Source: Candidatus Altimarinota bacterium (lineage in GTDB: Bacteria; Patescibacteriota; JACMRA01). From it: 35,206 nt of DNA. This document shows positions 1 through 35,206 of the stretch, piece by piece. Both the position numbers and the translations under genes were made by a program. Every line of letters begins with the position of its first letter. The first letter of the stretch is position 1. The notes beneath the pieces are model-generated. The model searched no databases and was not told the origin of the DNA. It worked only from the letters and a program-made list of their open reading frames with translations. The DNA is taken from NCBI GenBank assembly GCA_012031925.1, contig JAAUSE010000006.1, positions 1-35,206 of the forward strand. The letters are read 5' to 3'.

Positions 1-185
1 CATATCTTTCAAGAACTTCAGCTAATTTTCCCAAGCAGAAAGGTTAAAATACTGAGTAATTTCTTGCCCATCCTTGTTCTTACCATCATTGATTGCCAAC
101 GAAATGAGGCTACTTTGGATCCAGATTGGGTTGTCCTTATCTCAGGATCTTTAGTTAATCTTCCTATTAAAAATACTCTATTCAT
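1..185 (-). CDS. ssb: Single-stranded DNA-binding protein, N-terminal part, two frameshifts, cut by window edge
   Basis: From the ATG at 185 the protein starts MNRVFLIGRLTKDPEIRTT, the typical first beta strand of bacterial SSB (an OB fold that coats single-stranded DNA in replication and repair). The match continues in a second frame (SLAINDGKNKDGQEITQYF, then NLSAW) and a third (KLAEVLERY). Two single-base losses explain this, one in the A run at 102-104 and one in the C run at 30-32 of the plus strand. Both repairs restore the family pattern, so I read this as one intact gene with sequence errors rather than a pseudogene, though decay is possible. It lies 27 bases downstream of a small membrane gene on the same strand and probably shares its promoter. 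The C-terminal tail is outside the window. Confidence 0.85.
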
Positions 186-212
186 ACAAAACTATTTATT
201 AAAAATTTAAAA

Positions 213-497
213 TTATTTATCGTCAGCCACTTCCATAATGGGTTCAGCTTCGACTTCTTTTGGAGCATTATTACTAGAAAAATATCTGAAGAGTGTGAAC
301 ATTATCAACGCCACAAGCTCATAAATGAACCAAAATATTGCCAACAAATAAGCTATTTCATACCACAAAAAGCTCATATTATCACTAGCAATAAAGAAAA
401 CTGAGAAACCAATAACCGTAACAATTAATGAAGCAAATCTAGCAATAACTTCTTCAGAACCAGCAAAAAAATTATACTGTGTTAGTTGATTTTTCAT
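213..497 (-). CDS. Small two-helix membrane protein, unknown function
   Basis: This 94-residue protein has two hydrophobic stretches, about residues 19-40 and 45-70, joined by a short loop. The tail is acidic (KEVEAEPIMEVADDK) and probably cytoplasmic. I recognise no domain. It lies directly upstream of ssb on the same strand. A good promoter at 507-535 puts the predicted transcript start about 3 bases before the ATG, and no Shine-Dalgarno sequence is present, so the message is probably leaderless. Its coupling to ssb may be only positional. Confidence 0.65.
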   Translation of the reverse strand: MKNQLTQYNFFAGSEEVIARFASLIVTVIGFSVFFIASDNMSFLWYEIAYLLAIFWFIYELVALIMFTLFRYFSSNNAPKEVEAEPIMEVADDK

Positions 498-506
498 ATC
501 AACACC

Positions 507-535
507 AATCTAACTCGATATTAAAAAAATGTCAA
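507..535 (-). promoter_or_regulatory. Sigma70-type promoter for 213-497 and ssb
   Basis: On the minus strand TTGACA (530-535) is followed after 17 bases by TAGATT (507-512). The predicted start site near 500 lies only about 3 bases before the ATG at 497. Confidence 0.6.
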
Positions 536-553
536 CAAAAAATAGAAAAATTA

Positions 554-1123
554 TCAAAAGCTCAACTTAAACCTATCTTTGAAATCCTCAAAACCATCCA
601 TGACATCTTCTCTAACTTTGTCTAAGTTTTTGTTTATATTATCATAACTTTCCTGATCAATAAAACTAGTTTTGGTATCAATTTGAATGTGAAAAATTTT
701 AGTTTGTTTGAGCACATACCATTTTTTAGAAGTTTCCATAAAGAGTTTCACTTCAGCAATTACATTATTTTCGGAATCAAAATATTGAATGTTTGAGGTT
801 GAGTATACTTTATTTGGCTCAACTTGGACTTCAATCTCTCTTCTAACTGCTTCCATATGAACCTTACGCAGTCCTTTAATAAGGTTTTGGTAACTTATAT
901 TATTCAAAAAATTGCTCTCCGTAATTCTTTTTAAGGTTCTTTTTTCGCTACTACTAAGAACTTGAGTAGGGTTCTCGGTAATTTGCAAAAACTCTTGAGT
1001 TATATCGTTTGGGTGTTGATTAAAATTATCAAAAGAGACAAAAACCATAACTACAACTATTAATAAAACACCAATTAGAAGTAGTTTTCGAATCCAAAAA
1101 AGTCCAAATCGAACTATTGACAT
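554..1123 (-). CDS. Membrane-anchored extracytoplasmic protein, unknown function
   Basis: This 189-residue protein has one strong N-terminal hydrophobic segment (about residues 8-30) after basic residues, so it is a signal anchor with the rest outside the membrane. The outer part is polar, with a helical-looking stretch (residues 40-90), a strand-rich centre (about 95-150) and a charged end rich in D, K and N. There is no cysteine after the hydrophobic segment, so it is not a lipoprotein. I recognise no family. It is transcribed away from the tRNA-Arg gene; the TTGACA used by the tRNA promoter overlaps its start codon. Confidence 0.6.
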   Translation of the reverse strand: MSIVRFGLFWIRKLLLIGVLLIVVVMVFVSFDNFNQHPNDITQEFLQITENPTQVLSSSEKRTLKRITESNFLNNISYQNLIKGLRKVHMEAVRREIEVQVEPNKVYSTSNIQYFDSENNVIAEVKLFMETSKKWYVLKQTKIFHIQIDTKTSFIDQESYDNINKNLDKVREDVMDGFEDFKDRFKLSF

Positions 1124-1147
1124 ACCAATAAATGTATGAAATATTAA
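1117..1147 (+). promoter_or_regulatory. Candidate promoter for tRNA-Arg
   Basis: TTGACA at 1117-1122 is followed by TATTAA at 1142-1147, with a rather long 19-base spacer, about 20 bases before the mature tRNA. It overlaps the start codon of the divergent gene 554-1123. Confidence 0.35.
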
Positions 1148-1168
1148 TTAAACAAAGTCAAAAATTGT

Positions 1169-1245
1169 GCAGTTGTAGCTCAGTGGATTAGAGCGTCTGG
1201 TTGCGGTCCAGAAGGTCGGAGGTTCGAGTCCTCCCAATTGCACCA
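1169..1245 (+). tRNA. tRNA-Arg, anticodon GCG
   Basis: All four arms fold. The acceptor GCAGTTG pairs with CAATTGC (one G-U pair), the D stem is GCTC/GAGC, the anticodon stem is TCTGG/CCAGA and the T stem is GGAGG/CCTCC with loop TTCGAGT. The 3' CCA is encoded (1243-1245). The anticodon loop TTGCGGT gives GCG, which reads CGC and CGU. A20 in the D loop, C35 and discriminator A agree with arginine identity. Bacteria normally read these codons with an ACG tRNA edited to inosine, so GCG is uncommon. Confidence 0.93.
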
Positions 1246-1337
1246 ACAATTTGTATATCTAATTGCCAAATTTCTAATTTGATTTTACAATAAATAACAA
1301 AATAACAAATCTAGTTATAGATTTAACAATCACTTTG

Positions 1338-2585
1338 ATGAAAAAAAAACTAAACCCTAAAAAAATTTTTCGAACCATCCATAAAAAAAATCAGGTTGTG
1401 AGTAGAAACAAGACTCAAAGATCAAATCCATTATTTTTGAGCATAAAAAACCTTTTCCAATCCAAATTATTTCCCAAAAAAAACAAAGAAATCCTCAACT
1501 CATCACAAAATAAATTTAAAAAATCTTCGACAATGGGTCAAAGCAAAGAAGATCCTAAATATAAGATATTCCAGCCCAAAAAAGATTATTTTATCAAATC
1601 CCAAATCAAAGAAAATTTTCGACCTAGAAAAAAAAATGAATTTACCAAAAAATTCAAATTTGGCTACAAATCTCTTTCCAACTTCACTACGGAGTTAAGA
1701 GGCTTTAATATGAAGGATTTTTCCAAAAATTTTAATTATTATCTAGTAAAATTCAGAGTTTTGGATCAATTTAATCGGTTCATGAGTTACATTGTTCTGG
1801 GAATATTATCTATTTTTATTTTTTACATAAGTTTTTTTGATACTTTTTTCTTGGTCAAAACTTACAGTGTTAATTTTGCTCAAGGATCCTACATTGACGA
1901 AACCAAAACTGCTGAACTAATTGATAATATTCATAAGGATAAGTTTTTGGGTCTTATACCAAATAATTCTTTATGGTTTCTTAACGGTTCTAATCTAACT
2001 CTAACAGCCAAAAAATTCAATACCGAAGTTGATTCGATCAAAGTTCAAAATCGTATCTGGCCCAATCAAGCAATCATCAGTGTTACCACTGAACCTATTC
2101 TTTTGACTCTTGGAATCAATGGCGATGAATACTGGCGAATTAGCAAAACAGGGAAGGTGGTTTCGCAAGATACAGCTAAGCTTCGAGAAAATCTAGTGGT
2201 AGTTGACAAACCCGTAATTTTTGATAAATCCAACACTGATCTTTCAAATTATTCTTTTGTTGATAATAAAGAACAATTAAACAGGTTTTGGTTCATAAAA
2301 TGGCTTTGGCGAAATTTAGATGCCAAAGAAATAAGTTATAACAAAACTACAATCCCTTCTCTTATTGATACAGATGTCATTATCACAACTACAAGTGGTA
2401 CTGAGTTGTTATTTGATATAAACACCACTACCAAAAATAATCATCTGAGTAGACTAGATTTTTTCCTCAATCAAGAATACACCGAAGCCCTCAAAGAAGG
2501 TCAATTTCAGTATATTGATTTTCGAATTCCAAGAAGAATTTTTTTATGTAAAAAGAATCAAGCCTGCGCAAATGATAAACAGTAA
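1338..2585 (+). CDS. ftsQ: Divergent FtsQ/DivIB-like cell division protein
   Basis: This 415-residue protein has the FtsQ plan: a cytoplasmic tail, one membrane span (about residues 149-171), then a POTRA-like domain (about 172-245; KTYSVNF, an LTAKKFNTEV helix and a VDSIKVQNRIWPNQAIISV strand pair) and a beta domain with the typical YWRISKTGKVVSQD segment. FtsQ links early and late divisome proteins and partners the septal transpeptidase. Convergent ftsI lies 7 bases away. The tail of about 148 residues, very rich in K, N, F and S, is far longer than in model bacteria. I start at ATG 1338; a TTG just before it is less likely. Sequence similarity is weak, so the call rests mainly on domain order and the neighbour. 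Confidence 0.72.
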   Translation: MKKKLNPKKIFRTIHKKNQVVSRNKTQRSNPLFLSIKNLFQSKLFPKKNKEILNSSQNKFKKSSTMGQSKEDPKYKIFQPKKDYFIKSQIKENFRPRKKNEFTKKFKFGYKSLSNFTTELRGFNMKDFSKNFNYYLVKFRVLDQFNRFMSYIVLGILSIFIFYISFFDTFFLVKTYSVNFAQGSYIDETKTAELIDNIHKDKFLGLIPNNSLWFLNGSNLTLTAKKFNTEVDSIKVQNRIWPNQAIISVTTEPILLTLGINGDEYWRISKTGKVVSQDTAKLRENLVVVDKPVIFDKSNTDLSNYSFVDNKEQLNRFWFIKWLWRNLDAKEISYNKTTIPSLIDTDVIITTTSGTELLFDINTTTKNNHLSRLDFFLNQEYTEALKEGQFQYIDFRIPRRIFLCKKNQACANDKQ

Positions 2586-2592
2586 TTTAATT

Positions 2593-4990
2593 TTATCTGT
2601 CTTTTGGAACTTCGTTATACTCTAGTGTATATTGCATTAACTTTGACCAGCTTGGCCCAAGGCTGTTCTCTGCAAAGTTTTTGATGACTCCAGGACTAGG
2701 CTCAGCAAGCTTCAAAACAACTAAATATTGGGGATTTTTTCAGGACCATAACCAATAAAAGTGTGATCATAGATACCATTATTGGTGTTGCATTCATACC
2801 TGTTCCACCTTTACACCTTTCAGTCTCTCTTCCTACTTGAGCAGTTCCTGTCTTTCCACTAACAATATAACCAGGAACTTGACCTTTAGAAGGTGAGGCT
2901 CCTAAGTAACCTTGATCAATTGTATTGGCCAAATATCCAGTAACTAATCTAGCTGTATTTTGCTCAAGAACTTTTTCTTGTTTGCCTTTGTATATCGGAC
3001 TGTCAGACTTGCTTCCATCATCAATCACTTCTCCAAACTCATTTTGTAGGCTGTTCACCAAATATGGTTCAATCATATAACCTTGATTAGCTAAAGGTGT
3101 ATAAGCTCTTGCAAGCTGAATTGGAGACATGGTATAACCTTGTCCAAATCCAAAGGTAGCATATATAAATTTGGAATTAAGGTTGTTTGGATCTGTTAAA
3201 GGTCTTGTATCACCGTGGATATCTCCTGGCAAACTAACAGAAGTAGGTTTATTTATCTTGAAGTTATCTAAAAAATAATTTTTTAACCTTTCGTTACCAA
3301 TAGTCGGAATTATTGTGGCTATACCAGTATTAATTGAATCTCGAAGTATATTTGACACTGGTTGAGGTCCGTCATTTTTGTATGATTTTCCTTCAGCATT
3401 TTGAATATACAAAATATTTCCATTAAGTTCTTCATAAGGCATACCTTTTTCGTCGTAGTCTTCAAAAGTCCAGTCAGGACTAATTCCAAGCCGGTTTCCT
3501 TCATTATCAGTTTTTTCTAACTGCCATTCATTGACGGCAGCAGCTACAGTTAAAGGTTTTATAACTGAACCAACTTCGTAATCAATACTTGTAACAGAGT
3601 TACGAAAAGCTTCAGAGTTTTTTACTTCATTATATTCATTTGGGTCAAAATCAGGGTAAGAAGCCATTGCCAAAATCTTACCACTCTTTACCTCAATTAC
3701 CAAAGCTGACCCATGTTTGGGGGTCCCAACAGAGTTAGTATTACTCTTGAAAACTTCTTTGAGAATTTCTTCTGTTTTGCGTTGCAAGTTAATATCAATA
3801 GTAAGTTCAACATTGACTCCGTTTTGTACTTCACTGTTATCTTCAACCACTGTGCCAGCCTCATCATTAAAAACCTTTTTCCCATTCAAACCAGCTAACT
3901 CTGTACAGTATTTTTGTTCAATCCCATAATAACCCAAAGTATATTGACCTTTACTATAATCACCTGGAATAAAAGTATCAACAGTTCCTCTTTCTTCGTT
4001 CATACTAACCAATTTGGAACATCCAGAATTCTTAGCATTTTCTCTGCTTTCCTTGTGTCTGATTACAAAACCCAAAGTGTTTGATAATAAATTCCTCTCA
4101 GGATAAGAACGTATTTCCAAATTCTCATAACCCAACCAAGAGCTGTAAGCAGGAAGCTCTTCATCTTCAAAAATAGGGGATTGACTAGGGAATTTCAAAT
4201 AGTTAATCGCATCTTTTTGGTCATTATCAATATATCTTTCCAAAATGGTATAGTCTTTGGGAATTTCGGCAGTAACTTCTTTAGTTAGAAAATCTTCAAC
4301 TTGTCTATAATCCAAATTCAAACCACCAGCTAATCTTTGAGCAACTTCTCCAAGGCTTTCTTCACTAGTCTCCAAGTATGACTTGAGAGCAGAAGGTTCA
4401 ACAAAAACATTTGATAAGCTTTGTGTGTTTGTAACTTGTACAAGTGAGTTCTTGGAATAATCGTTGATAAGTATTTGACCTCTTGAAGATGGTATTATCT
4501 GAGAAAAAGTGTTAACTCCTTCCGAGGTATTATTGAAAAATTTTCCGTTACTAAGTACTTGCAGATCAGCAAATCTCAGTGCTATAATTAGGAATAAAAC
4601 ACTAAAAACACTTCGAAAAATGTTAATAGAATTAATTTCCCAACGAAAGTATTTTTTCAAAAAATTCCAAATTAACACAAAGGGCATCGAAAAAACAATC
4701 AAAAAAAACTTAACAACTCCAAGTATTTTTGCAAACAAGTTTATCTTAAGAGGTTTTTTAGATGAGTGAGCAGTATTTGTTTTTACTAATTTTATTTGAG
4801 GTTTTTGTTTGATATTTTGGTTGTACAATTTCTTATGAATATATCTTGGCAGAGTAGTCTGTTGATCTTTTTTTTGGAAATTTTTCAAAAACCCTCCAAA
4901 CCAAGATTGTTTTTGGCTTTGGGCTAAATTTTTGTAGTCAGATCTACGCCCTTTTTTTTGTTTGGGATTACTAAAAACCCTTCTATTCAT
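2593..4990 (-). CDS. ftsI: Class B penicillin-binding protein, FtsI/PBP2-type transpeptidase (two frameshifts)
   Basis: This septal or wall peptidoglycan transpeptidase has the active-site triad SVIK (about residues 475-478), SIN (552-554) and KTG (713-715, in SGKTGTAQ). Before it come a basic tail, hydrophobic segments at about 86-113 and 122-145, and a dimerisation/pedestal region that opens with RGQILINDYSK. The frame breaks near 2797 and near 2730-2733. One added base at each site restores the end (YDHTFIGYGP, then YLVVLKLAEPSPGVIKNFAE) and stops at 2593, giving about 799 residues. I start at ATG 4990 (MNRRVFSNPKQ); an earlier start near 5140 would overlap the ligase fragment on the other strand. 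It could be FtsI or a PBP2-like elongation enzyme; the ftsQ neighbour favours FtsI. Confidence 0.88.
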
Positions 4991-5044
4991 AGAATAATAT
5001 TGGATAATTTGAGCTAATATGTCAACTAGACAAAAATATGTATT

Positions 5045-5509
5045 TTGGTTTTGCTTATACATTATGAAAGCCTCAGAATTTTGCAAAAACTTCAGCAACT
5101 TCAAGAAGAAGATCTTGTTGGTATCAAAGGAGTTGGGCAAGTCCTAGCTCTCAATTACACCGAATTCTTGTCATCACCTAGGTTTTTGAAAATATTAAAA
5201 GGTTTTAAACAACTAGAAAAAAACCATCAAGGTCTAAAGATTCAAGAGAAAGCTATTATCAAGACATATGAACAAACCTTGAGCAATCAAATAATATGCA
5301 TTACAGGCTCTTTTGATATTCCAAGATCACAAATCAAAGAGATGTTAGAAGCTAAAGGAGCTAAAGTAACAAGTAGTATTACAAGTGCAACTACAATTTT
5401 GCTAGCAGGAGAAAAAGCAGGATCCAAGTTACAAAAGGCCCAAGAACTAGGAACAGTAATACAAAGTGACTACAAAAAACTAATCCTTTCGGATATCAAA
5501 CAAAGCTAA
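5045..5509 (+). pseudogene. ligA: C-terminal fragment of NAD-dependent DNA ligase (HhH plus BRCT)
   Basis: The protein matches only the last part of LigA: a helix-hairpin-helix piece (LVGIKGVGQVLALNYTEF) and a BRCT domain (IICITGSFDIPRSQIKEML, KGAKVTSSITSATTILLAGE, SKLQKAQELG). The adenylation, OB and zinc-finger parts are absent; the DNA upstream is the divergent ftsI start. An in-frame stop lies at 5027-5029, and the only starts are a TTG at 5045 or late ATGs. The last 30 bases overlap the convergent gene 5480-6653. It is most likely a remnant or rearrangement product. A free-standing HhH-BRCT protein is the alternative. Confidence 0.65.
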
Positions 5510-6653
5510 TTCTACCTCATTATCATTAAGTTGTTGAACAAATTCTTTGAAAATAACCTTTCCTCCTTCACTTTCTAAATATGACCAATCTGTAGCCTCG
5601 GTCGTTTCTGATTTATCTTCGGCAAATAAATTCACCCAAATTCTATAGCCATCCTCTTCAGCTTTGAACACTTCAACCAAAATATCATCTAATAAGGTTT
5701 TTCTCTGATCCAAGCCAATTCTAACTTCATCGATACTACTATCAGTGTATTTTCTAGAAAAAGTTCCAGTATTTATCCAAATATCTTTTGTTCTAAGCAA
5801 TTTAGCAGATTCGATTATAAAACTAGTACTCAAAAAATCTTGAGCATCAAATAATTTGCGATTCTTGGAACTAGCTTTACTCACCCAAGGAAATCCTTGA
5901 ATCCCAACACTATCAACTAAATCAGGATTTAGACCCATTGTGTAAGGAACTAAAGATACATAGTCACCGTTTTCCCAGTTTTCATCTTCTGGATCGTAAG
6001 TAATAGAATTTAACAAAATACTTCCTTCACTATTAGGAAAATATTTTTTGAGGTATCCTAAGTATTTGTTTACATTAATAGCATAGTCACTAGGCAAAGT
6101 TTCACCATGATCCCAGTATGGTACATTGGATTCCGGAAAAGGAACCCATATCCCATTTGCTCATCGGTCAAATCAAGTTCACTTAGTTCAGCAAAAAATT
6201 CTCAAAAAACCCATCATATCGACCATTTTTGATATCTTCATAATTAAGAAGCTGGCCACTATTGACAGGCTCAACTATAACTACAGGCTCAACCTTGTAT
6301 TGTGCAAATTCCTGCAATTTTGCACCCAGACTTTGGGCCAAATATTCACTACTTGCACTATCAATTGGCATTTCCGTAAATATCATAAGCCTATCAGCAA
6401 CAAAAGAATTACAAACATTTTGAAAATCATCCAAAGCTTTCAGATTCTTGTCATTACTTTGTTCCAAACCCTCAATTGAAGAGTTTACTGAACAGTTATT
6501 GATTTCATCTGTGTTGATTGTAGCAGCTGAATAATTATTAAAGATAACCTCAGCCATACCTTGGTTAGAGAAGGTTGTAAATGTCAAACTTACTCCAATT
6601 AGAGCAAAGATCAAAAATATTATACTAAAAATTGTGGCTTCTTTTTTGTGCAT
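5480..6653 (-). CDS. Membrane-anchored glycoside-hydrolase-like protein (two frameshifts)
   Basis: After repair this is one protein of about 391 residues. It starts MHKKEATIFSIIFLIFALIG, a signal anchor, and the rest lies outside the membrane. Frame breaks at the A run 6193-6198 and near 6148-6151 are each cured by one base, giving FFAELSELDLTDEQMGIWVP joined to NVPYWDHGETLPSDY. The centre (YLGYLKKYFPNSEGSILLNS, DYVSLVPYTMGLNPDLV, DSVGIQGFPW) resembles TIM-barrel glycoside hydrolases that accompany exopolysaccharide synthases, GH26-like in style, but I cannot fix the family or the catalytic acids. It starts 10 bases after the glycosyltransferase stop, so it probably trims or releases that polymer. 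Confidence 0.55.
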
Positions 6654-6663
6654 ATAATCTTAT

Positions 6664-7935
6664 TTAAATTTGTTCTTTTATACCTCTTCTTTTCCACTGT
6701 TGCCATTGTACTTGGTGTCCATTAATTATCATTGAAATACTTTTTAGAAGTGAAAGAAATTCCACCCATACTAAGAAATAAAATATTATCCATGTAAAGG
6801 GAAAAAGTAAAATTTTCTTCCATTTGATTCCTTCATCTCCAAAAAACGAAGCTACTAAATATATCTGCAAAATAAAAATAAGTCCAATTGCAAATGACAA
6901 ATAATCGCTGGCAACTATTGAATATGTTATCAAAATCGAAATTGATATTGGCTCAAAAAGAAGTTGAAGTTCAGAAAGAAGAGCGTAAGGCAAAATAAAA
7001 AATGATAACCAAGAGTTGTGCTCTTTACTAACTGATAAAAAGATTTTACGGTAACGCCAAAAAGTATCAAACCGTCCTTTTTTCCACCTTACTCTCTGGT
7101 TGACAAGGCTTAGAACATCAGAAGCCCCCTCAGTGTAACAAACCACATCTTCTGCGTAAGTGCATTCCAAACCCGCCCAACGTGTACGCATACTCAATTC
7201 AATATCCTCAGTTTTGTTGTCAGTATCATAATATCCAATTATATCAAAAACTTCTCTGCGAAAAGATGCGCAAGCACCTCCAAAAATATATTCTGCTCCC
7301 AAAATTGCATATGCTCTTTTGAAATAAAATCCAAAGTAATACTCCAGTTGCTGTACCAAACCAACAAAAGTGTTATTTTTAGCAACTTTAACATTACCCA
7401 CCACGCACATTATTTTGGGATCCAAGTAATATTTTACAAGATTAGTAATAGCCTTCGGTTGCAAAGCTGAATCGGCATCAATTGTCATGATTATATCACC
7501 AGTAGAAGCTTTGATTCCATTATTAAGGGCTTGTCCTTTTCCTTGGTTTGGTTGAGCAATGTAGTTGATATTTTTGAGATCTAATCTTTTATTTGCCACT
7601 TCATCTTGAATATACTCCATAACTTTTTGATGAGTTGTATCTATAGACCCATCATTAACAATTATCAATTCAATATTTTTATAAGTGTTTTTGAGAACTG
7701 AATCAATAGTCTTTACCACTCCAACCTCTTCATTCCACGCAGGTACAATAACTGATATTCTCGGATTATAGAGACCTTGCCCAGATTTTGTAACTGATCT
7801 CATAGCATAAATATAACGAAGATGTTCTTTAATTGGATAAAACGGTGATATTATCAAAAAAAGATAATATTTTAACCACATCATAGCCACAAATACAAAT
7901 ATCATTGTTCTCAGAATCAAAAATAAATTTTCCAT
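6664..7935 (-). CDS. Processive family 2 glycosyltransferase (PgaC/IcaA-like)
   Basis: This 423-residue membrane enzyme polymerises an extracellular polysaccharide from nucleotide sugars. It has N-terminal membrane helices (about 5-30), the GT2 fold opening SVIVPAWNEEV (61-71), VNDGS (94-98), DAD (154-156, metal and UDP binding), the acceptor/catalytic TED (243-245) and QRVRW (281-285, hallmark of processive synthases such as IcaA, PgaC, hyaluronan and cellulose synthases), then further helices (about 305-405). The product cannot be told from sequence; poly-N-acetylglucosamine is the usual one for this size and layout. It lies 1 base after the sortase-like gene and 10 bases before the hydrolase-like gene, in one operon. 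Confidence 0.88.
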   Translation of the reverse strand: MENLFLILRTMIFVFVAMMWLKYYLFLIISPFYPIKEHLRYIYAMRSVTKSGQGLYNPRISVIVPAWNEEVGVVKTIDSVLKNTYKNIELIIVNDGSIDTTHQKVMEYIQDEVANKRLDLKNINYIAQPNQGKGQALNNGIKASTGDIIMTIDADSALQPKAITNLVKYYLDPKIMCVVGNVKVAKNNTFVGLVQQLEYYFGFYFKRAYAILGAEYIFGGACASFRREVFDIIGYYDTDNKTEDIELSMRTRWAGLECTYAEDVVCYTEGASDVLSLVNQRVRWKKGRFDTFWRYRKIFLSVSKEHNSWLSFFILPYALLSELQLLFEPISISILITYSIVASDYLSFAIGLIFILQIYLVASFFGDEGIKWKKILLFPFTWIIFYFLVWVEFLSLLKSISMIINGHQVQWQQWKRRGIKEQI

Positions 7936-7936
7936 A

Positions 7937-8542
7937 CTACCTTGCTAAAAATGAATAATAAACGTCATTGTGTCTATCTTCCACAATAACAATTAGTTGC
8001 CTAAGTCCAGAAGACTGTGGAACAACCCTATCATCATAATCCAAAACCTTTCTTTCAAAGATTACAAAACTCCAGCTCCTTCCATACTTGTTAATAATTT
8101 GTATTTCGTCTCCAACTTCAATCGCTTCCGGAGAAGGTATGGTTCTCCAATTTTTAGACGTATAAAATAGATAATCTCCTGCTAACCCCTTTTCATCATA
8201 ATTAAGAATATGGTAGTGAATATTATTTGGTCTTTGCAGCCAACCGTTATTATAACGTTCTTTTCCAATAAATATACGGTCATCAGTTGAAGGGAAGTAC
8301 ATATAATCTAATTCTCCCATACTAGGTGTGTCAGTTTCAAATTCCTTCAAAAGTGAATTCTCATCTGTAATTTGAATTACTCTATCAATTACTTCTTGAG
8401 CTTCCATTAAACGAAGAGAACTGATATAAGGTATGTCTTGATTAGAGAACACCTCATAACTATTAATAAGAATAAAAATAGTAAACCCCAAGCTAATCAT
8501 CCCCACCAAAATTATTAATAACTGCTCTCTAACTACTTTCAT
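7937..8542 (-). CDS. Sortase-like extracytoplasmic protein without catalytic Cys/His
   Basis: This 201-residue protein has a signal anchor at residues 8-28. The second half has the strand order of a sortase barrel: HYHILNYDEKGLAGDYLFYT, then IEVGDEIQIINKYGRSWSFV, VLDYDDRVVPQ, and a last strand pair ending in YYSFLAR. The usual catalytic His is replaced in the FYTSKNW segment, and the TC motif before the last loop is replaced by IVIVED; the protein has no cysteine there. If the fold is right it is an inactive relative, perhaps a structural or binding partner of the polymer synthase downstream. The fold call is tentative. Its ATG overlaps the stop of the upstream 37-residue gene. Confidence 0.45.
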   Translation of the reverse strand: MKVVREQLLIILVGMISLGFTIFILINSYEVFSNQDIPYISSLRLMEAQEVIDRVIQITDENSLLKEFETDTPSMGELDYMYFPSTDDRIFIGKERYNNGWLQRPNNIHYHILNYDEKGLAGDYLFYTSKNWRTIPSPEAIEVGDEIQIINKYGRSWSFVIFERKVLDYDDRVVPQSSGLRQLIVIVEDRHNDVYYSFLAR

Positions 8543-8652
8543 TTGTTTTTTAAAAAGAATTTTAATAACATGTTAAATATTGCTGCCAATATATTTACAA
8601 CCAGTACAAATATACCAGAAAATACAAAAAAACTAACTAAAATATTTGGCAT
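8539..8652 (-). CDS. 37-residue single-span membrane peptide, translationally coupled
   Basis: ATG at 8652 opens a 37-codon reading frame (MPNILVSFFVFSGIFVLVVN, then ILAAIF and a KFFLKNK tail). It is almost entirely one membrane helix with a basic end. Its stop shares ATGA with the start of the sortase-like gene, a classic coupling overlap. A promoter at 8672-8699 sits just upstream, making it the first gene of the polysaccharide operon. Small helices of this kind often assist synthase complexes, but nothing in the sequence proves a role. Confidence 0.6.
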   Translation of the reverse strand: MPNILVSFFVFSGIFVLVVNILAAIFNMLLKFFLKNK

Positions 8653-8671
8653 AAAATTCAACTTATTTGAT

Positions 8672-8699
8672 AATATACAATAAAACCATGTTTTGGCAA
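8672..8699 (-). promoter_or_regulatory. Promoter of the polysaccharide operon
   Basis: On the minus strand TTGCCA (8694-8699) and TATATT (8672-8677) are 16 bases apart. The predicted start near 8665 leaves a leader of about 13 bases before the ATG at 8652. The comM promoter has the same -35 hexamer. Confidence 0.55.
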
Positions 8700-8803
8700 G
8701 ATAAAAACCACAAAATTGATAAACAGTTTATGACAAAGTCACCTGAAATCAACGTAAAACGAGACATTAAGTGTCTTGTGCTTCGCACCTCATTGATTTC
8801 TCA

Positions 8804-8925
8804 ACGGCGAATCATAGATTCACCTAGATTCAGCCTAAAATGACACATTGGTGTCTTCCACTGAATCCTTCACGGCGAATCATAGATTCACCTAGATTCA
8901 GCCTAAAATGACACATTGGTGTCTT
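8804..8925. repeat. Two 54-bp direct repeats, each with a hairpin
   Basis: The identical 54-bp units 8804-8857 and 8872-8925 are separated by 14 bp. Each contains GAATCATAGATTC and ends in the hairpin GACAC-ATTG-GTGTC. A related third hairpin, AGACA-TTAAG-TGTCT, lies at 8762-8776. The rest of 8653-8803, beyond the promoter at 8672-8699, shows no gene. The second unit ends 1 base before the comM stop codon. Confidence 0.85.
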
Positions 8926-8928
8926 TTT
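8905..8928. terminator. Hairpin terminator after comM, possibly bidirectional
   Basis: GACAC ATTG GTGTC at 8910-8923 is preceded by AAAA (8905-8908) and followed by TTTTT (8924-8928), so it can end transcription in both directions. For comM, transcribed leftward, it comes right at the stop. The stem is short (5 bp), and an identical copy at 8842-8855 backs it up. Confidence 0.5.
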
Positions 8929-10477
8929 AGCCCCATTTGCCGCGGTATTGTAGAGATTCAGCGATGTCTTGAGCTGTAATTCTATCTCTACTTGCCAAGT
9001 CAGCAATTGTTCTAGCAAGTTTGAGAACTCTGTGATAAGCTCTAGCTGATAATCTGTATTTGGTGATAGCAGTATTGAGTATTTGCTTACCAGAAAGATC
9101 AAGTTTGCAATACTTTTTGATTTTTAGTAATGACATTTCGCTGTTAGTAGCAATGGTGTCATCCTTGAACCTATTAGTTTGGATATCTCTAGCAGCTTGA
9201 ACTCTCTTGGCAATTTCTGTTGATTTTTCAGCCAATTCATCTGACTGAAGCTCATTTTTGGTGGGTTGAGAAACCTCTACTTGAATATCAATTCTATCCA
9301 AAATAGGCCCACTAAACTTTGATCTATATCTTCGAATAGCAGCTTGCGATTGAGGTATATGAAACTTTTTTTCATCTTCATCATCAAATCCACTTGGACT
9401 TGGGTTGGCTGCAGCTATCAAATAAAAGCGAGAGGGATAAGTAACTGTACCACTAGCTCTACTAATGGTAACTTCACCATCTTCAAGAGGTTGTCTAAGA
9501 ACTTCAATAGTTTCTCTCCTAAATTCAGGAAACTCATCCAAGAAAAGCACCCCTCGATGAGCTAAAGAAATCTCCCCAGGAGTAATTTTACTACCACCAC
9601 CTACCAAGGAAATATGTGAAGAAGAGTGGTGAGGAGAGCGAAATGGTCGCGTACAGACAATCTCATCTTTTTTTAATAATCCTGCTATTGAATATATTTT
9701 AGTTGTTTCCAAAATTTCCTTCTTGGTCATACTCGGCAAAATAGTTTGGTAGGATTTAGCCAATAAAGTTTTTCCAGATCCAGGAGAGCCAATAAAAAGG
9801 ACGTTGTGACCACCCGCCGCGGCTATTTCTAATGCTCTTTTGGATACCATTTGACCTTTGACAAAAGACATATCATTACTAAAAAGCCCGTTATCATCTT
9901 GCAAATCATTTTTGTTTTTAGAGTGCAAATCTTTTAGATTAAGTGGTTTGATTGGATTAACTTGAATTTTTTGGTTAAGAAAATCAGCAACTTGGTTGAG
10001 ACTTTCGCAAGCAAAAATATCTACACCGCTTACCAAAGAAGCCTCCATAGTGTTGTTTTTGGGAATAATAATTTTGGCAAATCCATTATCTTTAGCCCAA
10101 ATACAAATAGGTAAAATCCCATTAACCGAGCGAATCTTTCCATCCAAAGAAAGTTCTCCGATAAACAAGGTTTTTTCAAGATCAACTTGCTTCAGCTGGT
10201 CAATAAGTTGTAAAATCCCAACAGCAATTGGAAGATCAAAGCCTGTCCCAGATTTTACCAGGTCTGCAGGAGCTAGATTAACAGTAACTTTGCCTAAAGG
10301 AAACTCATATCCACTCTGTTTTATAGAAGACTTTATCCTCTCTTTACTTTCTTGGACAGCTTTGTCCGGCAAACCAACTACCACCACTGATGGTAATGCA
10401 GGGGTTAGGTCAAGTTCAGTTTCAATGTGAAAAACTTCCAGACCCACCGTAGTTGCAGTGTGTATTTTGGCAATCAT
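8927..10477 (-). CDS. comM: ComM/YifB family Mg-chelatase-like AAA+ ATPase
   Basis: This 516-residue protein has the full ComM layout: an N-terminal Lon-protease-like (ChlI-type) domain (VGLPDKAVQESKERIKSSI, KVTVNLAPADLVKSGTGFDL), a central AAA+ core with Walker A GSPGSGKT (about 230-237) and Walker B VLFLDEFPEF, and the C-terminal Mg-chelatase domain (RYRSKFSGPILDRIDIQVEV, YRLSARAYHRVLKLARTIADL). ComM is a hexameric helicase that drives branch migration during natural transformation. CPR bacteria commonly carry it with type IV pili. I choose ATG 10477 because the promoter at 10486-10514 puts the start site 2-3 bases before it; a TTG at 10483 would lie upstream of that start site. Confidence 0.95.
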   Translation of the reverse strand: MIAKIHTATTVGLEVFHIETELDLTPALPSVVVVGLPDKAVQESKERIKSSIKQSGYEFPLGKVTVNLAPADLVKSGTGFDLPIAVGILQLIDQLKQVDLEKTLFIGELSLDGKIRSVNGILPICIWAKDNGFAKIIIPKNNTMEASLVSGVDIFACESLNQVADFLNQKIQVNPIKPLNLKDLHSKNKNDLQDDNGLFSNDMSFVKGQMVSKRALEIAAAGGHNVLFIGSPGSGKTLLAKSYQTILPSMTKKEILETTKIYSIAGLLKKDEIVCTRPFRSPHHSSSHISLVGGGSKITPGEISLAHRGVLFLDEFPEFRRETIEVLRQPLEDGEVTISRASGTVTYPSRFYLIAAANPSPSGFDDEDEKKFHIPQSQAAIRRYRSKFSGPILDRIDIQVEVSQPTKNELQSDELAEKSTEIAKRVQAARDIQTNRFKDDTIATNSEMSLLKIKKYCKLDLSGKQILNTAITKYRLSARAYHRVLKLARTIADLASRDRITAQDIAESLQYRGKWG

Positions 10478-10485
10478 ATCCAAAG

Positions 10486-10514
10486 ACTATAGCATATTTT
10501 TGGGGTTTTGGCAA
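10486..10514 (-). promoter_or_regulatory. comM promoter, near-leaderless
   Basis: On the minus strand TTGCCA (10509-10514), a 17-base spacer, then TATAGT (10486-10491). The predicted start is at about 10479, 2-3 bases before ATG 10477. Confidence 0.65.
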
Positions 10515-10521
10515 GATAAAA

Positions 10522-10550
10522 TTGACAAGTTCTATTCAATTACTAAGAAT
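10522..10550 (+). promoter_or_regulatory. Candidate promoter for the pilin gene
   Basis: TTGACA at 10522-10527, a 17-base spacer and a weak -10 AAGAAT (10545-10550). The predicted leader is about 10 bases before ATG 10567. It lies back to back with the comM promoter. Confidence 0.4.
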
Positions 10551-10566
10551 CCTACTCAAAATATTT

Positions 10567-11013
10567 ATGAATTCCTTTTTTGACACCAAATCCTTTTTCA
10601 AAAAAATCATTCTTGTTTCAGTAGTTGTTGGAGGTTTTTTAGCTCTATTTATTCCTATTGGTGTTGTTTCTCAATCAGATAACCCACCAGTTGAATCCCC
10701 TTGCGAAGTCTTGGGTGGTTGTGTCGAGGGAATTGACAGGTTTAATACTGATGGTTCTGGGGGGGTTGTAGCTTTTATACTTAATATTGCCAGAATTCTC
10801 ACATTTATATCTGCAGCTATAGCTGTACTTTTCATTGTCATAGGTGGCTTTAAAGCAATCACTTCAGCAGGTGATTCTACAAAATATGCTAATGGTCTCA
10901 GTACAGTTAAATATGCTCTATTTGGGCTTATTCTAGCTATAGTTGCTTATACTATTGTAGCTCTGATTGGAGGTTTTGTTGGCAATCTAGACATTTCTAA
11001 TAATAGAAGTTAA
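10567..11013 (+). CDS. TrbC/VirB2-type pilin-like membrane protein
   Basis: This 148-residue protein has a basic start (MNSFFDTKSFFKK), a long signal segment (about 13-35), a short linker with two cysteines (SPCEVLGGCVEG) and two hydrophobic helices (about 65-92 and 110-140) separated by SAGDSTKYANGLSTVKYA. This is the plan of TrbC/VirB2 pilins, in which the helix pair packs into a pilus or membrane channel. Such orphan genes are very common in CPR genomes without a complete type IV secretion system. I see no other secretion genes here. The ATG at 10567 is chosen over earlier starts that would overlap comM. Confidence 0.75.
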   Translation: MNSFFDTKSFFKKIILVSVVVGGFLALFIPIGVVSQSDNPPVESPCEVLGGCVEGIDRFNTDGSGGVVAFILNIARILTFISAAIAVLFIVIGGFKAITSAGDSTKYANGLSTVKYALFGLILAIVAYTIVALIGGFVGNLDISNNRS

Positions 11014-11040
11014 AAATATAATCAAATTAATAAAGAGGTG

Positions 11041-11072
11041 TTGACAAGTGTATAAATAAAATTATATATATA
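11041..11072 (+). promoter_or_regulatory. Promoter for secreted protein and ABC transporter
   Basis: TTGACA at 11041-11046 is followed by a TATATATATA tract (about 11063-11072) that supplies a -10 at 16-20 bases spacing. It lies about 20 bases before ATG 11097 and may serve the genes 11097-14104. Confidence 0.55.
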
Positions 11073-11096
11073 GTACAATAAATAATTTTCAATTTT

Positions 11097-11759
11097 ATGA
11101 ATAAAAAACTCACATGGATAATCGTAACTATAATCATCGTAGCTGTTGTCCTCATACTAGTAATGCAAAAAAAAGATAAAAAAGATGATTACAAGAGAAT
11201 TAATAAAAACACAACTAGTGAAATAAGCAAAGAAAAAAAAGTTGATGATACTCTTAGTCAAACTTCAACTCCACAAGACAACCCATTGGCAGCTTTGGTG
11301 GGTACATATAACGGCAGTAGTAGTTTGCTAACTCAGTCACTAGTTTTTCCTACTTCCGAGCTTAATATAAGCAACAACGGTGTAATAACTTTGATAGGAA
11401 GTGGTCTCAACTTAAGTATTCTAGGTAATCCAGCTTTAGCAGTTAATGGAATATATCCAGACGTAGAGCTTACAGTTATGGGAACAGTTGCTCCTGAGAG
11501 TGCAACTACATTAGTTCTTAGTGTAACAGATATCCAACCAGTTTTCAATGTTGACGCAGCAGGTACAAAAACTCCAGTTGATGCAGCCACTAGCCAATTA
11601 ATTCTTCAAGGCCTAACCCAAGCAGGTATTACAATACCTCCAGTATCAGCTACAACTCCAGCAGTTTTGCAAACCGAATTTACTATGGACCCAACTGGTT
11701 TGACTATTCAAACTGTGGAAACTTCACAAATCTTCGCTTCTTTCCAAGAAGTAAAATAA
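11097..11759 (+). CDS. Membrane-anchored beta-rich secreted protein
   Basis: This 220-residue protein has a signal anchor (about residues 5-23, then KKDKKDD), a polar linker to about residue 60, and a strand-rich outer domain rich in T, S, V and L (NNGVITLIGSGLNLSIL, VELTVMGTVAPESATTLVLS, LTIQTVETSQIFASF). There is no lipobox cysteine. I recognise no family. It ends 1 base before the ABC ATPase, so it is probably cotranscribed and may help the importer at the cell surface. Confidence 0.65.
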   Translation: MNKKLTWIIVTIIIVAVVLILVMQKKDKKDDYKRINKNTTSEISKEKKVDDTLSQTSTPQDNPLAALVGTYNGSSSLLTQSLVFPTSELNISNNGVITLIGSGLNLSILGNPALAVNGIYPDVELTVMGTVAPESATTLVLSVTDIQPVFNVDAAGTKTPVDAATSQLILQGLTQAGITIPPVSATTPAVLQTEFTMDPTGLTIQTVETSQIFASFQEVK

Positions 11760-11760
11760 T

Positions 11761-12417
11761 ATGGTCATTAGCCCTCTTAACTATAAGATTGACAATGGAA
11801 TTGCCATTAACAACTTATCTCTAAAATTGGATAGGCCAATCAATCATTTATGGGGGCCAAACGGAATTGGAAAAACCACCTTACTCAAACAAGTAGTCAA
11901 GTATTGTCAACAAAACAAAATTGATTTTGCCTATATGGATCAAAATTACAGGTCTACTTGGCTCTGGTGGAAAAGTATCAAAAAAAACCTAGAATTAGCT
12001 ATTCAAACTAAATATCCAGGTAGCCAGCTTGACAACTTGTCTAGTTATACCAACCAGCAAAGTTGGTTTGGTCCATTGATTAACAAATCAAGAAGTCAAT
12101 TTGATTTCTCCAAAAACAATGAAATAAATAGTGTTGAGCTAAGTGGTGGACAGCTCCAAAGGCTTGTTCTCTTTCGAGAGCTTCTTCTAAAGCCCAAAAT
12201 TTTACTTCTGGATGAAGCTTTTTCGGCCCTAGATATTGAAGTGGTGGAGGAATTAATCACTTGGCTACTCAAAGAACAATCAGAAATGGGTTTTATAATC
12301 CTAAACATTTGTCATGATAAAAGAATTCTAAAGTTGATGAATGGAGCAGTTCTATTAATTTCCAATGAAAATCAAGAGTTAAAAATTACAGAAACATCCT
12401 ATGCAAAAATGGCTTAA
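11761..12417 (+). CDS. ABC transporter ATPase (NitT/TauT-like importer)
   Basis: This 218-residue ATPase has Walker A GPNGIGKTT (32-40), a Q loop near residue 61 (MDQNYR), the signature LSGGQLQR (127-134), Walker B ILLLDEA (147-153) and a switch His in NICHDKR. It energises the permease encoded by the next gene, whose start it overlaps by 17 bases. The W in the region after the Q loop and the short length fit the nitrate/sulfonate/taurine/thiamine-precursor importer class, but the substrate is unknown. Confidence 0.9.
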   Translation: MVISPLNYKIDNGIAINNLSLKLDRPINHLWGPNGIGKTTLLKQVVKYCQQNKIDFAYMDQNYRSTWLWWKSIKKNLELAIQTKYPGSQLDNLSSYTNQQSWFGPLINKSRSQFDFSKNNEINSVELSGGQLQRLVLFRELLLKPKILLLDEAFSALDIEVVEELITWLLKEQSEMGFIILNICHDKRILKLMNGAVLLISNENQELKITETSYAKMA

Positions 12418-14104
12418 CAGAATTCTTTTTTTGAGTGGGCTTTTTGCTTTATGGGAAATTGGGTATCAATTTGAATTATATAACCCTGCTTTTATAAGTA
12501 GCCCAAGCCAGATATTTCAGATAATATTTTCTATATCCTTCTGGCAATTATTTTGGCTGGATTTTTTTGAGTCTATTAGTAAAATCCTTTCAGGGGTCTT
12601 ACTTGGTTATATCCTAGCTCATCTTTTTACTTTGATAGCTATTTTGAGTCCATTTAGTGATTATCTGGTTCGTAGGTTTCAACAAATTCTTAAATATATA
12701 CCATTTCCAACTCTCATTCCATTTGGTATCTTGTTTTTTGGGATAAGCTTAGCTACTAATATTTTTCTCATAACTGTAGTTACATTAATTATCATTCTTG
12801 GACATAATTTTAGCACACTTGACAAAGAGCTAAAAAGTTACCAGCTGATAAAATCTTCTTGGAGAATTAGTAACTTTAGCTGGTTCACAAATTTCCTTTT
12901 TCCTGTTAGTAATTTTTTGAGTTATCGAATAATTAGTACTTTAATAATTTGGGTTCTAAGCACAGAAGTAATTATTGAAATGCTTCTTGGTGGAAAGTTT
13001 GGAATTGGAGTTAGGCTCTTGCAATTTCAACAACTATACAAAGTAGCTCAGTTGTACAGTTACCTAATTCTTATTCTGATTCTTAGTTATATGCTAGAAA
13101 AAGTTTGTATTGCTGCTTTTTGTAGAATCAAGTTTGACTGGAAAAAAATCTCTTCAGTTTTGCTCATTTCAACTCTTTTGGTGGTTTCTATACTCTACTG
13201 GTTCTCACAAAGTTCTCCTTCCAAACAAAAAACTATTACCACTTATTCTTTGGTTGCTAATCTACCAATCTATGTTTATATTGAAAAATTCAATACACTG
13301 GATCTCAAGTTGGTGCAGGTTGGTTCTGGACTTCAAGCCATGGACAATTTGCAGGGGGATCAAACTATAGCCGCTGGGTTTGTGGATATGCCCAATGCTC
13401 TTTCGGGAATTGCTACCAATTTAGATCTCAAAGTCGTTTCCCAAGCAGTGGAGGTCAAAGATCACCCTAGTCTTTTTTTGGTCAGCAAAAAAGCTCAGGA
13501 CAAACAAAATCTGAATCAACTAGAAGGTAGTAAAGTTGGTTATTTCCCAAACAATTCTCTAATAAAGTCAGGTTTGGATTTTTCACTATTTAGAAACTCA
13601 GTTAATACAGCTGGGATTGAATATACTTCTACGTCAGATCCATTATCTCTAGTTCAAGGGTTTCAAAGTGGTGCAATTGATAGTTTTTTGGGTCCAGAGC
13701 CTTTTGTTTCTGACATTGAAGAGCAAAATAATCTGACTAGAGTTAATCCGAACAACTCTCTAATTGAAGGAATTAATTTTTCTTCACTACCTCTTGCTGC
13801 CTTGGTTATTGATACTAAAGAGCTGAGTCAAGATGAACAAAAAAAGTTTGTTGATGGTATTATATCAAGTATAAATTATATAAAAGAAAATCAAGATTCA
13901 AAAAGCAAAGCCAAGCAAAACCTTCAACTAATTATGCAAAAATATGGACTAAATCAAAACAGCTCACTATCACTTTACCAGAGTAGGGACGAAATAGACT
14001 TGAGTCAAACCGAAAATTTACTAAATTTAATAAAACAGTTTGATTCTCAACCTCCCAAAACTACTTTACCCACAAAGGATTACTATCTAAACAATACATT
14101 TTAG
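12401..14104 (+). CDS. ABC permease fused to an NMT1/SsuA-like substrate-binding domain
   Basis: This 567-residue fusion has a SsuC/TauC-like permease at residues 1-265: a first helix, a start motif resembling the sulfonate permeases (NPAFISSPSQIFQII), and several helices including the ATPase-contact loop region (LIKSSWRISNFSWF). After a last helix (about 248-266) an extracytoplasmic binding domain follows (ANLPIYVYIEKFNTLDLKLV, AAGFVDMPNALSGIATNLDL, VGYFPNNSLI, AIDSFLGPEPFV) of the NMT1/SsuA type. Known relatives import sulfonates, nitrate or thiamine precursors with separate binding proteins. Here each permease chain carries its own, so a dimer would have two. Substrate unknown; a vitamin precursor would suit a CPR cell. 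Confidence 0.83.
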   Translation: MQKWLNRILFLSGLFALWEIGYQFELYNPAFISSPSQIFQIIFSISFWQLFWLDFFESISKILSGVLLGYILAHLFTLIAILSPFSDYLVRRFQQILKYIPFPTLIPFGILFFGISLATNIFLITVVTLIIILGHNFSTLDKELKSYQLIKSSWRISNFSWFTNFLFPVSNFLSYRIISTLIIWVLSTEVIIEMLLGGKFGIGVRLLQFQQLYKVAQLYSYLILILILSYMLEKVCIAAFCRIKFDWKKISSVLLISTLLVVSILYWFSQSSPSKQKTITTYSLVANLPIYVYIEKFNTLDLKLVQVGSGLQAMDNLQGDQTIAAGFVDMPNALSGIATNLDLKVVSQAVEVKDHPSLFLVSKKAQDKQNLNQLEGSKVGYFPNNSLIKSGLDFSLFRNSVNTAGIEYTSTSDPLSLVQGFQSGAIDSFLGPEPFVSDIEEQNNLTRVNPNNSLIEGINFSSLPLAALVIDTKELSQDEQKKFVDGIISSINYIKENQDSKSKAKQNLQLIMQKYGLNQNSSLSLYQSRDEIDLSQTENLLNLIKQFDSQPPKTTLPTKDYYLNNTF

Positions 14105-14300
14105 GATTTTGGTACTATTAAAAAGTAATACGTGTATTCTTTGTAAGACATATGAAACTGTTATATAAATAATAACTGGTTTGCAGAGAAAGTTTGACAA
14201 GAATATGATAAACTATCAGAGTCCAATTTGGTTAAAGTAGTTTCAAAGTAACTTGAAATTATCTTGACTCTTAACAAGTGGTTTCTTCGAGTTTAGCCTC

Positions 14301-14558
14301 GTGGAATATGCACTCCTCACTTTATGTCTGGCAACTTTTCTCCTCCTTGTCAGACATTTTTTTATTTTAATTAAAGAATTAAAAAACTTCTTTGACTATC
14401 AAGATGTACTTGATGGCTTGACTAGAATTTATTGCGAAGGTATATGGAGAGGAGAGTCAGAATTAAGTGTAACAGTTATTGTATTTAATGTTACATTGAG
14501 GGAGGTGGTGACTTTTGGATATGACTATATGGAGGTGTTACTATATGGAGGTGTTTAA
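14301..14558 (+). CDS. Small protein with N-terminal membrane helix, unknown
   Basis: A GTG-started 85-residue frame with a hydrophobic start (about residues 3-24) and a soluble tail. I recognise no family. It begins a run of three tiny overlapping genes. The upstream 14105-14300 holds TTGACA at 14194-14199 without a convincing -10, and no gene. A 16-bp tandem duplication near its 3' end affects its last codons, so the real C-terminus is uncertain. Confidence 0.4.
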   Translation: MEYALLTLCLATFLLLVRHFFILIKELKNFFDYQDVLDGLTRIYCEGIWRGESELSVTVIVFNVTLREVVTFGYDYMEVLLYGGV

Positions 14559-14640
14559 ACAACTTGCAGTTTATATAGAGATATCCAACACAAAATCAAT
14601 TGAATATCTAAAGGAGTACGGCAGTGTTAAAATTAACTAG
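14521..14640 (+). CDS. 39-residue small protein with Shine-Dalgarno site
   Basis: ATG at 14521 follows GGAGGTGG (14501-14508) and opens a 39-codon frame (MTIWRCYYMEVFKQLAVYIE then ISNTKSIEYLKEYGSVKIN). A second in-frame ATG at 14545 sits inside the tandem duplication. It overlaps the ends of the genes on both sides. Function unknown; the compact overlapping style is phage-like. Confidence 0.35.
   Translation: MTIWRCYYMEVFKQLAVYIEISNTKSIEYLKEYGSVKIN
14524..14555 (+). repeat. 16-bp tandem duplication with an SD-like core
   Basis: ACTATATGGAGGTGTT occurs twice head to tail (14524-14539 and 14540-14555). Each unit carries GGAGGTG, the Shine-Dalgarno complement, and an ATG. Confidence 0.85.
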
Positions 14641-14871
14641 AAACGGGTGTCAGACATTCTATTATAATCCCATAAAAGATGATTATTTTACAAAGACACT
14701 GAAGAGCGTGTACCTGATGAAGATGGAATAGGAGTTAATACTACTGTTTTTAGAAGATCCAACTCAAGGAGAGTAGAGACTGAATCGCCTGAGGAAACAA
14801 GAATAAGAAGGCTAAAATTTGAAGAACTTAAAAAAAGTGTTCAAAAACGGATTCTAGATTCTCGTTTTTAA
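14624..14871 (+). CDS. Small basic protein, one frameshift
   Basis: GTG at 14624 follows AAGGAG (14611-14616) with 7 bases spacing. The frame reads VLKLTRNGCQTFYYNPIKDD and breaks at the T run 14686-14689. Adding one T gives YFYKDTEERVPDEDGIG, then TTVFRRSNSRRVETESPEE and a basic helical end (LKFEELKKSVQKRILDSRF), about 82 residues in all. It is rich in R, K and E, so it may bind nucleic acid, but I recognise no family. A strong terminator follows directly. Confidence 0.45.
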
Positions 14872-14880
14872 AAAACACCA

Positions 14881-14909
14881 GAGCCAGGACAATTCTTGGC
14901 TCATTTTTT
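14881..14909 (+). terminator. Rho-independent terminator
   Basis: GAGCCA (14881-14886) pairs with TGGCTC (14897-14902), then a T run at 14904-14909. It closes the small-gene cluster. The leftward gene 14925-15383 could use it in reverse less well. Confidence 0.75.
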
Positions 14910-14924
14910 CCTGCAAAATCAATC

Positions 14925-15383
14925 CTATTTGATAACAGCAACCGCAATTGTGCAAGTTTTGTAATCTTCAGAATACATTTCTAGATCATATCCATAACTA
15001 CGGTTTAACTCAGATTTTGGCAAACTATTTATTGAGTCCCATTCGGTTTTTAAAATGCTTTGAAAATCTCCACTAATTTCTTTGTACATATAATTTTGCT
15101 CGGGGATACTAATATCTACAAATTCAGCTTTGGATTGTACACTACCAATTTTTGTTGCGTATCCAATAAGCATATCGTACCCAAAATCCCCATTAGCGAG
15201 TTTTTTGTAGTTATAATATACCGCGTGAACGCTAGGATTGTCTACATTTTCAATTTGCCGTATCAGCCCCTCTTTCATACATTTGTGCCAAGCTTTTTGG
15301 ATAATTTCCTGGGCTAGAGCTTGGTTGGGTATGTTTACTAGGTATCCAGAAACTTGAAAACCATCATGATAAAATTCTTGCAT
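14925..15383 (-). CDS. GyrI-like / effector-binding domain protein
   Basis: This 152-residue protein (from ATG 15383, MQEFYHDGFQVSGYLVNIPN) has the plan of the stand-alone AraC effector-binding or GyrI-like fold: QALAQEIIQKAWHKCMKEGL, then HAVYYNYKKLANGDFGYDML for the ligand-facing strands, and LKTEWDSINSLPKSELNRSYGY followed by DLEMYSEDY at the end. Family members bind small hydrophobic ligands or inhibit DNA gyrase. Which applies here is unknown. A TTG at 15410 is a possible earlier start. It lies downstream of hsdR on the same strand, 78 bases away. Confidence 0.68.
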   Translation of the reverse strand: MQEFYHDGFQVSGYLVNIPNQALAQEIIQKAWHKCMKEGLIRQIENVDNPSVHAVYYNYKKLANGDFGYDMLIGYATKIGSVQSKAEFVDISIPEQNYMYKEISGDFQSILKTEWDSINSLPKSELNRSYGYDLEMYSEDYKTCTIAVAVIK

Positions 15384-15461
15384 ATCACATAAACCAAATC
15401 CATATATCAAAAAAAGTCAACCAAATTTACCCAGTAAACAAATCAATAATAACAAAACTCA

Positions 15462-18400
15462 CTAAATATTCCAATTATTTCCAGAAATATCAAAAAACTT
15501 ATTAAAATATTGAGTTAATTTTTCAAGCACAGTTTCTCGCTTTTTTGTTCGTTCACCAGTTTGCAAAAATCGTGATATTGGTGGTAAAATTTTACTAATA
15601 CTTGTTCCAGAAGTTACTACAAATCCATCTTTGAAAGCATTTTTAATATACAATAACGTTGCTTCTTTATCTAAGTTTTCCACTTCAATAATCTTATACA
15701 ACTCTTCAATTTTCTTTTTTTCTACAAATTCCCTCCAATCATCGTCTACATTTGCGTGAACATCAAGCGAGGCAATAAACTGATTGATAAGTTCTTTTTT
15801 ATTTCTAAGTTCCACACTGGAATCAATTGCTTTATTGATATCAATGAGTAGTTCTTTGTTTTCAGTATTACTGTCGTGATATTTTTTGATAAGTTCTAAC
15901 ACAAAATCAATAGTAATTTCCACTTGTTTGATAAGCTCCATTTCAAACACTATATCATCGTTCACATTTTCTTTCTCTACATTAGAATTTTGGCGATATT
16001 CATTATACAAATCAATGTATATACTATGATAGTCTTGTATGTCTCGAGGTGTTAACAATTCTTTACCTGTAAATTCATCAAAGGTAGTTAAAATATTTCT
16101 TACACGCAACAGAGAACCATACAAAGATATAAAGTCTTTTTGATTTTGCTCGCCGAGAATTCGCTTACCAACAGGAAAATTACTCGTTAGCTCTTCTACT
16201 AAGTTTTTATATCCTCTAACTTGCTGGTTCTCACTTACATATCCATCATAGTAATCTCTAAAAGATTTCAGTAGTACTATACCACTTGCTTCCTTGTCTC
16301 CAAATAAGGCTATCGCTTCGTTGGTAGCTTGTTCTAAGTTACGAAAACAAACGATATTTCCAAAGGTTTTGACACTATTTAGAATTCTATTTGTTCTAGA
16401 ATATGCTTGTACAAGCCCATGTAGACGCAAGTTTTTATCTACCCAAAGCGTATTGAGTGTGGTCGCGTCAAACCCTGTCAAAAACATATTTACTACAATC
16501 AAAATATCAATCTCCCGATTTTTTACCCGCAAACTAATATCTTTATAATAATTTTGAAATTTATCTGCCGAAGTATCATAAGAAGTTTTAAACATGGTAT
16601 TGTAATCTACAATCGCACTATCCAAAAAATCTCTAGAACTTACATCAAGCCCACTAGTATCTTCTGAATTTTCATCAACCATTATATCCGCCATTTCTCC
16701 GCTTTCTGCTTCGTTTACACCAAAGCTATAAATAACCGCTACTTTTAGTTTTTTATCACTTGGTAAATCAACCGTCTGCTTTTTAAATTCAGCATAATAC
16801 TTTTTGGCAACATCAATAGAAGAAACTGCAAAAATAGAATTAAACCCAGCCAGCCTTCTGTCATTTACTTTGTAAAAACTATTGCGTTTAGTTTTTTGGT
16901 CAAAGTGTTCTAAAATATACCTTACAATATTTCCCAATCGCTCTGGCGAAGACAGTACCGCTTCGCGATTAATATCACTTACCTTTTTGTCTTGAATATC
17001 CTCAGCTTCTTTAAAGGTAGAAATGTAATCAACCTTAAACGGCAATACGTTTTTGTCGGCGATTGCATTAACAATAGTATAGGTATGTAGTTTTTCACCA
17101 AATGCCTGCTCAGTAGTTCGCAAATTCACCAATCCACCAGAAGTAGAATTCTTAGCAAAAATAGGCGTACCAGTAAATCCAAACAAGTGATAGTTTTTAA
17201 ATGCTTTGGTAATAGCTTGGTGCATATCACCAAACTGACTGCGGTGACACTCATCAAAAATAATCACCATATGTCCACCAAAAATCTCATGACCTTTGTT
17301 TCCACCAATAAATCGATCCAGTTTTTGTATAGTGGTAATTATAATCTTTGACTCGGTATTTTCTAGTTGTTTTTTGAGAACCGATGTACTCGTGTTACTA
17401 TTAGCTGCACCTTTCTCAAACTTGTCGTACTCTTTCATGGTTTGGTAATCCAAGTCTTTCCTGTCAACCACAAACAAAACTTTATCTATATACGATAACT
17501 TACTCGCCAACTGTGCGGTCTTAAAACTAGTCAATGTTTTACCACTTCCTGTAGTGTGCCACACAAACCCACCAGCCTCCACGGTTCCCAAGTTTTTGTA
17601 GTTGGTACTTATCTCAATCCTATTTAAAATTCGCTCGGTTGCCACAATTTGATACGGCCTCATCACAAGCAGTAGTCTATCGGTTGTAAACACGCAATAC
17701 TTAGTCAAAATCTGCAAAATCGTGTGCTTAGCAAAAAACGTCTTAGCAAAATCCATCAAGTCGGTAATTGGTCGATTAGTGGCATCTGCCCACCAACTCG
17801 TAAACTCAAAGCTGTTACTAGTTTTTCGCCCCTTCTTGCTACTAGTTTTCCCCTTTTCTTTGATATGCTCTGCCCTTGTGGTGTTGCTGTAGTACTTGGT
17901 ATGGGTTCCATTGCTAATCACAAACAACTGCACGTACTCAAAAAGTCCACTGTCTGCCCAAAAACTTTCCCGTTTGTATCTGTTTATTTGATTAAACGCT
18001 TCCACGATTGGAACCCCACGGCGTTTGAGCTCCACGTGTATGAGTGGCAACCCGTTTACTAGCACCGTCACGTCATACCGATTTGCTCGCCGCCCTTCCT
18101 CGGTAGCGTATTGATTGATAACCTGCAAACTATTGTCGTGAATTGTATCCTTGCGTATGAGGTAAATATTTTTGCTTGACCCGTCATCCCGCAATAGGAT
18201 TTTGATATGATCTTCCTGAATAGTTGCCGTTTTATCCTCTATACTTTGATTGGGGTTGGCTATTTCGCTTTCAAAAAACCTTTTCCATTCATTGTCACTA
18301 AACACAATATCATTAAGTTTTTCCAATTGCCTGCGTAGGTTTGTAACCAAATCTTGTTCGGTAGTGAGGGCAATGTATTCATAGGCTTGAGTTTGTAGTT

Positions 18401-18533
18401 GCTTTATAAAAGCTTTCTCCAGCTCCGCTTCACTTTGGTAAGAAGTAGCTCGCTCGGTGGTTGATATGTACTCACTCACCACAGTACTTTGCGGGTTTTC
18501 GGCAACAAGTTTATAATTATTATTTTGTGACAT
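15462..18533 (-). CDS. hsdR: Type I restriction enzyme R subunit
   Basis: This 1023-residue motor and nuclease cuts unmodified DNA after translocation. The N-terminal PD-(D/E)xK nuclease has D154 (RYDVTV), E168-x-K170 (VELK) and the following QINRY. The SF2 helicase has Walker A TTGSGKT (327-333), DECH (427-430) and FGFTGTP, with motifs V/VI in DILIVVNMFLTGFDATTLN and QAYSRTNR. The C-terminal part (about 750-1023) is helical and binds the methylase. Length and motifs are complete, so it should be active. It starts 8 bases after fic and is the last gene of the operon, probably driven by the promoter at 19682-19710 as well as by readthrough. Confidence 0.97.
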   Translation of the reverse strand: MSQNNNYKLVAENPQSTVVSEYISTTERATSYQSEAELEKAFIKQLQTQAYEYIALTTEQDLVTNLRRQLEKLNDIVFSDNEWKRFFESEIANPNQSIEDKTATIQEDHIKILLRDDGSSKNIYLIRKDTIHDNSLQVINQYATEEGRRANRYDVTVLVNGLPLIHVELKRRGVPIVEAFNQINRYKRESFWADSGLFEYVQLFVISNGTHTKYYSNTTRAEHIKEKGKTSSKKGRKTSNSFEFTSWWADATNRPITDLMDFAKTFFAKHTILQILTKYCVFTTDRLLLVMRPYQIVATERILNRIEISTNYKNLGTVEAGGFVWHTTGSGKTLTSFKTAQLASKLSYIDKVLFVVDRKDLDYQTMKEYDKFEKGAANSNTSTSVLKKQLENTESKIIITTIQKLDRFIGGNKGHEIFGGHMVIIFDECHRSQFGDMHQAITKAFKNYHLFGFTGTPIFAKNSTSGGLVNLRTTEQAFGEKLHTYTIVNAIADKNVLPFKVDYISTFKEAEDIQDKKVSDINREAVLSSPERLGNIVRYILEHFDQKTKRNSFYKVNDRRLAGFNSIFAVSSIDVAKKYYAEFKKQTVDLPSDKKLKVAVIYSFGVNEAESGEMADIMVDENSEDTSGLDVSSRDFLDSAIVDYNTMFKTSYDTSADKFQNYYKDISLRVKNREIDILIVVNMFLTGFDATTLNTLWVDKNLRLHGLVQAYSRTNRILNSVKTFGNIVCFRNLEQATNEAIALFGDKEASGIVLLKSFRDYYDGYVSENQQVRGYKNLVEELTSNFPVGKRILGEQNQKDFISLYGSLLRVRNILTTFDEFTGKELLTPRDIQDYHSIYIDLYNEYRQNSNVEKENVNDDIVFEMELIKQVEITIDFVLELIKKYHDSNTENKELLIDINKAIDSSVELRNKKELINQFIASLDVHANVDDDWREFVEKKKIEELYKIIEVENLDKEATLLYIKNAFKDGFVVTSGTSISKILPPISRFLQTGERTKKRETVLEKLTQYFNKFFDISGNNWNI

Positions 18534-18541
18534 ATATGATT

Positions 18542-19670
18542 TTAGTTTTTATTAAATATATCGATATAACGTTTGTATATATAAGATTTTCCGTATGTTT
18601 GCTCAATGTCTTTTACCTCAAGTATTCCAAGATCCACTAGTCTATTAATGACATTTTGAGAACCTTGTCTGCTAAAGCCCGTCCAATCCTGAATTGTAGA
18701 AATTTTTACAATTGGCAAAGAAAACAAATATGGTAAGACCGTAATAGCACTTTCGGAAGCTGTTTTATTTAAAGTTTGAATCTTTAGCATATCCTCATAC
18801 CTTAGAGCTGTAATTTGTTGAACTGTTTCTATAGCTTCTTTTGCTACAGTAATAACTCCATCAAGATAAAAATCAAGCCACTTTTCAATTTTACCTTCGT
18901 GATAGTCATTTAATCTATCGTAATATGTTTGTTTGTGTTGTTTGAAATAAGATGAGAGGTAAAGAGTGGGTCTTTCAAGTAGCTTTGAATGTAACAAAAA
19001 TAAAGTAATCAAAAGCCTTCCAGTTCTACCATTACCATCCAAAAAAGGATGAAGTGTTTCAAATTGTGCGTGAATTAACCCAGCTTTTACAACTAAGTTA
19101 TAACTATCACTAGCATGAATAAATTGTTCCAAATCTCCAAGTGCTTTAATGAGATCACCAGGTGAAGGCGGTACAAATTCGGCATTATTTAAGTTTGTCC
19201 CACCGATCCAATTTTGGCTTTTGCGAAAATTTCCTGGGTCACTATAATGGCTGGTGCGTGCGTCTTTCATCAAAACCTCGTGTAACTCAGTAATAAATCT
19301 AAGGGAAATGGGGAATTTTTTTAGTCTTTCAATTCCGTAGTTTATTGCTTCAATATAATGATAAATATCATCAACATCGTCGTTTCTGTTAATCAGCTGC
19401 GTCTGTGCTTCGTATTCAATCGCATCTATAAATGTTGCCCTAGTCCCCTCTATTTGGTTTGAATTAGTAGCATCTTTACGAATATACATGGAAATAAAAA
19501 ATCCATATCAGGTAATAAAAGTGTTGATCCATCCAATTTTCCAATAATTCTTGTGGCTTCATTTATTTTTGAGTCAATGAACTATTGAAAGTACCCAAAT
19601 TATGAGGTGGAAAGGGTTCGGGTAAAAAGGATTTGTAGCCCGTAGTTTGATTAATATATGTTCCGATCAT
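18542..19670 (-). CDS. fic: Fic-domain AMP-transferase with C-terminal winged helix (two frameshifts)
   Basis: The catalytic motif HPFLDGNGRTGR is complete, so the protein should transfer AMP (or a similar group) to a target hydroxyl. The inhibitory motif SNQIEG sits in the N-terminal part (a class II Fic layout), and a winged helix (ISTIQDWTGFSRQGSQNVIN) ends the protein. An ATG at 19487 gives only 315 residues. Adding one base at the A run 19496-19501 and one at the T run 19566-19570 extends it upstream to ATG 19670 (MIGTYINQTTGYKSFLPEP, FPPHNLGTFNSSL), about 376 residues, as in full-length relatives. A consensus promoter 5 bases before this ATG supports that start. It lies between hsdS and hsdR; Fic proteins are recurrent passengers of type I loci, role uncertain. 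Confidence 0.9.
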
Positions 19671-19681
19671 AAAACTTTTAA

Positions 19682-19710
19682 ATTATAAACATTGTAACCA
19701 AACTTGTCAA
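19682..19710 (-). promoter_or_regulatory. Perfect consensus promoter for fic-hsdR
   Basis: On the minus strand TTGACA (19705-19710), a 17-base spacer and TATAAT (19682-19687), the only full consensus match I found in the window. The predicted start at about 19675 lies 5 bases before ATG 19670. Confidence 0.8.
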
Positions 19711-19752
19711 CGATTTCTTAAAACTGTGGACATTGTAACCAAACTTGTCAAC
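19689..19752 (-). repeat. Duplicated 23-bp element at the fic promoter (possible operator)
   Basis: An identical 23-bp sequence lies at 19689-19711 and 19730-19752, 41 bp apart. The first copy covers the -35 box and spacer of the fic promoter. The second has the TTGACA but no -10 box after it, so it is not simply a second promoter. The 41-bp period, about four helical turns, would suit a regulator bound at two sites on one face. Confidence 0.75.
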
Positions 19753-19765
19753 TATTTTGCTGTAA

Positions 19766-20974
19766 CTATCTTGGGACATATTCTTGGAAAGTTAAAAGTA
19801 AATTGCGGTAATATTCGTATTGAGATCGTCGGGAACGGAGTTCGGCAGAGAGACCAATACTAATATCATTAACCAAGGCATCAAACTTGTCGAGAATTGC
19901 CACAATCCGCTCTTGTTCTGATAATGGAGGAATTGGGATTTTGAATTTTTCAATTACAGTCCTTGATAACCTTGGCACACTTGCCCTTCTAACTCTAGAG
20001 AAGAAAAAAATCTCTTCCTTTTTCAAGTAATAAAATAAATATTTATTGTTTAATGTATTAGGACAAATTAAAGTAAAACAATCATCTGCCGCCCAAAAAT
20101 CAATTTTACTATAACCAACTGACCCAGCTGCACCAGCAGTAATAATAAATGTTGTATTAGCGTTATTATTATTTTTTTCATAATATCCAAGTGGTATCAT
20201 ACTATTTTGATAAACTGGAAAATCACCAATTGGATTAAGTTGTTTTTTGACTACACGAACTCCTCTTTTTAGGTTCACAATTTCTCCTAAGGTTTTCCAT
20301 TCTGCGTCTTTTTGGCTTGACAATAATTGCTCGCGGTAATACTCATATTGTTTCTTACGAGCCTCTAGCTCTGCCTCTAGCTCTGCCTCTAGCTCTGCCT
20401 CTAGCTCTGTGAAGTTATCCAATATCCTCACTATTTCTTGTTGAACCAACATCGGCGGCACCGGAACCTTAAATTTCTTTAGTTGTGTCATAGGAATACT
20501 AACAACTGTAGAGCCAGCTGATAGCTCAATTATTTTGCGAAGTGTGGTAACTGAGCTAATATAATATAGTAAATACTTAGAATTTAGTTTTGCTTGATCT
20601 GGCTTAATCACATACACACCTTCCTTAACATTCCAATTTGTTGGTGCGGTTTGAACAAGAGCAGTTTTACCAATTGTACCTGTGCCAGAAAATAAAACAT
20701 CTCCGACCTCAAGATTTGAACGATTATTAATTAACTTTAACCCTTCATCATTTACTTTATCCGTTTTGTCTAAAAATAATATGTTTATACCACCCAACTC
20801 TCGAACAGTCATGTAATAATTTTTAGCATCAGCTGTATTCAATCTAAAATTATTTCGAGGATTTAAGCCAGTTTTTAAAGATAATATTACCTCGCCAAGC
20901 TTCTTAAACTCGACCCCATCAGGACAAAGCTGGTTGATAAGTGTTTGTAAATGAGGTTGATGCTTTGGTGTCAT
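19766..20974 (-). CDS. hsdS: Type I restriction specificity subunit
   Basis: This 402-residue protein has two target recognition domains, each followed by a conserved helix. TRD1 is about residues 20-180 (opens FKKLGEVILSLKTGLNPR, ends KFKVPVPPMLVQQEIVRILD). TRD2 is about 225-370 (opens WKTLGEIVNLKRGVRV, ends KFKIPIPPLSEQERIVAILD). Each half recognises one side of a split DNA site and docks a methylase. The central helix holds four ELEA repeats before RKKQYEYYREQLL, the arrangement known in the EcoR124 family. It starts 3 bases after the OLD-like gene stop. Both halves look intact. Confidence 0.95.
   Translation of the reverse strand: MTPKHQPHLQTLINQLCPDGVEFKKLGEVILSLKTGLNPRNNFRLNTADAKNYYMTVRELGGINILFLDKTDKVNDEGLKLINNRSNLEVGDVLFSGTGTIGKTALVQTAPTNWNVKEGVYVIKPDQAKLNSKYLLYYISSVTTLRKIIELSAGSTVVSIPMTQLKKFKVPVPPMLVQQEIVRILDNFTELEAELEAELEAELEARKKQYEYYREQLLSSQKDAEWKTLGEIVNLKRGVRVVKKQLNPIGDFPVYQNSMIPLGYYEKNNNNANTTFIITAGAAGSVGYSKIDFWAADDCFTLICPNTLNNKYLFYYLKKEEIFFFSRVRRASVPRLSRTVIEKFKIPIPPLSEQERIVAILDKFDALVNDISIGLSAELRSRRSQYEYYRNLLLTFQEYVPR
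20361..20408 (-). repeat. Four 12-bp repeats encoding ELEA in the HsdS spacer
   Basis: Four exact head-to-tail copies of GCCTCTAGCTCT (plus strand) encode ELEA units in the helix between the two recognition domains. In EcoR124-type enzymes the count of such 4-residue units sets the length of the unspecific gap in the DNA site. Slippage would keep the frame. Confidence 0.92.
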
Positions 20975-20977
20975 ATA

Positions 20978-22617
20978 CTAAAATGGCATTTCAAAATCTA
21001 TATTTGTTTGAGGAATTGACGGCAAGTTTTCATACGTCTCTTTTTCATCATTACTTGAAAAAAGCAGAAAGTTTTTTAATACAGTTAAATCATTAGGTAT
21101 TTGATCAATTTTTATATTTTTAGCCCAATTTAAAGCATTTAATACTTTTTCCTTTTTTGTAGAAGAGTAGCCACATACAGTTTCAAAATCATAATCTAAT
21201 GGAATAGTTTTGTTCGAAATTTCTTCTTTTGTTAAATTTTCTAAAATCTTGTCAGTTGATTTCTTAGCTAAGTTCCTTGCATCCTCACTCTTTTTTGGAT
21301 CTTGATCGGTATCATATATTACTAAAAAATCAGAAATTCCAAGAAATTTACACACTTTTATAAAAAAAGGTATAAGATCTTTAGACTGGCAGTTTACTAT
21401 TGTGTAATTTATCTTTTTATTTTCTAACAAAACTTCAATTACATAAGGCAATGATTTTTCCTCAGTTTCACCCTCAACTAAAATCACCTTATCTGCAAAG
21501 AAAAGCTCATTTCGTTCATATGAAAATTTGGTTAGCAAATGTACTTTATTTTTTTCATTTTCATCAACTAATTCTGACAAGCTTCCTTGATTTGTCTTAT
21601 ATGTTCCATTAGCTCCTTTTTTTAACATTATTATGTTGTTTGCGTTATTTATTGATAAAAATAATGGTGAATGTGTGGTGTAAAATATCTGTGAGTTTTG
21701 AGAAATTTCGATAAAGGATTCATATAAACTTCTTTGAGCATTAGGAAATAAATACAATTCAGGTTCTTCAAATCCAAAAATTATATTTCCATTGCAATAT
21801 TTTGAATAAGCCTGAAAAATGGAAATAAGGACTAGGTTTTGTGTACCTGAACCGATTTCATTTATATTAAATATTTGATTACCTTCTTCAATTTGAATTT
21901 GCAAAGTTTTATAATACCATAAAGGATCATAAATATCTAGCTTTAAATTACAATGATTAGCATGTCCGTTTAAGTTACTATCCATTTTTTCCTTTAAAAT
22001 TGATTTAAATTTTGTGAAGGAGTATTTATTAGTTGCGTCTCCATCCAATAATTCTAACGGTTCTTTCATCAACTCCTTAAACTTACCTTCGTTCTCAATA
22101 TTTGTTCGAAAGTCTTCATCAATCTTTTTAAGAATTTTTCCAAGTAAAGTCCATTGGCTAATTGCGGTTTGTTTTTCAAGATTTCTATCAGCTGGTATGC
22201 AAATAAAGCTTATCTTACTTCTTATTTCCCCATTTCCATAAAACTCATTATCATTTTCATCATAAACTAAAAATTTAATTGAATTTCCACCATTATTATT
22301 AGTGCATGTAAGTTTAAACCTAGTTATTTCAACATTTCTTTTACTACCAGAAGTTGGTGTCAGATATACGCTTTCTAATTTTTGATCAAAAGAAATTTCG
22401 ATTTCAATTGTATTATTTGTGTCTCTGTTGTAAAAATCATCTCTTTTTAAAAAGCTCTTTCAGTGGGGTATGTTTCACCAAGTAAAATATTTATAGCTTT
22501 AAGAATATTAGATTTTCCACTACTATTTGCACCTACCAAAGCACATAATTCTGAAGGATCAAAGTCAATATTCTTTATCGATTTGAAATTTTTAATTTTT
22601 ATGTTTTTAATTTTCAT
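20978..22617 (-). CDS. OLD-family ATPase with C-terminal TOPRIM nuclease domain (one frameshift)
   Basis: The full protein is about 546 residues. It starts MKIKNIKIKNFKSIKNIDF with Walker A GANSSGKS (29-36). The frame breaks at the A run 22449-22453; one added base joins LLGETYPTERAF to LKRDDFYNRDTNN. Then come an ABC signature region (INEIGSGTQNLVL, near 250), Walker B IIFGFEEPELYLFP (about 277-290), a TTHSP switch, and a TOPRIM domain with VEGETEEKS (about 378) and YDTDQD (about 435). This is the layout of OLD nucleases and of the GajA subunit of Gabija; PARIS splits or fuses similar parts. No UvrD-like GajB is present. Its place between hsdM and hsdS, with 3-base gaps on both sides, means it is made together with the modification enzyme. 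Confidence 0.87.
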
Positions 22618-22620
22618 ATT

Positions 22621-24183
22621 CTAATTATTTCCTTCAATTTCCTTAACAATCTCATTAATAGCAATTCTAAGTTTGCTTTGTTTGGTTACTATTTGCTCAA
22701 TTTGGGCGTTTAGTACTGTAATATCAATTACCTCGCGGGTGTCTTTTTGCTCCACATAACTAGATACTGATAAATTGTAGTCGTTTTCGCCAATTAATTT
22801 GTTATCCACTAGCTTCGCGAAATGCTCTACATCTTCTCGCTTGGTAAATACTTCCAAAACTTGTTGACGATTAACTTCACTAAGTTTGTTTTTGTTGCCT
22901 CCGCGTACAAATGAACTAGAAGCATCTATAAATAAAGTTTTGTTGTCACTCTTGGATTTTTTGAGCACTACGATACACGTGGCGATTGTCGTCCCAAAAA
23001 ACAAATCGGGTGGAAGTTGAATTACCGCGTCCACGTAATTATTGTCTATCAAGTATTTACGGATTTTACCTTCTGCTCCACCACGATACAGAACACCTGG
23101 AAACTCAACTATTGCCGCCGTGCCGCTAGTTGAGAGCCATTTAAGCATATGCAAGGTAAACGCCAAATCAGCTTTGCTTTTGGGTGCGAGTACTCCAGCA
23201 AGTGAAAACCTAGGATCGTTGATCATGATTGGGTTACTATCTCCGTCCCACTTGATAGAATAGGGCGGATTAGACACAATAGCGTCAAATGGTTCGTCGT
23301 CCCAGTGTTTGGGATCAAGCAACGTATCACCATGAGCAATGTCAAATTTTTCGTAATTCACGTCATGCAAAAACATATTAATACGACACAAGTTATAGGT
23401 GGTGAGGTTGATCTCTTGACCATAAAACCCACCTCTTACATTATCTTTACCCAACACTTTGGCAAATTTGAGCAGCAAAGAACCAGACCCACAACAAGGA
23501 TCGTACACTTTATTAACTTCGGTTTTACCAACGGTAGTAATTTCGGCTAACAACTCACTTACTTCTTGCGGAGTGTAGTATTCTCCACCACTTTTACCTG
23601 CATTAGAGGCGTACATGGCCATCAAATATTCATACGCATCACCAAAAGCATCTATGGTATTATCGGCATATTCGCCCAATTTTAATTGACCAATCGCTTC
23701 CAAAAGTTTCACAAGTTGCTGGTTTCGCCGTTCTACAGTCGCCCCAAGTTTATTGGAATTAACATCGAGGTCATCAAAAAGTCCTTTTAAGTCTTCTTCA
23801 CTACTTGAGCCTTTGGCAGATAACTCAATATTATTAAAAACTGTTGTTAAGGTTTCGTTGAGATTGGAATCGGCGGGTGCCTTTTTACGTACATTTACAA
23901 AAAGTTCACTTGGCAAAATATAAAAACCTTTATCCGCCAACGTTTCAGTTCGCCCAAATTCCGCTGCTTCATCGGTAATGTTGGCATAATTGAATTCGGG
24001 GTGTAATTTTTGTTCTTCCTTATTAATATAGTTGGTAAGATTTTCACTTATAAAACGATAAAACAACATTCCAAGTACGTATTGTTTAAAGTCCCACCCA
24101 TCAATACTTCCACGTAAATCGTTTGCAATTTGCCAAATAGCTCTGTGAAGCTCGGCTCTTTCCTGTTCTTTGTGGTTGTTCAT
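22621..24183 (-). CDS. hsdM: Type I DNA N6-adenine methyltransferase M subunit
   Basis: This 520-residue protein has a helical HsdM N-terminal domain (WQIANDLRGSIDGWDFKQYV) and a class I methylase fold with motif I YDPCCGSGSLL (about 226-236) and the catalytic NPPY (about 306-309, in IVSNPPYSIKW). It transfers methyl from S-adenosylmethionine to adenine and protects host DNA; with HsdS it forms the core to which HsdR binds. It is the first gene of the defence operon. Upstream is TTGACA (24234-24239) without a convincing -10, so the promoter is unclear. Confidence 0.96.
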   Translation of the reverse strand: MNNHKEQERAELHRAIWQIANDLRGSIDGWDFKQYVLGMLFYRFISENLTNYINKEEQKLHPEFNYANITDEAAEFGRTETLADKGFYILPSELFVNVRKKAPADSNLNETLTTVFNNIELSAKGSSSEEDLKGLFDDLDVNSNKLGATVERRNQQLVKLLEAIGQLKLGEYADNTIDAFGDAYEYLMAMYASNAGKSGGEYYTPQEVSELLAEITTVGKTEVNKVYDPCCGSGSLLLKFAKVLGKDNVRGGFYGQEINLTTYNLCRINMFLHDVNYEKFDIAHGDTLLDPKHWDDEPFDAIVSNPPYSIKWDGDSNPIMINDPRFSLAGVLAPKSKADLAFTLHMLKWLSTSGTAAIVEFPGVLYRGGAEGKIRKYLIDNNYVDAVIQLPPDLFFGTTIATCIVVLKKSKSDNKTLFIDASSSFVRGGNKNKLSEVNRQQVLEVFTKREDVEHFAKLVDNKLIGENDYNLSVSSYVEQKDTREVIDITVLNAQIEQIVTKQSKLRIAINEIVKEIEGNN

Positions 24184-24301
24184 ATATCTTGTACAATGAT
24201 TATTGTTTTAAATAAGCAGCAATTAGGGATAGTTGTCAACATTGATGTCTGTATTGTTTTCAAATGAAAAAACATGATTGATTATAGTACTGCACAAGTA
24301 C

Positions 24302-24331
24302 TTGACATTTTTGATTTTATTGAGCTATATT
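24302..24331 (+). promoter_or_regulatory. Promoter for 24359-24682
   Basis: TTGACA (24302-24307), an 18-base spacer and TATATT (24326-24331). The predicted start near 24338 rules out the upstream TTG at 24278 and supports ATG 24359. Confidence 0.6.
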
Positions 24332-24358
24332 TTAGTTAACTTATTAGTGGACAAAAGC

Positions 24359-24682
24359 ATGGATTCAAGTCTTGACGTTATTGCTATCTTGGATCAGGTT
24401 ACAAATACTGAAGGTGTAAGCTATGCGGTGTTTATAACCAGTATGACCGCAGTTTTAGCTTCATTCATCGCAGTAATTGGAGTATTATCGCTTATGGTAA
24501 ATAATCAATTCAATAAAATTGACGAACGACTAATTAGAATGGAGGATAAACACGACAAAACTAATGATAAAATTGATAAAACCAATGAAAGTTTATTTTT
24601 GATCAAAGCTCACTTGGGGATTATCCGAGTAGAAGAAAAATCAAATCCCAAACCAGTTAACTCAGAAAATTCAAAAGAATAA
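24359..24682 (+). CDS. Small membrane protein with coiled-coil tail
   Basis: From ATG 24359 this 107-residue protein has one hydrophobic helix (about residues 23-48, YAVFITSMTAVLASFIAVIG) and then a repetitive charged coiled coil (NKIDERLIRMEDKHDKTND, KIDKTNES). The tail is hydrophilic. Family unknown; the shape is like small phage or tether proteins. It is divergent from hsdM, 175 bases away, and has its own promoter and terminator, so it is an independent unit. Confidence 0.6.
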   Translation: MDSSLDVIAILDQVTNTEGVSYAVFITSMTAVLASFIAVIGVLSLMVNNQFNKIDERLIRMEDKHDKTNDKIDKTNESLFLIKAHLGIIRVEEKSNPKPVNSENSKE

Positions 24683-24697
24683 TCATATTCACCACTC

Positions 24698-24727
24698 TAG
24701 CTAAGCTTAACAACTTGGCTATTTTTT
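24698..24727 (+). terminator. Rho-independent terminator after 24359-24682
   Basis: TAGCTAAG (24698-24705) pairs with CTTGGCTA (24714-24721, one G-T pair), followed by six T (24722-24727). Confidence 0.78.
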
Positions 24728-24757
24728 ATGATAAAATTTTTATTACCCTCATTAACT

Positions 24758-25516
24758 TTAGCTAATGCGCATTATTTTTTCTAACTTGCGGCCTTTGGCC
24801 AGTTCGTCCACCAATTTATCCAGATACCTTGCCTTTTGTGTTAACGGGTTTTTGATTTCTTCGACGCGGTAGCCACAAATAACACCTGTAATCAGTTGGG
24901 CATTTAGGTTTAGTGTTGCCTGCTTAAAAAAGGTTTCAAAAGTAGCATTGTTTGCAATGAGTTCGTGCAACTTGTTTTCACCATGGCCAGTAAGCCATTC
25001 AATTACTTGGTGCAGTTCAGCTTTTGTCCTGCCTTTTTTCTCAACTTTTGTAACGTAATGCGGATACACCGAAGCAAATGTCATTTTTGCAATTCGCTCA
25101 TCATGTATACTTGTATTGTTCATATTTTCTAGTTTTTCCAATTTACCTTTTCGTTTAACAATATTTTTATAGTCCCATTGAATTTCAATTGATTTTTGAA
25201 GCCATCTTTTCAAATCATTTTCATCAATTTCTAAAATACTATTATAAAATATAGACGCGTCTTTGAACTTTTTCCCTCTCACATTTAGTTTCACTTCTTC
25301 AAAATCAGCCCCACTCCAAAACATCAATCTAATTCCTAGCTTTTGTTTACTATATCCCACGATAGGGTTCCCTTCCAAAAACCAAACTGGATGACCATGC
25401 CATATTTTATTGTCAGATTTTGGTAAATTATTTGAAATAATCTGATATAACTTATTGCATATATCTTTTTCAGATTCTAATAAATTATTGTTGTATTCTG
25501 TTATTGTTTGAGGCAT
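24758..25516 (-). CDS. DUF1801-like domain fused to DUF2200
   Basis: From ATG 25516 (MPQTITEYNNNLLESEKDIC) the protein has about 252 residues. Residues 1-125 form a DUF1801/YdhG-like domain (SNNLPKSDNKIWHGHPVWFL, RLMFWSGADFEEV). Residues 128-252 form a complete DUF2200 domain (AKMTFASVYPHYVTKVEKKG, RTKAELHQVIEWLTGHGENK, GVICGYRVEEIKNPL, RYLDKLVDELAKG). Each is usually a free-standing protein of unknown role. The junction KLEKLEN-MNNTSIHDERIAK looks like two genes joined in frame, with the usual DUF2200 start Met inside. A single added base there would split them, so the fusion could be a sequencing effect. Confidence 0.78.
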   Translation of the reverse strand: MPQTITEYNNNLLESEKDICNKLYQIISNNLPKSDNKIWHGHPVWFLEGNPIVGYSKQKLGIRLMFWSGADFEEVKLNVRGKKFKDASIFYNSILEIDENDLKRWLQKSIEIQWDYKNIVKRKGKLEKLENMNNTSIHDERIAKMTFASVYPHYVTKVEKKGRTKAELHQVIEWLTGHGENKLHELIANNATFETFFKQATLNLNAQLITGVICGYRVEEIKNPLTQKARYLDKLVDELAKGRKLEKIMRIS

Positions 25517-25541
25517 AATTAATATGTATTCTAAAATTATT

Positions 25542-26036
25542 CTATAGGTATTTTTCGATGTCACTATATTTTTTTCCTGCAAGTACTCCTGCTGCTAATG
25601 AGTTTTGTTGAGTGATTTCTTTTTTGATATCGTACCTTGACAAGTCAAGTTCTTTTACTTCCTCTTCCCATTCAATATCCATCACTTTGAGTGGAGCAAG
25701 ATCACCCAAATACTCATCTATTTCTATGGTGTAGCCATTAAACCTTTTGGAGTAGCGAGTTTTTTCTAGCACATTTCCAATTAAGTTTTTTTCCAAAAAC
25801 CCATATTCGTAGTCAATTAAATTGATAGTTTCCTCAACCATAGTTGAGAGATCTCCTGAAGTTTTAGGATATTTTTTGGTCATAAAAAGCTTCTCACCAC
25901 GCTTGCGCAGTCGTATCATTGGATGATCTGCATCTGGGGGCAAATAAGTATCTTTGGTATATTCCTTTTTCCAATCATCAAGATTATCTGGTATAGAATT
26001 CAACAAATATGTTGATTCATTTTCGATTTCATACAT
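25542..26036 (-). CDS. CYTH-domain protein (triphosphate tunnel metalloenzyme family)
   Basis: From ATG 26036 the 164-residue protein begins YEIENESTYLL, close to the ExExK signature of the family (the K is E here). It continues with basic tunnel strands (MIRLRKRGEKLFMTKKYP), an acidic pair (MVEETINLIDYEYGFL), and TRYSKRFNGYTIEIDEYLGD and a final acidic strand. CYTH enzymes hydrolyse inorganic triphosphate or thiamine triphosphate, or make cAMP. The altered signature leaves activity open. It lies 25 bases upstream of the DUF1801-DUF2200 gene, same strand. Confidence 0.78.
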   Translation of the reverse strand: MYEIENESTYLLNSIPDNLDDWKKEYTKDTYLPPDADHPMIRLRKRGEKLFMTKKYPKTSGDLSTMVEETINLIDYEYGFLEKNLIGNVLEKTRYSKRFNGYTIEIDEYLGDLAPLKVMDIEWEEEVKELDLSRYDIKKEITQQNSLAAGVLAGKKYSDIEKYL

Positions 26037-26131
26037 AAAAAACAAATGATGTAATTATTAGTCTATGTCAAATTAGCATACTTAAAATACTTAGATATAT
26101 TTACTATATCTTGAAAACTTTCACTAAGAAT

Positions 26132-27474
26132 TTAACTTTCGGTTTTTAAATGACGGCTTATATTTATTTTGTAAAACTTAGTTAGGTTTTTATATGGTTT
26201 TGATGTCCATGCAAAAACTGTAACAATTACCCCAACAAAACCAGCTGTGATAAATACGAGTGCTATTCCACGACTCTCTCCAGAACCAAACCAACTCCCA
26301 ATATACTCTACACCTTTACCTGTTGTCATAAAAGGTATAAATATAGATGAGGCAAGTGGACCAACTAAAAAAGCTGTAACTGGCATAGCTGAAGATTCAA
26401 TACTTTGTGCAAACCCAAAAACTCGCCCTTGTCTTTCTTGTGGAACAATATTTTGAATCACTGTTTGTTCTGCCGATTCTGCAATTGGCATTAAAAACAT
26501 CCAAACAACCATCCCGATTATTAATAAAATAATTGAAGCTTGAATAGGGAAAATAATACATGAAATCCACGACACAACATTTACAATCATAATAGATTTT
26601 AATGGGTTTTTACCAACTCCATATTTTGCAACAAACATCCCACCAGCTATCATAGCAAAGCTTACTCCACCCCACAAAAATCCCCATGTTTCTACATTCA
26701 CCAGCGACAAACCATATATATCCATTAGAGCCATAAATACTCCCCCTAAAAAATTATTGATAGACTGAAAAAATATCAAAGCTAGTAGCCCAGGTATAGA
26801 ACTAACAATTGCAATTGTTCCTATAATATCTAGTTTTTTTTGATTTTCGTTGTTTTCTATAGTTAGTTTTTCTGGAAAAGCCAAAAAAGCAATATGTAAA
26901 AGTGGGATTAAAGTAAAAAATATAGCTATCAATAGTGCATAGTTCATACCAAAAAACTTATAACAATTCCACTAAAAATAGAAGTAAGCGAAAATGAAAT
27001 ACCTTGCACAGTACCAACAAGCCCGTTGGCTTTATCGCGTTCATGTTCATTATAAAGAAGGCTAACAGATGTAGAAAGTGCTATCAAACGCATATTTCCA
27101 GCAACTGTGCCAATCATTAAGATAGCTACAAATAACCATAACATTGGAGAAGTCACCAACACTTTTGTGTTAAATATAGAAACAAAATATATTACCGATC
27201 CAAAGCTAAAAGCAAACAGCGAAATAATACTTGATACTACCATTGCAGTTTTTTTTCGGTGATTATCAACATATCCACCAATTATTACTGCTCCAATCAT
27301 ATTAGACACCGCAAAAATTCCAGCTATCACAGAAGCTACAATCACTGATCTTGTCTCTAATATTGCCCAGAATGTTAGGGCAAACCAAACAAAGTTATTA
27401 GTAAAGCTTGCAATCAAATTATTTATAAGTAAATTGTAAAAAAGATATTTTTTTGGTTTTTTTAAATTTGACAT
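26132..27474 (-). CDS. MFS transporter (one frameshift)
   Basis: Two adjacent frames (N part from ATG 27474, C part after 26950) join into one 447-residue transporter when one base is added in the A run 26951-26956: SGIVISF continues FGMNYALLIAIFFTLI. About twelve hydrophobic helices fit the major facilitator fold. GGYVDNHRKK after helix 2 is the motif A loop. The pattern resembles EntS-type drug or siderophore exporters of the MFS_3 group, with PQERQGRVFG as the matching loop of the second half. Substrate unknown. A strong promoter lies 80-odd bases upstream. Confidence 0.85.
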
Positions 27475-27561
27475 TGAGTAAATTCATTAATGTGTTTTTT
27501 GCTAATTTGAGACTTATTTTTGAATATAATTTAACAAAATTTCGATCTCTCGAGTATAAAA

Positions 27562-27590
27562 TATATAGCTTATTTTAGGGTTTATGTCAA
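27562..27590 (-). promoter_or_regulatory. MFS gene promoter with long leader
   Basis: TTGACA (27585-27590), a 17-base spacer and TATATA (27562-27567) on the minus strand. The predicted start near 27555 leaves about 80 bases of leader before ATG 27474, unlike the leaderless pattern elsewhere. I see no obvious hairpin or riboswitch in it. Confidence 0.6.
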
Positions 27591-27658
27591 ATTAATTTGT
27601 TTAATGTGAGTGTTTTTTTACAAAATTAAGTATAATATATATTAACCATTTTTGTTTT

Positions 27659-27901
27659 TCATTTTTTTATTGTTATTTTGTATATTTTGCCCTTATCATC
27701 ATACGTTATCCACTCTCCAGTAGGTTCTCCATCCACAAAATTCCCCGACCTTTTGATAATCCCATCTTTCCTAAACCATTCCCAATACCCTTCTGGTTTT
27801 CCATTAACCAATCTCCCTTTGGACCAAATTGTTTTGCCGCTTGCATGATATTTTATTATCACCCCATCAATTATCTCTGATTTTTTTGGTTTTTCGTTCA
27901 T
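27659..27901 (-). CDS. MORN-repeat protein (YwqK-like)
   Basis: From ATG 27901 the 80-residue protein consists of about three MORN_2-type repeats (IIKYHASGKTIWSKGRLVNG, KPEGYWEWFRKDGIIKRSG, EPTGEWITYDDKGKIYKIT). Such beta-hairpin repeats occur in YwqK-family antitoxin-like proteins and in surface proteins. No signal peptide and no toxin-like neighbour, so the role is open. It lies 32 bases downstream of the SRPBCC gene. Confidence 0.7.
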   Translation of the reverse strand: MNEKPKKSEIIDGVIIKYHASGKTIWSKGRLVNGKPEGYWEWFRKDGIIKRSGNFVDGEPTGEWITYDDKGKIYKITIKK

Positions 27902-27933
27902 AGAAATAATTTCCAAAGTTTATATCTGCTTTG

Positions 27934-28404
27934 TTAGCTTTCACAAATTTCTTTTAGTTTTGTCAGTGCTTTTGGCCATAATTCTTGAAACATTTCTGTA
28001 TATTTTGGGTCAGAATCCATATACACTCTTAATTTGGTCGTGTTTTCATCTAGTTGCTCAAAACTATAGTTTTCGTATGAAGGCATAAGAGCTGTAATTT
28101 CTGGACTTGTCGTATCCTCAACTCCATTTAAAACATACCCAAGATGACGAATAGACACAAATTTATATTGTTTATTTTCCGCAATTTCACTCGTCATACC
28201 GCTTATTCCATTTTTATCTTTTGCTAAAAACTTGATCTTTGAACCTTCCTCCCAGCTACCTTCAACCCAACTTTTCGTGTTGGGACTAAATTCTTTGGCC
28301 CATATCAAATATGTTTCTTCTCCAAGCATAGTATCCCAAACTTTTTCCACGGGTGCATTGATAATAATTTCAAAATTAAGTTTATTTAATGTAATCTTTT
28401 CCAT
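27934..28404 (-). CDS. SRPBCC (START/AHSA1-like) domain protein
   Basis: This 156-residue protein has the START-like fold: FEIIINAPVEKVWDTMLGEE for the first strand and helices, WEEGSKIKFLAKD, an inner strand set (SGMTSEIAENKQYKFVSIRH), YSFEQLDENTTKLRV, and the long C-terminal helix FQELWPKALTKLKEICES. Members bind hydrophobic ligands or act as small enzymes. The ligand is unknown. It has its own near-leaderless promoter. Confidence 0.85.
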   Translation of the reverse strand: MEKITLNKLNFEIIINAPVEKVWDTMLGEETYLIWAKEFSPNTKSWVEGSWEEGSKIKFLAKDKNGISGMTSEIAENKQYKFVSIRHLGYVLNGVEDTTSPEITALMPSYENYSFEQLDENTTKLRVYMDSDPKYTEMFQELWPKALTKLKEICES

Positions 28405-28414
28405 AATATAAACA

Positions 28415-28441
28415 AATATAATTTAACCAAAGTGCTGTCAA
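28415..28441 (-). promoter_or_regulatory. Promoter for the SRPBCC gene
   Basis: TTGACA (28436-28441) and TATATT (28415-28420), 15 bases apart; TATTTG at 17 bases is an alternative. The start site lies about 4 bases before ATG 28404. Confidence 0.45.
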
Positions 28442-28445
28442 TAAT

Positions 28446-28883
28446 TTATTTTATCCTACACGAACACTCATGATGTTCACTAATATACTTAATTGTTTCA
28501 ATGCACAGTAATTTCAAGACTTCGAGGTCTATGTCTGCAAGCTTGTTAACGTACGTGCACGCTTTACTTTGTTTGAATTTTCCAAGTTTTGGTAGTATTG
28601 CTTTGCTTTTTTCTGTGTCAGAGTAAACGTAAAGCGAAAACGCTGCTTTTCTGGGGGAAAATGCTATTACAGGCGAATCACCTTCATGACCGCTCGCGTA
28701 TTTGTAATGATAAGTGCCAAATCCAATAATAGAAGGACCCCACATCTTTGGTTTAGAGTTAGACCACTCTTGCATCAATGAAATTAGTCTATAACTATCA
28801 GCTTTTTTCTGTTGATTTTGTACAAATGATTCTAAAAATTCAGAAACTTCTTGCCCCGTGTAAACTGTCTTGGTCTTCGCCAT
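28446..28883 (-). CDS. DUF1801 protein
   Basis: This 145-residue protein carries the DUF1801 pattern: SLMQEWSNSKPKMWGPSIIG, FGTYHYKYASGHEGD, VIAFSPRKAAFSLYV and a C-terminal helix. The fold is like YdhG/frataxin-type small domains, function unknown. It is the second of three DUF1801-like genes here. It starts 15 bases after the corrected stop of the VOC gene, forming a two-gene operon. Confidence 0.85.
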   Translation of the reverse strand: MAKTKTVYTGQEVSEFLESFVQNQQKKADSYRLISLMQEWSNSKPKMWGPSIIGFGTYHYKYASGHEGDSPVIAFSPRKAAFSLYVYSDTEKSKAILPKLGKFKQSKACTYVNKLADIDLEVLKLLCIETIKYISEHHECSCRIK

Positions 28884-28898
28884 AATACGACTTTATTT

Positions 28899-29278
28899 TT
28901 ATTTTTCTGAAAAAACCCAACTGTATTTCCCTCCGTATCTTGAATCAAACACGAAAAGCCAAACTCACCAGCTTGAGATTTTGTTTGTAGTATTTTACCG
29001 CCTGCTCCCTCAACTCTAGCAAGTTCAATTTCACAATCCTTGGAATCAAAATATACAATTGTTCCACTTGAACTTGGTTGTTGATGAGCCCATTTGACCA
29101 AAGCACCACCAGCACCTTCACCACCCATCACCATAGGAAGCGTATACATTTCCCCGTCAAAATCACCAGCCTCCATTTTTGTTGTTTCTACACCCATTAC
29201 AGTTTCATAAAATTTTCGAGCTCGCTCCATGTCATTCACATAGATTTCAAACCAAGAGGCGGGATTACGTAAAGTCAT
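28899..29278 (-). CDS. VOC (glyoxalase-like) family protein, one frameshift near the end
   Basis: The protein reads NPASWFEIYVNDMERARKFY, ALVKWAHQQPSSSGTIVYFD, FGFSCLIQDTEGNTVGFF: two beta-alpha-beta modules of the vicinal oxygen chelate fold, as in YdcJ/glyoxalase-like proteins. As given, the frame runs on past the domain into the next gene. One added base in the A run 28910-28915 gives the ending VGFFSEK and a stop at 28899, 126 residues, removing the overlap. Metal and substrate unknown. Confidence 0.85.
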
Positions 29279-29459
29279 ATAATTATAAGTTAAATTTACC
29301 CTCTCATAGTTTTGTTATTACAAAAACTTGTCAAGAAAAGTTGTTATAAAAATCACAATGGCAACATATTGGCTAAATAGTGAAAATTCAACCAGAAAAT
29401 AACTTGGGACTCAGCAGATTTCATTAAAATGTACTTTCTGAATGAAAGGAGACACTCTC

Positions 29460-29777
29460 ATGGAAACTAAAAAAACCCAAGCTGAAATTATGTTAGAAGA
29501 GTTTGTACGAAGGCGTGATGCTGGTGAGTTTGACCAGCTTCCAACCGAAAAAGACTTAGAAGGCTTAGACCCTGACTCTATCAAATATCATCTTATCAGA
29601 TGTTCATTTGACAAGGAATATGCCAAAAAGTCTGACAGAGAATGGGTTGAGTCCACCAATAGTGCAAGAGCCTCAGCCTTTCGATTCAGCCATGGAATTG
29701 CCTCCAAACTAAGTGTTACCCATATAACACTGATTCACCCACCTCTATCTAGGTGGGTATTTTTTTGTTTTATGTAA
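29460..29777 (+). CDS. Small protein with strong SD site, unknown
   Basis: ATG 29460 follows AAAGGAGA (29447-29454), the best Shine-Dalgarno in this half of the window. The 105-residue product is charged and helical (METKKTQAEIMLEEFVRRRD, DPDSIKYHLIRCSFDKEYA). I recognise no family. The frame runs through the terminator at 29737-29766, which is unlikely for a real C-terminus; the true stop may lie near 29700 and be hidden by an indel. It stands alone on the plus strand among minus-strand genes. Confidence 0.5.
   Translation: METKKTQAEIMLEEFVRRRDAGEFDQLPTEKDLEGLDPDSIKYHLIRCSFDKEYAKKSDREWVESTNSARASAFRFSHGIASKLSVTHITLIHPPLSRWVFFCFM
29737..29766 (+). terminator. Strong rho-independent terminator
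   Basis: ACCCACCT (29737-29744) and AGGTGGGT (29751-29758) form a perfect 8-bp stem around CTATCT, followed by A and a run of seven T. Confidence 0.88.
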
Positions 29778-29807
29778 TAATTTCAAGTATTTTTTGAGAT
29801 TATTAAT

Positions 29808-30938
29808 TTATCTGACAAGACAAGAGTTGAGCAAAATTTCAATTTGTTTAAAATCTACATTTTTACCAATAAACACTAACTCTTGTCGTCTATCTCCAGT
29901 ATTGCCAAAATACATTGTTTGAATTTTTTGAATTGTTTGTGGATCTTTTGGCCAGTATTCTTTTGGAGCTGACACCCACCACATACCAATTGATTGTCCA
30001 TAATTAAGCGACCTTCCAGCAATTGCGAGTTCAAAAATATAATTCTCATCTTTGTTACTCCAATAAAATCCTTTGGCACGTAGTATTCCGTTTGGAAGTT
30101 TACTGGTTAATGTAGTGATTAATTTTCGTTCATCAAACGGTTTTCTGGCTCTGTAAGTAAAAGTCTTGGTTCCATATTCTTCACTTTCTGGTATGTGTAC
30201 TGAGGCGAGTTCTTGTATCCATGATGCTGACTTTTGCATTTCTTCCATATCAAATTTACCAGTATTTAATATAGTTGCTAAGTCAACTTTACCGTTTTCC
30301 ATTTGCATGATTTCAGCTCGAGGATTGAGAGTGTGCAGAAAATCTTGTATTTCCTCCTTTTCTTTGTCGTTGATTAAGTCGGTTTTACTAATTAGTAATA
30401 CATCTGCCCATTCAATTTGATCAGTAAGCAAATTTGATACACTTCGCTCATCAGATTCATCAAGTTGTTGGTTGACATCTTTTAGATTTTTACCTTCTTC
30501 AAAACTTTCCATGACTGTACTTCCATCAACTACTGTCACCAGGGTATCCAGCCTCGCTATTTCTTGCAGTATTTCACCATTTTCATCTTCAAAAGTAAAC
30601 GTTTGAGCAACAGGTAATGGTTCAGAAATTCCGCTCGATTCAATTACAATATAATCATAATTTTTAGTAGCAACTAGTTTTTTTATTTCAATCAATAAGT
30701 CTTCACGCAGAGTACAACAAATACAACCATTGGACATTTCCACCAATTTCTCCGAGGTTTCCATGTAGTCTCCATTCGATTGTTTTATCAATCTTGCATC
30801 GATATTAACTTCACCTATATCGTTGACAATCACAGCAATTTTAAATCCATGGTTTTCTTTCAAAATATAATTCAATAAGGTAGTTTTCCCACTTCCCAGA
30901 AATCCAGAAAGTACAGTAACAGCTATAGGCGATTGCAT
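29808..30938 (-). CDS. CobW/ZNG-type G3E GTPase metallochaperone
   Basis: This 376-residue protein has Walker A GFLGSGKTT (12-20), the metal-binding CICC (72-75, in NGCICC), SSGISEP, the base-specificity motif SKTD, and a CobW C-terminal domain (about 258-370). G3E GTPases of this clade hand over zinc or related metals, often under zinc shortage, in the cytoplasm. A 13-bp palindrome fills part of its promoter, which suggests regulation, perhaps by a Zur-like repressor. It is not followed by a related gene. Confidence in the family is high, in the metal low. Confidence 0.94.
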   Translation of the reverse strand: MQSPIAVTVLSGFLGSGKTTLLNYILKENHGFKIAVIVNDIGEVNIDARLIKQSNGDYMETSEKLVEMSNGCICCTLREDLLIEIKKLVATKNYDYIVIESSGISEPLPVAQTFTFEDENGEILQEIARLDTLVTVVDGSTVMESFEEGKNLKDVNQQLDESDERSVSNLLTDQIEWADVLLISKTDLINDKEKEEIQDFLHTLNPRAEIMQMENGKVDLATILNTGKFDMEEMQKSASWIQELASVHIPESEEYGTKTFTYRARKPFDERKLITTLTSKLPNGILRAKGFYWSNKDENYIFELAIAGRSLNYGQSIGMWWVSAPKEYWPKDPQTIQKIQTMYFGNTGDRRQELVFIGKNVDFKQIEILLNSCLVR

Positions 30939-30946
30939 ATGAATTC

Positions 30947-30975
30947 ATAATAGCAACTCAGTTGCAAATTGTCAA
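30947..30975 (-). promoter_or_regulatory. cobW-like gene promoter with 13-bp palindrome operator
   Basis: On the minus strand TTGACA (30970-30975), a 17-base spacer and TATTAT (30947-30952). The palindrome GCAACT-G-AGTTGC (30953-30965) touches the -10 box. The start is at about 30940, 2 bases before ATG 30938. Confidence 0.72.
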
Positions 30976-31014
30976 TTAGACTCAAAAAATAATCACTTCC
31001 TCCGAAAAACCACA

Positions 31015-31377
31015 CTATTTTGTCACCTCTTTTTTTCTAAATAATATTAATTTCTTTATAAAGTCCACAGGTAATGGTTTAATATTTGGTAATAATATGG
31101 CTGACTTTGTGACTTTGAACTGGCTTAATTCTTCACTAAATTCTTTCAAAAGCTCTTTACTCCATACATTTGCAAGAGTGATGTGATTAGTGTATGCAGA
31201 ATAATAAATAATTATATCTTTGCCAATACGAAAGGCAGGTATTTGGTAATGAATAATTTCTTCTGTTTCAGGGGCAGCTTTCTTGATTGTCTGTCGAATA
31301 ACCTCCATCCTTTCTTGTTTTTCTTGAGGAAATGTTTTGTGATACTCATCAATTGTTTGGTAGTTTGTTTTAGCCAT
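31015..31377 (-). CDS. DUF1801 (YdhG-like) protein
   Basis: This 120-residue protein has the typical opening YQTIDEYHKTFPQEKQERME, then RQTIKKAAPETEEIIHYQIP, AFRIGKDIIIYYSAYTNHIT and a basic end with KKLILFRKK. This is the YdhG branch of DUF1801, a frataxin-like fold of unknown function. It is the third such domain in 7 kb. It lies 55 bases downstream of the SWIM-like gene, same strand. Confidence 0.88.
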   Translation of the reverse strand: MAKTNYQTIDEYHKTFPQEKQERMEVIRQTIKKAAPETEEIIHYQIPAFRIGKDIIIYYSAYTNHITLANVWSKELLKEFSEELSQFKVTKSAILLPNIKPLPVDFIKKLILFRKKEVTK

Positions 31378-31432
31378 ATAAAATAGAAAAAGTTTAATTA
31401 AATAAAGATGTTTGATATTGAGACTACTAATA

Positions 31433-31750
31433 TTAACAAGAACAATTTGATTGAATTGCCAGAGCTAGAGCCACACAATGTTTGCAAAATATTTGATGGT
31501 TTTTTGGGTTTCCAGTACAAACCCAGTTCAATTCACTTTTTTTTATAGAAAAAATAACACGCCTACGACTACCACCACCTTCTTTCATATTACCTTTCAG
31601 TCCACCTATCCAAGCTTCTACCATATCTTCTTTTTGGTTAATAATTTTTACACTGTCTCGTTCAAAAATTGCCCTTCCATATACAACATTTGAAGGAATA
31701 GTATGCATAGTAATAATTTCTTTTGTGAGCAAGTCTTTGATTGATAGCAT
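31433..31750 (-). CDS. Small SWIM-like zinc-finger protein, altered motif
   Basis: This 105-residue protein ends with a SWIM-type signature: WVCTGNPKNHQIFCKHCVAL. The SWIM pattern is CxC...CxH; here the second half C89-K-H91 is intact but the first CxC reads C78-T-G80. Before it comes a strand-rich part (VYGRAIFERDSVKIINQKED, MVEAWIGG) as in other SWIM proteins. It lies 13 bases after the VOC gene. Zinc binding may be lost or use C92. Confidence 0.6.
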   Translation of the reverse strand: MLSIKDLLTKEIITMHTIPSNVVYGRAIFERDSVKIINQKEDMVEAWIGGLKGNMKEGGGSRRRVIFSIKKSELNWVCTGNPKNHQIFCKHCVALALAIQSNCSC

Positions 31751-31763
31751 AGTGTTTTTAGTT

Positions 31764-32231
31764 TTAAATTAGATTAGCAATATTAATCTTTTTCATGTTC
31801 ATCATGTTCATATACGCTTGAGGGTTTTTGATGAGTTTATCCATGCCTTTTGGACATACTTGCCAGCTTAGTCCATATTTGTCTTTGCACCAGCCACACA
31901 CACTCTCTGTTCCGCCGTTCTTTGTCAGATTTTCCCAATAATAATCAATCTCCTCCTGGTCTTCACACTCGACCAAAAACGACACCGCTTCATTGAAAGT
32001 AAACTCCGGGCCAGCATTGATCGCCACAAACTTTTGTCCAAACAACAAAAACTCAATCGAAAGAGGTTGCCCAGCCAAATCTTTTTGAAAATCTAGAAGC
32101 ATCGATTCATCTGTAGGATAATGAAAAGTATTCAAGATTTTAGCTTCTTTAAAAACCGACACATAAAAATCTACTGCTTCTTGAGCGTTACCATCAAACC
32201 ACAAATTGGGAATAATTTTTTGCATATTCAT
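31764..32231 (-). CDS. PhnB-like VOC family protein
   Basis: This 155-residue protein has the PhnB/3-dmu-9_3-mt pattern: IIPNLWFDGNAQEAVDFYVS, VFKEAKILNTFHYP, LSIEFLLFGQKFVAINAGPE and GWCKDKYGLSWQVCPKGMDK. It has the beta-alpha-beta halves of vicinal oxygen chelate proteins; function unknown. The extra tail beyond residue 135 is rich in N and M. It has a near-leaderless promoter and is the first gene of an apparent operon with the SWIM-like gene. Confidence 0.9.
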   Translation of the reverse strand: MNMQKIIPNLWFDGNAQEAVDFYVSVFKEAKILNTFHYPTDESMLLDFQKDLAGQPLSIEFLLFGQKFVAINAGPEFTFNEAVSFLVECEDQEEIDYYWENLTKNGGTESVCGWCKDKYGLSWQVCPKGMDKLIKNPQAYMNMMNMKKINIANLI

Positions 32232-32241
32232 ACTAATTTAA

Positions 32242-32270
32242 TTACTATTTTTATCAAATATTTTTGTCAA
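32242..32270 (-). promoter_or_regulatory. Promoter for PhnB-like gene
   Basis: TTGACA (32265-32270), a 17-base spacer and TAGTAA (32242-32247) on the minus strand. The start is about 4 bases before ATG 32231. Confidence 0.6.
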
Positions 32271-32289
32271 TAATCAAAGAGTAACACAA

Positions 32290-32826
32290 TCAAACTTTAG
32301 TTTTGTCAGTATTAGGAAAGGTTTGCTTAGGTATGGGCAAACTCAAAAATGGACAAAGTTTTTGCCATCCTTCACCAGAGATAATATCAATTAAAAGAAA
32401 ATTATCAGAGTTCTTGAAGTGTTTTTTAAGATTATTCAAATGCTCATCATAAACCATTGACCATACAGTATCATCAAATAGGTCAGTTCCATAAACTTGA
32501 TTTCGCCAAAATGCTAGTGTAGGTTGTAGTCTACCACCGCCAGCTTTTCGCACAAATTGATCTAACTTTTGCCAACTTTTGAGCCAAGAAGATTTTTCTC
32601 TAATAGTACAAATAAACTTAGCATCAGGGTACATCATATGTAGTTCCATATAAGAAGCAACTACCGGCGTATCAGCCATTACCTGAGCTTGATAACTAGC
32701 CAAAATAGGATCATTAGGGTAGTGTAATATTTTATTATAACCAAGGATACTCAAAGCTGTGCAAAGTGATTGAGTTCCAGTTCTACCAAGCCCCACAATA
32801 AAAATCTTTGCTCTAGTTAATGACAT
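32290..32826 (-). CDS. Sulfotransferase-like P-loop protein
   Basis: From ATG 32826 (MSLTRAKIFIVGLGRTGTQS) the 178-residue protein has a 5'-PSB loop GLGRTGTQS, then LCTALSILGYNKILHYP, FICTIREKSSWLKSW (3'-phosphate site with a conserved R) and DNFLLIDIISGEGWQKLCPF. This is the short Sulfotransfer_4/sulfotransferase-family plan. The acceptor is unknown. Its first 13 codons and promoter lie inside the 105-bp repeat, and a second, truncated start lies at 35038-35106. An earlier start near 32865 is unlikely since it would precede the -10 box. Confidence 0.85.
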   Translation of the reverse strand: MSLTRAKIFIVGLGRTGTQSLCTALSILGYNKILHYPNDPILASYQAQVMADTPVVASYMELHMMYPDAKFICTIREKSSWLKSWQKLDQFVRKAGGGRLQPTLAFWRNQVYGTDLFDDTVWSMVYDEHLNNLKKHFKNSDNFLLIDIISGEGWQKLCPFLSLPIPKQTFPNTDKTKV

Positions 32827-32892
32827 TTCGTTTACAACAATACACTTTCCGTAAAAAACTAGCAACTAATTTTTGATCATTCATCAAAATTT
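32787..32892. repeat. Direct repeat copy 1 (106 bp)
   Basis: It matches 35067-35171 base for base, except for A6 here against A5 there (about 32853-32858). It holds the promoter and first 13 codons of the sulfotransferase-like gene. Confidence 0.95.
32837..32865 (-). promoter_or_regulatory. Promoter for sulfotransferase-like gene
   Basis: TTGCTA (32860-32865), a 17-base spacer and TATTGT (32837-32842). The start is about 4 bases before ATG 32826. In the second copy the spacer is one base shorter. Confidence 0.5.
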
Positions 32893-32993
32893 TTTCAATT
32901 AATCAAAGTCTTATTTCCGTTTCTTTTGACAAATGTCTAAATAGATGGTAATATTAGCCTGTCCATTTAGGTTAATACTTTTGGAATTTACTT

Positions 32994-33965
32994 GTGAATA
33001 AAACAGTGGAGAACCTCCTCTCTTTACTTCAATCTCTTGTCTTTCCCTTCTCGCAGCCATCCGTGTATCGTCTCGATGATTGGCATGAAAGAATAACGTT
33101 AATAACACAGCTCAGTCTTTTACTTCAGGCTAAGGCAAGTGAATTTGCACTTGGTTTTTCCACACCATACAATAGGCACAGTGTCATATCATTGAGTGAT
33201 GTGCATGAAGAAGTTTTGAAGTTTACAGACTTTGAAATTTCATCAGTTCAACGCACCGCAATGCTGGACTATCAACCACTATTGGATTATGTGAAGGTTG
33301 ATAAAACGAACGTTGCAAATGAAGAGGTGGTGAATTTGTTTAGAGGTGTGGTTTCTGTTGAAAAACTTGCCATTTCTACATGTGCGCTTGCTATTATCAA
33401 ATACACATTGCCTATTCCAGTGGTGGTTGAGCTTGCTAACATCATTCGTGATGAGTGTTTACATTTGTTGAGTCTGTCACGTCTTATTGGGATTGATCCT
33501 CTTGAGGGTGGATGGATTACAAGCAAAAGAAACCTCGCCTGGCAACAACTGCTTAAATGTTCTTCTGCTTTAGAGCATGTGATGCTTGAACATTGCCTGT
33601 TTGAAGGCGAAGGATCGTTTTCAGCCAGTTACACAATTTATCTTGCAAACAAGTTGAATTTTCCAAATCCAGCGTTACAGGTAGTGAAGCGTATTGCTGA
33701 TGAAGAAAATCGTCACGCAACCTGTGGGTATTTTATAGCAAATATTCTTGCGACAGGAGATTCATATAGGATGGATTGGGCTCGAAAAGCAATAGTGCTT
33801 CTACGGGAAATTGAACCTTTGGATACTAGTGATGTAGTAAAGTTTCACAAGCAAACCATTGCTGAACGCATGCTCAATGATTTCGCCACAACTGGAGACT
33901 GGGTGAATGCAATTAAGCAAGTAACTTTTTATGCCACTCAAGCAGAACGAGGTATTATTGGCTAA
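32994..33965 (+). CDS. Ferritin-like di-iron protein (DUF455-like)
   Basis: This 323-residue helical protein has the four-helix di-iron ligand set: E123 (VSVEKLAIS), E154-x-x-H157 (RDECLH), E194 or E199 (ALEHVMLEH) and E238-x-x-H241 (ADEENRHATCGYF). Spacing and surrounding residues resemble DUF455 and related ferritin-like oxygen-activating proteins. The substrate is unknown. It starts with GTG at 32994, with only a weak GGA before it; TTGACA at 32926 may be its promoter. A strong terminator follows. Codons are less AT-rich than those of the neighbours. Confidence 0.75.
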   Translation: MNKTVENLLSLLQSLVFPFSQPSVYRLDDWHERITLITQLSLLLQAKASEFALGFSTPYNRHSVISLSDVHEEVLKFTDFEISSVQRTAMLDYQPLLDYVKVDKTNVANEEVVNLFRGVVSVEKLAISTCALAIIKYTLPIPVVVELANIIRDECLHLLSLSRLIGIDPLEGGWITSKRNLAWQQLLKCSSALEHVMLEHCLFEGEGSFSASYTIYLANKLNFPNPALQVVKRIADEENRHATCGYFIANILATGDSYRMDWARKAIVLLREIEPLDTSDVVKFHKQTIAERMLNDFATTGDWVNAIKQVTFYATQAERGIIG

Positions 33966-33971
33966 AATAAG

Positions 33972-34003
33972 CCCTCTTTGAATTTATCAAAGAGGGTGTT
34001 TTT
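33972..34003 (+). terminator. Strong terminator between convergent genes
   Basis: CCCTCTTTGA (33972-33981) pairs perfectly with TCAAAGAGGG (33987-33996), then TGTTTTT. It can serve the ferritin-like gene and, more weakly, the convergent DUF1543 gene. Confidence 0.9.
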
Positions 34004-34014
34004 CTATTGTATCA

Positions 34015-34512
34015 TCACTCTAGTATAATATAGCAGTTTTTAACCTGTATCTGTGTATTTCCTGCGTCAGGAATGAGATTGATGTTTTGTAGCTGTTCTG
34101 TTACATTTACACAATCTTCAACCTCTACAACTGAATCTGTATGTATTCCCTTGAAATTAAGACAGAATGTGTTTTTTGCTTTCTCAATAGCAGATTGTTT
34201 TGTTGGAGCAACCACAAATCCATTTTCATGGTATTCGGAAAATAAAGATGGAATCGTTGCTCCAAAATTTATAAACCAAAGATGGTTGCCGTGTGTGCTA
34301 TTTTTGTTGCTGCCAACATTAATTTTATATCCGTCAACTTTACTCACTTCTGCGATTGCGTCAATATGAACTCCTTCTGAGCTACCAAACCACAATTGGC
34401 GTATTTTTTCCTTGTGGTGTTCAACTTTTTCAGCTACGATAAACACTACATCATGTACTTCGATATTTGCATGCTCTGCCCGACCACCTAGATACAAAGC
34501 AAAAAGTTTCAT
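34015..34512 (-). CDS. DUF1543 protein
   Basis: This 165-residue protein starts MKLFALYLGGRAEHANIEVH and follows the DUF1543 pattern (VVFIVAEKVEHHKEKIRQLW, FGSSEGVHIDAIAEVSKVDG). A second, weaker copy follows (GFVVAPTKQSAIEKA, NFKGIHTDSVVEVED), so there are two tandem modules. The family is cytoplasmic and has no known function. It is convergent with the ferritin-like gene and divergent from the UDG-like gene; the 59-base gap to the latter holds an AT-rich divergent promoter region. Confidence 0.85.
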   Translation of the reverse strand: MKLFALYLGGRAEHANIEVHDVVFIVAEKVEHHKEKIRQLWFGSSEGVHIDAIAEVSKVDGYKINVGSNKNSTHGNHLWFINFGATIPSLFSEYHENGFVVAPTKQSAIEKAKNTFCLNFKGIHTDSVVEVEDCVNVTEQLQNINLIPDAGNTQIQVKNCYIILE

Positions 34513-34571
34513 GGAGTAACCTCTAGTATTTCAGTAAAGCAATCTTAAATATATTTCTTAAATATAAAAAT

Positions 34572-35081
34572 ATGTCAAAACAAATCTTATTCATTGGACA
34601 AGCACTTCCCGCGACTCCCGCACCTTATCCTTTTGCCCGTTCACGTCTCTATAAATGGTTTGCGTCAATACAAATAGATAAAGATACACTGCTTGATATA
34701 AGTCAGTTTAATGCAGTGTTGGACTATTTCCCAGGAAAGTATGGTAAAGCAGATAGAGCACCAAATTGGAACGATATACTTGAAAATAGAGAGCGATTGT
34801 ATAATCTTGTACAGGCTGTAAATCCCCATGTGATTGTTGGTATAGGAAAGATTGCAACACAAGCTCTCTTGTATTCACAGAAGCCCGTGGATTTGAAATC
34901 CGTGGTTGGTACATTGTTTCAGACTGAACCGTTTGGGCTTGGAGATATAAACTATGATGTCGTTATCTTACCTCACCCGTCAGGATTGAGTACGTGGGTG
35001 TACCAAGAGGATAACATGGAGCGATTAAATGCGTCACTTAAGTTGATCGCTTCTGCTCTCTCAATACAAGCCCCACAATAA
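34572..35081 (+). CDS. Uracil-DNA glycosylase superfamily-like protein
   Basis: This 169-residue protein has a UDG-like core: ILFIGQALPATPAPYPFARS (water-activating loop region), a central strand HVIVGIGKIATQALL and the HPSG motif (VVILPHPSGLSTWV) that contacts DNA in this fold. Family 4/5 iron-sulphur cysteines are absent. Enzymes of this type remove uracil or damaged bases; catalysis here is not certain because the first loop lacks the usual acid. The stop lies inside the right repeat (last codons CAA GCC CCA CAA), so the natural C-terminus may have been cut and replaced at the junction. Confidence 0.68.
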   Translation: MSKQILFIGQALPATPAPYPFARSRLYKWFASIQIDKDTLLDISQFNAVLDYFPGKYGKADRAPNWNDILENRERLYNLVQAVNPHVIVGIGKIATQALLYSQKPVDLKSVVGTLFQTEPFGLGDINYDVVILPHPSGLSTWVYQEDNMERLNASLKLIASALSIQAPQ

Positions 35082-35106
35082 AAATCTTTGCTCTAGTTAA
35101 TGACAT
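35038..35106 (-). pseudogene. Truncated start of the sulfotransferase-like gene
   Basis: The second repeat copy restarts the gene (MSLTRAKIFIVGL) and then runs into unrelated sequence and a stop at 35038. It is a 22-codon stub that still carries the promoter. It shows that the repeat came from the gene at 32290-32826, or that the two share a target. Confidence 0.8.
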
Positions 35107-35171
35107 TTCGTTTACAACAATACACTTTCCGTAAAAACTAGCAACTAATTTTTGATCATTCATCAAAATTT
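35067..35171. repeat. Direct repeat copy 2 (105 bp)
   Basis: The partner of 32787-32892. After it, 35172-35206 differs from the flank of copy 1 and holds a small inverted repeat, TTGATG...CATCAA, at about 35174-35195. No gene is seen in the last 35 bases. Confidence 0.95.
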
Positions 35172-35206
35172 GTTTTGATGCAACCTTTTACATCAAGATG
35201 TTTCAA

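What the first reader, a model, noticed from the sequence alone, without database searches (positions are those of the whole stretch)
15462..24183. Composite defence operon: type I restriction with an OLD-type nuclease and a Fic enzyme built in
Five minus-strand genes run hsdM, ATPase-TOPRIM (OLD/GajA-like), hsdS, fic, hsdR. Gaps are 3, 3, 95 and 8 bases. The OLD-like gene sits between the two genes that must be made in fixed ratio, so it is bound to the modification enzyme's expression. All catalytic motifs are present in all five. Fic and ATPase passengers in type I loci are known separately; this order, and a lone GajA-like protein without GajB, could be a distinct combined system in which the OLD nuclease backs up restriction (for example when a phage blocks HsdR).
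Basis: partly seen in the sequence, partly recalled or inferred. Interest (0 to 1): 0.72.

Follow-up and report, generated by a model that had tools for sequence, protein, structure and literature searches.

The report
Restriction operon with decayed defence passengers
An ultra-small uncultured bacterium carries an intact type I restriction-modification system with two extra defence genes inserted in it, an OLD nuclease and a Fic enzyme; both inserted genes are broken here, but the OLD gene's relatives repeatedly ride directly inside or behind restriction-modification systems of several types, which OLD reviews do not describe.

Summary
Gene order and coordinates are right, but two of the five genes are not intact as written. 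OLD (20978-22617) changes frame after 56 codons, separating Walker A from the rest; intact relatives read straight through. Fic's first ~60 codons are spread over three frames; only a 315-aa ORF with the catalytic motif remains. hsdM, hsdS and hsdR are intact (type IC).

The order M-OLD-S-fic-R was found only here. In 15 same-phylum relatives (HsdM 66-81% identical) the M-S junction is a cargo slot, filled in 9 by other genes (RhuM, PDC-S06, PDC-S46, PDC-S13, ThsB TIR, ATPases). Fic sits elsewhere or is absent, and a consensus promoter precedes fic. So the five genes are not one fixed system.

The OLD is nevertheless no random passenger. It is not GajA: nearest structure is class 1 TsOLD, no GajB, outside the GajA/B clade. 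Its closest kin (99/98 support) include an intact hsdM-hsdS-OLD-hsdR operon on a mobile element; wider kin follow type II, IIG and III systems, including a conserved HTH-mod-res-OLD unit in Firmicutes. OLD is best read as a portable second-line nuclease of restriction systems, probably dead in this genome.

The parts
22621..24183 (-). hsdM, type I R-M modification subunit (520 aa), intact
   Evidence: TIGR00497 770.8 bits (cut-off 242.75); N6_Mtase and HsdM_N; relatives at 66-81% identity in the same phylum
22447..22617 (-). OLD gene, 5' piece: 56 codons plus stop, carries Walker A (GANSSGKS)
   Evidence: aligns to the N-terminus of intact L016 and L162 OLD
22444..22453 (-). site where the OLD reading frame changes (T5A5 run)
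   Evidence: intact relatives read through
20978..22459 (-). OLD gene, 3' piece: 493 codons, rest of ATPase plus OLD TOPRIM (E329, E333, D383, D385, E426 of P0001)
   Evidence: TOPRIM residues match TsOLD E377/D381/D431/D433/E480 (alignment; residues from PMC7049728)
19766..20974 (-). hsdS, specificity subunit with two target-recognition domains, intact
   Evidence: PF01420 two stretches
20361..20409 (-). 12-bp tandem repeat, 4.1 perfect copies, in the HsdS central spacer (ELEA repeats)
   Evidence: copy number differs in relatives L126 and L127
19677..19757 (-). two 40-nt direct repeats (41-nt spacing); the copy nearer fic holds a 12/12 sigma-70 consensus promoter at 19710-19682, just before the fic ATG at 19670
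   Evidence: the exact 21-mer occurs only here in the genome
18542..19670 (-). fic gene (Fic/SoFic-like AMPylase); N-terminal ~60 codons in three frames (frame changes near 19566-19570 and 19496-19501); continuous ORF 18542-19489, 315 aa, keeps HPFLDGNGRTGR and SNQIEG
15462..18533 (-). hsdR, type IC restriction subunit (1023 aa), intact
   Evidence: PF04313, PF18766, PF22679, PF12008; TIGR00348 565.7 bits

Best explanation
This is an intact type IC restriction-modification system that serves as a carrier for interchangeable defence cargo. The main cargo site is the hsdM-hsdS junction, occupied here by an OLD-family ATPase/TOPRIM nuclease; a Fic enzyme with its own promoter was inserted between hsdS and hsdR. 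Both cargo genes are frame-broken, so in this genome the working system is most likely HsdRMS alone, perhaps with a truncated Fic (shown for the sequence; loss of function is inferred). The OLD belongs to a GajB-less lineage that recurrently rides with R-M systems of different types. Most likely mechanism for intact members (inferred, about 45%): the OLD is a second-line DNA nuclease made with the modification/restriction genes that acts on a product common to all R-M types, namely broken or end-bearing invader DNA, finishing or backing up restriction. The PrrC-like alternative (latent guard released when the restriction enzyme is blocked) is about 25%.
For: Core genes intact and typed. Cargo slot: of 16 type IC loci (window included) 10 have genes between M and S, of at least seven families; 6 have none. 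OLD is AT-rich (27% G+C against 39% for hsdM and 36% for hsdR), as expected of an acquired cassette. Frame breaks shown against intact relatives; rpoB and rpoC of the same genome and seven other named window genes have none, so general sequencing error is the less likely cause. Lineage: window + L162 + L192 supported 99/98; L192 is an intact hsdM-hsdS-OLD-hsdR operon with a 4-base overlap and a 2-base gap. Six records of HTH-mod-res-OLD or res-OLD; a 92%-identical OLD behind an hsdM-hsdS pair (L034); type II (L016); IIG (L180); N6-MTase (L031). The same OLD pairs with unrelated restriction proteins, which argues for response to a shared DNA product rather than to a shared protein partner.
Against: No reads or second isolate, so assembly error in homopolymers cannot be excluded. 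Some close kin have no R-M neighbour (L162 beside a serine recombinase, L032, L041) and one sits beside CRISPR type I-A genes (L178), so R-M linkage is frequent, not obligatory. Genomic linkage of defence genes is common in defence islands and does not by itself show cooperation. No activity data exist for this OLD lineage.
Confidence: 0.68

Rival explanations
1. PrrC-like guard: OLD is held latent by the R-M complex and released when a phage protein blocks the restriction enzyme, then attacks phage and host DNA or aborts the infection.
For: Slot and R-M type match the PrrC precedent: a toxin gene embedded in a type IC locus, activated when T4 Stp inhibits EcoprrI (PMC12707154; PMC2610378). 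OLD is flanked by hsdM and hsdS with 3-base gaps.
Against: Nearly the same OLD (92% identical) pairs with type III Mod-Res and with an M-S pair without a nearby R, and kin pair with type II and IIG enzymes; a protein-specific latch would have to be rebuilt each time. PrrC orthologues are described as invariably linked to type Ic systems.
Confidence: 0.25
2. Chance passenger: OLD and fic are ordinary defence-island genes that landed in a tolerated site and are being lost; there is no functional link with restriction.
For: Both are broken here; the M-S slot holds many unrelated genes in relatives; the five-gene order is unique in the sample.
Against: The OLD lineage is R-M-adjacent in most independent contexts seen (type I twice more, II, IIG, III, N6-MTase), and HTH-mod-res-OLD is conserved across several Firmicutes genomes.
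Confidence: 0.25
3. The frame breaks are assembly or sequencing errors and the operon is intact in the cell.
For: All breaks lie in short A or T runs (5-6 bases); the genome is an 80.6% complete draft in 51 contigs.
Against: hsdM, hsdS, hsdR, four other named window genes (12.2 kb, 137 runs of 5 or more) and rpoB/rpoC carry no break, whereas OLD, fic and a neighbouring MFS gene (4.1 kb, 60 such runs) carry four. The comparison is post hoc.
Confidence: 0.27
4. OLD is made as one protein by programmed -1 frameshifting at the T5A5 site.
For: The change is in the -1 direction at a run of T directly before a stop codon.
Against: No canonical tandem slippery heptamer; intact relatives are in one frame and have no such site; fic and MFS are broken in similar runs.
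Confidence: 0.05

Closest known systems
Type IC restriction-modification systems (EcoR124I/EcoprrI family)
   Same: TIGR00497 HsdM, HsdR with EcoR124_C domain, two-TRD HsdS with short central repeats, M-S-R order
   Different: OLD inserted between M and S, Fic between S and R, and a separate consensus promoter before fic-hsdR
PrrC/EcoprrI and RloC (cargo inside type I loci)
   Same: ABC-ATPase defence gene embedded in a type IC operon
   Different: OLD has a TOPRIM DNase domain and no anticodon-nuclease domain; it sits in the M-S slot; it is broken here
Guilt-by-embedding defence candidates (PADLOC PDC families; Payne et al. 2024 preprint, cited in PMC12255303 and PMC12988326); DarTG2 embedded in an E. 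coli type I system (PMC12255303)
   Same: Single defence genes inside type I operons; relatives of this locus carry PDC-S05 (RhuM), S06, S13 and S46 in the same slot
   Different: The cargo here is an OLD of a lineage also tied to type II, IIG and III systems
Class 1 OLD nucleases (TsOLD 6P74; P2 Old)
   Same: Single-chain ATPase-TOPRIM, no GajB downstream, best structural match TsOLD (251 bits), conserved metal-binding residues
   Different: Reviewed as single genes not near other defence genes (PMC10568477); this lineage is often R-M-embedded and is not in the P2 Old clade
Gabija (class 2 OLD: GajA + GajB)
   Same: Same superfamily; PADLOC GajA models hit
   Different: No UvrD-like GajB; outside the 100/98 GajA/B clade; weaker match to GajA structures (104 bits)

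Membership tests
Type IC R-M system | HsdM, HsdS, HsdR all present and intact | tested here: met
Type IC R-M system | IC-family HsdM model (TIGR00497) over cut-off and EcoR124_C in HsdR | tested here: met
   770.8 bits against 242.75; PF12008 1.1e-58
Type IC R-M system | sequence-specific methylation and restriction | not testable with these tools
   needs methylome or plasmid restriction assay
Class 1 OLD nuclease | ABC ATPase plus OLD TOPRIM in one chain | tested here: inconclusive
   both domains encoded but in two frames; intact in kin L162 and L192
Class 1 OLD nuclease | no UvrD-like helicase gene downstream | tested here: met
   next gene is hsdS
Class 1 OLD nuclease | metal A/B residues of TsOLD (E377, D431, D433; D381, S478, E480) | tested here: met
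   E329, D383, D385; E333, D424, E426 of P0001 by alignment, side-chain type differing at two metal-B positions
Class 1 OLD nuclease | isolated single gene, not near other defence genes | tested here: not met
   embedded between hsdM and hsdS
Gabija | GajA-clade OLD with GajB | tested here: not met
   no UvrD gene in the operon
PrrC-type guard | anticodon-nuclease (HEPN) domain | tested here: not met
   Pfam hits are AAA ATPase and OLD TOPRIM only
PrrC-type guard | kept latent by, and released from, the R-M complex | not testable with these tools
   needs biochemistry
SoFic / Fic AMPylase | HPFx(D/E)GNGRxxR motif | tested here: met
   HPFLDGNGRTGR, PF02661 4.3e-20
SoFic / Fic AMPylase | full-length SoFic model over curated cut-off | tested here: not met
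   NF046030 139.8 bits against 550; PADLOC SoFic matched from model position 55 only; N-terminus frame-broken
PARIS (AriA/AriB) | ATPase and TOPRIM as separate proteins | tested here: not met
   OLD TOPRIM lies in the same gene as the ATPase C-half

The most novel reading that the evidence does not exclude
A lineage of GajB-less OLD nucleases is a dedicated, portable partner of restriction-modification systems. The same OLD cassette is swapped between type I, II, IIG and III operons, and it works as a shared second-line DNase that senses the products or the failure of restriction. [quoted passage not shown]
Probability: 0.35. Interest if true: 0.62.

Novelty: new variant of a known kind. Interest (0 to 1): 0.42.

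Why it matters
Cargo genes inside type I operons are known, but class 1 OLD nucleases are described as solitary genes of unknown trigger. Finding one OLD lineage repeatedly inside or directly behind restriction operons of different types points to a specific, testable role, namely acting with or after restriction. It also supplies intact model operons for the test: the M-S-OLD-R mobile element L192, and HTH-mod-res-OLD in Bacillus badius. It further shows the hsdM-hsdS junction as a preferred cargo slot in ultra-small bacteria, whose small genomes leave little room for defence islands.

Tried and rejected
A single fixed five-gene system: rejected, order not repeated. Gabija membership: rejected. 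Plasmid DNA-level search with the OLD gene: no match. Phage records: only distant OLDs such as P2 Old. Programmed frameshift: judged unlikely. A clade holding all R-M-linked OLDs was tested: the AU test does not reject it (p 0.277), but the free tree also draws in L018, L043 and L046, so the wider group is only moderately supported. My R-M adjacency count with a home-made panel (5 of 7 in the clade, 4 of 28 with GajB, 12 of 57 other) is biased because panel queries came partly from the clade's own loci; it is not used as a statistic. A literature search for R-M-linked OLDs found nothing specific, but most subscription papers and bioRxiv preprints are not in the library. Structure prediction was not run, since the sequence match to TsOLD (1.9e-73) was sufficient.
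Full report
WHAT IS THERE. The window is a complete contig (G000:C22) of a 1.07 Mb, 51-contig draft genome, 80.6% complete. A same-phylum genome (G337) has a contig of the same length, 1,051,512 bases, as the record titled Patescibacteria group bacterium BroJett019, so the organism is most likely a member of the Patescibacteria (inference from contig length). On the minus strand lie hsdM (22621-24183), an OLD gene (20978-22617), hsdS (19766-20974), fic (18542-19670) and hsdR (15462-18533). HsdM matches TIGR00497 far above its cut-off, HsdR carries EcoR124_C, and HsdS has two specificity domains, so the backbone is a type IC system and looks intact.

THE TWO PASSENGERS ARE BROKEN. The OLD frame from ATG 22617 ends after 56 codons, just past Walker A; the remaining 493 codons, with the rest of the ATPase and the TOPRIM domain, are in another frame. 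Two intact relatives, L016 and L162, read straight through the same place; L162 has GETYPTERAFTKDDFYGRD where the window has GETYPTERAF-stop in one frame and LKRDDFYNRD in the other. The fic N-terminus is spread over three frames, shown by tblastn with an intact 52%-identical Fic from L136. What remains is a 315-aa ORF with the Fic motif and the SxxxEG inhibitory motif, so a truncated Fic may still be made. A neighbouring MFS gene (26132-27474) is split as well. By contrast hsdM, hsdS, hsdR, PBP, YifB, a glycosyltransferase and CobW in the window (12.2 kb) and rpoB and rpoC elsewhere in the genome are single open frames. If errors were spread evenly, all four breaks would fall in these 4.1 kb out of about 23.7 kb with a chance near 0.001. 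This is a hand calculation made after seeing the data, hence only suggestive. Real decay of cargo genes is therefore favoured over sequencing error, but reads are needed.

TRANSCRIPTION. OLD is separated from hsdM and from hsdS by 3 bases each. Before fic lies a perfect 12/12 sigma-70 consensus (19710-19682) inside one of two 40-nt direct repeats; the 21-mer occurs exactly only at this locus in the genome. The sensible reading is two units, hsdM-OLD-hsdS and fic-hsdR; this is a consensus match, not evidence of use. In most close relatives hsdS and hsdR overlap or nearly touch, so the Fic insertion here is unusual.

IS THE ORDER CONSERVED? HsdM relatives at 66-81% identity were found in 15 other genomes of the 380 searched in the phylum, and their loci were read. 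With the window that makes 16 type IC loci. The M-S junction is occupied in 10: RhuM/PDC-S05 twice, PDC-S46 twice, PDC-S06, a Bro-N/PDC-S13 protein, a Thoeris ThsB-like TIR protein with a small ORF, an OLD-like ATPase without a TOPRIM hit (L121), an ATPase with two small ORFs (L130), and the OLD of the window. Six have no insert. Nothing but the window has a gene between S and R. A more distant set of type I loci carries other cargo in both slots, including a DRT-type reverse transcriptase, PD-T7-4 and a GajB-like helicase. Fic appears before hsdM (L120), in the M-S slot (Cetobacterium plasmid, L138) and after hsdR (L136).

WHAT THE OLD IS. A profile from the OLD and four relatives matches the class 1 structure TsOLD (6p74, 1.9e-73, 251 bits) far better than GajA (about 1e-28, 104 bits). 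The residues corresponding to TsOLD metal ligands (PMC7049728) are present: E329, D383, D385 and E333, D424, E426 of P0001. Trees of 95, 45 and 39 OLD proteins place it outside the GajA/GajB clade (100/98 to 100/99) and away from P2 Old.

WHERE ITS RELATIVES LIVE. Window, L162 and L192 form a 99/98 group. L192, a viral-collection contig with a resolvase, has hsdM-hsdS-OLD-hsdR in 7.7 kb, with OLD overlapping hsdS by 4 bases and hsdR 2 bases downstream; Pfam confirms all four. L162 sits beside a serine recombinase without R-M genes. In the wider group: HTH-mod-res-OLD in a Bacillus badius plasmid and four further Firmicutes genomes, and res-OLD at a contig end in Bacillus subtilis DE0224; an OLD 92% identical to that of B. 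badius behind an N6-methylase and HsdS with a related HTH gene (L034), the DNA similarity being confined to the OLD gene and its immediate flanks; a type II unit with C5-methylase, MvaI/BcnI-like nuclease and Vsr followed by OLD (L016); a type IIG Eco57I-like enzyme followed by OLD after 22 bases (L180); a large N6-methylase followed by OLD (L031); and a CRISPR type I-A operon near OLD (L178). L032 and L041 have no R-M neighbour. Type I R-M linkage also occurs for other OLDs (L065, L099) and for Gabija pairs (L070, L164).

HOW IT MOST LIKELY WORKS. Shown: sequence, context and phylogeny. Inferred: in intact members the OLD is produced with the R-M genes and cuts DNA. The partner restriction proteins are unrelated across types, so a cue shared by all R-M systems, such as broken invader DNA, is a simpler trigger than a protein-specific latch. 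TsOLD and P2 Old degrade linear DNA in vitro (PMC10568477, PMC7049728). The PrrC model, release when restriction is inhibited (PMC12707154, PMC2610378), is the main rival. In the window's own genome the OLD is probably inactive.

KNOWN OR NEW. Embedding of defence genes in type I operons is established: PrrC, RloC, DarTG2 between hsdS and hsdR (PMC12255303), and the guilt-by-embedding PDC families (Payne et al. 2024, cited there and in PMC12988326). Solitary class 1 OLDs are described as not near other defence genes (PMC10568477). The R-M-linked OLD lineage is therefore a variant of known kinds that I did not find described in the papers available.

Noticed in passing
window 20361-20409: hsdS central spacer has a 12-bp repeat in 4.1 perfect copies (ELEA units); relatives L126 and L127 have fewer. 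It resembles the spacer repeats of EcoR124-type HsdS, where copy number is known (my recollection) to change target spacing.
   Followed up: partly
window 26132-27474: An MFS transporter is split into two frames near a T6 run; Pfam MFS_1 positions 1-147 and 153-343 lie in different frames.
   Followed up: partly
window 24758-26045: ORF 24758-25582 joins DUF1801 and DUF2200 domains and overlaps a neighbouring ORF in another frame; possibly another frame break or a fusion.
   Followed up: no
L029, L175, L176, L177, L179 (and L038): Conserved four-gene unit HTH - type III mod - res - OLD in Firmicutes, with res and OLD about 90-93% identical but Mod only 61-80% identical; a good experimental model.
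   Followed up: partly
L178:8184-15613: OLD nuclease of the same wider lineage next to CRISPR type I-A genes (Csa2/DevR, Csa4-like, Cas3).
   Followed up: no
L134:5359-11590: Type I R-M locus with a DRT-family reverse transcriptase between hsdS and hsdR and a PDC-S14 gene after hsdM.
   Followed up: no
L131:1222-2401: Thoeris ThsB-like TIR protein plus a small ORF in the hsdM-hsdS slot of a type IC operon.
   Followed up: no
L121:9462-11526: OLD-like ATPase without a TOPRIM hit in the hsdM-hsdS slot, next to a half-length HsdS.
   Followed up: no
L109:6933-9603 and L175:4542-7551: fic genes close to an OLD on the same strand (37-base gap in L109, about 340 bases in L175), so Fic-OLD proximity occurs outside the window too.
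   Followed up: no
L164:2450-12253: Type I hsdR-hsdM-hsdS followed directly by an OLD and a UvrD-like helicase (Gabija pair) in a genome of the same phylum.
   Followed up: no

Follow-up and report, generated by a model that had tools for sequence, protein, structure and literature searches.

A pair of exact 23 bp repeats upstream of fic, in a type I restriction-modification locus of a Candidatus Altimarinota bacterium, is probably one half of a larger structure: a four-half-site operator array lying over the fic-hsdR promoter, through which the encoded Fic protein, a member of the SoFic family, would regulate its own expression. The locus lies in a 35,206-nucleotide stretch of contig JAAUSE010000006.1 (hereafter, the window). 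The array layout recurs upstream of SoFic genes in unrelated genomic neighbourhoods, and its sequence varies with that of the SoFic winged helix.

Structure of the hsdS-fic gap

On the minus strand the genes run hsdM, an OLD-like ATPase-TOPRIM gene, hsdS, gap, fic, hsdR (Table 1). The three hsd products belong to the HsdR, HsdM and HsdS families (TIGR00348, TIGR00497 and Methylase_S), placing a complete set of type I restriction-modification families at a single locus. The hsdS stop (19766) and the fic ATG (19670) are separated by 95 bp. The original prediction had described a consensus promoter in this gap, and an exact 23 bp copy of its -35/spacer region 41 bp upstream that lacks a -10 box; both were confirmed. 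The TTGACA-17-TATAAT sequence before fic is the sole 12/12 sigma70 match in the window (both strands scanned; ~0.09 expected), the two exact copies of GTTGACAAGTTTGGTTACAATGT lie 41 bp apart from start to start, and no -10 box is present at the distal copy. Both copies are enclosed by a weaker, 40 nt direct repeat (85%; 19677–19757). No further match to GTTGACAAGTTTGGTTACAATGT within three mismatches was found in the organism's own genome (1,068,472 bases searched), and none was found in shuffled versions of the window.

Table 1. Features of the fic-hsdR promoter region and the surrounding restriction-modification genes (positions are those of the window)
Feature	Position	Strand	Remarks
hsdR	15462..18533	(-)	starts 8 bp past fic stop; co-transcription with fic presumed
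SoFic-family fic gene	18542..19670	(-)	class II inhibitory motif SNQIEG; catalytic motif HPFLDGNGRTGR; C-terminal winged helix
hsdS-fic intergenic gap, 95 bp	19671..19765	(-)	houses promoter and putative operator array
Consensus sigma70 promoter, TTGACA(19710)-17-TATAAT(19682)	19682..19710	(-)	in region of proximal 23 bp copy
23 bp repeat GTTGACAAGTTTGGTTACAATGT, proximal copy	19689..19711	(-)	exact
23 bp repeat GTTGACAAGTTTGGTTACAATGT, distal copy	19730..19752	(-)	exact
Putative half-site R2, ATGTTTATAAT	19682..19692	(-)	relatives-only model; includes -10 hexamer
Putative half-site F2, ATCGTTGACAA	19704..19714	(-)	relatives-only model; includes -35 hexamer
Putative half-site R1, ATGTCCACAGT	19723..19733	(-)	relatives-only model; opposite orientation; weakest of the four
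Putative half-site F1, ATAGTTGACAA	19745..19755	(-)	relatives-only model; overlaps distal 23 bp copy
hsdS	19766..20974	(-)	upstream of gap
OLD-like ATPase-TOPRIM ORF	20978..22072	(-)	N-terminal part read in a different frame, up to about 22,620
hsdM	22621..24183	(-)	

Two other explanations of the gap sequence were considered and rejected. Firstly, an RNA hairpin or attenuator was discarded because predicted structure in the gap does not exceed chance (z +1.5). Secondly, the repeat is not protein-coding: its translation, IVDKFGYNV, falls in two different frames, 41 is not a multiple of three, and no ORF covers both copies.

Transcription from this promoter is predicted to start near 19675, so the leader would be just ~5 nt long. 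With only 11 bp separating the -10 box from the fic ATG (19671–19682), the predicted transcript is nearly leaderless, and carries no Shine-Dalgarno sequence. No terminator was found between hsdS and fic, so read-through is possible and transcripts from hsdM may also reach hsdR. Hence the proposed separation of modification and restriction genes under different promoters stands in part: fic and hsdR, 8 bp apart, would share a promoter, but one without a terminator to set it off from hsdS.

The fic gene and its place in the locus

By sequence, the window Fic belongs to the SoFic family. It matches the PADLOC SoFic profile (E=2.5e-100; profile positions 55–360 of 361), and SoFic crystal structures are among its best relatives, the alignment to these chains extending through the C-terminal domain to residue 314 and placing a winged helix at the C-terminus. 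The catalytic motif conforms to the Fic motif HPFxDGNGRxxR, and SNQIEG to the N-terminal inhibitory motif [ST]xxxE[GN]. The score of 139.8 bits lies under the 550 bit NCBI cut-off for the SoFic equivalog, and so we call the protein a family member rather than a proven SO_4266 orthologue. SoFic is known to carry a C-terminal wHTH; as of 2023, no DNA binding by SoFic had been demonstrated (PMC10628234). Overproduced SoFic is toxic: wild-type EcSofic could be cloned only under tight control (PMC12249575). No SoFic operator was found in the same 2025 paper.

In this assembly, fic is not one open frame, a point that the original prediction did not bring up. It carries two one-base shifts, near 19566 (an A5 run) and 19490 (a T6 run): the frame from the 19670 ATG ends after 35 codons, and the second shift is needed to enter the intact downstream ORF (18542–19489, 315 aa), which retains the inhibitory motif, the catalytic motif and the winged helix. 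The OLD-like ATPase gene is likewise broken: a frameshift in a TTTTTAAAAA run (22072–22620) leaves its N-terminal, P-loop half in another frame. An MFS transporter gene at 26132–27474 consists of two overlapping ORFs (profile positions 1–147 and 153–343) divided at a T6 run, probably by an error of the same sort.

Should the fic shifts be genuine, this locus may lack a working regulator. In that case fic would be a decaying pseudogene, and the promoter and array relics that now do no more than give hsdR a constitutive promoter; the frameshifts in the OLD-like and MFS genes could be taken as signs of the same decay. However, each of the four breaks lies in a homopolymer of five bases or more, as is typical of sequencing error, and only ~9% of the window lies in or beside such runs. 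The functional motifs of Fic are also intact, and the hsdR, hsdM and hsdS frames are open. The position of the breaks favours sequencing error without proving it, and we consider a decaying fic unlikely. The 95 bp length of the gap is correct only if the fic breaks are sequencing errors, or if the N-terminus is still translated. Our reading of the array presumes that fic is intact in the organism itself.

Comparison with other restriction-modification loci bears on how fic came to lie before hsdR. Across ~80 loci with an HsdR related to that of the window, hsdS usually abuts hsdR, frequently with an overlap of a few bases, and in none does fic lie between the two. Given this direct adjoining of hsdS and hsdR elsewhere, fic plus its upstream region looks like a cassette captured at the hsdS/hsdR joint. 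Two related restriction-modification loci carry fic at other positions (L058 has it between hsdM and hsdS, L054 upstream of hsdM), and fic directly precedes hsdR in L175 and L176. The hsdS-gap-fic-hsdR order, together with the array, is also found in a genome belonging to the same family (L137/L166), where HsdR is quite different (26% identity). Searches for copies of the whole locus on plasmids, and for viral contigs bearing close Fic relatives, found none.

Two further observations concern gene content. Plasmid pSYSX of the laboratory cyanobacterium Synechocystis PCC 6803 (L201, 5446–9050) carries a SoFic-like gene between type I hsdS and hsdR, on the opposite strand and with only a partial array upstream (p=0.08). 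The window itself contains three DUF1801-domain genes within ~7 kb (24758–25582, 28446–28883 and 31015–31377), one of them an in-frame fusion with a DUF2200 domain.

Half-site arrays upstream of SoFic genes

Conservation of the repeat was examined upstream of SoFic homologues (~30–61% identical) in further genomes of this phylum, with one genome taken per species. Most of these relatives are solitary genes in unrelated neighbourhoods, many of which contain no restriction-modification genes. Upstream of them we find a common layout: four half-sites of ~11 bp, in alternating orientation (F-R-F-R), every ~20–22 bp. Half-sites of the same orientation are 40–42 bp apart, which the 41 bp window repeat fits. 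The half-site sequence differs from locus to locus while the layout is kept. For example, L133 has four identical copies of TTTGTTGACAT (at -76, -54, -34 and -13), L135 has TTTGTATACAT (-75/-53/-33/-12), L142 has TTAGTATACAT (-84/-62/-43/-21), and L159 has AAAGTAGAATA (-73/-52/-33/-12).

The self-consistency of each array was scored against dinucleotide shuffles, with 69 non-fic upstream regions from the same loci as controls. A score of p<=0.01 was reached by 23 of 43 relatives and by one of the 69 controls (Fisher 4e-11); start codons were set by a fixed rule, and wrongly placed ones conceal some of the arrays in this count. Some SoFic upstream regions are without an array, among them those of L186, L180 and L198. 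The layout also recurs on named plasmids from several phyla: in a set of 18 plasmid-borne SoFic genes, with spacing ranges fixed before the test, 10 have arrays at p<0.05; among 40 control genes, 3 do (p=1.5e-4). The plasmids come mostly from Rhizobiales and other Alphaproteobacteria; Cyanobacteria, Lachnospira, Thermus, Citrobacter and Cupriavidus are also represented. The four-half-site layout upstream of SoFic genes is apparently new to the open-licence literature.

The one control gene to pass p<=0.01 is of interest in its own right. It lies just upstream of fic in L165 (8003–8884), is possibly BRO/antirepressor-like (judged by eye), and has an array of its own, spaced in the same way (21,19,21). 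SoFic control may, from this example, extend beyond the protein's own gene.

A half-site model (consensus TTTGTTTACAT) was then trained on the relatives only, with the window excluded. The model's top four-site array in the window is the fic gap, which ranks first of 35,196 placements and is equalled in 0 of 2000 shuffles. The four half-sites (Table 1) are spaced at 22/19/22, and their offsets from the ATG (-85/-63/-44/-22) are those of L136. When each locus was left out of training in turn, the fic upstream region was the top placement in that locus 12 times out of 13; the array of L137, a locus outside the training set, likewise ranked first. No second array scoring above the fic gap was found in the window, for example before hsdM.

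The window array has several individual features. R1 and R2 are weaker than in the relatives, and the promoter sits on F2/R2, while in most relatives it is displaced by about one half-site. The 13 bp spacer is identical in the window's two units, which makes the 23-mer appear longer than a half-site. When the relatives' model is set aside, an alternative register scores slightly better for self-consistency, at 45 against 43 for the model's register (the latter counted by hand); the exact half-site boundaries are thus less certain in the window than the existence of an array. A search for the exact 23-mer in 192 relatives gave two matches outside the organism's own genome, each with three mismatches, which equals the level of a reversed-pattern control. 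What is conserved, then, is the 41 bp spacing, the alternating layout and the consensus, rather than the 23-mer itself. The paired operator initially proposed is supported in kind by this layout, but expands from two copies to four putative half-sites, or two inverted pairs.

The repeat could instead be a simple accident: a 41 bp tandem duplication, generated by replication slippage around a strong promoter, whose second copy is a neutral, non-regulatory remnant. The 40 nt direct repeat at 41 bp spacing and the missing distal -10 box speak for such an event. Yet the 40–42 bp spacing recurs before fic at unrelated loci and in unrelated sequence, and a model built without the window ranks the fic gap first. 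Duplication could be the origin of the array; it leaves the conservation unexplained, and as a full account we judge it distinctly improbable.

If the array serves SoFic itself, its sequence is expected to follow the DNA-binding part of the protein. Among 31 loci with arrays (window included), operator similarity correlates with identity over the helix-turn-helix stretch (r=0.60), in a test that treats loci as exchangeable, such that shared ancestry can inflate its outcome. With catalytic-domain identity removed, the partial correlation is still 0.35 (P=0.0005), against 0.12 for the converse. At the level of single sites, TRAGAQ recognition helices pair with GTATACA/GTTTACA sites, and L133, with SREG, has GTTGACA, as does the window with SRQG. 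The operator tracks the winged helix better than it tracks the catalytic domain, which fits the prediction of a self-encoded DNA binder and lends support to the earlier nomination of the winged-helix Fic protein as likely autoregulator.

The same evidence counts against an operator for a host or neighbouring regulator, such as an RptR-like repressor of restriction-modification islands. RptR does repress an island whose toxin lies between hsdS and hsdR, via direct repeats over the -10 (PMC12255303). However, the arrays described here accompany fic through unrelated neighbourhoods, many without restriction-modification genes, and track its winged helix; moreover, TAGCTA, the RptR site, is unlike the window half-sites, and the gap contains no TAGCTA palindromes, TAGCTA being absent from its sequence. 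A regulator other than SoFic is therefore very unlikely.

Proposed regulation and comparison with known systems

We propose that SoFic dimers would grip the two inverted pairs, F1-R1 and F2-R2, via their C-terminal winged helices. The F2-R2 pair spans the -35 and -10 of a strong sigma70 promoter, and bound SoFic would thus be expected to shut off its own transcription. Since both hexamers lie inside putative SoFic sites, negative autoregulation fits better than activation, and would keep the toxin low. With hsdR starting 8 bp after fic, HsdR would be held down together with SoFic; capture of fic between hsdS and hsdR would then have created a shared promoter, through which SoFic may set both its own toxic activity and the level of HsdR.

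C proteins of type II restriction-modification systems are small HTH proteins that activate their own operon. A timer of this type, delaying HsdR upon entry into a new cell as the original prediction envisaged, could draw on a promoter before hsdR distinct from that of hsdM-hsdS and on a DNA-binding protein encoded on the same presumed transcript, but is highly improbable here: sites over the core promoter occupy a repressor position, a full-consensus promoter would be strong without an activator, and no terminator insulates it from hsdS. The delay finds no support in the array, whose position over -35 and -10 suggests autorepression; in a naive cell, without SoFic, the promoter would be fully on at the start, predicting an early burst of HsdR.

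Autorepression by SoFic would bear on how single-gene toxic defence proteins stay silent before infection. Because the operator layout can be read from sequence alone, it provides a predicted binding site for each SoFic gene and makes regulation testable, and the restriction-modification case suggests a route by which a mobile toxin cassette can take over control of a restriction subunit. A broader scheme, which we offer as speculation and think quite unlikely to hold in full, is that SoFic proteins are widespread self-regulating defence toxins with their own four-half-site operators and a winged-helix/operator code; situated before hsdR, the toxin would also repress restriction, and a phage that displaces SoFic from its operator would raise both toxin and nuclease (a built-in trip-wire that ties restriction to abortive infection).

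Four known systems resemble parts of this arrangement. C-protein systems share a DNA-binding protein gene just before the restriction gene. They differ in that the window has a large AMPylator, with putative sites over the core promoter; fic is the only gene between promoter and hsdR, and no small HTH activator is encoded there. The RptR-controlled RMS-DarTG2 island has a toxin gene between hsdS and hsdR and repeated sites over a promoter, demonstrating that such an arrangement exists (PMC12255303). There, control of the entire island rests with a separate 9 kDa repressor encoded at its start (PMC12255303), while in the window the toxin itself would regulate, with only fic-hsdR downstream.

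The SoFic single-gene phage-defence system (SO_4266 / 3EQX; EcSofic, PMC12249575) shares with the window protein its family, class II inhibitory motif, catalytic motif and winged helix. Known SoFic genes are usually solitary, whereas the window copy sits inside a restriction-modification operon, and DNA binding or an operator is unreported for SoFic in the open-licence literature found.

A regulatory parallel is offered by CccR, a Fic-HTH protein of Yersinia pseudotuberculosis, a dimer of which represses its own promoter via inverted repeats near the -35/-10 (PMC9755527). Like CccR, the window protein combines a Fic domain with a C-terminal HTH and is preceded by putative inverted repeats that overlap its own -35 (F2) and -10 (R2). 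CccR differs in being a secreted effector with no link to restriction-modification, and in using one pair of 10 bp repeats with a 26 bp spacer in place of four half-sites every 19–22 bp. The DNA-binding helices (HTHs) of CccR are 70 Å apart (PMC9755527), and a half-site spacing of 20–22 bp corresponds to ~68–75 Å, close to that separation.

Follow-up and report, generated by a model that had tools for sequence, protein, structure and literature searches.

The right end of the analysed stretch of DNA (the window: the entire 35,206-bp contig C22 of a 1.07-Mb draft genome in 51 contigs, 80.6% complete) carries a three-gene cargo block lying between two direct copies of the start of a host sulfotransferase-like gene. 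We read this arrangement, at slightly less than even confidence, as the scar of a recent gene acquisition in which additive homologous recombination would have placed a foreign block upstream of the sulfotransferase gene. The repeat, the gene-start stub on its far side, the foreign cargo, the fact that different sequence follows each repeat copy on the right, and similar segments in this genome and its family were all observed directly. The host probably belongs to the candidate phyla radiation; its relatives have small genomes, mostly 0.5-1.1 Mb, and the nearest of those compared belong to other genera of the family.

Anatomy of the repeat-flanked block

The two repeat copies lie in the same orientation at a spacing of 2,280 bp (Table 1) and align through 71 exactly matching bp, a single additional A in copy 1 (A6 versus A5) and another 34 exact bp, containing zero substitutions and a homopolymer indel as their sole difference. 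Chance is ruled out as the source of a match this long. No similarity was detected beyond the repeat edges when the flanks of copy 1 and copy 2 were compared, and no third copy of the 105-bp repeat was found elsewhere in the ~98% of the genome compared. The 35 bases to the right of copy 2 differ from those to the right of copy 1, giving the repeat two distinct right-hand neighbours. The single-strand fold of the repeat was ordinary (z -1.4), and a search for structured RNA gave no Rfam match.

Both copies contain the sulfotransferase start codon (ATG) and 13 codons of that gene, which starts at 32826 on the minus strand. A sequence-only reading of the window had already described direct repeats of ~105 bp with a one-base difference in an A run, 13 gene-start codons in each, a stub at the second copy and no integrase in the insert; alignment and inspection of the open reading frames bore out all of these points, revealing a stub of 22 codons and neither an integrase nor a transposase ORF in the insert. 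That reading had also placed a promoter in both copies, which found no support, as the lone promoter-like match of the minus strand, at 32898 to 32869, overruns the repeat edge and the promoter scan returned no more sites than shuffled sequence.

The insert (32893-35066) holds three genes, encoding a ferritin-like, a DUF1543 and a uracil-DNA-glycosylase-like (UDG-like) protein. The UDG-like protein scored 42.5 bits against the curated PF03167 cut-off of 24.3 and shared 29% identity with a Cellulophaga phage UDG; because this distant relative stops at the equivalent position, the UDG-like core looks complete. By contrast, the ferritin-like protein fell below its family cut-off, scoring 17.9 bits against PF04305 (DUF455) with a curated cut-off of 34.3, and the only ferritin support beyond this weak match comes from two ExxH motifs. 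A fold search with the ferritin-like protein was dropped, its structure model being unusable (mean pLDDT 41). PADLOC gave no defence-system match. The earlier description of a "DNA-repair and oxidative-stress-like set" thus draws on a solid UDG superfamily domain, beside a weak DUF455-like match (E 0.0024) and a DUF1543 protein without known function.

Table 1 Features at the right end of the window and repeat pairs elsewhere in the genome and in a sister genus
Feature	Position	Strand	Details
Host sulfotransferase-like gene, intact	32290..32826	-	PF17784 E 5.4e-33; host-like codon usage; 5' end inside repeat copy 1
Direct repeat copy 1	32787..32892	+	106 bp; 13 sulfotransferase codons and upstream DNA
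Promoter-like site, left end of insert	32926..32954	+	TTGACA-17-TAATAT with TG; upstream of ferritin-like gene; consensus match 10/12 only; scan count not above shuffles
Cargo gene 1, ferritin-like protein	32994..33965	+	323 aa; GTG start; two ExxH motifs (residues 154, 238); DUF455 match under cut-off, E 0.0024
Terminator-like stem with T tail	33971..33997	tail on +	11-bp stem; cargo genes 1 and 2 converge on it
Cargo gene 2, DUF1543 protein	34015..34512	-	165 aa; PF07566 E 8.9e-29
Cargo gene 3, uracil-DNA-glycosylase superfamily protein	34572..35081	+	PF03167 E 8.9e-11; copy 2 supplies last four codons and stop
Sulfotransferase-start stub, from copy 2	35038..35106	-	22 codons
Direct repeat copy 2	35067..35171	+	105 bp; within last 140 bases of contig
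Bases after copy 2	35172..35206	+	35 bases; no match elsewhere in genome; candidate original upstream neighbour of sulfotransferase gene
Repeat pair, this genome	C44 9488-9759/11502-11772		272 bp, 96%
Repeat pair, this genome	C21 823-979/5266-5421		157 bp, 95%; RelA/SpoT gene 3' end and stub
Repeat pair, this genome	C13 1764-1902/5683-5823		141 bp, 91%; N6_Mtase and Methylase_S genes (type I restriction-modification) between the copies
Repeat pair, this genome	C44 21269-21354/22167-22252		86 bp, 92%; GmrSD/HNH gene 3' end and stub
Repeat pair, G002 (sister genus, same family)	C15:32576-33696 (L248:12576-13696)		133-bp copy, 94%, of phosphoketolase promoter and first codons, 988 bp upstream of gene
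Repeat pair, G002	C8		75 bp, 91%; PIN-like-gene 3' end
Repeat pair, G002	C14:12158-13256 (L226)		136 bp, 100%, 963 bp apart; apparent polymorphic-toxin locus

Composition and distribution of the cargo

The cargo has a GC content of 0.382, at the 97th percentile among same-length windows of the genome, in agreement with the richer base composition claimed for it from the letters alone, and its tetranucleotide distance lies at the 97.5th percentile of such windows. In codon usage the ferritin-like and UDG genes fall in the 3-4% tail and DUF1543 deviates more mildly, with the sulfotransferase gene being typical. A search for the same three genes in other genomes, which the sequence-only reading had proposed as a check, found them nearly absent among 380 genomes of the phylum: the UDG gene occurred in none of the others, DUF1543 exceeded its cut-off in this genome only, and the ferritin-like protein gave just 2 marginal matches, apart from which the viral, plasmid and phage collections and the genome scan contained no relative of it. 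A 73-bp blastn match had pointed to a DUF1543 relative in a same-family genome (G003), which was rejected as no DUF1543 ORF is present there.

Outside the phylum, DUF1543 was found in Pseudomonadota, Chlamydiae, cyanobacteria and Bacteroidetes at identities of at most 46%. The idea that the three genes form a known module was rejected, since none of 80 DUF1543 loci had a ferritin-like or UDG relative nearby. The viral, phage and plasmid collections held no close relative of the cargo, containing only distant relatives of DUF1543 and UDG without the gene set, and the collections and loci searched yielded neither a donor nor any cargo relative sharing these borders. The atypical composition of the cargo, together with its near absence from the phylum, therefore marks the block as foreign.

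This foreign character bears on a reading in which the cargo is old and only the duplication is new, the block having already resided upstream of the gene when 105 bp were carried across it by a local tandem duplication or a template switch and the rest was then lost. Such a history would produce the same end structure, and replication slippage over 2.3 kb may be possible, but it requires several steps, a breakpoint hitting the UDG gene end by chance, and leaves the foreign cargo unaccounted for, making it in our view very unlikely.

Contig end and assembly quality

The contig stops 35 bases past copy 2, and the entire second copy lies within its last 140 bases. Stretches covering about 98% of the genome were examined, and each of the 102 contig ends was compared against it. 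Some contig ends share exact overlaps of 127 bp, which suggests that the final assembly k-mer was 127, longer than the 105-bp repeat. Contig ends overlap one-to-one in 21 cases, over about 200-295 bp each. Across these 4,857 columns, 51 homopolymer indels stand beside 13 indels of other kinds and 3 substitutions, an error type like that of Ion Torrent data. A published study built bins of this radiation from Ion Torrent single reads reassembled with SPAdes (PMC4821891); the present genome has only a possible link to it. The overlap error amounts to 1.10 homopolymer indels per 105 bp, equal to what separates the two repeat copies. Because sequencing error alone yields as much, the one-base A-run difference is uninformative on age, and we rejected it as evidence of how recently the copies arose.

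Since all of copy 2 and its junction fall within a contig terminus of read quality, they could be the product of a chimeric read, and support for the far junction may come from few reads. On this account, the last 140 bases would go back to a single chimeric or misjoined read, or to a few of them, the cargo would really continue elsewhere, and the repeat with the last 35 bases would represent the same upstream region in another allele. The position of the second copy, the match between copy divergence and contig-end error, and the Ion Torrent-like error type, with such reads having been used for bins of the same radiation, all speak for it. However, other contig ends that match elsewhere mostly terminate within the match, whereas copy 2 was traversed and followed by 35 unique bases. 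Moreover, the repeat is shorter than the inferred k-mer, the different right-hand neighbour requires a second allele besides a single chimera, and comparable structures occur in contig interiors. We consequently regard an artefact as somewhat unlikely though a serious contender, and clearly favour a real insertion over it. The misassembly caveat of the sequence-only reading has accordingly become sharper than supposed, with copy 2 confined to the last 140 bases, but is tempered by a contig that passes beyond the repeat.

Two further observations concern the assembly. The last 127-mer of the contig begins at an A run, but the 102 contig ends show no enrichment of this kind, and the idea that contig ends are set by homopolymer branches was rejected. 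The 21 contig-end overlaps remain unmerged owing to homopolymer indels (for example, C22:1-293 with C29:1-293, C29 adjoining the window on its left side), which means that the assembly is improvable.

Similar segments, mechanism and known systems

We scanned for two-copy direct repeats of at least 60 bp, 0.3-12 kb apart and at least 80% identical. In contig interiors of this genome, four other segments of 0.9-4.4 kb are flanked by two-copy repeats of 86-272 bp with 91-96% identity (Table 1); of these four (loci L148, L126, L118 and L182), three hold a gene 3' end and a stub. The sister genus G002 has such loci in contig interiors as well, and at its contig C15 the phosphoketolase gene is intact, with a methyltransferase gene between the extra copy and the gene, an anatomy like that of the window. 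Across these similar loci, the repeats range from 75 to 272 bp, their sequences differ, and either the 5' or the 3' gene end is used, with no shared border motif visible across the compared loci. Under a stricter count of exactly two copies, 0.5-6 kb apart and 85% identical or better, this genome has 6 pairs in 1.05 Mb (one of them lectin-like paralogues) and G002 has 6 in 0.75 Mb, as against 1 in 0.4 Mb for G021 and 0 in 0.4 Mb for G010, so that the family may be enriched in such pairs, in a small sample of differing assembly types. Direct repeats at C15 and C23 of this genome were set apart as a different kind, being tandem lectin-like paralogous genes.

Other repeats and loci were noted in passing. 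A dispersed repeat family of ~120 bp has some 20 copies in the genome (C19:941-1058, C19:5696-5814, C43:22708-22821 and C45:4841-4954). Judging from translations only, the window contains at 15462-24183 an apparent type I restriction-modification locus with helicase-, specificity- and methylase-like ORFs, among which lie Fic-like and ATPase-like genes.

Many attachment sites within genes leave the host gene intact. Site-specific integration would accordingly explain the preserved sulfotransferase gene if a small non-autonomous element carried an attachment site copying the target gene start and were served by a recombinase in trans, and one tyrosine recombinase is indeed encoded in the genome, on contig C47. 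However, at 311 aa this single recombinase has the size of a Xer protein and lies on a separate contig, the insert has no integrase, and the other loci vary in repeat sequence, length and gene end without a common border motif, rendering the proposal highly improbable. The alternative raised in the sequence-only reading, an element making an unusually long target duplication, is likewise unlikely in view of the 75-272-bp range of repeat lengths, the missing border motif and the lack of a transposase; the hallmarks of a transposon (transposase, terminal inverted repeats and a short target duplication) are absent here, the duplication being 105 bp. Taken together, the motif-less borders, the varied repeats, the use of either gene end and an Xer-size recombinase located elsewhere argue against a single integrase and for recombination guided by donor homology.

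In the favoured reading of additive homologous recombination, the donor would be circular or tandem DNA comprising the cargo and at least 105 bp identical to the sulfotransferase gene start. One crossover between donor and chromosome would then yield the order gene, repeat, cargo, repeat and original upstream DNA, retaining an intact host gene and leaving the stub at the distal copy. The two copies could recombine in RecA fashion and so loop the cargo out again, making the insertion probably reversible. In this scenario the form of the donor (circle or tandem), the part played by RecA, the direction of change (a gain, not a loss) and reversibility are inferred. The single crossover already proposed from the letters fits the anatomy of near-equal copies with an intact gene and a stub, but is unproven, and a 2.28-kb circle would have no replication gene, which speaks against a circular donor. 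The broader insertion reading is the best supported, by a cargo nearly absent from the phylum, two right-hand neighbours and similar interior segments. The favoured reading does not account for the donor's possession of a sequence identical to the start of the host gene.

No circle is needed if the block entered through homology-facilitated illegitimate recombination during natural transformation, in which a linear donor would pair at the gene start and its other end would join without homology upstream on the sister chromatid, duplicating 105 bp. The genome encodes the competence protein ComEC, the borders share no common motif, and interchromatid duplications are known: transformation of Streptococcus pneumoniae gives rise to tandem duplications (merodiploids) in which resident genes are duplicated (PMC3784515). 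Those published duplications are, however, far larger (about 100-900 kb), this route too requires a donor in which the cargo already adjoins the host gene start, and ComEC is the one gene that points to competence in this organism. We thus consider this route unlikely.

Returning to homologous addition, we speculate, with a good deal less confidence than for the single locus, that the family repeatedly gains genes by integrase-free additive recombination duplicating 75-270 bp of a neighbouring gene end, keeping the host gene whole and the cargo cleanly losable; the present insert would be among the youngest, and more diverged ones would persist in the same genome and the sister genus. Gene gain is poorly known in bacteria with very small, probably host-dependent genomes. 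If real, such segments of graded age with duplicated gene ends would constitute a readable record of integrase-free gene gain, each predicting an empty site and a loop-out circle. Should the far junction fail, the locus would instead serve as a warning on contig ends in assemblies with homopolymer errors.

Among known systems, the insert is a long-repeat example of the repeat-flanked variable segments of bacterial genomes, in which 10-18% of variable segments are repeat-flanked and 66-94% of the repeats are shorter than 30 bp (Genome Biol 2010, PMC2884548). It shares with them a short gene-bearing segment, direct repeats at the base and an expected loss by recombination, but its repeat is longer, at 105 bp, and copies a gene start, and it is known from the occupied site only. 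Similar to Campbell-type integration, the insert lies between direct copies of shared homology with one intact gene and one stub, but here with no circle, replication gene or selectable vector. The S. pneumoniae merodiploids (PMC3784515) likewise involve duplication by recombination of incoming DNA at repeated sequence, whereas the present insert duplicates 105 bp around foreign cargo. Finally, genomic islands at attachment sites resemble it in having direct repeats that spare the target gene, from which it differs by its lack of an integrase and of a core common to the other loci.
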